This document shows, piece by piece, positions 1 through 64,000 of a stretch of 64,000 bases of DNA. The DNA comes from Heliocidaris erythrogramma (lineage: Eukaryota; Echinodermata; Echinoidea; Camarodonta; Echinometridae). A program made the position numbers and the translations under genes. The number at the start of each line of letters is the position of its first letter. Positions within the stretch are counted from its first letter, which is position 1. The notes beneath the pieces were generated by a model, which ran no database searches, was not told the origin of the DNA, and worked only from the letters and a program-made list of their open reading frames with translations. The stretch is from contig CM046863.1 in NCBI GenBank assembly GCA_025617745.1, positions 56,557,829 through 56,621,828 of the forward strand, written 5' to 3'.

Positions 1-129
1 AAAAGTGGTCTTTATGAGCAGGTGGTCTTTATGGACAGGTTCCTTTAATACACTATCAATGAGAAACATTTTTCAAGGGAAACAAAAGTTGTGGTCTTTA
101 TATACAGGTGGCCGCTAAAGCAGGTTTGA
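1..129 (+). mobile_element. Truncated mariner-type MITE (copy 1)
   Basis: This matches the right part of the complete copy at 58291-58480 in the same orientation. It repeats the words GGTCTTTAT and GGACAGGT and ends in CAGGTTTGAC. The left end lies outside the window. Non-coding. Confidence 0.75.
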
Positions 130-241
130 CAAACATTTGCAAACAGTCACAATCTGGATGACACTTTACACATATACATGTACCCTCAACCTAACTAATG
201 AACAGTATGTCATCATACATCCTAATCAGAGGGACACCTAC

Positions 242-403
242 CTGCTCAGATCCCAGACTCTCACAATGTTCCCTGCAGCCGAGTAGAGCCTGGTCCCACT
301 CTCATTAATAGCGATGTCATTGATCTGTGTCTCACCCTGGGGAAGGGTGACTGTCCTTGAGGAACTGCTTCCTGCAGTCTTATCAAGCTGCATGCCGGAA
401 GAA
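242..403 (-). CDS. KIF21: KIF21-type kinesin WD40 exon (most 3' exon in window)
   Basis: This 162-bp minus-strand exon has an acceptor TTGTTTCAG ending at 404 and a donor GTAGGT at 236-241. It is read with one base completing the codon begun by exon 1910-2090 and exits in phase 2. The translation contains SSSRTVTLPQGETQIND and LYSAAGNIVRVWDLSR. These match the WD40 blade of KIF21A/KIF21B, where human paralogs have a similar 'SRT..GE.QINQIAL..SG..LYAASGNAVR' block. KIF21 proteins are kinesin-4 family motors that slow or pause microtubule growth, and the C-terminal WD40 propeller binds the microtubule lattice or partners. The family call rests on remembered homology; which paralog cannot be told. 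The gene continues past base 1 on this strand. Decayed copies of its 5' part lie at about 531-575 and 1320-1425. Confidence 0.9.
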
Positions 404-530
404 CTGAAACAAGAACAGTTAAATTACACTTTACACCAACTTAGCACCTCATCTGCAATTTGGATTACTAATCAGATTAAATATTTGACACCAGCTAAAC
501 ACCGAATCAGCAATAAGACAATTTTCTGCT

Positions 531-576
531 GCCTTATCAAGGTACATGACAGAGGAACTGCAATGAAAACAAACAC
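531..576 (-). pseudogene. Decayed copy of the start of KIF21 exon 242-403
   Basis: Bases 531-576 align with 374-415, covering the first exon bases and the acceptor. They share CTTATCAAG, GCATG-like and GAACTG words. The copy is cut off by the hairpin element that begins at 577. Reading frame and splice signals are not clearly kept. Confidence 0.5.
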
Positions 577-1168
577 TTAAAGGGCAATCCAACCTTGGTG
601 ATAAGTTGATTTGTGTGAAAACAAAAAAATATGAAAAACGGGATCGTGAAAGTTTGAGAGAAATCGGACAAGTAATAAGAAAGTTTGAAAAATGAGATCA
701 CTACATCTATGCGAATCTCAAATTGGCAATTGGGCGAGTCGATTGTGACATACTTGGGGACAACTCTCCCGTTTGTCGTACACAAAAATATAATTTGCGG
801 TTTTCTCATAAGCGCCTTTACCCTCAAGGCAGTACTCAAAATATATTGGAGATAGCATATTATTATACATGTAGGTCCTCATGAAAGAAAAAGATCCTAC
901 TGAGTAATACCTTTTGAAAAAAAATGACATTTTAGTCATTTTTTGTGTTAGAGCGAATTGGGGAATTGTCCGCAACTACATGTACATCACAGTGATTACC
1001 TATTTTGCCAATTTGAAATTCCTATATATGCATGGTGATTACAACTTTCAAAAATTCACAACTTTCTTATTGTTTGTCCGATTTTGTTCAAACTTTCACC
1101 AATCTGATTCTTTGATTTTTCCTCTTTCATTCAAAGTAACTTTGAATTAGGGTTGGATTTCCCTTTAA
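577..1168. mobile_element. TTAA-bounded hairpin MITE (592 bp)
   Basis: TTAA stands at both ends. The ends read TTAAAGGGCAATCCAACC and, inverted, TTAAAGGGAAATCCAACC (17 of 18 equal). The complementary match continues inward for about 150 bases on each side, for example ATCGGACAA..AATAAGAAAGTT near 663-690 against its complement near 1060-1085. No transposase is seen. Insertion at TTAA is typical of piggyBac-like and Kolobok-like transposases, so this is probably a non-autonomous member. Confidence 0.8.
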
Positions 1169-1319
1169 TACCAACTGTGCACACTGACTAAGTAATAAAA
1201 ATTGCTCATCATGGAAAGTGATTAACACTAAATAAGCAACGCATGAGCAATGGGAGAGTTCCATATGAGAATCATGCACCAACACTTTACACCAAATAAT
1301 CACTGAACGGGCCATAAGA

Positions 1320-1425
1320 CAGTTTCCAGCATGCTTGCCTGCCAGAAGAACTACAATAAGAACAGTTTACACTTCATGTGCAATTTGAATTACCAATCAG
1401 ATTAACTATTTGACACCAGCTACAC
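1320..1425 (-). pseudogene. Decayed duplicate of KIF21 exon 242-403 start plus flanking intron
   Basis: These bases align with 384-505, sharing GCCAGAAGAACT, AAGAACAGTT, CAATTTG(A/G)ATTAC, ATCAGATTAA and TTTGACACCAGCTA. The acceptor region and the following intron are recognisable, but the exon part is short and diverged. With the 127-bp array next door it shows repeated internal duplication of this gene. Confidence 0.65.
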
Positions 1426-1988
1426 ACTTTTTTGACATATATCTGATATCCCAAATCCGTATAAACCCTTTGAAGACAATAAACACCAACTTAACCCCAA
1501 CTTAAAACCGAGTTACTTGATGACTTACCTAAGAGTAGTTACACATTTTGACATATCTCTTATATCCCAGATACATATAAACGCCATACAGACACTAAAT
1601 ACCAACTTTGCACCAACTTAACCCCAACTTAAAACTGAGTTACTTGATGACTTACCTAAGAGTATTTACACATTTTGACATAACTCTTATATCCCAGATC
1701 TGTAAAAATGCCGTAGAGACACTAAATACCAACTTTGCACCAACCTAACCCCAACTTAAAACTGAGTTACTTGATGACTTACCTAAGAGTAGTTACACAT
1801 TTTGACGTATCCCTTATATCCCAGATACATATAAACGCCATACAGACACTAAATACCAACTTTGCACCAACTTAACCCCAACTTAAAACTGAGTTACTTG
1901 ATGACTTACCTAAGAGTAGTTACACATTTTGACGCATCCCTTATATCCCAGATCCGTATAAACGCAGTAGAGACACTAAATACCAACT
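1423..1988 (-). repeat. 127-bp tandem array of KIF21 half-exons with donor sites
   Basis: The word GAGTTACTTGATGACTTACC recurs at 1510, 1637, 1764 and 1891, an exact period of 127 with about 4.5 units. The first array unit on the gene's strand is the 3' part of the real exon 1910-2090. Each full copy keeps the donor GTAAGT. The copies near 1530-1607 and 1783-1860 carry a two-base insertion that shifts frame. The copy near 1656-1733 stays open, reading LVFSVSTAFLQIWDIR before its donor. No convincing pyrimidine-rich acceptor precedes the copies, so they are probably skipped. Confidence 0.9.
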
Positions 1989-2090
1989 TGAGCTTCTCAC
2001 AGTATCTCACTACTCCTACATTGTTGGTATGTCCAGCAAGTGTAGCTATCTCCTTCCCGGTGTCCAATTTCCAGATTTTCACACTTCGAT
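1910..2090 (-). CDS. KIF21: KIF21-type kinesin WD40 exon (blade 1 to blade 2)
   Basis: This 181-bp minus-strand exon has an acceptor TTAATTTTCAG just above 2090 and a donor GTAAGT at 1904-1909. Two bases complete the Asp codon opened by exon 2944-3080, giving the join GSK-D-RSVKIWKLDTGKEIATL. The rest reads AGHTNNVGVVRYCEKLK and then LVFSVSTAFIRIWDIRDASK. These lines carry the WD40 signatures GH..N and IWD. They match the first complete blade of KIF21A/B, where the family has 'GHPNNVV..KYC' and 'LVFSVSTSYIKVWDIRD'. It exits in phase 2, matching exon 242-403. The 3' half of this exon is the source of the 127-bp array that follows it in the intron, and its 5' half is copied at 2155-2258. Confidence 0.93.
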
Positions 2091-2154
2091 CTGAAAATTA
2101 AACAATACAAAGAGTGATCAGTAAACGATCATGTTATTGTCATATTCCCTGGCA

Positions 2155-2258
2155 GACACAGTATCACACTAAATCTACAATATTGATATGTAAAGCAAGT
2201 GTAGCTCTCTAGTGTATCTCTTTTCCCGTGTCCAACTTGCAGATTTTCACACTCCGGT
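2155..2258 (-). pseudogene. Pseudo-exon: broken copy of KIF21 exon 1910-2090
   Basis: This is a second copy of the 5' half of the WD40 exon, upstream of the real one on the gene's strand. The acceptor (TTTTTATCAG above 2258) is kept, and the frame opens with RSVKICKLDTGKEIH before a TAG stop created by an insertion. The signature Trp is Cys. If spliced in, it would end the protein, so it is probably a dead duplicate. Confidence 0.85.
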
Positions 2259-2290
2259 CTGATAAAAAGACAGGATATGAAACATACCAG

Positions 2291-2437
2291 GGCCCCATTT
2301 CATCAAACTTGTTATCAATAACAAGTTACAATCATTGTTATAAGCTACTGAAATCCTTGAATCTGATTGGCTGTGAACAAATTTATCATAGAAATGGGGC
2401 AGTTGTTATCGATAACAAGTTTTATGAAACAGAGGCC
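2291..2437. mobile_element. Short GGCC-ended MITE
   Basis: The left end GGCCCCATTTCATCAAACTT pairs with the inverted right end GGCCTCTGTTTCATAAAACT. Both are followed by TTGTTATC.ATAACAA. About 147 bp, non-coding, in an intron of the KIF21 gene. Confidence 0.7.
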
Positions 2438-2629
2438 AGTACAATATTACTGTTTCGACAACTTTTATTCAGACAAATAGTAAGAAGAATCTTGGGCCAT
2501 TTACAAAAGAATAACTCAGAAAGAAATCATGTTCATTTTGATGCATCAAGGTGATTTTCATCCAGTTTGTAAAGAAAGAATCACTTTTGATTAAGCATAA
2601 ACACATATTCATGTGTGAAATTTGATGAG

Positions 2630-2900
2630 CTAGTGCCCATCAGATGCAACGATTTCAGTATCTTATAACAGTTGTCAGTAAAAATCACTGACAAAACGCT
2701 TGATGAAACACTCCCAATTTGCTCTCAGCCAATCAGATGCAGGGATTTCAGTATCTTATAACAGTTGTCAGTAAAAATCACTGACAAAACGCTTGATGAA
2801 ACGCTCCCAATTAACTCTCAGCCAATCAGATGCAAGGATTTCAGTATCTTATAACAGTTGTCGGTAAAAATCACTGACAAAACGCTTGATGAAATGGTCC
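2630..2900. repeat. 93-bp tandem repeat, three copies
   Basis: CAGATGC starts at 2641, 2734 and 2827. Each unit continues with GATTTCAGTATCTTATAACA and ends with ACGCTTGATGAAA. The copies differ at only a few bases. Intronic to the KIF21 gene and adjoining exon 2944-3080. Confidence 0.9.
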
Positions 2901-2943
2901 CCAGGCTCTGAGCGGATGACGATGCTAAGCATGAAGTGCTTAC

Positions 2944-3080
2944 CTTTTGATCCACTAAAGAGAAGTTCTTCCGTAGCCTGAACAGACAAAACAGCTTTAC
3001 TGTGACCCTCAGCGGTGTATGAACACACTAGAGGGGCACGGGGTGTGGTTGGTTTGTTGATAACAGGAATGATGGAACCT
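2944..3080 (-). CDS. KIF21: KIF21-type kinesin exon entering the WD40 propeller
   Basis: This 137-bp minus-strand exon has an acceptor TTTATACCAG above 3080 and a donor GTAAGC at 2938-2943. One base completes the Arg codon from exon 4533-4642, giving RGSIIPVINKPTTPRAPLVC. It continues with SYTAEGHSKAVLSVQATEEL and LFSGSK. KIF21A/B have 'RGIISPV..' before the propeller and then 'AEGHTK.(I/V)LC.DATDELLFTGSKD', so position and order agree. It exits in phase 1, matching the entry of exon 1910-2090. The part before SYTAEGH is linker; the rest is the first strand set of the WD40 domain. Confidence 0.92.
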
Positions 3081-3483
3081 CTGGTATAAAGAATCAAACA
3101 AAATAATCTAATTTGGAATCATTCACAAATGAGTGGTCTAATGTTGAAACCACATAACTAATTTTGATGCCAAAAAGACTACAACTACTGCTATGTGCCA
3201 TTACATGTTCTCCAATATTTTAGAAGCATTAATTTCTTGTTAAAGCAAGGTGGCACTGTATCTGATACCAAACAATGTCTCAGAGCTCATCCGAAGTGCT
3301 TTCAAACTTTGGTGATACCTATTAAAGATTTATCTCTGACATCATGGATCTTCTAAAAGTATTTTAGATGTATGAATATCTTTAATTCATCATCTTTAAG
3401 TCCAGATATAAACATGTACATGTCACCGTAAGTAAAAAGCCTTTTCTGAGGATGTACCTGTAAGTATTGGTAAAGGATTTGAG

Positions 3484-3720
3484 CTATTTACCTAACAACT
3501 GAAAGTCAAGGGATAACCTGCTATACACACACACAGCTTCCCTGTCGATTTGGGACTGAGCAGGGGAGTTAGTTTGTGCCAACCTTGAGAAGACATTACC
3601 AGTTCTAGTAGGAGGGGAATCCACGAGAAGTAGAAGGTGGACGCAGGTACCGCACAGGGATTTGAATCCCCAATCTAACAACTGAATGCCAGGGGAATGA
3701 ATCACACAGTTCTCCCATCT
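3484..3720 (-). pseudogene. Broken copy of KIF21 exon 4533-4642
   Basis: About 3539-3625 aligns with the exon at 4533-4620 and still reads SPPTRTGNVFSRLAQTNSPA on the minus strand. The donor GTAAGC has become GGAAGC, so the splice site is lost. The flanking words CCTAACAACTGAA and AATCTAACAACTGAA repeat on both sides, showing further local duplication. Confidence 0.8.
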
Positions 3721-3839
3721 TATTTTTGAACAGTAGCTTACTTGTCCCTTTAGGATTGCACAAGATATGAAATCACCAGGGAGGTACCGACAAAGAGGAA
3801 GGTTGACGGTGTGGTTACGCAGAGTATACGTATAAGAAT

Positions 3840-3960
3840 AACTTAGCCGTTCTTTTGGGATTTAGCAGGGGAGTTAGTTTGAGCGCAAGCTTGAGAAGAC
3901 ATTACCAAGGGGAGATCCAGGAATGGTAAAAGGTGCACCAAAATTTGAATCCCCAACCTA
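3840..3960 (-). pseudogene. Second broken copy of KIF21 exon 4533-4642
   Basis: TTAGCAGGGGAGTTAGTTTG and TTGAGAAGACATTACC match the exon, but the CAGTTCTAGTAGG block is deleted and both splice sites are gone. It is followed, like the copy at 3539-3625, by TTTGAATCCCCAA, so the two copies share flanks and arose by duplication of a larger unit. Confidence 0.7.
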
Positions 3961-4532
3961 ATGATTAACTGTTTTCCCTCTACTGTCGACTCCCATAACC
4001 AGCGCGGGCTCGCTTCTGTCGACTACAGTCGACACTCCAAATGCCCACCGGGCTGACCGGGCTGACCGGACCGGACATCATCATGTTTATGCCAAAATTT
4101 CTATCTATATATGCAAATAAAATAGCAAAATATACATCCTTGGAAAGCCAAGAATTCCCTTTACAACTTTGCATTACATACTATTCCTCTAAAATGCAAC
4201 AGTAAAACGTTATCACAGGGTAAAACTCCCATGCATCCGAGTACTGGTTGGTCACATCACCTTTGATAATAATTCAGCAGCCTTGGGTTTCATAATGCAC
4301 AGGGCAAAGAGTTAAAAGCCACTCTATGAATTTACTATACAACAATATTCCTTTCTCAATCTTTACAAGTAGCTTACCCATGTTTTCGATACTGCTCATG
4401 GGAGATAGTTTTGGTTAAAGCAGTCAGTATTTGGTGGATAGAGTGGAATAGGAAATCATCCTGATGGTATTGAGGAATTCGAGGGGAGGGGGAGGAGCAG
4501 CAGAGGTGGTGAGAATGTTACATGATGCTTAC

Positions 4533-4642
4533 CTGTCCTTTTGAGCCTGAGCAGGGGAATTAGTTTGTGCCAACCTTGAAAAGACATTACCAGTTCTAGT
4601 AGGAGGGGTGAACTGGGAGGGGTGTGGTCTGGTGTATGGTCT
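4533..4642 (-). CDS. KIF21: KIF21-type kinesin linker exon
   Basis: This 110-bp minus-strand exon has an acceptor GTTCTTGCAG above 4642 and a donor GTAAGC at 4527-4532. Read in phase 0 it gives RPYTRPHPSQFTPPTRTG, then NVFSRLAQTNSPAQAQKD, leaving two bases that join the next exon to make Arg. KIF21A/B have a Ser/Pro-rich linker with 'SPPTRP..NVFSRL' just before the WD40 domain, so the order fits. It is low-complexity linker rather than a folded domain. No upstream KIF21 exon was recognised at higher coordinates. Two broken copies of it lie at 3484-3720 and 3840-3960. Confidence 0.85.
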
Positions 4643-5415
4643 CTGCAAGAACAAGGATGATCATTCAATTACTGATGGCACATTACCTAGAAAACTCAGA
4701 AACGTTTGCGATGTGAAACTTTCGAGAATTGTAAACCACAGCCATTTCCACAGCAAGTAAATTTATTGATTTTTCCCCAAAAATAGTGTTATGTCGATTA
4801 TGATTCAATTACATGTATTTCGTGGCTTTAAACTTTTAGAAGTTGAAATATAGCCAGATTGATGCACATGGTGAATCTCTATTAAGGCATATAAAAAAGT
4901 GCCATATGATAAAAAATGGATTTAGGGCCTTTTGCAAGTAAGCTCTTCATATACTGACCCACAATAAAAAGTACCCACGACTTTATAATGGTATATCATA
5001 TTTATATTGACAGACATAGAATGACAATGAACCAGGGTGGAAGGATTGACCTTTTATTGAAACATTTCACTAATTTCGGAAGACAATGCTGTCTCTTGTC
5101 AGCGCGCATTACAGCGCAGAACACAACAAGTTGAAAAATGAAAGTCACAGATCACCCCTGGTGTTTGTGGATGGCAACATCCCTGCACAGCGGTATGTGG
5201 ACGATTGCTGCCGATTTCCTCTTTAAAAATTTTAGAGCCAAAGTTACCAATGTCTAAGGCTTTACATTGATACCTAATTTGGCAGCCCGTTGCTGCCCGT
5301 TTGTAAGCTAAACCCAATTTTCTACGCCCTTGTTTTATTTAAGCCTAAAGTGGAGCCACCCTGGCGGTGAAGACGCGCAAAGGCCACGTAGCTCTGGCGA
5401 AAATCTGGAGGCCAC

Positions 5416-5439
5416 CAGAGCCGAATAAGGCTCTGGCCA
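5416..5439. other. Short hairpin
   Basis: CCAGAGCC and GGCTCTGG flank an eight-base centre. It sits at the left border of the next inverted-repeat element and may be part of that insertion. Confidence 0.5.
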
Positions 5440-5635
5440 TGACTAGAGTACCTTTATATAGAGAGTAGCGACATAGACGTCTGACTTTTCGGGAAACAAA
5501 ATGGCGTTTGAATTCTTTCTATTGAGAACACCCAGGTGCTCATCGGAATTGAATATACATATTGCATAGCAGTGGAAACAAAATGGCGTTAAAATCATGA
5601 GTTGTCGCTACTCTCTTTATGTACGTATTCTAGTC
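5440..5635. mobile_element. MITE with ~35-bp inverted ends, followed by a partial second copy
   Basis: The left end GACTAGAGTACCTTTATATA..GAGAGTAGCGACA pairs with the right end TGTCGCTACTCTCTTTATGT..ATTCTAGTC. The left-end word recurs at 5641-5688 followed by different sequence, so a second, truncated copy abuts it. Non-coding. Confidence 0.75.
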
Positions 5636-5935
5636 ACGACTGGAGTACCTTTATATAGAGAATAGCGACATAGACGTCTGAGCTGCGCGTACGCGCACCT
5701 CTGGTGCGTGCAAACATAAAACGCAATTAAGAAATCGCGTAAAATAATTGTCATTTTAGCGCAGGGATTACATGCGTGCACTGAAACGCGCATGACTTTT
5801 GTTGGCTGCGCTTCTGTGATGTCATCCAGAAAAGCAAATGGCAGCCTCCAGGACTGTGCGACTCTTGGCGTTTCTATGGGGTTCGTAATCATTTTTATAG
5901 ACTTCATAATCATATTGCCGACCCGTTTTATAAAA

Positions 5936-6052
5936 CTATTAATACATGGTTCTGAGTTCGTGCGTTAGTGCGATATAGCAACACAAAAGTTTTTATCGTG
6001 CGTTGGTGCGTGTTGCCAGATCGCACCAACGCACTCCCAAACATGTATTAAT
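5936..6052. mobile_element. Palindromic hairpin element
   Basis: ATTAATACATG..GTGCGTTAGTGCGATATAGC at the left pairs with the inverted right arm ATTAATACATG..GTGCGTTGGTGCGATCTGGC. The arms are about 50 bases with a short loop. Non-coding. Confidence 0.7.
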
Positions 6053-6065
6053 ATTATGATGGGGA

Positions 6066-6350
6066 GCCCTATGTCTGCGCACCTAAGATTTTGACCTGAA
6101 ATTCACAAGAATTTCTTTAATATTCCTCCAAAGCTTAATTTTATATTGTTCCTGATATTCTAAAGAGTAAGTTTGCAAAAATTCTAGCCAAAATTAGAAC
6201 AAGAACAATGGCATTTACACAAGAAACGGCGGCCGTGTCATTTCAACATTTAAAAAAATAATGGTGCCCATGTCTGCGCACTCATTCATTTTACACGCAG
6301 TTCGGGAGTTTTTACATGAACGACAACATTTTGAGGCTTGTGAATAAAAT
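6066..6350 (+). repeat. Dispersed repeat, copy A
   Basis: It matches 54148-54505 in the same direction: GTCTGCGCACCTAAG, CCTGATATTCTAAAGAGTAA, ACGCAGTTCGGGAGTTTTT and CATTTTGAGGCTTGTGAAT. The start GTCTGCGCAC also appears inverted near 7390, so the element may extend to about 7410 with a TTAA element inside it. Confidence 0.8.
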
Positions 6351-6468
6351 GCATGAAATAAGATTTTTTTTTCAATATGTTGACTCGTTTTTGCATGAAT
6401 ACCAATTGCTATGATAAAGATGAAATGTTTGTGTTCGTTGCGTGTTTTGTTTTATTAGAATCGCGCAG

Positions 6469-7380
6469 TTAAAGGAGAATCAACCCCTAATTACAAATTT
6501 ACTTATATTGGAAGGTGTAATATATTCCTACTTGTTGGCCTAAATCATTTTCTAATAAAATAATCAGAAAAGGGTATAAATAAAGATATTTCAACACCCG
6601 GTATCGTCTCCTACTCATTTCCATGGGGGCTGCCATTTTCTTGCTGATTTGGAGTTGTACATGAACCATTGAGAAATGTTCCAGTCAAGAAGATATTTTG
6701 AATCCAAAACCTAAATTGCTTTTCTTCATTACCTAAAATCCCATATGTGACAACAAATATAAAGTGGGTGTTTACATGTATTATAAAAATTAAATCTTTA
6801 TAATGATATTTTTTCATTGTCTGGTTTTGCTTAACAAAAATCTATTTTCTTAGGTTTGCCGAACAGAGCAGAACGTAATATATGCAGCATGCATTCTGAC
6901 TTTTCAAGTCCATTATCCGAAAGCAGGTGAATGCATAGTTTGCCGCTATAGATGCTCGGGGAAGAAGCATCCATAAATTTGAATTAATTTGCTCCGTCCC
7001 ATGCGTCACAGTATCGAGAAAATAGATTTCTATTAAGCGAATATCGATTTTCAACAGAAATATATAAGGAAATCTTCAGTTTAAAAATAAATTGACATAT
7101 CTATTCTATATTGTTAATCTCAAACAGGTTTTTAATTTTGAAAGAGGCAATTGGGCATTTGGATTAAGAAAATCTTTATGTACACATAAAAAAAATGGCG
7201 GCGCCCATGTACTGCTAGCAGACGATACATGTTGCGAGCAGATGATAAATTTTGCTCAGAAAATCTTGATTCGTATCGATCTCGTAAATTTTGACGCGAA
7301 GCCATATAGTCTAACAAGTAGGAATAAATAACACCTTTGAACACGTTCGTCTGTATTTTTTTAGGTTAATTCTCCTTTAA
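6469..7380. mobile_element. TTAA-bounded hairpin MITE (912 bp)
   Basis: The ends are TTAAAGGAGAATCAACCC and, inverted, TTAAAGGAGAATTAACCT. The arms stay similar for about 170 bases and both contain GTATCGTCT and a GGCTGCCATTT or GCCGCCATTT word near their inner ends. The inner part has no transposase. It is related to the element at 10598-11241. Confidence 0.8.
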
Positions 7381-7710
7381 GGAGGGATCGTGTGCGCAGA
7401 CATGGGCACTGGGCAGACCTGGGCACTCTAGCCATATATTACCATTTTGAACCTTCAAGTCTTTGTCAAAGAGTGTACTATACTTTTGAGGTTCTCGGTT
7501 TGAAAGCCATGGAAAATATTTCAATAATGAGGGTATTTAGTAATGATACTCTTTTTTTTACACTGCTTATTGCATGATGATAATAATCTTCATAATGTCT
7601 TGTGTTCTTGCTTCACTTGTGATAGGTGTAAACATGTTTTGAGAATAAGTGAATTTATGTTCTTGGTGGTGTTATATATCCTCGTTCCTATAAGTTGCAA
7701 GACCTTATTT

Positions 7711-7800
7711 CTCTCTCTCTCATCGTGTCACATTCTTTTCTCTCTTTCAACCTCCCAGCCTCCCTCCCTTCTCTCTCTCTCCCTCCTTCTCCCTTCATAA
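7711..7800. repeat. CT-rich tract
   Basis: A run of CTCTCT and CCTCCC words. Simple sequence with no other signal. Confidence 0.7.
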
Positions 7801-8159
7801 TATCTTCCTTCTCACCAATGTATTTGTAGTAAAGTGAGATCGTGGTTGTTGATGTGCGTAGGTATTTGTGCGTTGGAAAACACTGGGTGGAATACTTGAT
7901 TTGTTTTAATGGGATAATTGTATGCAAATAATTTCAAGGTGAAAACAAAAGAAGTAATTTTAAATTTATGTATAATGGATGCTCATTTGCATAATAGCAC
8001 TTTGGACATCAAATGTGGCATAATTTTGAATGATTTCAGTCTGGTATATCGTGAAGAGTTCTAAAACAACAACGTGGTTGATGTTAATATACATATTAAA
8101 CAAATTGTCCATCATAATATTCTGAATATGGTTATTCTTTGAGCTTTCATGAGTTTGGT

Positions 8160-8881
8160 ATTATCTTTAGTAGTGCTAGTCATCGTCGTCATCGTAGTAG
8201 AAAAGGTAGTAGTAGAAGTAGTAGTAGCAACAGCAGTAGTAGTAGTAGTAGTAGTAATAGTATAGTAGTAGTAGCAGCAGTAGAAGTAGCAGCAGTAGTA
8301 GAAGCAGTAGTAGTAGTACTAGTAGTATAGCAGCAGCAGCAGTAGTAGTAGTAGTAGAAGCAGTATTATCAGCAGTAGTGATGGTAGCAGCAGTAGTAGC
8401 AGTAGTAGTAGCAGCAGTAATAGTAGTAGTAGTAGTAGTAGTAGCAGCAGCAGCGGCAGTAGTAGCAGCAGTAGTAGTAGCAGCAGTAGTAGCAGTAGCA
8501 GTAGTAGTAGTAGTAGTAATAATAATAATAGTATAGTATTAGTAGCAGCAGTAGAAGTAGCAGCCGTAGTAGCAGCAGCAGTAGTAGTACTAGTAGTAGC
8601 AGCAGTAGTAGTAATAGTACAAGCAGTATTAGCAGCAGTAATGGTGGTATAGTAGCAGTAGTAGCAGTAGTAGTAGGAGCAGTAATAGTAGTAGTAGTAG
8701 CAGCAGTAGTAGCAGCAGCAGTAGTAGCAGCAGTAGTAGCAGTGGCAGTAGTAGTAGTAGTAATAATAATAATAGTATAGTAGTAGTAGTAGTAGTAGTA
8801 GTAGCAGCAGAAGTAGTAGTAGTAGTAGCAGCAGTAGTAGCAGTAGTAGTAGTAGTAGTAGTAGTAATAGTATAGTAGTAG

Positions 8882-8927
<46 letters not shown>

Positions 8928-9285
8928 TGTAGTAGTAGTATCAGCAGTATAGTACCAGCAGTAGTAGTGGTCACGTAGCAGCAGTAGCAGTAGTAGCAGC
9001 AGTAGAAGTAGCAGCAGTAGTAGCAGCAGTAGTAGTAGTACTAGTAGTAGCAGCAGCAGTAGTAGTAGTAGTAGCAGCAGCAGTAGCAGCAGCAGTAGTA
9101 GTAGCAGCAGCAGTAGCAGCAGTAGTAGTAGCAGCAGCAGCAATAGTAGCAGCATTAATAGTAGTAGTAGTAGTAGCAGCAGTAGTAACAGTAGTAGTAG
9201 TAGTAGTAGTAGTAGCAGCAGCAGTAGTAGTAGTAGCAGTAGTAGCAGTGGTAGTAGTAGAAGCAGCAGTAGTAGCAGCAGTAGT

Positions 9286-9317
<32 letters not shown>

Positions 9318-9448
9318 TAGTAGTAGTAGCAGTAGTAGGAGTAGCAGTAGTAGCAGCAGTAGTAGAAGTAGTAGTAGCAGTAGTAGTAGTAGTAGTAGTA
9401 GTATAGTAGCAGTAGTAGGAGTAGCAGTAGTAATAGCAGTAATAGTAA

Positions 9449-9480
<32 letters not shown>

Positions 9481-9560
9481 AGAAGAAGAAGAAGATGCAG
9501 AAGTAGTAGAAGAAGTAGTAGAAGTTGTATAGAAGTAAAAGTAGTCGTAGTAGTTGTATA
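8160..9560. repeat. 1.4-kb compound TAG/CAG microsatellite
   Basis: It is almost wholly TAG and CAG triplets with scattered TAA, GAA and TGG variants. A run on the other strand stays open for over 400 codons, but only because the triplet units contain no stop in that frame. It starts after GAGCTTTCATGAGTTTGGTA, the same lead-in as at 12411 and a close variant at 26957, which makes it the extreme expansion of the TAG tract in the local repeat family. Confidence 0.95.
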
Positions 9561-9614
9561 TAACAGCAATTATAGAAGTTAAATAGCCGGAAATACATGG
9601 CATGCTGTATTTCC

Positions 9615-10554
9615 TTAAAGTAGATATTCAAAGAAAATCACAAATATGGCAATTAATGTATCACTAGAAACTGGGAAGCTTACATATGGCAATCGTATAA
9701 GTTTTATGTCAACTGCGTATCTGGTGATTATAAAAACAACACAAATAAAAGCTCTTCTCAGCATCTGGAATATCCGAGGATTCGCCAGAAATATAGCGAT
9801 GTTTTGATGTCGTCACACTCGGGATCGATCCTGCTTAAGCAGACGACGTCCTATAATGAATGAACGTAATTGCAATGCAATTATTTATCAAATTATAAAG
9901 AGTTTGGTGTATTTAAACATGACCTTATTTCACACCATTATAAAGGGAAAGTGAAACTGATTCTGATAGCTAAAACCGTTTGATTGTAAATACATAGGAG
10001 AACGGTCAATGATCAATGAAATAAACCCCACTTTCAAATTGAAAAGCCCTCCGAATAATAGCAGGATGGTATTCGTTCCCTCTTGAAACGCCGAACATGC
10101 CCGGGTGCAAGCAGCTGAAAATACAATGGCGTCTTATTTTGTTTACAAGTGACTGATTCCTATATTTTTTTAACGCTGCATTTTTCATCAAAATAATACC
10201 ATACACGAAGTTAAGAGTGAGGCAACAGACTAACATTAAGACTGACGCTAGTGAAGGAAGAGAAATAAGTGAAGAGGAGATGACAAAATAGGCTCTGAAA
10301 AATGTGTAAGATGTTATGGGACATCGTCTGCTTAGACAGGACTGGTCCAGGGTGTGTCGTCACATATCTCAGCAGCGTTCGAGGAGCTCTTCAGCTGCTA
10401 TATCGGGGGCTGTATTTTACCGTTTTATAATTGATAATAATCATTACTTCAAATGTTTCCAAGCGTTGAATTTGGATAACCTTTTTTAATTTATGCCATC
10501 TATGCAATAATAAGTATTAAGCCAATATTTAAAATCATTAACGTTCTACTTTAA
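9615..10554. mobile_element. TTAA-bounded transposon, copy 1 (940 bp)
   Basis: TTAA stands at both ends, with ends TTAAAGTAGA and, inverted, TTAAAGTAGA. It is nearly identical to 11238-12177, with about ten differences noticed by eye. An inner inverted repeat pairs AAGCAGACGACGTCC near 9838 with GGACATCGTCTGCTTAGAC near 10319. It interrupts a unit of the local repeat family: the left flank CTGTATTTCC continues on the far side of the insertions. No transposase is visible. Confidence 0.85.
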
Positions 10555-10597
10555 AGTCAAATAATCATTTACTTAAAGCACGTCTGACTCATCATAG

Positions 10598-11241
10598 TTA
10601 AAGGGAAATTAACCTCAGCGTATGAATTAGCTTATTTTGAATGGTGTAGTATATGCCTCTTATTTGATACATGCAATTTCATGTAAAAACACAGGATATA
10701 GATATAAATCACTATTTTCCAGCCAAGTTATTGTCTGCTAGCAATAATAAGGGGGCTGCCATTACTTTATGTGTACACGAAAATATTTTTCATCCCAAGT
10801 AATATTTCCTTCATCGTTAACTTGTAATTGATTTTTAGAGGACAAATATATATTAGATATAGTCACATATTCTGAAATGTAAGTTTAGTTTTATATATTT
10901 TTTAAAAGGTCTTAATTTGTTCATAAAAATATACTTTCTGTACGTGGAGACGGAGAATTGACGTCAAGGACGGAGACAATCGTAACAATACCAAAACAAA
11001 GCGAGGAATCTGCATTACAGGATGGCTATTAGAACTCATGGGTCGTCAATTATCTAGGCCCATGGCCAATAACAATCGTAATAAAATCAGAACAAAGCGA
11101 CGTATCTGTTGTAAAGGTAGGCTATTATCAATGCATATGGTACCTAATGATCCGTGTCATGCACAAAATGGCAGCCTCCATGGAAAGACGTAGCAGACAA
11201 TACCGCATCTAGAATATCATGTGGGGTTAATTGTCCTTTAA
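10598..11241. mobile_element. TTAA-bounded hairpin MITE (644 bp)
   Basis: The ends are TTAAAGGGAAATTAACC and, inverted, TTAAAGGACAATTAACC. Both arms carry ATTGTCTGCT and GGCTGCCATT, shared with the element at 6469-7380. Its right TTAA is the left TTAA of the next element, so the two insertions abut. Confidence 0.85.
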
Positions 11242-12177
11242 AGTAGATATTCAAAGAAAATCACAAATATGGCAATTAATGTATCACTAGAAACTGGGAA
11301 GCTTACAGATGGCAATCTTATAAGTTTTATGTCAACTGCGTATCTGGTGATTATAAAAACAACACAAATAAAAGCTCTTCTCAGCATCTGGAATATCCGA
11401 GGATTCGCCAGAAATATAGCGCTGTTTTGATGTCGTCACACTCGGGATCGATCCTGCTTAAGCAGACGACGTCCTATAATGAATGAACGTAATTGCAATG
11501 CAATTATTTATCAAATTATAAAGAGTTTGGTGTATTTAAACATGACCTTATTTCACACCATTATAAAGGGAAAGTGAAACTGATTCTGATAGCTAAAACC
11601 GTTTGATTGTAAATACATAGTAGAAGGGTCAATGATCAATGAAATAAACCCCACTTTCAAATTGAAAAGCCCTCCGAATAATAGCAGGATGGTATTCGTT
11701 CCCTCTTGAAACGCCGAACATGCCCCGGTGTAAACAGCTGAAAATACAATGGCGTCTTATTTTGTTTACAAGTGACTGATTCCTTTATTTTTTTAACGCT
11801 GCATTTTTCATCAAAATAATACCATACACGAAGTTAAGAGTGAGGCAACAGACTAACATTAAGACTGACGCTAGTGAAGGAAGAGAAATAAGTGAAGAGG
11901 AGATGACAAAATAGGCTCTGAAAAATGTGTAAGATGTTATGGGACATCGTCTGCTTAGCCAGGACTGGTCCAGGGTGTGTCGTCACATATCTCAGCAGCG
12001 TTCGAGGAGCTCTTCAGCTGCTATATCGGGGGCTGTATTTTACCGTTTTATAATTGATAATAATCATTACTTCAAATGTTTCCAAGCGTTGAATTTGGAT
12101 AACCTTGTTTAATTTATGCCATCTATGCAATAATAAGTATTAAGCCAATATTTAAAATCATCAACGTTCTACTTTAA
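11238..12177. mobile_element. TTAA-bounded transposon, copy 2 (940 bp)
   Basis: Same orientation and almost the same sequence as 9615-10554, offset 1623. TTAA at both ends; the host repeat resumes with TGTTTAACGCGGATAAAAG. The near identity implies recent activity or local conversion. Confidence 0.85.
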
Positions 12178-12547
12178 TGTTTAACGCGGATAAAAGACAA
12201 TTCATGGTCACTTTAACATGAAATATGCTATCTTTTGTTGGGTTTCTACCAGAAGAGGAACAAGCCATCTAATAATATCACTGTGTCGAAAGATACGCCG
12301 TTTTTCATAGAGAGTACTAAGAGATCAAAAGTTGGTTGAACTACCTTGAGCGTAAATCACCTTGGTTACAAATATAGGATCAGTACTAATTCTGAGTATG
12401 GTTATTCTTTGAGCTTTCATGAGTTTGGTATTATCTTTTAGTCCTAGTCATCGTCGTCGTAGTAGTAAAAGTAGTAGTAAAAAGTAGTAGAAACAGTAGA
12501 AGTAGTAGTAGTAGAATTAGTTCTAGTAGGAGTTGTTGTTGCTGTTA

Positions 12548-12582
<35 letters not shown>

Positions 12583-13393
12583 ATAGTAGTAGTAGTAGTA
12601 GTAGTAGTAGTAGCAGTAGAAATTGTTATTGTGTACAGAACCTGTGCCTTAAATTCCCTTATTTTGTCGGTTTTCTTTTTCGTTCCAATGCTCACACAAA
12701 CCATATACATTCACACATCATTACATCTATGTAAAATGTTATAATGCATAAAAATAATATTACGGTTGATCACTAGAAACTTCCAATCTTCTAAGGGTTT
12801 TTTTTTCTTTTCACCAGAAATGGAACAAACCATCCAGTGATTTTACTGTGTCGATTTTTTTTTTTCATAGGGGTACTGAGAGATCAACAGCTGGTTAAAT
12901 TACTTTGAACATTGATTATAGTAGCAGTAGTAGTGTTAGGAGGTTTAGTAGCAATAGCAGTAATAGTAACAGTAATATTACTAGTAGAAGTAAGGAGTAG
13001 TAGTAGTAGTAGTAGCAGTAGTGGTGGTAGTAGTAGTAGAAGTAGAAGTAGTAGTAGTAGTAGTAATATTGAGAGTAGAAGTACTACGAGTAACATCATA
13101 AGTCTAACGTGGTGGGTGGTTATTGTTGTCGTAGTATTGCTGTTATATAAAAGTTGAATAGTCGGAAATACATGGCATGTTTAATCCATGCTGTATTTCC
13201 TTCCCAACGTCAAATACATGATTACTGATTAAAGCGTGTTATCACGGTTAAAGATTAACGCGGATAAAAGACAATTCACGGTCACTTTAACATGAAATAT
13301 GCTTTTGGTTGGTTTCTACCAGAAGAGGAACAAACCATCCAATAATATGTGTCGAAAATTACAAAGTTTTTCATACAGTGTACCAAGAGATGC
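12178..13393 (+). repeat. Local TAG-tract repeat family: two units
   Basis: Each unit carries the core blocks TTAACGCGGATAAAAG, TTTCTACCAGAAG.GGAAC, GTGTCGAAA and GATCAA.AG.TGGTT, then a (TAG)n tract, then GGTGGGTGGTTATTGTTGT and GGAAATACATGGCATG. TAG tracts lie at 12456-12625 and 12920-13075. The apparent reading frames inside are poly-Thr, poly-Ser or poly-Leu shadows of the triplet tract. Confidence 0.85.
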
Positions 13394-13744
13394 TTTAAAT
13401 ACCTTTCCAAAGTTAATAGAAGCTCAGTAAATGGCTACTTTGATATCAAAATACAATGATACATTGTGGATATGATAACATGTTGGCCAAATATCTGTCA
13501 GGTGCCCATTTTTTTTTTAGAGGGCCAAATAATGTAACACAAGTGATTTTTTATAGCATTAAACTATAGTGACATGACATATTTTCTCTCTAAAGATATG
13601 TTAAAATGTGTTCTACAAATCAAATCAATCAAGATTACATCATTTGGGGGCACCTGAAAGGGCATAGGATCCCTGAATCTTTTAATTCCGACCCAATTGA
13701 AAATGCATTAAAATTATATCACTGACTTCCATATGGAAACATAT
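13394..13744 (+). repeat. Host element interrupted by the 6.55-kb insertion, left part
   Basis: It matches 29050-29360: TGCTTTAAATACCTTTC, AATAGAAGCTCAGTAAATGG, ATTGTGGATATGATAACATG and ACTTCCATATGGAAACATAT. In the copy at 29350 the sequence continues ATTCTACGTGG without interruption; here it resumes only at 20299. Confidence 0.9.
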
Positions 13745-14319
13745 CGTCTGTTTGGAGCCAGAAGGGCGTTAACTCATTTTGGCGATTCCGAGATAATCGC
13801 GTTTAAAGATTTGGACGTGTATAAAAGCTAAAATAGCGATTTAAATGAATTTTTTTTAGGTTAACTGAAATAAACTACTAAAATGACTTGGCAACTGAAA
13901 TATCTTGCTGAAATGATTTGAATAATTCGTTTTAGGGCCAAAATAGTGTTAGCGCCCTTCTGGTTCGGAGAGAAATGGTGAATATTTTGCGGCCACAACG
14001 CCGCTAACGCGTTAACGCCCTTCTGGTTCAGAAACATTGTGGTGATTTTGCGCGCGCGCAAGGGCGTTAATACGTTATTTATACACGCTATACATTGGAA
14101 ATGCGCCGTATTCAGCCTTCTACTGCGTTGTCATGGCAATTTTCTGTGTCTGTTCAGTTATATTCTAGATTTAACAGTCATAATGCACAGAAATCAATTC
14201 CTTATAAAGAAATAAAACAATATTCAAGCTTCATTGGAATAAGATATTACACCATTTCTGATAACCATATCAATATTCCCCGCATCCATAATTCTTTTCA
14301 TTTAAGGGAAATTTAGCTT

Positions 14320-17150
14320 CTTCCATATGTATCATTCTGCTTAACCCATTTCTTAATATTCATTCACTATTCCCCCCCCCAAAAAAAAATAAACAACACA
14401 ACAAAACAACACTAAAACAAAACAAAAAACCCCCTCTCTCTCTCTTCCCCTCTATCTTTATCCTCGGGCTCTCTCTCTCTCTCTCACTCCCTCTCCACCC
14501 CTACCCCATCTCTATATTTGAGGTTATCTGTCTGTCTCTCCTTCTGTCCATTTCCCATGTTTTGTGCAAATGACAAAGTAATCACATTTAATAACCAGCA
14601 ATAGTTAGTCTAGTGCTGTACAAACATACACAGACACATCCTTCTCCATCACATAAGCCTAAAAATAAGTATTTAATAAAATTTCAAACAACCCAAATTC
14701 AATGTTTTAGATATCATGAAAGAAGTAATTAATCTGGTATTATAACGTTCACATGACGCTGTATATGTTTAATAAACACTCTTCAAATTGATGCTTTAAA
14801 AGACTGCCAAGAAATAAAATTAGATATACAATCATTTTTTTACATGAATATTTATATCAAGTGCAGTACCTGCTGAAAATATATGAAAGCATCTTAAATG
14901 TACATGCACATACAATTTACAAACTGAGCAATGACAATTCATGATGGCAGTTGTCTTTTACTTGAATTCATTCATAAGTGCTAACAATCTCAGTCTACAA
15001 TATTTGCAGAACAAATGAACTTGACATAGAATAGTACAATAATTTTCCGATAATTCAATTTGTGAATTCAGAATATCTTCACCTTAACAAAAATGTGTCT
15101 GTCATTTATATGCGCATCTATGCAATAATATGATGTACTGCTTGGCCTGGAAGTAAAACCTGTACAATCTGAAAGTACAATCTGAACTCATACTGTGCCA
15201 AGAGGTTTAGCTCTCTTAAAATTTTACCAAAATGTGATGTTACTTTTCAAATATCTGCACCTCATTAACCATCTATCATTTCAAAAAATAATGTGTACAA
15301 TACTTATAGTAAATTTATGACCATTTCTTATGATACCAAACATTATTACATTATCCAACTTTATGCATAACAATTATTAAAATTACTTTTGAGTTTCTTT
15401 TTTGGGTTTCTCATTTGTTCACTATTGTTTAATGTTGAAATAAGGTAATATCTTTTTAAAAATCTGCACTTTTTTCTGAAAAATTCTATGGTAGCATATA
15501 ATTATAATCATATATTTAGAGTGCTTAATTATGCTCAAAATTTTGATATACATTGACCACCATATACCTTTCCTGTGGTCAAGCAATTGGTGAATGAAAA
15601 TGACAAGTCTATCTGTCACATATACATGACATCGGCACTGAAAGAGTTAAACCATCAATAACTCAGATTTGAAGGTTTGTCACTTGCTTCCTTTTGTCGA
15701 AGTAGGGTAGAATAGCAAATTACATCACAATATCTTTAAAATAGCACTATCTTTCATTAAATATAAATGCTATTACATGGAGTAGGATAGTCTATTATAA
15801 TTTTAATATAAATAAATGGTAAATCTCTCAATATCAATTCAGGCTTTGAAGTACAATAAACTTCAACTTAAAAAGAAAACTGTCATTTTTAGTCATGTTG
15901 GATGCTGGAGTACATTGATGTATTTAATATCAAGAAGTTTTGAGTAAACACCATATGCATCTTTTTCTTTACCAATAAATAATGAATTGAACCCCCTCCC
16001 ATTAGCTTGGGGGGAAGAAGCTGCATATGTAGGCATCATTCATGTACAAAACAATCTAGGAATATTATTAATCTATCTTTAATTGGTCTTCTTTCTTGCC
16101 ATTTGCATTTCTTTCTCCTGTCTCTCATGTTTTTTCCAAAGATTGCGATTTCTGCATGCATCTTCTTGTTTCTGGTCATTGATCTAATAAAAAGGAGAGA
16201 GGGAGAGAAACAAGGAGAGCAAAAGAGTGAGTGAGTGTGTGTGAGAGAGAGAGAGGGGGAGGGGGGCATAGGGGAGGGAAAGAAAATAAGAACTTGTTTA
16301 TACAAAATATTAATTCCAACATATAATTATTTCATTTATTCAGCTCTTTTTGATACATTTAAACAAGAGGAATATACACTGTAGAACAACCCATTGCACT
16401 AAAACAGTAAAACAAAGCAAACAAAAATTAAATTAAAAAAAAAATAAACCAAAATTTTGAATAATTAGCTCTAGCTGGAAAACCATTTAGAATCAGTCTG
16501 AAAATAAAAACATAACTGAAATGAAAAGAAAATACAGATTAAGCCAGTCCATAAAAGGAATATTTGTGAAAAGATTAACATGAATCATTTCAGATATCCA
16601 GTGAAATGAAGTCCATGCAATGTTAGAACATGATCTTTGCTTTAATTGTATGGTTATCATTCTTCATTCCCGAATGCTGTAACTGCTTCAAATAAAATTA
16701 AATCCTGCCATACCTTAAATACCTTCACTGATGTAAAAGGTACTGGTGATTCTGACAGCCTCTTGAGTATTACGTCCTAATCCCAGATGCTAAGCTTGCT
16801 TCTCTGATTTCATCAAACAGTCGGGGTCTATTAACAAGTTACAATTAAGAGGCATGCATTGTTTATATTTCAGCCATTAGTTATTAATTTGAAAGGAAAG
16901 TTTATCTATCAATCAACACAATCTATTTTTTTTTCATGTATTATTTTACACACAAAAAAAAATGAAAATTTATTCATCATCCATGATTCTACACGTAACT
17001 TAAAATATCCAGAAACAAATCCTGGAATCATTCAAACAGATGGCTTTCACTTTTTGTCAGCCTCTTCAGTTTCTTGTGTTATGGATGTTCTTTCAGAAAA
17101 ATGAGAAAAACAAAGTGATATCCACCTCTCATCTAGAATGATCTCACTCA
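14320..17150. other. AT-rich interior of the 6.55-kb element, no gene recognised
   Basis: No exon with good borders was seen. It holds a CT tract at 14430-14490, a GAGA/GTGT tract at 16195-16275, several poly-A and poly-T runs, and otherwise unremarkable intron-like sequence. Confidence 0.6.
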
Positions 17151-17217
17151 TTTACAATGATGGAAATTATTTTAACTTTATTACAACCACTACATGGATG
17201 TAATATAATGAACATAC

Positions 17218-17326
17218 CTCTATTTCTTGTGATTATATTATGTCTCTGTTGCTGGAGTAATAGACAGTTCAATCGGTTCATCATAGCCAAAGGGGTTTGA
17301 TCAAGTCCCATGTGAGAAACCAGTGC
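17218..17326 (-). CDS. Candidate exon of an unidentified gene, inside the 6.55-kb element
   Basis: This 109-bp minus-strand segment has a good acceptor (GTGTATTTCCAG above 17326) and a good donor (GTATGT at 17212-17217). Only the phase-0 frame is open across it, reading ALVSHMGLDQTPLAMMNRL, then NCLLLQQQRHNIITRNR. It looks helical and protein-like, unlike the low-complexity frames nearby. The family was not recognised. It would follow exon 18851-18933, which exits in phase 0. A downstream acceptor near 17085 would give a stop within three codons. It may be a captured host gene fragment or cargo of the element. Composition and splice signals support an exon; nothing here shows expression. Confidence 0.5.
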
Positions 17327-18209
17327 CTGGAAATACACACATATATGGCATTATCACATATTCATATTTGGTATATAAATTCACAAAATAAAAATGTTCT
17401 CTTGTACAAGTGTGTTTGATGAAAAAGATGTACCCCAAACAAAATTAAATAAGAAAGATTCTTTAAGTGCCTAGTAGCATGCAAGTGCTTGTCAATTGAA
17501 ATTGCATAAAGGACTTTCCATATTTTTACTTTCACCATAATGTATCTACTAGTGGTACTAGTGATAGGTAATCATAATTCATATTCATTCAAAAATTCAT
17601 ATTTCAACTGATTTATTTAATGAGACTAATAAAAAACACATCAAATATATTTTTTTGTAAGAAAATTGCATAATTTTGTATCTATTACACTAAAAAATGT
17701 TTTCAACAGTTTGGGATTAGTCCTAATTCAAAGACCCCATAAAAAGTGTATAAAATGAATTTGCATTAAGCTCTATAAAATGACTGAAGCAGCAGTCTAC
17801 AAGGAAATGGCTAGAGTAAAATCATATTTTTGTTGCATTATGTCACAGATCCTCTTAAACTAATTGAAGCAGAGACTTTGTTGCTCGGGTAGTTTGTTCT
17901 GAAGAACAGCTATGCGTTCAAGAGTTCTGTCTGCCACCATTCACTCAAACTTCAACCAGCTAATATTTGGCATCAATTTTCTTTGACTAAAACCTTTACA
18001 GGCAACATAGTATTGACAATAATGATTTCACGAGAATGATAATAGCATACAATGCAATCTTCTACAATGTACTTCATCTATAAAATGCAACTGATTTTTT
18101 TTTTAAACATTGACAAAGCCTCCAATTTTCAGTGCATTCTAGCTGAAACATTCCAAACCCATGGTCATCCTGAGTGGTAAGCAATCATTCAATACAAATA
18201 TTTCCAACA

Positions 18210-18237
18210 GTGTATATATATATATATATATATATAT
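18210..18237. repeat. (TA)n microsatellite
   Basis: An uninterrupted TA run inside the 6.55-kb element. Confidence 0.95.
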
Positions 18238-18384
18238 TACTGAAAATTACATGTATATAGTACCCTATACTATTATCTGATCCTAGCTTACAGATGTAGT
18301 TTGATAAAGACTACACTACTGAAATTTACCTCAAAGCTCCTGCAGTAGTGTTACGTCCTCAGAATCATCTAATGAAGTCTACTG

Positions 18385-18846
18385 GGCAATTCCAAGGTCA
18401 CGGAATGACATTCAGAGACACATTTTACCAACTTCAAACCAAAACTACAATTTCTTTTATAATGGTAGAACATTTCAAATATCAGAGATGTATGATTAGA
18501 TCAACTATTGCCAAGCAGTCATGAAATTTGCATACTACTGAGGTTGGTAACGGAAGGCCATTAATAATATCTTGATTTTCTTCCTTTACCGACCTCATTA
18601 ATCCGGTGACTACTAATTCCTATAGGCTTTATACAAGGCCATCCGGTTCCTGTAGACAATGGGTTAATATGTAAATTTCATTACTGCTTGGCAATAACAT
18701 TTTTGTATTGAAAATCAAGGCAGTTGATCTAATCTTACATCTCTGATGTTTGAATTGTTCTACCATTATAAACCAAAAAATTGAAGTTATGGTTTGAAGA
18801 TGGTATGTGTCTCTGAATGTCCTTCCGTTACAGTGCAATTGCCCTA
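18385..18846. repeat. Imperfect ~150-bp inverted repeat (long hairpin)
   Basis: Left arm 18385-18535 pairs with right arm about 18670-18846: GACATTCAGAGACACAT, AATGGTAGAACA, ATCAGAGATGTA, GATTAGATCAACT and TTGCCAAGCAGT recur inverted. A smaller inverted pair (GAGGTTGGTAACGGAAGG) sits in the spacer. Both arms, each read on its own strand, keep a similar open stretch (TFRDT..LQT and IMVE.FK.QRC), so the arms may derive from coding sequence. Confidence 0.75.
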
Positions 18847-18850
18847 TTAC

Positions 18851-18933
18851 GGTGGCAAGCCAATAATAACACTGTATCGAGCACTCCCTGCCAACTCCAC
18901 CACCACATCTGTGTCTGGATCCAGCATCTTGCA
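18851..18933 (-). CDS. Candidate exon of an unidentified gene, inside the 6.55-kb element
   Basis: This 83-bp minus-strand segment has an acceptor ATTTTGTGTAG above 18933 and a weaker donor GTAATA at 18845-18850. Entering in phase 1 it reads QDAGSRHRCGGGVGRECS, then IQCYYWLAT, and exits in phase 0, matching the only open frame of exon 17218-17326. A phase-0 reading, KMLDPDTDVVVELAGSARYS, is also open but ends in TAA just past the exon. The alternatives cannot be separated from sequence alone. Family not recognised. Confidence 0.35.
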
Positions 18934-19484
18934 CTACACAAAATAAAATAACAGTTAACATGGGAATGATATGCCAGTCAGTGCATAATATTGGAATTTT
19001 ATCAAATTTATGTTGACTTTATTCTTAATTTATGTAATCACAACTTTGCATTTAAAAGTGTGGTGTTTGAAACAATAAAAAAGCCCAGACCTTTGTAAAA
19101 CACTGTGAAACATTGTGATTATTTTCAACTCAGTAAATACTATTAATTATTACCGGTAATAGCCCCACTCCTCACCTTTGATAATGTTGAATACTGTTAA
19201 ACCACACATTTTCTTAGTCATGGGCAAGACTCCTTTTTATTATTGATAACAAATACTTTAGATCTTCCAGTCAGCATCTAAACTGATCAAGGGACAGAGT
19301 TATTACTCATAGTCATTACCCTTTTTATGCACATACCAACAAGCAAGTAGTTACAAGGTTTAATTCCTTGGAACTTATACTAGAATCTGCTATGTTTCAT
19401 TGTCCTATTTGTAGAATAAGAATAGGTAGACCATAGATCTGACATTAGATCAAAGACTTTAGTAGCTCCAGGTATACAACTTAC

Positions 19485-19503
19485 CAAAATCTTCTTCGCC
19501 CAT
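19485..19503 (-). CDS. Candidate first coding exon, inside the 6.55-kb element
   Basis: GCCATGG, a good initiation context, opens MGEEDF and is cut after one base of the next codon by a strong donor GTAAGT (19479-19484). It would join exon 18851-18933 in phase 1. An upstream ATG (19506-19508) in another frame gives MPWAKKIL. A similar sequence lies inverted at 19708-19750, so this start region is one arm of an inverted repeat. Confidence 0.35.
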
Positions 19504-19750
19504 GGCATTAGTCTGGTCGGTCGCCAAGGCAAGCCAATCGAGTCATTTGAATCTACGGTACAGTACGGGGGAACATCGGCTCGGTGAGGAAATTTCATTT
19601 GTTTCATCAAAATAATCATCAAAACGTGAAATCAAAGTGCCTGCTGGATAGTTACAGTTATTCTCTTGAAATGTAAGTACAAATTTCCATCTTACCTGCC
19701 GAAATTAAGCGATGCGACCGACCAAACTAATGGGCGAGGAAGACTTTTGT
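19485..19750. repeat. Inverted copies of a putative exon-1 region
   Basis: On the minus strand, 19485-19525 reads GCGACCGACCAGACTAATG..GGGCGAAGAAGATTTTG. The plus strand at 19714-19747 reads GCGACCGACCAAACTAAT, then GGGCGAGGAAGACTTTTG. About 190 bases separate them. Confidence 0.75.
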
Positions 19751-20298
19751 TGTTGTCCTACCTGGTGTTAACGTTTGCACGTATTTGTATACACTAACAC
19801 AAATATCAATACGTGGGGCAGTGTTAGAGAACTTTTGCACATTACGCCGTTACAAATGAAGGAGGAATTTATATTCATGCGATATACCTCCCTTTATACA
19901 CACAGAAATTATGAAAAACATTATAATTGATAAAATTTGTATTTGAAACTTACCATAATGAGGGATTCTACCAGTTCTGGCCGATTCTTGCTTGGTTAAC
20001 GCCCTCCGTGCCGTACGGGATGGAGGAAAACGCATCGTACCAGAAGGGCGTTAACGCAATTTCGAGGGTTAGCGCCCTTTTGGCCCGTAATAACCCTACT
20101 TTACGCCCTTCTGGTTCGAAATCATAATAATCATAACTGTTAACGCCCTTTTGTTTTTGGAATATATAGTTAGATATATATATGATCCTGCTACATAATA
20201 TATATCATTAGAAAGAGCAGAACGAGATCTACAAGATGATACCAATAACTCCATAACCCCAAAAATCGAGTTAACGCCCTTCTGGCTCCAAACAGACG

Positions 20299-20345
20299 AT
20301 ATATTCTACGTGATATGCCGATGTTATTGGTGATAGTCATGTATG
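20299..20345 (+). repeat. Host element resumes after the 6.55-kb insertion
   Basis: ATATATTCTACGTG.TATGC, then ATGTTATTGGTGATAGTCAT, matches 29355-29400 and continues the block broken at 13744. Confidence 0.85.
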
Positions 20346-20547
20346 ATAAATGTAAACGGCGGGCACCTACAGCTTACATTAATGAGCTTTAACAGTATTG
20401 TTCTTTTAAGTGATCTCAGTACAAAAAGGTTTGTACAAAACACTATAGTTAGAAACTCAAGCATTCAACCACAAACTTTAAGTGCTAGAATCAAAGTTCT
20501 AAAACACCTTTCTGTCGAATATGACAGGATTTGTAAAATTGTCCCAT

Positions 20548-22437
20548 ACGTAGCTTTTTTGTGTACTCCCACTCCCATAAAGACGACAAAAATGCAAAGA
20601 AATATGTTCAGTGGAAGTTGCTTATAGATTTCTGTTCACACTCTCGTAGCAAGGATTTTATTTTGGGAGGGGTGGTCGGATCACGCGCGCAGAGGGGTAA
20701 AGGAGAGGCGTTGGCATCTGTTCAAATCGAGACATGGAGACAGTTGATCTGTTCCATTCAGTAAATACATATAATCAACAAAGCTGGAGACTATGTTCTT
20801 GGTTAGTCTTCTAATGTGATCTCAATACAAAGAGGTAGATTTATGCTCTTTTTTTGATTAGAACTACGGTTGATTCATTTTAAATTAAGTCAAAATTTTA
20901 ACGCTAAAATAGAAGTCTAAAATACACATTTCTGGGTATATGAGAAGGGCCTACATTGAGGTGAGCTTTTTTTAAATATCCTACTATACAACATTCATAG
21001 AATAATATATTTATGGTTTTATCTATTTTCTGTCGATACCATTAGAAATTGTTTTAGGGAAATATAGGGGATTATATCGGGGATTGTGTATAAGAGTACT
21101 ATGAGGAAACAACAATGATAACCACAAACATATTTCCTGAGTAGGCGTACATTTATACATATACGGTCTGATGACTACAAAATATATAGGAGTTTACACA
21201 TTAATGAGACCAATTTTGTAAATATTATTCCACACGTCAGAATATTGCAATCGGTTTTTCGGCTACAATATTCTTAGACAATTCGTAATTATCTAAAAAT
21301 AATATTTCTAAGAACAGGCCTTCAAGGTTTATTTTGCTCGACGAAAGAAATTGCAGAATGAGTATTTTGCTCCTTTCTGCATTGGGGGAGGGGGGGGGGG
21401 GGGGGGTCGGAGTTATTGTTTTCTAATCACCCTCATAGACAAAGGCCTCCATAAACACGCTGATTAAAGTGCTAAGATCTTATACAAAACGCAAAAAGGA
21501 AACTAAAAAAAGAAGATGGATATGGAGGAAAAAAGTAAATCAAGAAGAAGGGAGGAAAGGAAAAGGATAAAGTAAGGATAAAATAAATTCCATAACGCTA
21601 TATAGTGAAAAAATCCCTCTTTGACCTCAGGCAAGAATCAACAATTTGAAGTTATACATGTAGATGCAGATGATGTAGAAAAATATATTGCAATATTGTG
21701 ACGTGTGGAATAATATTTACAAAATTGGTCTCATTATACCTGGCATATGTGTAAACACCTATATATTCGAAATATTTTGCAGTTATCAGAGCGTATATGT
21801 ATAAATGTACGCCTACTCAGGAGATATGCTTGTGGTTATCATAATTGTTTCCTGCTAGCACTCTGATACACAAAACTGTTAACCCGTATATTTCCCTAAA
21901 AAAAATTCTAATTGTACTGACAGAAAATAGATAAAACGATTATATACTCTATGAATGCTGTATAGTAGGATGTTAAAAAGAGCTCATACTCAATATAGGC
22001 CCTTCTCACTCCCCAGAAATGTGTGTTTTAGACTTTTATTTTAGCGTTCAAATTTTGCCTTAATTTAAAATGAATCAAGGTAGATATTATGAAAAAGAAG
22101 AGCGTCTACCAAACATCAGATGACTAAAAAAGAACAGCTTTGTTCATGTATTTGATTGAATCTATTGCATATAGATCAACTGTCTCCATGTCTCGAGTTT
22201 AACAGATGCAAAAGCCTCTCCCTTACCACCCCCCCCCCCCCCCCCCCCTCCCCCCTGAGCCGCAGGGAGCTAGCACGCTCTGCGCGTTCGGTCCGACCAC
22301 CACCACCTCCCAAAATAAGATCCACGCTAGAAGAGTGTAAACAGAAAGCTATAAGCAACTTACACTGAACCTTACACTGAACATATTTCTTTGCCTTTTG
22401 TCGTCTTTATGGAGTGGTAGTACACAAAAGCTACGTT
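20548..22437. mobile_element. 1.9-kb long-palindrome element
   Basis: The left arm (20548-21255) recurs inverted in the right arm (21676-22437). Shared words include CATAAAGACGACAAAA, AGACAGTTGATCT, TAGACTTTTATTTTAGCGTT as complement, ACAGAAAATAGATAAAAC and ACCAATTTTGTAAATATTATTCC as complement. The spacer (about 420 bp) is purine-rich and includes a poly-G run. A truncated copy of the right arm lies at 29405-29632. No transposase seen. Confidence 0.85.
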
Positions 22438-22449
22438 TGAAGGCAGAAG

Positions 22450-22685
22450 TTGGCATGGTCACGTCATGTCACCAATATGAAAAAAGTTGTATTGCATAAT
22501 ATAAAATTACTGTCATTCATCGTGAAATGTGCTACGATCTGTTGTGTTTCTACTAGAAATGGAACAAACCATCCAATAAAATTCACTGTGTCAACAATTT
22601 CAAAGTTTTTTCATAGAGAGTACAAACAGATCAAATGGTGGTTCAATTACTTTGAAGACGAATGATTTAGGGTGCGATCACAGAC

Positions 22686-22727
<42 letters not shown>

Positions 22728-22750
22728 TTGATAGTTCTAGTAGTAACATC
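22450..22750 (+). repeat. Local TAG-tract repeat family unit
   Basis: It carries GTTTCTACTAGAAATGGAAC, CACTGTGTC, TTTTTTCATAGAGAGTAC and a (TAG)12-like tract at 22689-22727. Confidence 0.8.
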
Positions 22751-22912
22751 AGTATCATTAGTACTAATAGGTAAAATATTTATTAGTTACTGTACCATGA
22801 AACATAACAAAAAATATGTTGCCTATACATAAATATGTATATTGTAACATATTTTTTGTTATGTTTCATGGTACAGTAACTAATAAATTTTTACCTATGA
22901 GTACTAATGATA
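22750..22912. mobile_element. Near-perfect hairpin element
   Basis: Arms of about 68 bases pair almost fully: GTATCATTAGTACT..TAGGTAAAA and TTATTAGTTACTGTACCATG are repeated inverted after a ~25-base loop. Inserted next to a TAG tract. Such intact pairing indicates youth. Confidence 0.85.
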
Positions 22913-22929
22913 CAATGTTGACATAATAC

Positions 22930-23540
22930 GAGTATTAAATAAGAGCGTAAAAATGGGGCGATGATACAGAGAGGTTACAGCCTAAAACAAAGTTTGCAAC
23001 CCAGAAATATTGAATTCATAACATTCAAAATAAACAAAGTAGAAACAGGGGTGACTTGCTGAAGAGAGAGAGAGAGAAGGGGTGGGTGGGGTTTTCAGCT
23101 ATCAAGCTATATGTTGGCGTACACATTTAATATTATTTATGTTCTATTATACACATGTAGTACATGGTTCAAATAAGTTCAATACGTTAAATATAGCAAA
23201 TGATTATCTCATTGATTGCACGAGACTGAACTGACATGTAAGTACATTCACAAATAAATGTTCAACTAAGTAGAGTTTGCTTGGTATCGTTGAATTAACA
23301 GATTTCTTGTATGGGCTTTGCACTGCGAATGCCAAGAGAAAGTGAGTTCCAAATGTCTGGATCAGGGTGTCTAATGGATTTCATATAAAAGCCATTGAAG
23401 TTTCAGGATTACTTAAGTGATATTCATGTGATTGCCAAGTATGTTATGCATGGATATCTTTATTCAAACTGACTAATGGTTGGAGGTAGAAAAGCAACCA
23501 ACCGTTATATGAACGGAACATAAACACTGCCTTTTGTATA
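22930..23540. other. Unassigned AT-rich stretch
   Basis: No gene, repeat or motif was recognised apart from a GAGA tract near 23063-23080. Confidence 0.6.
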
Positions 23541-23555
23541 AAGTTTATATCAGTT

Positions 23556-23998
23556 ACTCTCACAGTCAGACCCAACTTCGGAAAACCGAGCACAGGTATA
23601 TACTCCGAAACCGTCGTATGAATATAGAGCCCTGATCGTTCAGTGCGAGGCAGTATGTACAAAGGCATGGGAAAATCTTGCAAAGTCAACCTGCCAGCTA
23701 TATATTCTTAAACATAATGCTGCGTGTCAATTACCTTCAAAACCCGTGAATGATTCGCCATATGAAATGACTTTCAAATGAAAAATTTGAAATAAATATA
23801 TCTGCAGCATTATTTTGGAAAAAAATATTATCAACAGCAGGTCTACATTGCAGGATTCCCCCCCCCCCCCCCCCCCATGCCTTGTGTACACACTGTCTCG
23901 CACTGAATGATGAGGGCTCTATATTCATCTTGCTCTTTACGCCGTTTTCGGAGTATAAACCTGTGCTCGGTTTTCCGAAGTTAGGTCTGACTGTCTGA
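23556..23998. mobile_element. Inverted-repeat element with ~120-bp arms
   Basis: CAGTCAGACC.AACTTCGGAA, AACCGAGCACAGG, TGAATATAGAGCCCT and TTCAGTGCGAG at the left recur inverted at the right. Non-coding, with a poly-C run in the centre-right. Confidence 0.8.
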
Positions 23999-24002
23999 GC
24001 GT

Positions 24003-24195
24003 TTAAAAAATCGCAACTAGAGGGTCCGAATGGTCACGATAACAAGCATTCGTGAAAAATAGAAATTTCTTTTGCAAAAGAAGCACTTCATCGGTAGGCC
24101 TATATACCTGGAGTCTGCCCATAACTATACAATGAGAAATTAAAGAAAGTATCAGGGAATTGTACAACATGTATAAAATATTCAACAGCATACTA
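24003..24195 (-). pseudogene. Fragment of a non-LTR retrotransposon reverse transcriptase
   Basis: The minus-strand translation LYNSLILSLISHCIVMG, then LLLQKK and CYRDHSDPL, resembles the thumb or C-terminal part of animal LINE reverse transcriptases (typical pattern 'LY.sLi.p.l.Yc...WG', 'l...QkkaiR.i', 'y..Ht.PLf'). The Trp of the WG motif is altered, the fragment has no catalytic YxDD block, and it runs into a TAG-family tract. A more decayed copy lies at 30930-31160. Confidence 0.65.
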
Positions 24196-24949
24196 TGCTT
24201 TAGTTTATACAATAAACCAACAATAGTAGTGTTAAGTGTTGAAGTAGTTGTGATGGTGATGGGTGGTGGAGTAGTAGCTGTTGTATACGTGAATAGTAGT
24301 AAATTCATGGCATATGTGACCAGGCACCACAAAACCACCAACAAATCGCCAGATATGAATATTTAGTTAAGGTATGATTCTGAAAGAGCAGATTCTCAGC
24401 TTTAAAATGATATATAATTCATTAGCATTGGATGTTCCTATGCACAGTCCCTCATAATGTTACTTCTGAGAAATAAGGGTTTAAAGTTTGCAGTCTATTA
24501 AAGCACTCTGACTTGCAATGTTGTTGTGCTAAGGTGACAAAAGGAGAATTAGAACTCTATTAAAATTTCTATGAAGAGATTATTAGATTGTCCTAAAACT
24601 TGGCATACTAATTAGTCATATCCTGTTCATCATAGTGCACAAGTGTCAATGCAAGAACTTACGCTGTTTAGAATTTATGGGAGATCAAATTGAGACAAGT
24701 ATTCAGGGTCGTAAAAAAGAAAAATAATACAAAATCCAGAGAAGACACACATTAATTAATTAACATTAAGCCTAATAAAAAACTGTCAAAAATACCACTA
24801 CTTTTTGGTGCCTCCAAATATTTAGATTCCTTAGAAAAAAAGTATACTTATTTCAGGAAATACCCAAAACTAAAATTTGACCAAGCCAACCAAAAACACA
24901 TTGATGGAGCTGTAACTGAAAATCACACAGTGGGACTTTTTGGTGGTTT

Positions 24950-27170
24950 TGTGGTGCTTGGTAACATATTTAATTCATGTTGCATTTCCTTCCCAAAGTA
25001 AAAAACATGTTTACTTATTAAAGCACGTCATTAAGATTAAAGGCCAATGCGGATAAAAACAATTCACGGTCGGTTTATCACAAGACATTAGCCTTTTGTT
25101 GGGTTTCTACCAGAAGCGGGACAAATCTTTCAGTAATGTCACTGTGATTTAATTTACACTCTTTTTTTTTAATAGAAGGTCTTCAAGACATCAAAAGTTG
25201 GTTTAATTTCTCGGAGCCTAAATGTTTGTGGCTCTGAATATATGATGAGTACTAACTGCGGTAGAAGTATTCCTACATATGATTTTAGTAACAGTAGTGT
25301 AATAGTAATAACAGAGTAAAGAAGCTGCACGTTGAATCCATGTTGTATTTTGTTCCAATGGCAATGCTTGCTTCAAACAAAATAATGTTGACATATTATT
25401 ACACGTCATCAAGCCAAAAACTAATCTTTCTTAAGAAAACATTTCGTTCGCTCATGAAATATGCTACCTTTTTTTCCAGAGGAGGAACAAACCCTCCAGT
25501 AATATCCCTGTGTCGAAAATTGCGAATTTTCATTAAAGAGAGTACCAAGAGATTACAAGTTGATTTAATTATTTTGAGTATGAACGATTTCGGGTACGAT
25601 TACAGTCGAAATAGTAGTAGTAGTAGTAGTAGTAGAAGTAGTTTTGTTGATATCATTTTTTTATTCAAGAAAATTAGAATACAATACAAGAGGTAAATAA
25701 CATTATCTGTCCAACAAGGTTTGACAAAGAAAAGGAAAGCATTTGACAGAGTATTAAAATAAACATCATAGTGAGAAAGTTGCAATTGTACCAGGTACGT
25801 CACTTATAAAGGCGGATGGCATGTTTGCATGATTTGTACCACATAAATATTTATAGTAGTATTAGTAGTATAGTAGTAGTAGAAGTAGTAGCCGTATTAG
25901 TAGTAGTGGCGGTAGTATTAGTATAGTTATTGGATAGAAGTTCGATAGCAGGAAATACATGGCATGTTTTATCCCTGTTGTATTCTCTTCTCAATTTCAA
26001 ATACTAGTACATGTGTAATGATTAAAACACCCCATCCGGTTTAAGGTTAACACGGATAAAAGCAATTCACGGTTGCTTTATCGTAAGATATGTTGCCTTT
26101 TGTTGGGTTTCTACCATGCAGAAGGGGAACAAACCATCGCATGATATTACTGTGGTTTTGGTGTAAGCTTTTGTGAGCATGCATGGTTAGTGTAAGAGGT
26201 TTACATGTTATTTGTCGGAAATATATAGTATACACTTCAGTGGGTCTGCTGAAATACATTGGACTGCACATTATTTGATTAATAGTACGGTGATTGACTT
26301 TAAGCTTCTACCAGGCAGTGAGTCAATTACGACTAAATGAACATCAATTTTGTTCATAATCTGTCCTCGTCATCGTCGTCATCGTAGTAGTAAAAGTAGT
26401 AGTAGAAGTAGTAAATGTAGTAGAAGTAGAAATAATAGTAGTAGTAGTAGAAGTAGTTTCAACAGAAGTTGTTGTTGCTGCAGTAGTAGTAGTAGTAGTA
26501 GTATAGTAATAGTAGGAGTAGCAATAGTGTAACAGTAGTATATTATACATGCAAGTACTACTAGTAGCAGTATAAGTCTAAGGTGGTGGGTGGTTGTTGT
26601 AGTAGAATTGTTATTATATAAAAGGTTGGATAGTCGGCTATACATGGCATGTTGAATCCATGCTGTATTTCCTTCCCAACGTCAAATACATTTTTACTGA
26701 TTTAAGCACGTCATCAAGGTTAAATGTTAACGCGGGTAAAAGTCAATGCGCGGTCACTTTGACATGAAATATGCTATCTTTAATTGGTTTCTATCAGAAG
26801 AGGAACAGACCATCTAATAATATCACTGTGTCGAAAGATACACAGATTTATATAGAGAATACCAAGAGATCAAAGGTATGTTCACCTCCTTTGAGCGTAA
26901 ATGACCTTGGTTACAAATATAGGAGAAGTATTAAGTTTGAATATGGTTATTGTTTGAGCTGTCACGAGTTTGTTATTTTATTTAGTAGTCCTAGTCATTG
27001 TTTTCGTAGTAGTAGTAGATGCAGTAGTACAAGAAGTAGAAACAGCAGAAGTTGTAGAAATAAAAGTAGAAGTAGTAGTAGTAGAATTAGTTTCAATAGA
27101 AGTTGTAGTCGTAGTAGTAGTAGTAGTAGAATTACTTGTAGTAGGAGTTGTTGCTGTTATAGTAGAAGTA

Positions 27171-27203
<33 letters not shown>

Positions 27204-27491
27204 GTTGTAGTAGCTGTAGCTGTAGTAGTAGTAGTAGTAGTAGTAGTAGTTGTAGTAGCTGTAGCTGTAATAATTTTTATTCCAATGCTCACACCAACCA
27301 TATACATTCACACATCATTACACGTCATCTATGTAAAATGTTACTAGAAACATCCTTCTTCTTCTATAAGGGTTTTTTAATTTCTTTTCACCAGAAATGG
27401 AACAAACCATCCATTGATTTCACTGTGTCGAAAAGTTCTTTTTTTCATAGAGGGTACTGAAAGATCAACAGCTGGTTAAATTACTTTGAAC

Positions 27492-27528
<37 letters not shown>

Positions 27529-27925
27529 ATATTAGTAGTAGTAGTAGTAGTAGAAGTAGTAATATTAATAGTAGAAGTACTACTAGTAGCATCATAAGTC
27601 TAAGGTGGTGGGTGGTTGTTGTTGTAGTTGTATTGCTTTTATATAGAAGTTGAATAGTCGGAAATACATGGCATGTTTAATCCATGATGCAGTTCCTTCC
27701 CAACGTCAAATACATGTTTACTGATTAAAGCATGTCATCAAGGTTAAAGGTTAACGTGGATAAAAGACGATTCACGGTTACTTTGTCATGAAATATGTTA
27801 ACTTTTGTTGAGTTTCTACCAGAAGAGGAACAAACCATCTAATAACATGTGTCGGAAATTACACAGTTTTTCATAGAGTACCAAGAGATCAAAAGTTGGT
27901 TCAACTACTTTGACGTAAATGATCT
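24950..27925 (+). repeat. Local TAG-tract repeat family, about six units in tandem
   Basis: Successive units repeat CATGTTGAATCCATG, CTGTATTTCCTTCCCAACGT, AAAGCACGTCATCAAGGTTA, CGCGGATAAAAG, TTTCTACCAGAAGAGGAAC and GAGTACCAAGAGATCAAAAG, with (TAG)n tracts at 25613-25640, 25855-25925, 26386-26530, 27007-27270 and 27492-27580. Units differ in length and order, so this is a disordered tandem or nested family rather than a clean satellite. Confidence 0.85.
25199..26663 (+). repeat. Left arm of a 1.47-kb inverted duplication
   Basis: This block recurs nearly identically on the opposite strand at 43432-44908. The left border is about GTTTAATTTCTCGGAGCC and the right border about GGCATGTTGAATCCAT. 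Differences are a few substitutions and the length of a TAG tract. Confidence 0.9.
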
Positions 27926-28044
27926 TATGTGTTAAGCCTATGGGAGTTAGAAAGTCCTCGGGTTAAGGACATTTTGAATTACATGAAATAGAACACTGAA
28001 TACAACATAAAATGAAATATAAACTAGAATTGATGCATGAATTG

Positions 28045-28315
28045 CGGGATAACCTCGCTAGTCATAAGGACTGCTATTCATAGGACCACTTATTCATAAG
28101 GATTGCTATCCGTAACGCCTGACTAAATGAATAGCGGTTTTGTATGAATAGCGGTCCTTCTACTAAGCGGGCAAACCACAGACAAATTACCTCGCTATTC
28201 TTAAGGACTTCCGTTCAAAAAGATCACCATTCATAACTATTCATAAGGACCGCTATTCATAACGCGTGTTAAATGAATAGCAGTTTTCTATGAATAGCGA
28301 GTGGACCCCTGAATT
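28045..28315. repeat. Palindromic minisatellite, two ~135-bp units
   Basis: It is built from CGCTATTCATAAGGAC words and their complement GAATAGCGGTCC, as ACCTCGCTA(G/T)TC..GGAC..AAATGAATAGC.GTTTT..ATGAATAGCG twice. Each unit can fold on itself. Confidence 0.8.
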
Positions 28316-28359
28316 TCCTGCAGTGAGGAAAAAAGCAAAATCAAGAAATTTTAGACAGC

Positions 28360-29040
28360 GGGTCAAGAGGCATGGATGGTATCTTCAAAATTAACAATTT
28401 TGTCACCAAAAAATGAACAAAATGCCTCTGCAGGAACAAACACCACTTTTCCTGATGATAAGCCATACCCTAGGATTATTTACCCCATTACTGCCGACAT
28501 TGAGTCCTCCAACCCATACGTATGGAAGTGCCACTGGGACAACTACCCGTAAGGACATAAATGTTCTGTTAGTGGTTATAAACCATCTATCCTTCGGGGT
28601 GTGCCCTTTTGGGTGATTGTTCTCTGTGGATGCTGTCCTACACGTAAATTGTATTGGGGTAATTGTCCAAGCTAGGGGTTACTTCTTGTAGGGAAACTGT
28701 TCTGGGGTGCATAGTTAAGTACACAGACGGCTCTTCATGGGAAATAGTGTTCCCTTTTTTTTCAACATGGATGCCTAAGTAAAATCCAACGCTAAAAACC
28801 CCAAAAACGAACGATGCCATCGACTGATTTTGCATAAACAGTGCCCAAATTTTATGTTTAGTGGCCCGCCATTGTCTTTATGCATTTCAGAGCCAACCTT
28901 GGAGTTAGAAACATTCGTTTGGTGTTGAAAACCAACTATAGACAGTTAAAATGAAATATGTATAATGGTTAAGTCCCACCAAAGACCACATGGTCCTGGT
29001 ATTTGTTCTAAAAGGGCCCAAAGGACCAGCTACTCACTAG
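28360..29040. other. Unassigned stretch with GGTAATTGTCC-type words
   Basis: No gene recognised. GGGGTAATTGTCC near 28658 and related words resemble 37470-37690, so both may be diverged copies of one dispersed repeat. Confidence 0.4.
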
Positions 29041-29049
29041 AGTCGAAAA

Positions 29050-29632
29050 GGGTGCTTTAAATACCTTTCTCAAGTTAATAGAAGCTCAGTAAATGGCTAC
29101 TTTAATATCAAAATGCAACGATACATTGTGGATATGATAACATGTTGGCCAAATGTCTGAAAGGTACTCAATTTTTTTATTTTAGAGTGCCAAATAATGT
29201 AACACATGTGATTATATAGCATAAAACTATAGTGGCATGACATATTTTCTTTCTAAAGATATTTGAAAATATCCCTGAATCCCTGAATATATTGATTGCC
29301 GCCCAATTGAAAATGCATTAAAAATCATATATATCACTGACTTCCATATGGAAACATATATTCTACGTGGTATGCAAATGTTATTGGTGATAGTCATGCA
29401 TGATAATTTTAATAATTTCTAATGGTACTAACAGAAAAGCGATAAAACGATATCCTCTATGAATGCTGTATAGTAGGATGTTAAAAAGAGCTTACACTCA
29501 ATATAGGCCCTTCTCACTCCCCAGAAATGTGTGTTTTAGACTTTTAGTTTAGCGTTCAAATTTACGTTAATTTAAAATGAATCAAGGTAGATACAATGAA
29601 AAGGAAGAGCGTAAAACTACCAAACATCAGGG
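29050..29632 (+). repeat. Uninterrupted copy of the host element plus truncated palindrome arm
   Basis: 29050-29400 matches 13394-13744 joined to 20299-20345, giving the empty site of the 6.55-kb element. 29405-29632 matches the right arm 21905-22125 (CTATGAATGCTGTATAGTAG, CCCAGAAATGTGTGTTTTAG). Confidence 0.9.
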
Positions 29633-29867
29633 CCCATATTCCTAAAACCCTACTAAGCTAGTTACCAACTAGGCCCTAGTTGGCACCTAAAAACCCCTAG
29701 TTGCCAACTATGTAGCTCAGCTGGTTGGTAACTAGCCATTGTTTGCCTTCTGTTGGAGTCAGCGTGGGTGGAATGAATAGAGAGTACATGGCTTTTGTAA
29801 GGTTACTTTACATAATTATTTGTGCAGCACTGACAGTCTTTTATGTCTAGTTTGCAACTACCAAGTT

Positions 29868-30505
29868 GCCAACTAAATTAATATTCATGAAACCTTACAA
29901 AGAATCTTGCCAATAAGTGAGTTCGTAATTAGGATTTACGCATGAGCAGATAAAGGTCATTTGAGATAAAGTGGCAAAACTGGCATGTTCGTTTAAAATT
30001 CACTGAGATAAGCGTCGACTGTGATGTAATGATTATTCATATATTCATTTAATTATACTTTTCATTAAATCCAATGAAAAGCAACAGAGTGTTCATTGAT
30101 GGTTGGTATTTTACAGTCTGCCAAATGATAGTCAACTTGCAAACAATGCGCTTTCCCAAGTGTTAGTGACTAGTGCTAATCTAGTCACCTGGTCTACGAT
30201 GTCTTTCTTTCATAGAGTTTGAATTTTGTAGGTTGCTATGTCGGGCAAGCTTACTTATTATTTTTCTTTGAAAAGATGCCTATCCTAATGGAAAAAGGGG
30301 AAAGGTCGTTTGCGAAAAGTTGCTCATGGGCCAATTACGAACTCGCTTATTAGTATCAAACTAGGGAAGGATTTAGTTGCCAACAAGAGAATAGACCGCT
30401 TCGGTAATGTATACACATTTGATATATACCTATAAACAAAGGTTGTTCTTGACAACCTGAAAGCTTGCCGGAAGCTTGTCGGACATAGCAACAAATAATG
30501 TATGC
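29868..30505. mobile_element. Inverted-repeat element
   Basis: GTTGCCAACTAAAT and AGTGAGTTCGTAATT at the left recur inverted near 30335-30385. CTATGTCGGGCAAGCTT near 30237 pairs with its complement near 30460-30490. Non-coding. Confidence 0.65.
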
Positions 30506-30889
30506 AAACTGGATTCCGAGCATTGAGGCACATTTATAAAAATCAGGTTAATGGAATAGCTCGTCACTAGGTGCTCAGAGAATATATGTGCAACATTTGA
30601 ATACATTACAGAAGCCGTCTATTGACTTCTGTGTTCTTGTGTAGAATAGACTTGGTGCATGGAAGGGGAAAATGTGTAGAATGTATACTCTGCCAGGCCA
30701 ATTTCCATAGATCCCGCGTTTTATTTACCAAACTATTAACAGTCACTGATCGATGCCTTTTACTTAAATGGTTTTAATAAATGATTTAGTAATCCCACAT
30801 GGCTGTAGTCAAACTTGGTCTTCCCCTACATTTTTCCTTATTTTCTATCAAATTGTAAAAAAAGAAAATTGTAATTTTCATCACAGTGA

Positions 30890-31160
30890 TGTTATTGTAT
30901 GGTTTGTTCTGCTTCTGGTAGAAATCCAACAAAAGACGCGAAAGCACTGACGTTTTAGCACCCTTTTAAGCCAGAATGTAGTTCGACGCCCTGGCGGCTT
31001 TTCTGTTATTTTGCATAACAAGCACTTCATCAGTAGGCCTATATACATGGAGTCTGCCCATAAGTTATAACAATAAGAAATATAAGAAAGTATCAGGGCA
31101 TTGCACAGCATTTATAAAATATTCAACGTCATACAATGCTTTATTTTATGCAATAAACCA
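30890..31160 (-). pseudogene. Decayed copy of the reverse-transcriptase fragment region
   Basis: 30,990-31,160 matches 24082-24215: AAGCACTTCATC.GTAGGCC, GGAGTCTGCCCATAA, AAAGTATCAGGG and ATACAATAAACCAACA-like words. The minus-strand frame keeps only scraps such as LILSYISYCYNLWA. Confidence 0.6.
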
Positions 31161-31212
31161 ACAGTAGCAGTGTTAGTTGTGGAAGGAGTTGTGATAGTGG
31201 TAGTAGTATTGC

Positions 31213-31890
31213 TGTGGTATAGTTGGATAGTACATGTAGTACATGGCATGTTAAATCCATGTAGCATAGTTGGATAGTACTACATGGCGTGTTAAATCCA
31301 TGTAGCATAGTTGGATAGTACATGTAGTAAATACATGGCATGTTAAATCCATGTAGCATAGTTTGATAGTACATGTAGTAAATATATGGCATGTTAAATC
31401 CATGTAGCACAGTTTGATAGTACATGTAGTAAATACATGGCATGTTAAATCCATGTAGCATAGTTGGATAGTACATGTAGTAAATACACGGCATTTTAAA
31501 ATCCATGTAGCATAGTTGGATAGTTCATGTAGTAAATACTGACATGGCATGTTTAAATTCATGCACCATAGTTGGATAGTACATGTAGTAAATATTGACA
31601 TGGCATGTTTAAATCCATGTAGCATAGTTGGATAGTACATGTAATAAATACATGGCATGTTAAATCCATGTAGTATAGTTGGATAGTACATGCAGTAAAA
31701 ACATGGCATGTTATCCATGTAGCATAGTTGGATAGTACATGTAGTAAATACATGGCATGTTAAATCCATGTAGCATAGTTGGATAATACATGTAGTAAAT
31801 ACATGGCATGTTAAATCCATGTAGCATAGTTGGAGTGTACATGTAGTAAATACATGGCATGTTAAATTCATGTAGCATAGTTGCATAGGG
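31213..31890. repeat. 51-bp satellite, about 13 copies
   Basis: The unit contains TAGCATAGTTGGATAGTACA, TGTAGTAAATACATGGCATG and TTAAATCCATG. Spacing is 51 where clean (for example 31354 to 31405). As 51 is a multiple of three, the minus strand stays open for over 200 codons with a 17-residue repeat, but there is no start context or other coding sign. The unit derives from the TAG family segment GGTTGGATAGTC..ACATGGCATGTTGAATCC. Confidence 0.92.
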
Positions 31891-31904
31891 GGAGGGGGAA
31901 CGGG

Positions 31905-32600
31905 GGGCACAGTGCCCCCTACTTTTTCAAGTATCCCAAATGTGCCCCTTTCCACTGCTGATATGTGCCCCCTTTTCTTCGCATAGTGCCCTTTTCCTTT
32001 CCAATAAGTGCCCTTTTACCTTCTGATCAGTGCCCCCTTTAACCTCAGACATTACTGCCCCTTATGAAATTGCCCCTTTTTCGTCTAATTAGTGCCCATT
32101 TCCCGTTCTAATAGTGCAATTTTTCCTCCTGATAAGTGCCCTTTTCACTTCTGATAGGTGCCCCCTTTTCTTCGTATAACTGCGCCCCTTCTTCTTTCTC
32201 ATAAATGCCAATTTCACCTTCTGATAAGTGCCCCCTTTAACTTCAGACATTACTGCCCCTTTTGAAATCTGTGCCTTGGTTTTTTTCGTCTGATTAGTGC
32301 CCATTTTTCGTTCTAATAGTACAAGTTCCCCTTCTTATAAGTGCCCTATTTCACCTTTGATGAGTGACCGTTTTCTTCGTATGACTGCCCCTTCCTCTTC
32401 CTAATAAGTGCCGTTTTCGCCTTCTGATAAGTGCCCCTTTTAAACTCAGATAAGTGTCCCCTTTGAAATCTGACAAGTGTCCCTGTTTTCCTCTGATTAG
32501 TGCAATTTTTCCTTATGATAAATGCCTCTTTTTAAGTGCCCCTTTTACTTCTGATCAGTGGCCCTTTTTATTTTTAATAGTATTATTTTCCCTTTTAATA
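31905..32600. repeat. 22-bp minisatellite (AAGTGCCCCTTTT type)
   Basis: AGTGCC recurs at 31985, 32007 and 32029, and further copies of TGATAAGTGCCCCTTTT-like units follow with drift. It directly adjoins the 51-bp satellite. Its border reads as a run of GGGGGGA/GGGGGG. Confidence 0.88.
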
Positions 32601-32700
32601 ACTGCCCTATATAGCCTACCTATATATTTATATTTATTTTTAATAGTATTATTTTCCCTTTTAATAACTGCCCTATATAGCCTACCTATATATATATTTA
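32568..32700. repeat. Direct repeat of ~64 bp
   Basis: TTTTTAATAGTATTATTTTC, then AATAACTGCCCTATATAGCC and TACCTATATAT, occurs twice in a row. Confidence 0.85.
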
Positions 32701-33179
32701 ATATAATTCTACCTATATATTCCGATGTCGCTTACAAACTGTGCCCTAAAGTACACAAAATACCATATACCTAGCACAATGAGAGGCAGTGGAGCAGGGG
32801 GCAGGAGGGGCACAATTCCCTAAATTATACAAGAATGAGCAGTACGTGCCTCTAAATTTTAACAGGAAGGAGTAAAAAATTTCTAAAATGTTTCCAAAGC
32901 TCGCTTCAGTGCATTTACCATTGCCTTCTTATCATATTAGGAGAATCGCTGCTAGTCAAAATATCTTCATGAGACTATTTCACTCAACTGTAAAGTAGTT
33001 TTTATATAAAACCATGCTAAAACATAATATTAATGTGTCGAAAATGATCCTCGATAGTGTAAGGTAGCGGTATACTAATGTCTCAATGTGGCATTTTCAG
33101 CCTTGTTTTCACCCTTTTTGAAGGCGCCCCTTTTTGCTGATGCCCCCCCCCCCCACTTTGAAAGATGCTCCGCTGCCCC

Positions 33180-33480
33180 TGGGTTAACGCGGATAAAAGC
33201 AATTCACGGTTGCTTTATCATAAGATATGCTACCTTTTGTTGGGTTTCTACCAGAAATGGAACAAACCATCTCATAATATTACTGCGGTTTAGGTGACTG
33301 TAAGCTATGAGCATGCTTAGTGTACTAAGAGGTTTACATTTAATTTGTCGGACAGATATAATACACTTCAGGAGGTCTGCTGAAATACAACATTGGACTG
33401 CACATATTTGATTAATAGTACGATGTATGACTTTGAGTTTCTATCAGGCAGTGAGTCAATTACGACAATAGGATCTTTAT
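33180..33480 (+). repeat. Local TAG-tract family unit (without TAG tract)
   Basis: It matches 26040-26330: TTAACGCGGATAAAAGCAAT, ACCTTTTGTTGGGTTTCTAC, AGGTTTACAT.T.ATTTGTCGG and TCTGCTGAAATACA. Confidence 0.85.
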
Positions 33481-33489
33481 TAAATTACA

Positions 33490-34200
33490 TTTTTTATCAA
33501 CATCAGTTTAATATAATTTATTTTTCTATCGATATAAAAAAGCACAAACCAAAAACGGGAAAAAAATTATCTAACAAACAAAGAAACAAATGAAACATAA
33601 CAAAACAAAACTTGTCGAAAAAGAAGAGAGCGAAACAAAACGAAACAAAATCAGTATGGAATGATTACATTAAAATGATACGTTGAATTTGCACTAGGGA
33701 ACCTTCTAATTTTTTTCAGTGATCTTTACTTTGATTCCACTCGATGAAAATACATGAATCATAAATCAACATATCAATGAGTGTATATACAAAATAAAAC
33801 ATTTTATCATGTAAAATATTCAATATTATTATGAATAACTGAAATTCAAAACTGTAAAAGAAAACATGAAATAAAATTCGATTGCTGTAAAACATGTACA
33901 ATTCCGTCTGTTTACTGCTAATTGTGTTTTTAAAAACCTTTATTGAATTGAATTGAATTTAAAGGAAACAAAACAAGAAATATCTGAAAAATATCAATCA
34001 CTAGTTCATGTTGTAAAAAAATTGTAAAAAACAACAACAAACAAACAAACAAACAAACAAAAACAAACCTGTTGAAACATGCTTTCAGTCAAAATGAAAT
34101 GAGGACAAAATATCTTTTCTGTGCTGTTGCTAAACCATGCAAAATGAAAAAAAAAAGAAAAAGGAATTGACTAAAAATCATGATTTGCAAAGTATGAAGA
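33490..34200. other. Unassigned A-rich stretch
   Basis: Several AAACAAAC runs (34040-34070) and no exon or inverted repeat recognised. Confidence 0.6.
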
Positions 34201-34234
34201 GATTTGCATGGGGCAAAGGAACATCGGACATCCT

Positions 34235-34748
34235 ATCAGTCGTGGTAGTAAAACTAAAGGTAGTAGTAGTAGTTGTTGTTGTAGTTGTTGTAGTAGTAAA
34301 ACTACTACTAGTAGTAGCAGTAGTGGTGGTAGCAACAGCTCCAAGGGTAGATGCACTAGTTGGAGTAATGGTAGTGGTAGTAGTAATAGTAGTAGTAGAA
34401 GTATTAGTAGTAGTAGTAGTCGTAGTAATAGTAGTACAGTAGTAGCAGCAGTAGTAGTAGTTGTTGTAGAAGTATTATCATTATTAGTAGTAGTGTTATA
34501 GTAGTAGTAGTAGTAGTAGTAGTAGTAATAGTAGTAGAAGTATTAGTATTAGTATTAGAAGTAGCAGTAATAGTAATAGTTGTTGTAATTTTAGTTGTAG
34601 GTGTGTTTTTTTTTTTGTAGTAGTAGTGTTTGTTGTTATAGTAGGAGTAAGAGTAGTAGTAGTAGTAGTAGTAGCAGCAGCAACAGGAGTATTATAAGTA
34701 GTGGTAGTATAGTAGTAGTGGCAGTATTAGTAGTAGTAGTAATAATAA

Positions 34749-34786
<38 letters not shown>

Positions 34787-35280
34787 CTAGTTGTACTAGT
34801 AGAAGTATTATCATTATTAGTAGTAGTATTATAGTAGTAGTAGTAATAGTAGTAGAACTAGTATTAGTAGTATTAGTAGGAGCAGTATTAGTAATATTAA
34901 TTGTAATTTTAGTTGTTGTAGTAGTAGTAGTAGTAGTAGTATAGTAGTAGCAGTAGTAATAATAGTAATAGTATAGTAGTAGCTGTTGTAGAAGTAGTAG
35001 TAGTAGTAGTAGTAATAGTAGTAGAAGAAGTAGTAGTAGTAGTAGTAGTATCAGTGGTAGTAGTAGTAGTAGTAGTACATGTTGTTATTGTTGTTGTTTT
35101 TGTTGTAGCAACAGCAGCACTAACAAGAATGGTAATATTAATTAATATGGATAATGTAGATAATAGTAATTTTAGTAGGAGTTATGGTGACCATTATAGT
35201 GGTGATGGTGGTGGTAGTGGTAGCGGCATAGATAATAGTATAGTGGTGATGATAGTAGTGGTAGCGGAAGTGGTAAGCAG
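34235..35280. repeat. 1-kb TAG/TTG/TGG microsatellite block
   Basis: Long TAG runs mixed with TTG and TGG words. The family's flanking block follows at 35290-35480 (ATCAAGGTTAAAGGTT, CTACTAGAAG.GGAACAAACC). Confidence 0.9.
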
Positions 35281-35499
35281 AAGTGGTATCTTCTGTACAG
35301 AAGATAGACAGTAAATACATTGCATGTTAATTTTCCTGTTTCTTGCTCTCTCCTAATGCCTGTTTACAATAAATGCACGTCATCAAGGTTAAAGGTTAGA
35401 AATTAGCACAAAAGAATTTCATGGTCTCTTCATAATCTTTCATTGGGTTACTACTAGAAGCGGAACAAACCACCCCAAAATATGATATTGCCTTTTGCA

Positions 35500-36230
35500 G
35501 TCAGTTTGAAATTTAGTTTGCATTTGGAAGGGCGACCGATACACATCGGGAGCAAAATTAGAGTTTTTAACAATTAGGCAGTTATCTATTAGATTTCATC
35601 ACTGATCTACTTGTATTCCTGATGAAACCTATTTTCTACGAAGACAATAAAAACATACACTCTCCTTGGGAGGAATGTAGTTTTATATGACATTGGATTC
35701 ATCAACAGGACACTATTCGTCATTTCTTCATGCAGCACTGTTATTCATCGAAGTTAAAAACAAAAGCCTTCTCTATATCCAGACACAAAACGTGGAATTT
35801 AAAGGCACGTTTGCCTTTTGTCTAAATTTAATATATGTCCTTTAAAATAAACTAATTCTGGAACCGAGTGGTGTAAGTGGAACTTTCAGTCGGAACTCCA
35901 ACTAAATCTTTTGAATTTAGTGGGAGTCATCAGTTCGACGACATACCAGAAAACCCGTCACTTCGTTTTGCAGCACAGCTATGAATCATACTATCCCGGA
36001 GCATTGGCCGTAACAATTTGACCATTATCCCCAGAAACTATTTTCATTGGATCAGAAAGCAGAAAGTGGACATTTTGATTTTTACACCTGTCAAGACAAG
36101 ACAATTGAAAGTAAGTAGACACTCATATTTTTCTTCTAAAAGTACTGGATAGCATCTAGAACTAACGGGGTTTTTTTTGTCCCCCCCCCCCCCCCCCATG
36201 AGGGTTTCTGACTCATAATAGTCATGACGC
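35500..36230. other. Unassigned stretch
   Basis: No gene recognised. Contains a poly-C run at 36181-36197. Confidence 0.5.
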
Positions 36231-36234
36231 ATAG

Positions 36235-36680
36235 GAAAATATGCAAATCAAAATGTGCGGCATGAACCGCAATCCAGCTGATCAAAGAACACCATGAACA
36301 CTGGCGGTGTTTGGTATGAATATTCATAAAGATCGAGTTATAGGTCGGTCCCATCATATTTTATTGATACATGTCTGTAAAAAAAAATCTTCAACAACAA
36401 CAAACAACAAGAAGCACAGGGCGATTCCAATATATTAAAATAAATTGCAAGTTATCCGCTTTCATATGCAAATCAAACGGTGCAGCAGCAGTCATGGCAT
36501 AGGCGATGGAGCTGATTGGTGTATGTAAGAAGAAAACTGACGACGCTTAGTTTGAATATTCATAACAATTTTGCATGGGACGATTTCTAGATATTAAATT
36601 ACAAGGAACTTATACGCATTCATATGCAAATTAATGGGTGCAGTTTTGTAGATGCATGTTGATTGGACCGCTCCTCAACG
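36235..36680. repeat. Three diverged units with ATGCAAAT and GCTGAT words
   Basis: ATATGCAAAT begins near 36239, 36466 and 36621. Each is followed by a (G/C)GGTGCAG-like word and then a CTGAT or TTGATTGG word about 35-45 bases on, with GAATATTCATAA between units. Spacing is irregular. Confidence 0.5.
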
Positions 36681-36933
36681 CAAATTGGGTCGACCAGTTG
36701 CAGCAACGCTGATGTTGAACTGGGAAAATAGTCTAGCCGACTAGTAAACATCTGTGCACCTTTTCATTAAAAAAAAACATGGAATGTGGCATATGTTTGA
36801 TGTTCATCAATTCTCGATAGAGGGCCACCTATAATTCTTGCCTTGAGGTCAGTTTTGCCTTTTTAAAAAAATTGTCCACACGTGGTATATTTTCTACATG
36901 GCTAGCTCAGAAACTCAAAGTTCTGACAAGTGC

Positions 36934-37225
36934 TTAATGGGATACTTAACCGCAGATTGTGGGCGTTTTTATGCCGCAAGAGGGCACCGTGATCGTTACC
37001 TGATCATGCCGTTGCCCCGCGGGAGCAAACTTCGAACTTCGCCGCGCAACATGCACGCTCCGCCTGAACTCGAGCTCTCGTGCGAGATTCGGTCGGCTTC
37101 GTGCAGTTCGAAATGTAATCCCAGTAGTCCAACGGACGCGTTCGACGCACATACTTTGTGTACGAGTGAATGGGGCTTACGCAATCCTGACTTTCCCCAC
37201 GGTTGCCGGTGGCGTATCCCTTTAA
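36934..37225. mobile_element. TTAA-bounded MITE, copy A (292 bp)
   Basis: The ends are TTAATGGGATACTTAAC and, inverted, TTAAAGGGATACGCCAC. The inner part CAGATTGTGG.CGTT and GAGGGCACCGTGATCGTTAC recurs inverted at 50636-50808. It gives open frames on both strands but nothing protein-like was recognised. Confidence 0.8.
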
Positions 37226-37469
37226 GATGCCCACGTTTTCCAATAAAGTTGCATTCCAATTATTATGAAGCCACTGATATGCTATACAGCCCTGAACCCC
37301 CCCCCCCCAAAAAAAAAAAAAAAAAACCCCACAAAACTATTAAACCAGCTCTTTTTAAAGGCGTATATGGAAAGTCTTGGCTATCAGTAATTGAACTTTC
37401 AAATTGATTTATTCTAGCTATAATGAGTGGATAACTGCTCCCTAAAACAATTATCCTATACAATATCTA

Positions 37470-37700
37470 ACCCCTCGGACAATCACCCCAGGTAATTCCC
37501 ACCCCCACCCCCTCGACAATTATTCATAAAGGACAATTAGATCTAAAGGCATGCACCCCCAAATGGATGGATACTTCAAATTAACTAGCAAAATTAAAAT
37601 ATCCTGGAGGGTAATTGTCCTGGGGATATTCACCAGGGGTAGGCAGGTTTTCAAACAAATGTTCAGACATTAACGGTCTCTGGGATAATCGTCCAGAAGG
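37470..37700. repeat. Stretch with repeated GGACAATTA/GGTAATTGTCC words
   Basis: GGACAATCACCCCAGGTAAT, GACAATTAGAT and GGGTAATTGTCCTGGGGAT appear in both orientations, suggesting a decayed inverted-repeat element. Confidence 0.4.
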
Positions 37701-37879
37701 TATGCCTGATTGTTTGGTTAAGCCATTTTCACTTTACTAGAGGCAGTTTGTTCAGTTCTCACTGGTGGTAAAATTGATACCTCTGATGATATCAGCCATT
37801 CCTTGTGGCAGGCATGCTGTCCATAAGGGGCTGCATTTTTTCTCTTTCTTCACAGGGCTGTATATGAGTACAATGCTTC

Positions 37880-37975
37880 TAATTATGATAATAATAATAA
37901 TAATAATACATTTATAAAGCGCAGTAACTATCCAACAATTTGTATATATTCTACTGCGCTGCATGAGTTCCTGAT
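37880..37975 (-). repeat. SINE-like 3' end
   Basis: (ATA)n followed by CATTTATAAAGCGCAGTAA. The same end type is at 39290-39350, and in the other direction at 46600-46665 (GCGCTCTATAAATATAC, then (TTA)n). Confidence 0.5.
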
Positions 37976-38042
37976 ATGCTTGTTATTAATTGAATAGATA
38001 CGCAGTAAAACATTATGGCCCTTATTCTGAACTCCAGTTTAA

Positions 38043-38608
38043 TTGAAATCAACAAAATACATAGCGCAGGTGCCCATTCTTATAAAATAGCCCTATAGAT
38101 TCCGTGGGCCTATATGCAACATAATACTATTTTTAAATTTCGATTTTCTTTTTTTTTTCTTTTAATGATATTAAGGCTAAATTTTAAAATCAAGGTCAAA
38201 CAACAAACTCATTTTACGGTCCCATTGGTTCCTTCAATGAGATAGATCTTGTATATCATGTATATTGATTCGATTTACTTCCTTTATAGTGCATGCTGTA
38301 AAGATAAAATGTAAAATTATAATAGGCATATTCTAACAATTCGGCAACCATTCTTTTGGTGACCATCTTGATGATTAGCAAAGAGAACGAGTCAAATACA
38401 ACAATAATTGTTTTTAATTTGACATTCCGTTGGCCGCTGTGCCCCTATAGTGGTGTGTTTTTTCATATGACCTTGATTTCAAAATTGCAGTCTACCGTAA
38501 AAAAATAATAAACCAAAATATTAAAACGATCTTATCTCACACATAATATTTTGGGGGACCCTTTTTGTCATTATGGGCACCTGCGCTATACATTTCGTTG
38601 ATTTCAAA
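38043..38608. mobile_element. 566-bp element with 34-bp inverted ends
   Basis: The left end TTGAAATCAACAAAATACAT..AGCGCAGGTGCCCA is mirrored at the right by TGGGCACCTGCGCTATACAT..GTTGATTTCAAA. An inner AAATCAAGGTCA pair is also inverted. One end-like copy occurs at 62495-62530. Confidence 0.8.
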
Positions 38609-39289
38609 GATGTGATGTTGCACTGTTCACAATTAAAAGTGTTTTACTTCATGTAAAAGTAAAACATAAAAGTTTGAGGTTCATAAAATACACCATGGTT
38701 AGAAATTTATTAGACAAATGAATACTTCCACTAATCGCAAGAAAATAGGGATTAGAATACGAAGAATGCAGCTCACAAGTCACATGTCATCGTTATTATT
38801 ATTCCAGGTTCCGAATTAGCCAGATTTGAAAACATGTATATTGTGATGTTATAAATTACTGTTTTGAAGCAAAGATCACAAATGATGTCCCTAAAAATGC
38901 GCCCGTTAAAGGGAAGGGGATCCGAGCCAATGATGATCCAGCAAGAATATTACCCTTCAAGGTCCGAATTTGCGTTAGGGGAGGGGGGGGGGGGGGGTGG
39001 TCATGGCAACGACTGTTCGATCAATCAGTCTCTTCATGAATTGTAAATTATGACTCTGATTGACATTTATTATTTCTATAAATTGGAGTGTCATTCAGAC
39101 AAATACAGTGAATTTATAGAAACTTGCAAGTGAGCGAAGTGAGCGAGCTAACAAATTGGCCTACGTTAGTCTTGATTTTATGCTTTTTAGACATGCTCTT
39201 TTTATAATTTATACATAAGCTAATGGCTTTAATGTTTGAAGGGATTTCCGATGAACTTTTAAAGCATATGGCGTTACACTCTTTTGGCC

Positions 39290-39400
39290 TTGATAATAAT
39301 AATACATAACATTTATATTGCGCTTAATATAATGTTTCTAAGCGCCGATGTAGTATTATTATCCTGGCTTTAGCCCAGCTGCCCTATAAGGCGCGTATAT
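39290..39400 (-). repeat. SINE-like 3' end, second copy
   Basis: GATAATAATAATACATAACA, then TTTATATTGCGCTTAATAT and CTAAGCGCC. Confidence 0.5.
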
Positions 39401-40080
39401 AACGAGGCGCGTATATTGATACGTGGCCAAATACTCCCAAATAACCCATGTTCACTATTGAAGGTTGGCTTCAAAATTTTAACTTAACAAGACAATAACA
39501 GGAAAATATTTGAAAATTAATCATAACTTATGATGTTATAAGAGCAATAGATTACCTTGATAGATGGATAGATTCACGTTGATTGAAAAGTCAGTTAGTT
39601 TATCATGCCTCTTTTTCATTTGTGAGGTTGGAGAAATACCCCTTGCGCCCCTGCACATTGGCTAGTGGTCCGCTTCGATAGGATTGCAGATAAGAATAGG
39701 ATCATCTTGAGTTCTACCAGTTATCAGTATAAATTATTGCAATAATACCAAACTATGTATCTTCAGTTTAAGGTATGATATATAAAAAATGCGCAATGTC
39801 AATTTAATCTAAATCATTTCACAACAGTTGCTGATGTTCGTCCATCGATGTAGTTATGTACTTATCTTTCTTGTTTGGACGTATATGTGATACCAAACTC
39901 TGAACTTCTATCATTCATTCAAGTCGGAACCAAATGCCGTCCAAAGTAGGTCTTGTACTTATAATGCCATAATGCATATTCTCAACGAAAATAAAACACA
40001 ACCACAAAAGCTAAAAAAGAGATAGAACTGTCCTACCGTACCCGAAAGTTCCCCTAATCTACTATGGGGCGCCAAGTGTA
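39400..40080. other. Unassigned stretch
   Basis: No exon or repeat recognised. Confidence 0.5.
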
Positions 40081-40099
40081 AAGCCACGTATTCCGTCCA

Positions 40100-41375
40100 A
40101 GTTTACACAATTTCGTACGAATTTTTTTACAAAATGCAATTTTGTACACGAAATACTTTTTCGTTGGTTCGTCATGTAATTGCGTTCACAAAATTAATTT
40201 CGTAACCACGAAATACAGTTTCGCTGTACGAAATGTAAATTGCGCACACGAAATCCATTTCGTTGCAACGAAATGACTTTTGGGACCGAACGAAAATTAT
40301 TTAGTCGCGACGAAATAAATTTCGTGTACACAAAATTGCTTTCGTTGAACGAAATCCATTATGTGTGCAACTTAACGCAATTCCGTACACGAAATTTATT
40401 TCGTTCGGTACGGAATACATTTCGTTGCCACGAAATAACTTTTGTGTACACGAAATTTATTTCGTTCGGGACGGAATACATTTCGTTGCGACGAAATAAC
40501 TTTTGTGTACACGAAATTGATTTCGTTCGGTACGGAATACATTTCGTTGCTATGAAGTAACTTTTGTGTACACGAAATTGATTTCGTTCGGGACGGAATA
40601 CATTTCGTTGCGACGAAATAACTTTTGTGTACACGAAATTGATTTCGTTCGGTACGGAATACATTTCGTTGCGACGAAATAACTTTTGTGTACACGAAAT
40701 TTATTTCGTTCGGGACGGAATACATTTCGTTGCGACGAAATAACTTTTGTGTACACAAAATTGATTTCGTTCGGTACGGAATACATTTCGTTGCGACGAA
40801 ATAACTTTTGTGTACACGAAATTTATTTCGTTCGGGACGGAATACATTTCGTTGCGACGAAATAACTTTTGTGTACACAAAATTGATTTCGTTCGGTACG
40901 GAATACATTTCGTTGCGACGAAATAACTTTTGTGTACACGAAATTTATTTCGTTCGGGACGGAATACATTTCGTTGCGACAAAATAACTTTTGTGTAGAC
41001 GAAATTGATTTCGTTCGGGACGGAAAACATTTCGTTGCGACGAAATAACTTTTGTGTACACGAAATTGATTTCGTTCGGGACGGAATACATTTCGTTGCC
41101 ACGAAATAACTTTTGTGTACACGAAATTGATTTCGTTCGGGACGGAATACATTTCGTTGCCACGAAATAACTTTTGTGTACACGAAATTTATTTCGTTTG
41201 GTACGGAATACATTTCGTTGCGACGAAATAACTTTTGTGTACACGAAATTTTTTTCGTGGTACACAAAATTCATTTCGTAATCGTTTCTCTTGCTTTTGT
41301 AATCGTTACTCTTGATTTTGTAATCGTTACCCTTGATTTCGTTATCGTTTATTTTGATTCTGTAATCGAAATAAC
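40100..41375. repeat. 61-bp higher-order array built of ~20-bp palindromic monomers
   Basis: TTTTGTGTACACGAAATT recurs every 61 bases from about 40441 to 41245, about 14 units. Each unit has three ~20-base parts, each with GAAAT..ATTTC or a close variant: ACGAAATAACTTTTGTGTAC, ACGAAATTGATTTCGTTCGG and GGAATACATTTCGTTGCG. Both flanks (40100-40380, 41270-41375) hold diverged ~20-base monomers (such as TTTTGTAATCGTTACTCTTG). Because 61 is not a multiple of three, all three minus-strand frames cycle through one 61-residue series and stay open. Confidence 0.93.
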
Positions 41376-41399
41376 TAATATTGCTATCGAGCCAAAGAC

Positions 41400-43400
41400 T
41401 TTAAATAGTATCAAGACAGATTACTCTGACTCTACCTTTTTCAAGTCTGATGTTTGCACAAGAAAAAGGATGGATAGTTAAAAAAACATTTCTTGAACCT
41501 TTTTTGTCAATAAATGCCGATATGAATCCCTTGGATCATGCCTGCTTTTTGACAGAGTCATCTGCCATAGGGTTAACACGTGAAAACATGGATTTTAAAA
41601 ATGATTATAGTTCCTCTAGTATTACCTTGAATTTAGTGCAAATGTGGCTTACATGTAATTTGAGACTCTGAAAAGGCTTAATGAAGGCTCAAAAGGTGCA
41701 AGGGACCCCGCATAAATCCCCGGGAATATGCATGCTTTTGGCCTTCCATCTCCCATAGGAGGGGGGGGGGGGGGGGGGGGGGGGGGGTTAGTGGCAAATT
41801 TTTTTCATCTCGCCAGCCCTCCGAAAGTCGCTCAGTGAAGGGGTGTAGGGTATCAGATATTATTAGTCCAGTTTTCCTCCATAATTCTCTGACAAGCCAA
41901 AAGAGTTATCAGTTCTAAAAGGGCAATACAATTTTATTTAAAAGCCTCCTAAATCCGCCACTGATCCATGCCCGGACTGTGAGGTCAGTCTTGCGAGGTG
42001 GGCCTTTTTACAACTTTTTCTCGGAGGGTTAATAGAACGACATTGTTAGGCTCTTGGGCTTCCAAACTAAATTTGGTGCTCGATCCGGGTTTTTTCACAA
42101 TTTAGGCAAGATCCCGTATATGCCAACTTGGGTTGGCATATACGGATGTATGTGAAGAATATAATTGCATAGTGTTGGTGGTCGATCTCATTAAATTGAA
42201 AGATTGGGGGGGGGGGAGCAATAAGAGATCATTTTTATTTTATTTTCTTTTTGTTCCAATTGCTTTATTTTTACTGTTTGTTTTTGTTGGGTTTTTTTTT
42301 TTTTTTTTTTGCTCAGTGATTTTTTTAAAATCATTTCAATCACTTGTAATTGTTGTAATTTCTGTTGATTTCGTAATAAAAACACAAATTAAAAAAATAA
42401 GAGATCATTATTTTTTCCTCAATTCTATTGGAGTCATTTTTACAGATCTGTTGTAAGAGAGAAAAGAGAGTATGAGAAAAATGAGGGGGGGGGGGAGACA
42501 AAGAGAGATGGGGCAAAAGTAATGGGATATTCCTACAAAGACAGAATAGGATTGGTAATAATTAAATTATATCATCAGCTGCTATATTTTTGGTTACTAG
42601 TTAATTCAATTCAAAACACGGAGGCCATCCCCCTTTTCGTACAATCGGTAAAGGCCCTATTGCGTTCGTGATGGCTTCGGAGCAAGCCCCTACTATTTTC
42701 TTAGCCTGTCGTCTCACATTTCTACAGCAGAATAATATTACAAATAACTTACCGTATATTTGGTTATATTGGTGGCGTATCCAGGGATGCAAGGAGAGGG
42801 GAAGGCTCACGCCTGACAAAAAAAATCGTCAGATGCATTCTATTTTGAAAAATTAGGACAAGCAAGGAAAAAATGTATCAGTATCCAGATTCTTTCTGTG
42901 GGAGGGGGGGGGGGGGTACACATTTCCTTTCATTTGATGTGTAACTAAGATATGTCAGATTTGGTTTTGGCTGGCACATAGGGGCACGTACATTCCTGGA
43001 TATATAATCTTGGATACGCCACTCGCAAGCGCACATCGATCTTTACAATCGCGCACACAGAAAATCGGGACTTTTCCGTGTATGCCACAGGGACCGAATT
43101 TTTAAGGACAAAACTCTTTTGGGGAGATGTCAGCGCCCGCGGCGACCAGGAAATGTACACATTGACTCCGATAGCTCGTTTCGCGGGAATCAACAGTAAA
43201 TTACGGATTTGATTTTTGGAAATATCTTTTCCAACATCGGTGAGTTGAATTTATTGTATTTCTTGGATATTTTGTGGTCGGTTTTTGTAAATTAAATGCC
43301 GATTTTGAGTGAATGTTTGTGACTTTTGTGCAGTGGTGTTTTAAAAAGTTGAGGTGTATGACTGCCTCCATTATACACACGAAGTAGGCCTATAGGAATG
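41400..43400. other. Unassigned stretch with poly-G and poly-T runs
   Basis: No gene recognised. Contains poly-G runs at 41760-41787, 42207-42215 and 42902-42916, and the fragment CTCGCCAGCCCTCCGAAA near 41809 that recurs at 61212. Confidence 0.5.
42114..42145. other. Perfect 14-bp hairpin with 4-base loop
   Basis: CCGTATATGCCAAC, TTGG, GTTGGCATATACGG. Probably the collapsed end of a palindromic element; no transcription context is seen. Confidence 0.85.
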
Positions 43401-43431
43401 TAGCTATGAGTGCTATCCACATGAAATCAAT

Positions 43432-44454
43432 ATGGATTCAACATGCCATGTATTTCCGAATATCCAACCTTTTATATAATAACAATACTACTACAACAAC
43501 CACCCACCACCTTAGACTTATACTGCTACTAGTAGTACTTGCATGTATAATATACTACTGTTACACTATTGCTACTCCTACTATTACTATACTACTACTA
43601 CTACTACTGCAGCAACAACAACTTCTGTTGAAACTACTTCTACTACTACTACTATTATTTCTACTTCTACTACATTTACTACTTCTACTACTACTTTTAC
43701 TACTACGATGACGACGATGACGAGCACAGATTATGAAAAAAACTGATGTTCATTTAGTCGTAACTGACTCACTGCCTGGTAGAAGCTTAAAGTCAATCAC
43801 CGTACTATTAATCAAATAATGTGCAGTCCAATGTATTTCAGCAGACCCACTGAAGTGTATACTATATATATCCGACAAATAACATGTAAACCTCTTACAC
43901 TAACCATGCATGCTCACAAAAGCTTACACCAAAACCACAGTAATATTATGCGATGGTTTGTTCCCCTTCTGCATGGTAGAAACCCAACAAAAGGCAGCAT
44001 ATCTTACGATAAAGCAACCGTGAATTGCTTTTAACCGTGTTAACCTTAAACCGGATGGGGTGTTTTAATCATTACACATGTACTAGTATTTGAAATTGAG
44101 AAGAGAATACAACAGGGATAAAACATGCCATGTATTTCCTGCTCTCGCACTTCTATCCAATAACTATACTAGTACTACCGCCACTACTACTAATACGACT
44201 ACTACTTCTACTACTACTATACTACTAATACTACTATAAATATTTATGTGGTACAAATCATGCAAACATGCCATCCGCCTTTATAAGTGACGTACCTGGT
44301 ACAATTGCAACTTTCTCACTATGATGTTTATTTTAGTACTCTGTCAAATGCTTTCCTTTTCTTTGTCAAACCTTGTTGGACAGATAATGTTATTTACCTC
44401 TTGTATTGTATTCTAATTTTCTTGAATAAAAAAATGATATCAACAAAACTACTT

Positions 44455-44493
<39 letters not shown>

Positions 44494-44908
44494 TTTCGAC
44501 TGTAATCGTACCCGAAATCGTTCATACTCAAAATAATTAAATCAACTTGTAATCTCTTGGTACTCTCTTTAATGAAAATTCGCAATTTTCGACACAGGGA
44601 TATTACTGGAGGGTTTGTTCCTCCTCTGGAAAAAAAGGTAGCATATTTCATGAGCGAACGAAATGTTTTCTTAAGAAAGATTAGATTTTGGCTTGATGAC
44701 GTGTAATAATATGTCAACATTATTTTGTTTGAAGCAAGCATTGCCATTGGAACAAAATACAACATGGATTCAACGTGCAGCTTCTTTACTCTGTTATTAC
44801 TATTACACTACTGTTACTAAAATCATATGTAGGAATACTTCTACCGCAGTTAGTACTCATCATATATTCAGAGCCACAAACATTTAGGCTCCGAGAAATT
44901 AAACCCAG
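43432..44908 (-). repeat. Right arm of the 1.47-kb inverted duplication
   Basis: The reverse complement of 25199-26663 starts at ATGGATTCAACATGCCATGT and ends at CTCCGAGAAATTAAACC. The longer TAC tract at 44450-44485 is the main difference seen. Confidence 0.9.
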
Positions 44909-44909
44909 A

Positions 44910-46560
44910 TGGCTTTCTGGCTATACCACAGCTTCTCTCATTGTTGTGGTTTAAAATGCTGAAATCACTACTGAAATTAAGACAAAACCATATGTTGTAC
45001 AAAAGTAAGAACTGCAAGGACCAGTTTGTCCTCACAAAACGGTAGCTTGGGCGTGTCTGCCCGCTGGTCATGCACTACACATTCAAGTTACTTTCTCCAA
45101 TACAACACCTATCTGCCAACTGGCTAAAACTGGTTTTTCCATTACCAGCACATCTCTAGTACACACGATGTTACCCTAATTGTTATGATAATTGGTTTCA
45201 CCATCAATGGCACATAATCTGTTCACCATGAATGACAAAATCACACACAATAAGAAGCTCACAGCCTTGCTAACTACAAATGAACAAGTATTTATTTCAG
45301 AGCTCCGAAAATAAATTAATTGTCAATCTTAATGTGACAATCATATTGGCGTTGTAACTAGATTAAGAGAATGAAGAATTATTCATCATGACCTATTAGT
45401 ATTTACCTTACATGTATTGTACAGTTTTGGTAAACCCTCAAAAACTATTCGTCATATTTCTTTGATTTTAGATGATAAACAACAAGGTTCTAATAAAACT
45501 AAGCTGATGTGAAGTCTTTTCCTACTCAAGTTAAACATAAAACAAGTGTGAGGTGAAGACTTAAATTAGATACCGGGACAGTACTCAGACAACGCCAAGT
45601 TGTACTACAACGTGTACACAAGTGTAAAAACATTACTGTGTACATGGTGTATGCTACACATGCCACACACGCTATATCCATGCGGAACACCGAGGTTGTT
45701 GTACGGGCAGCCGTCGGGGTGGAAAGGTCTTAATGTTAGGCAGTTAGTGTATAGCTGTTATCTAGCGTTTCTCACGGATATACTCTAAAATTCACCAGAA
45801 ATCATGAAATGACATAAGAGCTCATACATATATCATTTTGTACAAGGAGAACAACATGATACTATAATTATACACGTTCCTTTCCAGGTTCCTTTTTGCT
45901 ACCAAAAAACGTTCATTGCACTCATCAACAAAAGGGTGGGATTTTTTTTTTTGAATGCTCATTAACCAAGGGTGACTTTACAACAACCAACAAAATTTTA
46001 ACATAATCGATGGGTAAAAAAGATATTGATTTTAAAATGACAGGGATTAATAAATGTAAACCACATCCATGTGAGCGTTAAATAATAAAAGTTTGGTATT
46101 ACATAAATGATCTAAAACTACTTTCTTCAAATTCTATTTACAGACATGCCAATAAATATAACATGTTCAATTCAATGTCCTGGTTAGAGTGTTTACAAGA
46201 CCGATACAAGACAAATCACTTCTGTCATAATTCTCAAGGCTGGGTCATATATGACACGGTAAACACGGTAAACCACAACAAGATGAAAACGGTTTCACCT
46301 GCAAATGACAAAAACACAAACAAAAATCATAATATTTTTGAAGGAGGCCTGCTATACGGTCAAGAATGAATGGTGGATGCCTTCCCTGTATAGTTTGGTA
46401 AAAACAAGTGACGGGATGTTGCTAAGAATTCCGATGAGTGATGTAAATTTTTTGTTTTGGGGTTTTTTTGTGGGTTGTGGGTTGATTTGTGGATATGTAC
46501 AGTATGTAGGCTTATTTGTATATGTATGTAGGTAGATATATGTACACATGTATGTGTTTA
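44910..46560. other. Unassigned AT-rich stretch
   Basis: No gene, repeat or clear motif recognised. Confidence 0.5.
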
Positions 46561-46569
46561 TTTGCCAGG

Positions 46570-46668
46570 TATAAGAGAACTGTTGCTGGGCTAGCGCCAT
46601 GAGCGTCTTTGGACGGTGTGTGCGCTCTATAAATATACACTATTATTATTATTATTATTATAAGCCTG
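46570..46668 (+). repeat. SINE-like 3' end with (TTA)n tail
   Basis: GCTGGGCTAGCGCCATGAGC, GCGCTCTATAAATATAC and a TTA run; the mirrored form occurs at 37880 and 39290. Confidence 0.55.
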
Positions 46669-46691
46669 AAATGGTTGTACCGTCCGGCCGT

Positions 46692-46762
46692 GTCTCGGTA
46701 GCTCAGTGGTAGAGCATTGGTACGTTAAGCCAGTGGACAGGGTTCGATTCCCGGTCGGGAAT
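46692..46762 (+). tRNA. tRNA-like sequence (tRNA gene, pseudogene or SINE head)
   Basis: TAGCTCAGTGGTAGAGC forms a perfect 4-bp D stem (GCTC/GAGC) and is a good A box. GGGTTCGATTCCC is a good B box and T arm. The acceptor ends GTCTCGG and TCGGGAA pair at six of seven positions. The anticodon arm TTGGT..GCCAG pairs with wobbles, but the loop ACGTTAA has C where the universal T33 should be. GTT (Asn) by position is therefore doubtful, and the variable loop would be only four bases. The flanks TAAGCCTGAA and TTCAGGCTTTA are inverted to each other. Both internal promoter boxes are present, but the broken loop favours a pseudogene or SINE head. Confidence 0.6.
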
Positions 46763-46944
46763 TCAGGCTTTATTCAAAAAATATTATGATTAAAGATATA
46801 TTTGTATATCAAGAGCACGGAAAGCACGATACACACAAGCACTGGCGTGGGCAGGGGCGCCATCCCCCTTCCATATTCAGCCACAAAAAAAGCGAGAGCG
46901 AAAAAGCAGGGGAAATGAGAGAAAAGGGCCTAAAAAGAGCTCTA

Positions 46945-47700
46945 CAAGCTTTTATCTTTCTCTCAAAATTTCCTAAATCGTCAAAGCGGGATGGGGAAAT
47001 AAATCTCCTCTCCGTGTACCCACCCCTATTATAGTGAAATGTTGCGTCCAGATAATTGAAAAGCAGTCCGGGCGTCGAACTATAACTTTCCGTCTAAATA
47101 AAATAATGTTTGCTACGAGCCGTTTATCTTTCTCTTAAATTGGCAAAACGTCAGAGCTTTCGCGCTTCGGGCGGGAAGGGGGAACTCCCCCTCCCTGCAC
47201 CCACTCCTTTTACATACAGTGCAATATTGCGTCCAAGTAATTGAAAAGCAGTCGGGCGTTGAACTATAACTTTCCGCCTAAATATTTGTTTGCTATACAA
47301 GCCGTTATCTTTCTCTCAAATTTGCTAAACTTCAGAGCATTCGCGCTTCACGCGAGAATGGAGAAACTTCCCCTCCCTGCACCCTTCCCCTGGGGAGGAC
47401 GCTTTGCGTGCTCATCACCAACTTTGCACTCTTCGCAAGCTCACAACCGCCCCCATCCCTCCCCCTAAAATAACATAACGGCTACGAGCCGTTTATCTTT
47501 CTCTCAAATTTGCTATAAAATGTCAGAGCTTTCGCGTTACGCGCCGGAGGGGAAAACTTCTCAAACCCCCCCCCCCCCCCCCCGGCACCCTTCCCTGGGG
47601 AGCACGCTTTGCGTGCTCATCACCAATTTGGCACTCTTCGCGTGCTCACAACTGCCCCACCCCTCCCGTAAAATAAAATCCTGGCTATGCGGTTGGATCC
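46945..47700. repeat. ~190-bp tandem repeat, four diverged units
   Basis: Units start near 46945, 47105, 47290 and 47480 with (C)TACGAGCCGTTTATCTTTCT or a variant, then TTTGCTAAA, TCAGAGC.TTCGCG and CCCCTCCCTGCACCC. The last two share CGCTTTGCGTGCTCATCACC; the first two share TTGCGTCCA..TAATTGAAAA. Confidence 0.85.
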
Positions 47701-47759
47701 TTCACGTCTAGCCTCCCTTATTGAAAAGTCCTTGCTACGCCTGTGCAAACAAGGCGTCA

Positions 47760-49030
47760 TTTACCCGACGTAGCGTAGGATGGCGTTAGTGACTGGTACT
47801 GTCCTTTAAGCGTCTTGAAAGAGTGATATCGTTAAAAGTGTTCGTAACATGAACAGTGTAAATGATGCTTTTAGTAACTGGCATATGAGCTAATTTCATT
47901 TTAGGGTCCTTTAGCGCAGATAATGACGCAATGGAAATGACGCCTCGTGTGAACCTAGCATCTGTGTGTTTCAAGAACCAGACATGTGAGGGCACTACAT
48001 TTACTTCATTTTATTTTACGGCTTCAGTTTTACCGTGACATATAGGAACGAGGATATATAACAGCATCAAGAACATTAATTCACTTGAAATAAACAATAA
48101 TTCTCAGGATTACAAAATTAATGATGGTGGTGTATTTAGGATTCTCCCCCCACCGCACCACCGAACTTCACTGATAGAAACACAGGAGTCCTCTTTAAAC
48201 ATGACAACATTCAATGACAGTTAACAAGTGCCTAACCATAATGTTGACTTCTGGATTTAAAAAAATCTACCTTTCGGTTGAAACTGTCACAAGTTTTTAC
48301 ACACACTGTTAAAGTTTAAAATCAATTTTATTTCAAATGTCCTCTCAACAAATGCCACCTGCCGATAGAGGGCACCCTATATCGTCTCCATTAAAGGTTG
48401 ACTAAATTAGAGAGAAAATGGGTGCTCTTTCCATGTAGTTTTGCCTTCTAATCACGAATCTACCAATCGATTGTCCAAATTATGTCTCGTTTTGGCGAAA
48501 AAGGGGGAAAAGTAGAGGTTTTGAGACCGTTCCTTAAAACTCGTGAGCTGATTGGCTAACCCCAAGTGACGTATGAAAAGTAAGAGGCACAAGATCTGCA
48601 GGCTGCAGCATATAATATTGTACACAGAATGCGGTATTTGACCCCTCTGTTCAACGGACAATTTATGAAAAAAGGAAATTAATCAATATAATCTTAGGAG
48701 TGAATAATCATTAGCAATATATTTTCTACAAGATCAGAAAACGCTTTTGCCCAAATATACAGCTCTTGTTTTTTTTTTTAGCTTTTCTTTTGAACAATGT
48801 TCTCATCCATCTGAACTTGCCGAACGAAAATTTTGCATTGGTCATAAACGCGTGCACAGCCGTTTTATGCGTCTGTATGTACTACACATCTTTAGTACGG
48901 CAGTGACTATGTTCCCCTCGCACATAGCGACTGGTTAAAGCCTTTCTTTTGTTTATTTCACTTACGGCTTTTTTTTTTTACTTCGCTTTACATAGTACAT
49001 TAGTACTGACTTAGATTTTGGCTGAATTCG
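47760..49030. other. Unassigned stretch
   Basis: No exon or repeat recognised. Confidence 0.5.
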
Positions 49031-49036
49031 AGTAAC

Positions 49037-49411
49037 TTATATAGGCCTAGAGAGAGGAAAAGTGCCCGCGATTCCGAGTTGGAGGACTTTTCTGAGCCAT
49101 GCAGATACGAACTCTGATTTATCAGATGATTTATCAGACCCCGAAGGCAAAGACGCTCGAGTGGCAAGGGGAAATTCGACCATATATGTTTGAACCCCTC
49201 GCAGAATACGGTGAAGGGCCGTGGGTGAAGTAACTCCAGGGAGCTTCAACGCGTTGGAGCTCCCTGGAGTTACGGGTGAAGTAGACCGAAAATGCTGTCT
49301 CGCGTTCGTTAGGTCGTCGTAGCTAACGAACGAGAGACAGAATTTTCGGTCTACGGGTGAAGCTGCTGCAGCTGCTGTCGTTGAAAAACAAATTGGAAGA
49401 CTTGACTCCAA
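49037..49411 (-). pseudogene. Possible transposon-derived coding remnant interrupted by palindromes
   Basis: The minus strand is open for 124 codons from an ATG. The plus strand instead shows a protein-like stretch, IRPYMFEPLAEYGEGPWVK, at about 49173-49230. This resembles the 'YMFEPL' motif of some animal transposon-encoded proteins, though I am not certain of the family. It is cut by TAA at the first palindromic insertion. The coding strand is unresolved. After the palindromes the plus strand continues open with EKQIGRLDSKSDLWNS and a stop in a different frame. Confidence 0.35.
49223..49362. repeat. Two palindromic insertions with 8-bp direct repeats
   Basis: GGGTGAAG stands at 49223-49230, 49274-49281 and 49355-49362. 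Between the first pair lies a 43-base near-perfect palindrome (TAACTCCAGGGAGCT.. to its complement). Between the second pair lies a 73-base hairpin (TAGACCGAAAAT..GTTCGTTAG and complement). Repeat plus insert lengths are 51 and 81, both multiples of three. Confidence 0.85.
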
Positions 49412-49449
49412 GTCTGATCTTTGGAATAGCTGAATATTTTAGCTAGCTT

Positions 49450-50400
49450 ATCCTTCTCTTCATGCCAAATTCGGAATACAGGCCAGGATTCTCAAAATCA
49501 TCTTCGGCAAAGTGATCGCTGCAGATTGTACTCCACTCACTTGGCCGGCCCTTGCCACTCTGCCCGCGTGAGGTTTACATTTGCGACCCACAATTTCCGT
49601 AGATTTTCATCTTTAGGAAAATGATGTAGGCTTACACCATCTTTAGGGGTCGCAACTATACACCGATTAGGCATTATTGATGAAACTGTGTCCCAAAATC
49701 AAAGTTATTGTGAGGAATTAAACACACGAAAATACGCAATGCAAATGGTCGATGCGGTGAATATCATGCTCGGCACCGGGCTGGGCCTGCCGGGGGCCTC
49801 GGTCACGGTATAGGTTAGTGGTATATTTTCCTTTACTTTTCATGCGTCACAGATCACGTGATCACGATGTCGCTTCGATGGGTTTTTTTAGGGGCGGGGC
49901 TTATGACTGCGTAAATCAGCAAAAATGTACTTTTCAAATGATTATAAAATATGAATGAATGCATAAAAAATTGTGTGATGGATATTTTTTGGCTCCTGAT
50001 GACACCTTCCTACGAAAAATGGGCAATTATTATTTTTATTTTAGTGACCCTTTAAAAAGAAGGATATTTGTGATAGTTTATCTTGTCTACAATACCTACT
50101 TATTCTGTTTGCAGTGAGTGGCTTTTATCAACACTATAAACTATTTCTGTAATACATTCCAGTGTATGCATGTCCCCCTCAAGACAAACTACTCACCTGT
50201 TCCCAGTAATTGAGCTTCAAGTTTCAATTTGCAGATTTCATACACAAGGCGTTCTAAGATATGAAGAAAAAAAATCTGTTTGTCTGACACACTAACGCTT
50301 ACTGTAATCTGCATTCTGACTATTGAAAAACAATAACTTGACACTATTAAATGCAATAGTTCTTACATTAAACCTTATCGTTCGTCAACTCACGCACAAA
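49450..50400. other. Unassigned stretch
   Basis: No gene recognised. Confidence 0.5.
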
Positions 50401-50410
50401 AGTGACAACT

Positions 50411-50531
50411 GGGGCCTGTTGCACAAAACTCAATCTCAACTCCTAAAAATCAAACGCAAGTCCTGTGCACTTCTGATTGGCTGAAAATAATACTGCGTTT
50501 GATTTTCCTGAGTTGCGTGCAACTGGCCCCT
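50411..50531. mobile_element. Short GGGCC-ended MITE
   Basis: GGGGCCTGTTGCACAAAACT pairs with AGTTGCGTGCAACTGGCCCC; inner AATCAAACGCA pairs with TGCGTTTGATT. About 120 bp. Confidence 0.8.
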
Positions 50532-50635
50532 GTTCTATTTAATAATTATATTTAGATGTTTTAATAACAAAATATGAGTTGTATGCATCCCCGCACACCA
50601 ACAGAAATCAACTTGCATTTGGATTTCGGGGACCT

Positions 50636-50693
50636 TTAAGCTCAGGCTGAGTGTGCATGTTGCGCGGCGACCAGTCTGTCCGAAGTTTCACCG

Positions 50694-50727
<34 letters not shown>

Positions 50728-50808
50728 ACGGCATGCGATCAGGTAACGATCACGGTGCCCTCTCGCGGCATAACAACGTCCACAATCTGCAGTTGAGTAT
50801 CCCTTTAA
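50636..50808. mobile_element. TTAA-bounded MITE, copy B, with poly-G expansion
   Basis: Inverted relative of 36934-37225, sharing the complement of TGCCG..AGAGGGCACCGTGATC and of CAGATTGTGG. TTAA at both ends. A run of over 30 G at 50695-50726 replaces part of the middle. Confidence 0.75.
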
Positions 50809-50814
50809 TGGACA

Positions 50815-51840
50815 GAACGGGAAATCCACTCTTATACGAGTTAGTGAAGACATTAGCATTCGCTCTCAAAGAGTGATTCCAACTACTCTGTAGGGAATTA
50901 TTCTATGTTTTAGAGTGATTTCCAGCCTTAAAAGAAGTTATTCCTAATATGATCTTCTAAAACAGTGGATTTCCACTCCTCGGCAGAAAGAAAGCATCCA
51001 TTTTATCTTAACCGACATGATTTCAATGATAAACATGATAAAACCACTATGTACAATGTATATACATTCAAATGATATTTTCAAATTACATAATTATTAA
51101 TATTACCTTTCTAGGTTAGTGATTAGTGTTCCTGTGATGACGTCATTGATGTTTATTTCTTGCAGAAGGAATTATTTTCTCTTTGCATTACGATACAGTT
51201 TGATAGACGGATATTGAGAGAGTGGGGAGGTCACTTACGGTATGCCACTTAGGTTTCAAAAGGGGGACCCTTGCCTGTTTTGCCTCCCCCCGACAAAGGA
51301 AATAACAATTCCCCCAGTGTTTCTTTCTTGAAAAACGTGGATAAAATAATTACTGAACGCGGTAGATCGACTGTGCGGTAGTGAGGAGAACCACTTATCT
51401 GGATAATTCCCCGTTTCGTCATACTTTCAACCAAATCAAATAAAATTCAACTCTATCGCAAAGACTTGAAAAATCATCATAAAAATAGGGCAATTTCTAC
51501 AGCATTGTCTATCACCTATTGAATATGCGAACATTACGATGACACATTACGTAATCCGAACATGATTTCTATGGAATAGGATAATTACACTTGAGTGGAT
51601 TTCTCGATAATGTTTGCGATCGTGTTTATGAAATCCACTTCTTGGGAAGTCATTAAAATTTAGGGATTCCTTCATATTGTGGAAATTCACAATAAAAACA
51701 GTAAAATCCACTTTCAAAAGAGTAATTCAACCATTATTTTGTAATGGATTCAGCTCCAAAGAAGTGATCTCTAATAGGGACTCCTACAAATGTGGATTTC
51801 CTCTCCTCTGTCTTAAAGTGATTTGGTAACTTTGTGGAGG
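50815..51840. repeat. Stretch with repeated GTGGATTT words at both sides
   Basis: AAATCCACT, GTGGATTTCC, AGTGATT and similar short words recur at 50830-50980 and 51590-51835 in both orientations. This could be the ends of a decayed element. The middle is unassigned. Confidence 0.35.
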
Positions 51841-52099
51841 CTTGAGAAAATCTAAGCTGTCTGGCCTTACATGCTATCAGTGTATGGTGTCAAAATGAAG
51901 CCCAGGGGGAACATAATAATTCAAAATCATCATATCCTTCACAAAAGTAAACATATGCATGTGACCGGAAATGCCAGACTCATTTTCCCATAGACTTATT
52001 GTTAGACTAAAGCGTATGGCCATACGTAAATTGGAGTTTTCAGTCATAGATATCTTAATATAGGTTTTCTCGGCCAACTTCGTAAGCTTTTCATTCGTT

Positions 52100-52345
52100 T
52101 TGATACATGGGTCATTTAAATTCGCGAAATACCGATGTAGGCTTGAGAATTTCATTCAAAATGGCACTTCGTTCATTTGAATTATTCTTTGGTCAATGGA
52201 TTTGCACTTGTATCATTCAATTTAACACCGGTGACAAATGCGCAGTTTGCATTCAAATTCGTCAACGCTGGCAAAGCGGACGTCCAGATCATTCAATTTC
52301 ACATCTGGTCATTCAATAACAAAGTTTTCAATCAAATTCGCCTAT
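52100..52345. repeat. Degenerate ~20-bp array (CATTCAATTT type)
   Basis: CATTCAAAATGGCACTTCG, CATTCAATTTAACACCGGTG, CATTCAAATTCGTCAACGC and CATTCAATTTCACATCTGGT follow each other at roughly 20-40-base spacing. Confidence 0.5.
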
Positions 52346-52439
52346 CATTACAAACATATGGTATATGCACATTTTGCTCATCTAACAAAAGTGAGCTTTA
52401 TTCTTTAACAATATCGGTGATGTGTTTAAGAAATAACTC

Positions 52440-52830
52440 CTTGCATACACCTAAGGGTCTTGGGTATCAACAGGCTGGGGGGGGGGGGGGGGCACTCAAA
52501 TATAGGGTGTTACACATGCCTGTCATGGGTTTTCAAAATACCCCTCTAAACAGGTTTTATACTTGGATGAAAAAAAACCCTAAACGAGGTTTTTGCGCGG
52601 TTTTTCACCATCCCCACCCCCTAACAGGTTTGACTTCGGCCAGATTAGTCAAAAAGCACCCCTTTTTGTTGAAATCAGCGTTTTTGGACCCTTAACGCGT
52701 AACGCGCGTTACGCGTTCCACCTTAAAAAAGGACCCCTTTTACGCGTTTTCTTGGACGCGCATGTGTATACCATATATCTGAGTCCCCCCCCCCCCCCCC
52801 CCCCCCCACCCCACCCCCCACGATTAGGAT
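52440..52830. repeat. Dispersed repeat with poly-G and poly-C borders and a perfect 24-bp palindrome
   Basis: GGTTTTCAAAATACCCCTCT, AACAGGTTTTATACTTGGAT and AACGAGGTTTTTGCGCGG lie between a poly-G run (52478-52492) and a poly-C run (52786-52807). AACGCGTAACGC/GCGTTACGCGTT at 52694-52717 is a perfect palindrome. Confidence 0.6.
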
Positions 52831-52999
52831 GTGTGTGATTGTGATTATGACTGGGGTAGAAAGACTACATATAATGTACACAAATATAAATGGCCAAAAG
52901 AGATCATGACCGCCGAATAAATTTTCCAAAAAAAAGAAAACAAAATAAACAAACATGAAAATAAAGCGATGTCCCAGCATGTAATGTCACACACCACAC

Positions 53000-53900
53000 A
53001 CTTTGCTAATTGTACATGTCGGTAATGTGACTAGATAAAACAATATATATATGATCGTTCAGTTGCTAAATAGTGCTGATTTAGTGGGTATACAACCCCA
53101 GTGGAGCAAGTGAAATGTTTGTTGCTCACTATACCGTATAATTTAAAATGAATATAGCACGGAACGAAGCTAGCGGAATTTATATGAAGATTGGTTGAAT
53201 TAACATGATTAACGTGTTTATTTTGTCTGCAAAGCGTGTGAAGTTGTAAGCAAGAAAATGAATATGAATTCAGGAAGGTGTTATTACGTAATCGCGAATC
53301 GTCTCGCTTAAGGTATTGTGTAGCTTTGCAAATTTGACAAATTCAGCGTGAAAGTGGTCCAATTATATATAATCCTACTGTTAGAACTATAATTAGTGAC
53401 ATGTGAAAGTAAGATAGAAATTGGAGCTCATTTACTATTTTTAAAAAAGAAAATAAATATGGTTTTGAAATCAAAATTCTGGCTGAAATAACGGCAGATC
53501 TACGTTTCAAACAGTATTGGTCTAGCGTCCTCATGCGTTCGTTGTGAGACATTGGCAATACGCTATGTGTGTTTCGTACATGTTATCTTGGTAAGCCAGT
53601 TTATACCCACATCAACTTACAGGCGCTAGGCGCCAGTGATATACCAGCTTTTAGCTAGCTGAGCTGTCGGGATAGTTACTTGTACAGTGCAACGGTATAC
53701 GGTCGTACCGTACCCGTCGGCGAGCCATGCCAGCGCCAGCGTATACGCATATCGCATGTAGCTAACTAACTCGGCTCAGTGCAGCTAGCGCTAGCTAGCA
53801 TGCATACTGAAAGCTAGTTCTCGACGTTTGTTTTATCATCTTGAGACTTGAGATTTTTTTCTCCTTCAGACAAGCAGCGGCAGCTGTCTAGTCAGATTGA
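53000..53900. other. Unassigned stretch
   Basis: No gene recognised; GCTAGC and AGCTAG words cluster at 53755-53820. Confidence 0.5.
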
Positions 53901-53944
53901 TGCCAGCGCCGGGACAGGGGCACAGTGTGATATCCACAACTCAC

Positions 53945-53988
53945 TGTAAGATTTGTAAGATTTGTAAGATTTGTAGATTTGTAAGATT
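53945..53988. repeat. 10-bp tandem repeat
   Basis: GTAAGATTTG repeated four to five times, one unit shortened. Confidence 0.95.
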
Positions 53989-54147
53989 TTATTGACTCTA
54001 GCTCTATCGACTGGAGTGGTATCCCGGGTATAATGGGGTGACCTACATGTACATGATTGTACTGCGTACTTTACTGTACGCCGAGCTCCTTGGCTGATCA
54101 ATCTGGTAATTGGTATAGTGGCAGTGGTACTGGCCTCCGCAGCTGTA

Positions 54148-54505
54148 TGGGGAGCGCTAGGTCTGCGCACCTAAGGTTTGACGGGAAAAATGAACAAGAA
54201 ATTTCTTTACTATCCTCTAAAGATTTATTTTATTTTATTCCTGATATTCTAAAGAGTAAGTTTGAAAAAAAATTGCATCAAAATTAGAGCAAGGACAATG
54301 CCATTTTCACAAGAAACGGTGGTCTTCACCGTCTTGTCATTTCAAGTAGGCCCTAATTCAACATTGAATATAAATTTTTTATAAACAATCTTGCATGGTC
54401 CCAATCCCTGTCTGTCTGCGCACTTATTCAAATATTCATTTACACGCAGTTCGGGAGTTTTTGACGTGAAAAACAACATTTTGAGGCTTGTGAATAAAAT
54501 GTCTG
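54148..54505 (+). repeat. Dispersed repeat, copy B
   Basis: Same direction as 6066-6350, with matching blocks GTCTGCGCACCTAAG, CCTGATATTCTAAAGAGTAA and ATTTTGAGGCTTGTGAATAA. A related word pair, GAGCTCCTTGGCT and its complement, occurs at 54081, 54690 and 55278. Confidence 0.8.
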
Positions 54506-54509
54506 GTTT

Positions 54510-56790
54510 GTATGGCTCGTAAGTATGTGAGGAATGATTATAATTCATTTAGACATGCATGACATGTTACAAGTTATTGTTAGATCTTGTTTTTGTTGAT
54601 ATGTGCCTCCGACTCCACTCACAGTTGGATACCATGGCATGAACGGCTCCGTAGGCCAGTACTACTAGTACTAGTACCAGATTGATAAGCCAAGGAGCTC
54701 ATAATATAGGTAGGATCCATACCGTGTGTGGGGCAGATCAGATATGAGATATCAACCCCCCCCCAAAAAAAAAAAATAGATCTAAAAATAAATATTGCCA
54801 TTTCTCACATACTGTGAGTCACTGTCATGCAAACCATCCTCAGCCAGGCCTCAGAGTCAGAGTTTCTAAAGGGGTTACTTTCAACTCCAGGATCAACTAA
54901 GGTTGTAAAAATTGATTGACAAAAAAAAACAACACAAAACTGGCAGGTGTGATCAGGTTTTTTTTTTACTTGCACATGATGTAAGTTATATGGGACTACC
55001 CATGCAAGGTAAGGTTTGTGTGTCCCATATACGTTACAAATGCAAGGTAAAAAAATCTGTTGATTTTAGTCTTTTTTCCCCCTTTTTTAGTTATTCAATT
55101 TTTACAATCTTAGTTGATCCTGGAAGGTAACCCTATAGCAAATTCCGAGGGTGGGTTGCATGGGTCAAATTATGTGAGAAATGGTGATATTTAGATGTAG
55201 TTTTTTGGGGTGATGCCTTCCAACACACAAGGTATATGGATCCCATGTACAGCTCCATAGGCAAGTACCAGATTGATAAGCCAAGGAGCTCGTACAGCTA
55301 CCTGGTACCCACACACAAGCTCCCATGCATTCGCTTAAACGCAGTGTGCCATGCACGTCTATTCTAGTTTGTCTTTGAAGCGAAACGGGCAAGGCGAGAC
55401 GTGCCAGAACGACTAGAACGACAAAATGAAAAAAAAAACGTTGCTTTGGAATGTTTTTTCTCTTTTTCTCAAGAAAAAATGGTATGCTTTGGAACGAAAA
55501 CTTTAGTGTAAAAAGGGGTCTTCTGGGCGGCACATACCCACCACACACTGCATGTACATGTATATACTGAGTGCTCCCCCCCCCCACCCCCCCCCCCCCC
55601 CCCCCCCCCCCGGATCGTTAGATCGGTTTCTTTTTCAGATTTGAAAAAATAGATTCACTCTGCTCTTTCCAGGAATTTTGAATCTTCTTCTTGCCGCTTT
55701 TCCAATCTGGTGGAATATTACATACCAATCATGCATTGAGTAATTGCATTGTTTTCTTAGCAGTTCAAAATCTTGATTTATATAGGATTTATATGTGACA
55801 GTTCTTATCAATGAGAATGAGAAATCCTTATCACTAAGTATACCTATGTTGGGTGTCCGGACAGATAGTTTCCAACTACTGGTAGATCTGATCTGTAAAT
55901 TTTAAAAATTTTGCATTCAATATTCGAAATCGCAATGTATGTTGGGCATAAGCATGAATAAATATTTTATCTTGGTTAGTGCTATTCATGCATATTATTT
56001 TTGGAGAAATCCAATGGCAAACTTCAGTTATATGGACCCACCCCTTCATACTACTGAATTTTATTTTTAAAATGTTTTCTAATACTTCCCTGATATGCAA
56101 TAGGACAGGGAGGTGTGGGCTGTTCACAGGTACATGTATATGATTCAGTAGATATCGACAAACTCTTATTTTTAGTCTTCATTCAGATCCATATACTTGT
56201 CTAAGAAAACGGTTTGATAGTCTGTTATGGATACATTTGACTAGTCATTCTATTTTGCTTACAGATGCATGACATCTCTTATTTGATGATGGAGCTGACA
56301 CAGTCATGCCAGAAACATGCAAATAGATCTACATCACCTACAGGTAAAATATCCTCTTTCCTCACCTTCCATGTTTACTTGAGAGATGTGCAATTATAGA
56401 ACAGGAATGAAACAAAGAACAATTTTGTATTTGGAGTAGTTAGGGTCTACATGTAAAAAATAAAGAAATGAAGTATAATAAAAAATAAAATTCAGCTGGT
56501 TTATTGCCACTTGGGTCTATTCCATTAAAGTTTTTGTCATGCAAGAGCTTGACTAACTGGGGCGTTGATAGAACATTTTGAATGGGATTGTGACACTCAA
56601 ATTTGCCAACAAATGGATGCGATACCATTTTTGCACTGACAAAACTGCTGCACCTAATCCTCTTCCCCCGACAAAAATTAATAAAAGAAAATTCAGACAT
56701 AGAGATCTTGATCAGACAGGCCCATTTGTAAGGAGGGGGACTGACGCTTATGCCCAAATATCAGCTTTTCAATTTCTAAATATTTTGCCA
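54510..56790. other. Unassigned stretch
   Basis: No exon recognised. Contains a poly-C run of about 30 at 55577-55611 and repeats of ACCAGATTGATAAGCCAAGG at 54677 and 55268. Confidence 0.5.
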
Positions 56791-56796
56791 GATAAT

Positions 56797-57296
56797 NNNN
56801 NNNNNNNNNNNNNNNNNNNNNNNNNNNNNNNNNNNNNNNNNNNNNNNNNNNNNNNNNNNNNNNNNNNNNNNNNNNNNNNNNNNNNNNNNNNNNNNNNNNN
56901 NNNNNNNNNNNNNNNNNNNNNNNNNNNNNNNNNNNNNNNNNNNNNNNNNNNNNNNNNNNNNNNNNNNNNNNNNNNNNNNNNNNNNNNNNNNNNNNNNNNN
57001 NNNNNNNNNNNNNNNNNNNNNNNNNNNNNNNNNNNNNNNNNNNNNNNNNNNNNNNNNNNNNNNNNNNNNNNNNNNNNNNNNNNNNNNNNNNNNNNNNNNN
57101 NNNNNNNNNNNNNNNNNNNNNNNNNNNNNNNNNNNNNNNNNNNNNNNNNNNNNNNNNNNNNNNNNNNNNNNNNNNNNNNNNNNNNNNNNNNNNNNNNNNN
57201 NNNNNNNNNNNNNNNNNNNNNNNNNNNNNNNNNNNNNNNNNNNNNNNNNNNNNNNNNNNNNNNNNNNNNNNNNNNNNNNNNNNNNNNNNNNNNNNN
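56797..57296. other. Assembly gap, 500 N
   Basis: Exactly 500 undetermined bases, directly followed by a G run. The round number suggests a nominal gap size. Any reading frame across it is meaningless. Confidence 1.
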
Positions 57297-57309
57297 GGGG
57301 GGGGGGGGG

Positions 57310-58200
57310 ATGCCACACTCTTATGACAAGTATTACGTCTCCCTAATCAATTCCCCGTCCAATGAGACAAAATAAAATCTTATCTGTTCATTGTTTCATC
57401 AGTCTTCAATCGATCGCATGATCCTGCTATCCTGAAGATACAAAAAGGCTTTTCTTGACATTTCTCTCTATCCTCCGATTGTAGTATTTGGAAATTTGTC
57501 TAAGCAACCAACCGCATAGGCCTATATGCCCGCCCCCGCATTATTTCCAGTACAATGTATATCTTGACGACTAGTAACCGAAATTAGTTTGGAAAATGTG
57601 ACACAGTGCGTAACCCGGTGGAGGAGCCACAATGTGACTTGGGGACCGCATGACCGTTACCAAAATCGCGCGGATATAGGGGTAAATTTCAAGGAACGTC
57701 CGCGGACAGAATATTCCTCGAAATATAGAAAATAGGGGGGTGCGCAGGTGTCCTCGAAATGATAAAATTGGGGTCAGGAAAGGAAAGGAAGAAAACCCAA
57801 GGCATGCAGAAGATCCCGGAGCCGAGTTGCTAGCTCCGGGCCTGCCGGGGAGGGGGGTTCATCGTTGAGAAAAAAAATCCCCGTATTGCCGTTGTTTGCT
57901 ATGTTTCTGAATGATTTTGAAAGTCATATCAGTAAATTTTATAGGGCCTTTCTTTGATGGATGAAAACTGTACTTTTCTGATAGACCAAAAACAACAGTA
58001 ATGGCTGATATTCTTCTTACACAAAAATGTTTGCCAGCTTAAAAAGCTTGTTAAATTTGTTAAAGTTATTATGCAGCAATTTAGATATAAATCCAAAGAG
58101 GATGCAGTTGTTGATGTTGTAGGTGACAATCAAGGTCAGGTAGTTACACGTAGTGGTAGAATAATTAAAATAAGTTTACGTCTAGTAAATGTACTTTAGT
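57310..58200. other. Unassigned stretch
   Basis: No gene or repeat recognised. Confidence 0.5.
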
Positions 58201-58210
58201 TGTATTTACA

Positions 58211-58215
<5 letters not shown>

Positions 58216-58244
<29 letters not shown>

Positions 58245-58249
58245 TGAAA

Positions 58250-58290
<41 letters not shown>
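58216..58290. repeat. (TA)n microsatellite with an embedded MITE tip
   Basis: Two TA runs separated by CAGTGAAACC, the same ten bases that start the MITE at 58291, so a truncated or abortive copy sits in the TA tract. Confidence 0.9.
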
Positions 58291-58293
<3 letters not shown>

Positions 58294-58480
58294 TGAAACC
58301 TGTCTATAAAGACCACCCAAGGGAGACAAGAAAAGCGGTCTTTATGAGCAGGTAGTCTTTATGGACAGGTTCCTTTAATACATGTTTCAATGAGAAATGC
58401 TGTTCAAGGGAAATGAAAATTGTGGTCTTTCTGGACAGGTGGTCTTTATATAGAGGTGGTCACTAATGGAGGTTTGACTA
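58291..58480 (+). mobile_element. Mariner-type MITE, complete copy
   Basis: CAGTGAAACCTGTCTATAAA at the left and, inverted, TAGTCAAACC at the right, with TA on both sides as for Tc1/mariner insertions. The interior repeats GGTCTTTAT and GGACAGGT. A truncated copy opens the window. Confidence 0.8.
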
Positions 58481-58489
58481 TATATATTT

Positions 58490-58655
58490 ATTGTTGTTTC
58501 TTTTTGTTTCGTTGAGAAATATTGTTTAATATGTAAACTATATACCCATGTACAAGTATTCAATATACCATTTGTATTATAGTAAAAAAGTTGTGCTCTC
58601 ATACCCCGAGAGGGGGTCGATAGAGTGAATAAAATCTTATCTTATCTTATCTTAT
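58490..58655 (+). mobile_element. 3' tail of a non-LTR retrotransposon
   Basis: CCCCGAGAGGGGGTCGATAG, then AGTGAATAAAATC and a (TTATC)n tail at 58636-58654. A short tandem tail of this form is typical of LINE 3' ends. No coding part is visible. Confidence 0.5.
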
Positions 58656-58659
58656 GCAT

Positions 58660-60340
58660 GTACTATGGTGCTGTTACTGGTGTTTAATACTACTACAACT
58701 GCTATTTGAAATATGATAAGCTCTTTTTGTGATAGTGAAGAAGGAGAAACCAAAAATAATCAAAGCTCGAAACTAACGTATTACAGTGTTAGCACTCTGG
58801 TTTCGCTTGATAGATACAACATACCACACTGCCTAGCTTAATACTCTACCTAAACTGAGCCCCAAATATCAGTTCTAACCGTTAAAAGCATTTGTGCCTA
58901 CCTCATGAATACAACACTACAAAAGTTTACATACCTCTTGCTTCACAATGCCTTGCATCTATTGTTGAACTGTAAAAGCCCTTGACTTGGCAGAGCTATT
59001 GATTCAAAATTATGTATTGAAAGAACTGTGATAGTTCAAAATATTTCTAACCATAATAATAAATCAAGAATATGAAAGGACGTTGTCTCCTTGGTAACTT
59101 GAGTGCTGGATATTAGGGGACTTGACGGTACTTCGCTAACTTCGCTAACTGTATTTAATTTTCGTTGAAAATATGCATGATGGCAATTTGAACATACATA
59201 TTTTGAACGGCACTTCCGATTTGAATGAATGATAAAAGTAGAGAGTTTGGTATCGTTGCAGGGCGGTCTTTATAACATGGCATAGGAATGCAAATTTAAA
59301 TACACGGTCAAACATATGACTGTTCAAACAAAGGGAGATAAGTAGATAACGACATCGATGGCGATTGAAAGAACATCAGTTGTGAGATAACTTTCATGAA
59401 ACCAACACTGCGCAATTGTGATATTCCATGCCTTAATTGAACTTAAGATACATATAGGTGTCATGGTATTGATTTATATTGACAACTGGTAGAGCTCATG
59501 TAGTTAATATTTAATCATATTTTTATATACGATCCAATCGGAGAAAGACAGCTAGCGTATGTGGAAGGGAGCACGGTGGCACACCCTCCCCCCGCCTTAC
59601 AGATTTTCAAGCATGAAACAAAAAATGAAAACGACTTTTCAATTAATCTGATAAGTAAATTAAAATCAATCGCTCTCAAAACCTCCAATATCTATCTTTA
59701 AACATACTAATCAATAGCTTACGCATGAAGATATAGCATGTCTAAAACATTTCAATTAAAATGGAAGTAGGCCAATTGTGTTGCTCGCTCAGTTCGATGA
59801 AAATTATATATATATATTCATCGTACTGTTGTTAATGACACCACAATAGATATAAATCATAAAAGTCAATCAATTCATAATTTACAATTCATGAAGAGAA
59901 AGGTTAATATGCACATTCGCCCCCCCCCCCCCCGCGTGATCTAAACTACTTGAAGAGTTTAGAATGGATACTTTAGATAAGCCGAATTCGATGTTTCTTT
60001 TTTTTTGTCCTAATTTTCTGAATGAGTATATCTTCCAACAGTATTAGAAAAATAACCCATTATGAACGTAACAGAAATACTCTACATCATAACCAGAAAC
60101 TAAATAAAAGGCGTTTAAATCATGAAGGGTAGTTTCTTACTATAAAACTTCACTTAAATTACTTAAATTTTGAATAGATACATATGATTTACCCATAACG
60201 GGCGTATTACTTAAGTGTACACATTCCTAGCGATGTATGTGTGATTTTAGCTTTAGAACGGCAATATAGTTATGCAATTATAATTCATTTACTTTGATAT
60301 CTAGCTAGGGCCAAACCTGGATTAATGATAATAACAATGA
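58660..60340. other. Unassigned AT-rich stretch
   Basis: No gene recognised; a poly-C run at 59921-59933. Confidence 0.5.
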
Positions 60341-60349
60341 CATCTGACT

Positions 60350-62321
60350 GGTACACCGTCGCTTGGTCTACCACCACTTGGTCTAATTACCAGTTCGTCG
60401 AACTCCAAGTGGTCTAACTTCATTTTGTCTACAACAGTTTGTCTACTTACCATTTCGTCTAATTTCCATTTGCCTAATAACCAATTCGTCTAATACCCAG
60501 TTTTGCTAATTTTCACTTCGGCTAATTTTCACTTCGTCTAATTCCGAATAGTCTAACCGTCATTTTGTCTACAAGCCACATAGTCTAATATCCATTTGGG
60601 CTACTCCTACTTTGGCTAATACCATATGGTCTACCTATCATTTGGTCCAATTCCATTTAGTCTAATAACCAGTTGGGCTACTTATCATTTAGTCTAACTG
60701 TCATATGGTCTAATGACCATTTGGTCTAATATCCAATTCGTCTAATCACCAGTTAGGCTACTAATCATTTGGTCTAATTTCATATAGTCTAATGACCATT
60801 TGGTCTAATTACTCTTTATTATTCTGGCCATTTAGTAGCAAGTTGAGAAAGGAAATTTAAAAACAAATGAAAATTCAAAGAAGTCATCTACGTAAATGTG
60901 CATTAAAAGACTTATTCACCTTGCTGTTGCTTATATCAATATCAATATCCCTATATTTTATATATATTAATTATTTTAATTTATTAAAACAATTATTTAG
61001 TATTATTTTTTAGTAATCAAAACATTCATAGGTCCCCTCTTCCTTTCATGACTTAAGTAGAAGAACATGATTTTGTATTGCACTTCAAATTATGTTGGGT
61101 TGATAATCTGTTAAATTGATGTTTCTTATATGATCGGTACGTGGCGTAGCTAGGATTTTTTTTACAAGAGGGGCAAATTCTGCTTGAAGGGAGATCCGTA
61201 TTTTTTTCTTCTCGCCAGCCCTCCGAAACTGTGTCCCCATGTCTCACTAAGTTCCTACTCAAAGGTGCCACGCTGTTGTCATATCAAGAACTAAATATTC
61301 TGCCATTAAGCTTCCCTGATTCTTTTGAGATATGCAAACTGCTATTTTCAGGGGCTATTTTCAGGGGCGGCTTACAGGGGGCAGGGGCGGTTGCCCCCTA
61401 TGATATTTCAAGTGACCAAAAAGAGAGATAGACAGCTCGAGAGAGAATAGAGTTTTTTCGCTTTCAGTTTGAACCCCCGTAAGTGATGTTTTCCTGGCAT
61501 CTACTAACGCAATGGAAAAGCAGTCCTGTGATATAGGAACATACTGTGTGGGTCTGGACATATTATGATGGCGTTTTTATATGCACATTAAATTTTTACT
61601 TGGCAGCCCAAAGTGCCCCCCCCCCCCCCGTAGATCCGCCACTGGTTTTACTCAATAAACAAGCCCGGTGTACAAGGCATATTACAGATATCTGTATTTT
61701 TTTTCACTTCAGCTCAGGAAAGAGTCCAGTCAGGACAGCACACCCGGCCACCTAGGCCCTTTCAAAAGGCTCTGGCCACAATTAACCTGTCCAGGGATGG
61801 CCATGTGACGCATAGTGTTGTTGGTAGGTGCGTAGACGAAAAGGGAATAGCCCAACGGGCAATTAGCCTTAGTGATAATTAGACAAAGTGATGTATAGAC
61901 AAATTGGAATTTAGACCAACTGACAATTAGACTAAATGGGAAATGGACTAAGTGAAAGTTAGACCAACTGCACATTAGACCATATAAATGCCATGTAGAC
62001 CAAATGGATACTAGACTAAATGGATTTTAGACAAAATGCATGTAGACCAACTAGTTTTAGACTGACTGGGAATTAGACAAACTGACATTAGACGAACTGG
62101 TAGTAGACCAAGTGATAACAAAATAAAGTAGACGAAATGGTAATTAGACCAAATAATAATTAGACCAAGTGATAATTAGCCCAAGTGGCCATTAGACCTT
62201 CTGGTTATTAGACCAAGTGCAAATTATACCAAATGAAGAGTGGACCAAAAGGGTTTAGCCCGAATGAAGGTAGCCCATCTGGAAATTAGACCAAGTGGTT
62301 TTAGCCCAAGCGTGCATAAAC
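60350..62321. mobile_element. TU-like fold-back transposon (1.97 kb) with 9-bp target duplication
   Basis: CATCTGACT stands at 60341-60349 and again at 62322-62330. The ends GGTACACCGTCGCTTGGTCT and, inverted, GGTTTATGCACGCTTGGGCT match at 14 of 20 bases. Each arm (60350-60835 and about 61840-62321) is an array of ~16-base units (TGGTCTAATGACCATT and variants), inverted between arms. The centre (60836-61840) has no transposase; it holds dispersed-repeat words such as CTCGCCAGCCCTCCGAAA and CCGCCACTGG. Arms of short tandem units are the hallmark of fold-back and sea urchin TU elements. An 8-9-base target duplication fits hAT- or Mutator-type transposases. Confidence 0.88.
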
Positions 62322-62334
62322 CATCTGACTTAAG

Positions 62335-64000
62335 AGCTGCTTTCTTATTTTCTCTTATTCTCTTGTGATAACTGGGGTTACTCACTCATACATTCTGACC
62401 ATGAACTTTTGCTATTAACATCAATATCTTTATCTTTTAACTTTGCAAGAAGTAAAATACTTCTAATTGTGACCAGTACAACATTACGTCACTGAAACCA
62501 ACCAAATGTATATGGCGCAGGTGCCCTTAATGACAAAATTAGCGCAAAATATAAATATGTGCAAAATGAGATAAGGTTACAATTGGAAGCATCTTATTAA
62601 TATATATTAACTCATTGACTTCCTAATAATTAAATAGATGGAACTGCTATTTTTGGTTTTAATCTTTCATAATTCTTAACATATCAAAATTCGATTTTAT
62701 TAATTGAATTTTGGACAAAGTATGCAGGAATTATATATACATACACTCTAAAAACTAAAGTGTTAAATCACCATCAACGAACGTAGAGGGCGGCAACACT
62801 TTGCAGTCTTGCTATGAGGAAGGTTCACTTCGCTAAATTTCTGTGACCATCGTTTTCTCTCAGAGAGGTTTTTAGGTAGATTGTAGATTTGATTTTTTTT
62901 CAATTTATACTTTCAAAAACTTTTGAATTAAAATGTTAAAATCAGATGTTATGTTCAATAATATTTGTCAATGATTTTTATAATTTTCAAGAGAAAAAAG
63001 ATTAAAATAGTTATAAATTTATCATTTTACTTTACGATACAATAATATGTATTTGTGAGGTTGCTAACGTTTTCCTGCTATATTTCGCTGCTACTGCTGT
63101 ATTGCGATTTCGATCCATGTCCATACAGTGTGCATATATACCGTGTACAAATATTGCTACACATATACAGTTCTCTCTAGCTCTCTCGATCTGACCGCCT
63201 AAGTAGACTCAGGGTCAGAGTCAGAGCTCGACGATGGATCAATCAAGGTTTGATTTTAGTTATAAATTTAGATTAACTTATTTGAAATGATGATGAAACA
63301 AATTTGGCAATCCAGGGTAATAAAATAGAGAGAGCTGTTAGTGTTACTAGTGTTAGCAATAGCATGCATGTAACGTTAATATGTTAAATTAAAAAAAAAT
63401 GTTCGGATGCTGGATGGAGCGATGTCCCGATGATGATCATGATGATGGATGGGGGATCAGATTCGGATGACCGGACACTTAACAAAAATGAAAAAATAAG
63501 GTGGCTGGGACATAAGGAATTCTTGCCGTGATAATCATTTTTCTATAAATAATATCGGGCAAACCCACAAAATAGGGGCAGGTCGGCGTGCGCGTGCCAT
63601 GTTTTACAATTACACAGTGCGGAGAGGCGGCAGAGACAAAAATGAACAACAAGTTCATAATCAAGTTCAAAACAACTTCCAAATATATTTTAAATCGAGT
63701 AATTAATGCTGTGATAATCATATTGTCCTCTTGGCTTTCAGATTTGTAGTTGTTTGATGAAAATCATAACGATTTTGGCCAGAAATGAGTCAAACTCGCA
63801 AATGTTTCATCGCTGAATCTGGTACTTTACAAGATCGTCGCCGCCGCCGCCGCCGCTGGGCTACATTTGCTTGCACACAAATGAATACAGCACGCGCAGA
63901 CCGGCCCCTATTCTCCGGGTTTGCCTAATATCGTCTAAGTTAGATCAAAATAGGTCTAACTTAGGCCTAACATTAACAAAGTTAACGTTAACCACAATGA
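62335..64000. other. Unassigned stretch with a GCC run near the right edge
   Basis: 62495-62530 carries an end-like copy of the 38043-38608 element (GGCGCAGGTGCCCTTAATGA). (GCC)5 lies at 63838-63856. No exon recognised. Confidence 0.5.

Follow-up and report, generated by a model that had tools for sequence, protein, structure and literature searches.

A deleted copy of a young, probably non-autonomous TIR transposon family with an unusual ancestry in Heliocidaris erythrogramma

Introduction

MITEs and non-autonomous families of transposons with terminal inverted repeats (TIRs) have ends that are common to many places, and MITEs are far shorter than ~7 kb. Two other described systems are close to the element considered here. 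Sola2 elements generate a 4-bp target-site duplication (TSD) of the form AWWT, which includes ATAT, AAAT and ATTT (PMC3627910). In animal Pack-TIRs, the criterion for capture is a parental copy that is not associated with a transposable element (TE), and that study reports four multicopy cases in reference genomes together with one family in fly populations, an example of 291 bp at three places (its section 7), and a scan of 100 animal genomes which, by its own statement, may miss captures made by end-bypass (PMC8277862). In the literature on Sola elements, 4-bp TSDs and Pack-TIRs we found no description of the ends reported below, by a text search that is blind to end sequences.

Herein we analyze an element within a 64,000-nucleotide stretch of DNA from Heliocidaris erythrogramma (the window), which a preliminary description had presented as a Pack-type transposon carrying captured, spliced exons. 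The finding of splice-like signals within a young transposon does not by itself amount to gene capture, as this case shows, and a recently active family offers many comparable copies.

Results and Discussion

The insertion and its family

The stretch from 13745 to 20298 is a real insertion of a DNA transposon, because it has matching ends, 4-bp duplications and an empty paralog (Table 1). The perfect 31-bp inverted ends that had been claimed are there, with mismatches beyond 31 bp, as are the ATAT duplication and the uninterrupted copy of the target that had been placed at ~29350. When the flanks are joined with a single ATAT the alignment runs across the junction to window positions 29279-29412, and this empty site lies in a diverged paralogous repeat within the window. 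A search of the whole assembly with a 28-bp pattern of the end, allowing up to three mismatches, gave 3,414 + 3,326 matches, far above chance, and the reversed control gave 0. Inverted ends, a TSD with its empty site, and multiple dispersed copies, all of which are found here, are the marks of a TIR (class II) transposon.

Table 1. Features of the element, its flanks and its empty site (window coordinates)
Feature	Position	Strand	Basis or remark
Left TSD, ATAT	13741..13744		Alignment of flanks and TSD comparison among copies
Left TIR, 31 bp, perfect	13745..13775	+	End comparison; 28-bp part has ~6,740 matches genome-wide
Blocks of homology to the old relatives on C2 (mostly 72-80% where sequences were compared)	13745..19424	+	Right edge ~19424, from L049 position 101
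Subterminal repeat, one mismatch to GTTAACGCCCTTCTGG	13948..13963	+	Motif search
Subterminal repeat, exact GTTAACGCCCTTCTGG	14011..14026	+	Motif search
Junction of ~410-bp deletion (~14229)	14225..14230		Only in the window copy among copies compared
Fourth candidate exon	16079..16183	-	Splice-like signals; coding not supported
Candidate exon 3, phase 0	17218..17326	-	Splice-like signals; coding not supported
Foldback repeat, 461 bp	18384..18844		Inside the element
Candidate exon 2	18851..18933	-	Splice-like signals, 3' edge read by eye; predicted donor abuts foldback repeat
Right part of element	19425..20298	+	Tested parts not found at C2 cluster
Candidate exon 1 (MGEEDF), ends in phase 1	19485..19503	-	Splice-like signals; past edge of C2-related block
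Stretch directly upstream of candidate exon 1	19520..19631	-	Matched outside family
Subterminal repeat, exact GTTAACGCCCTTCTGG	20040..20055	-	Motif search
Three diverged subterminal repeats (at 20068, 20099, 20139)	20068..20154	+	Motif search
Right TIR, 31 bp, perfect	20268..20298	-	End comparison
Right TSD, ATAT	20299..20302		Alignment of flanks and TSD comparison among copies
Empty-site target ATAT, uninterrupted paralogous copy	29356..29359	+	Aligned to joined flanks

The window element is one member of a multicopy family and not a single event. Copies were sought in the host assembly (1.06 Gb), and end places were listed by hand from left-end and right-end searches; these lists omit the C2 cluster discussed below, second pieces and weak matches, and some of the matches that they include are partial. 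The dispersed places so listed number 46 for the left end and 43 for the right, and 38 of the 46 pair with a right end inside 45 kb, two of these pairs being distant relatives, so that the other copies with the same ends that the preliminary description had suggested looking for do exist. The paired ends are spaced 6.3-10.4 kb apart in 31 of the 38 pairs, the usual family member being ~7 kb long, and the remaining seven (4.3, 11.2, 13.4, 15.3, 22.2, 23.0 and 38.0 kb) may be nested or false, with the 4.3-kb pair (C4) and the 13.4-kb pair (C1) perhaps being distant relatives. With the left 501 bp as query, all of the best 40 of 75 candidates gave identities of 95-100%, in most cases across bases 1-485; with the right 699 bp, at least 27 of the best 40 of 1,330 candidates matched at 93-100% across 696 bases or more, the window being included in both cases. 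The long matches to a 5.5-kb interior query are places of the same family (best 26 of 4,277 candidates).

For closer comparison a set of 24 sequences was used, consisting of the window and 23 loci. Both ends were found in 17 of them, 16 of which have identical 4-bp TSDs (ATAT in nine including the window, AAAT in two, ATTT in two, and ATAA, ACTG and ATGT in one each); the sole two-ended copy without a perfect TSD, L042, has an altered right end. Mean pairwise divergence is 1.9% (range 0.14-2.6%) among 17 aligned copies out of 20, the three with cut right ends being excluded, and two copies, L031 and L032, are 99.9% alike at separate sites with distinct TSDs. The family is young and has been recently active.

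The duplications resemble those of Sola2, with 13 of the 16 perfect TSDs being ATAT, AAAT or ATTT while ATAA, ACTG and ATGT deviate, and likeness to that superfamily rests on the TSDs. The TIRs differ, in that those given for Sola2 in the source consulted are 12-21 bp long (PMC3627910) whereas here there are 31 bp and subterminal repeats, and no Sola2 transposase was found within the family. Like MITEs, the family has ends that recur thousands of times in the genome, some of them as head-to-head pairs within 76 bp, but at ~7 kb it is unlike them in size. Among the first 100 end places listed there are seven exact head-to-head pairs of the 28-bp end; the pair at C1:8205800-8205875 and those at six similar places each form a very small palindromic element.

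The window copy itself is a deleted family member. Its ~410-bp deletion is accompanied by the absence of ~107 bp near 17097, a segment that is present in most other copies and is also missing from L026, while the foldback repeat is missing in the sister copies L039 and L040 save for its first few bases. Copies of GTTAACGCCCTTCTGG, absent from the preliminary description, lie subterminally at both ends of the element; that description had likewise passed over the foldback repeat and the ~410-bp deletion.

Proposed mobilization in trans

Our preferred explanation, held with considerable confidence, is that this copy, itself carrying deletions, belongs to a young, non-autonomous TIR family of many copies that was moved in trans and has a noncoding interior. 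A transposase encoded elsewhere would mobilize the family, and insertion would leave 4-bp duplications, most often ATAT. Both the lack of autonomy and the movement in trans are likely, since there is no recognized gene inside the element and the same 28-bp end is present at thousands of places; that end is far commoner than the ~7-kb family itself. The claim that the element holds no recognized transposase stands, in that no Pfam match was above chance, a result that is also compatible with a transposase gene that is decayed or unlisted. At C1:66357139-66370544 lies a 13.4-kb element whose two ends are related to those of the family (77% and 73% at the residue level), and among the matches listed it has none to candidate exons 3 and 4, to the left 98-aa ORF or to the C2 probe. 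With related ends and no interior match listed, it indicates that ends and interior are separable, and we regard it as a candidate for the autonomous partner. The family is real, young and otherwise ordinary, and it is its ancestry that is unusual.

Relatives of the interior and the question of one-ended capture

Relatives of the interior from outside the family, obtained with L046, a locus on contig C2, as query, form ~11 groups that all lie at C2:50.79-53.58 Mb, an interval of 2.8 Mb (best 40 of 1,228 candidates). Their similarity to the family is mostly 72-80%. An unrooted tree built from a single block places five C2 loci and 25 family sequences on opposite sides of a branch with full support, L045 having a long branch. 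The interval, which contains L045-L051, may have arisen by segmental duplication or may be poor in recombination. Among the matches listed no interior relative of C2-like divergence was seen elsewhere. A 65-bp block at element positions 3218-3282 of L022 (window ~16530-16600) is 85-89% identical to the C2 loci, in surroundings that are mostly 72-80%.

The two ends of the element are represented differently in this cluster. In a residue-level query with the left 237 bp (79 residues), the matches at eight C2 places run at least as far as residue 74 and so enter the TIR, and one of these places matches the whole left-end query at 71%. The right-end query gave 54 matches, none of them at the C2 relative loci, and the sole one inside the cluster interval (C2 52833473) is the family copy L028. 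Homology in L049 ends at about element position 6207, and a 135-bp probe laid over this right edge gave nine matches, all on C2 within 50.79-53.58 Mb, eight of which (query included) extend past the edge while the ninth covers residues 93-135 of the probe only. L051 supplies the one left flank compared near the end itself; homology there can be followed as far as element position 162 and takes in a degraded subterminal repeat, and the next 225 bases yielded no TIR. A left homology edge at element position 847 was considered and rejected, a dispersed repeat being present there; L050:393-900 is such a repeat, LTR-retrotransposon-like and within a C2 locus, the first 202 bp of which recur ~5.36 kb downstream.

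The C2 relatives may thus be truncated old copies of the element, or else a one-ended capture may have started from them. In the second case, which we regard as possible yet rather unlikely, an old left end at C2 together with a foreign right end would have moved up to ~6 kb of C2 DNA by end-bypass, and the composite would then have multiplied to dozens of sites. The confinement of the interior's non-family relatives to ~11 loci of one interval (among the matches listed) and the match of eight of these places to the left end with 0 of 54 right-end matches would both follow from such an event, but the same pattern would be seen if local duplication had followed the loss of the right end from an old complete element. 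Beyond the homology edge the C2 loci continue into sequence that is matched only in that cluster, and the 13.4-kb C1 element shows ends and interior uncoupled; on the other hand, the C2 loci are ~25% different from the family, which leaves no known direct donor, the homology in L051 stops short of a TIR, and the block tree that separates the C2 loci from the family has no root. Were C2 the donor, then one genome would hold the donor cluster, the element and the foreign right end together, and end-bypass would become directly testable; a true one-ended capture would also be on a scale far beyond the 291-bp, three-place example in the section cited above (PMC8277862).

The candidate exons

The family shares with Pack-TIRs a TIR element with a long interior that lacks a known transposase, and copies with distinct TSDs. 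It differs in that the C2 relatives match the left end whereas the Pack-TIR source asks for a TE-free parental copy, and in its scale, its interior being several kilobases long and its copies numbering dozens, against 291 bp at three places in the example from that source (PMC8277862). Of the flanking features of a Pack-TIR, the left end is matched at C2 and the right end is unmatched there. A search for the parent gene, as had been suggested, yielded no transposon-free parent among the matches listed, eight C2 places matching the left end; no clean parent locus is known, because the left end of the element is present among the other relatives that were recovered, and clean Pack-type capture was rejected on the same ground. 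A maintained exon frame, which the preliminary description had claimed and which is not required of Pack-TIRs, was likewise not found.

The three minus-strand segments do have splice-like signals and compatible phases (1, then 0) in the window copy, as had been described; their status as exons is not supported, the frames being broken in many copies. Indels break the frame of exon 3 in 10 of the 24 copies. The exon is open in the other 14 and its AG and GT are retained in 23, two figures that at 2% divergence carry little weight either way. Four of the 24 (L022, L031, L032 and L038) have lost the donor of exon 1. In the C2 relatives compared (L045-L049, four of them aligned), exon 3 is interrupted by a stop or a frameshift in five of five; the two relatives that extend across the exon 2 region, L046 and L049, lack exon 2, positions 4773 and 5862 (L022 numbering) being adjacent in them; and exon 1 lies outside the block that the element shares with the C2 relatives. 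Directly upstream of exon 1, ~19520-19631 has matches outside the family at 35-71% at the amino acid level (best 150 of 494 candidates).

Searches of the joined candidate exons and nine ORFs against Pfam gave a best E value of 0.035, and all matches (E 0.035-0.29), being below the curated cut-offs, were taken as chance. The same applies to a single PDB match (E 1.5) and to three Rfam matches (E 0.55-0.85, below gathering scores). The longest stop-to-stop frame among six copies listed is 137 aa. The minus-strand segments are therefore not supported as protein-coding exons, given their broken frames, the absence of exon 2, the position of exon 1 outside the shared block and the lack of a Pfam or PDB match, although a noncoding spliced transcript from them is possible. 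The capture of an intron-bearing gene, as originally claimed, is not supported, given the broken frames in sister copies and older relatives and the lack of a protein family match. Accommodating the splice signals and phases by capture of an intron-bearing coding fragment from a transposon-free parent is very improbable in our judgement: no parent without an element end is among the matches listed, exon frames are not kept, and exon 1 is outside the C2-related block.

The interior could instead be a decayed, intron-bearing transposase gene of an autonomous ancestor, which would be consistent with its presence in both the family and the C2 loci and with splice-like signals that are all on one strand. 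We nevertheless consider this doubtful, in view of the Pfam result, the short longest frame, and the broken exon 3 and missing exon 2 in the C2 relatives. As part of the favored explanation, movement of a non-autonomous family in trans, we hold it probable that the interior is a noncoding passenger common to the whole family.

Further variation was seen near the right end of the copies. In three sister copies (L021, L023 and L027) a common repeat of ~650-700 bp is inserted at about 5.9-6.0 kb of the element, in window-copy coordinates; its orientation varies and its exact site differs slightly among them, and part of this repeat is also present at window 43023-43412. A different insert lies near these sites in L038. 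Elsewhere in the window, ~56800-57300 consists of 500 N.
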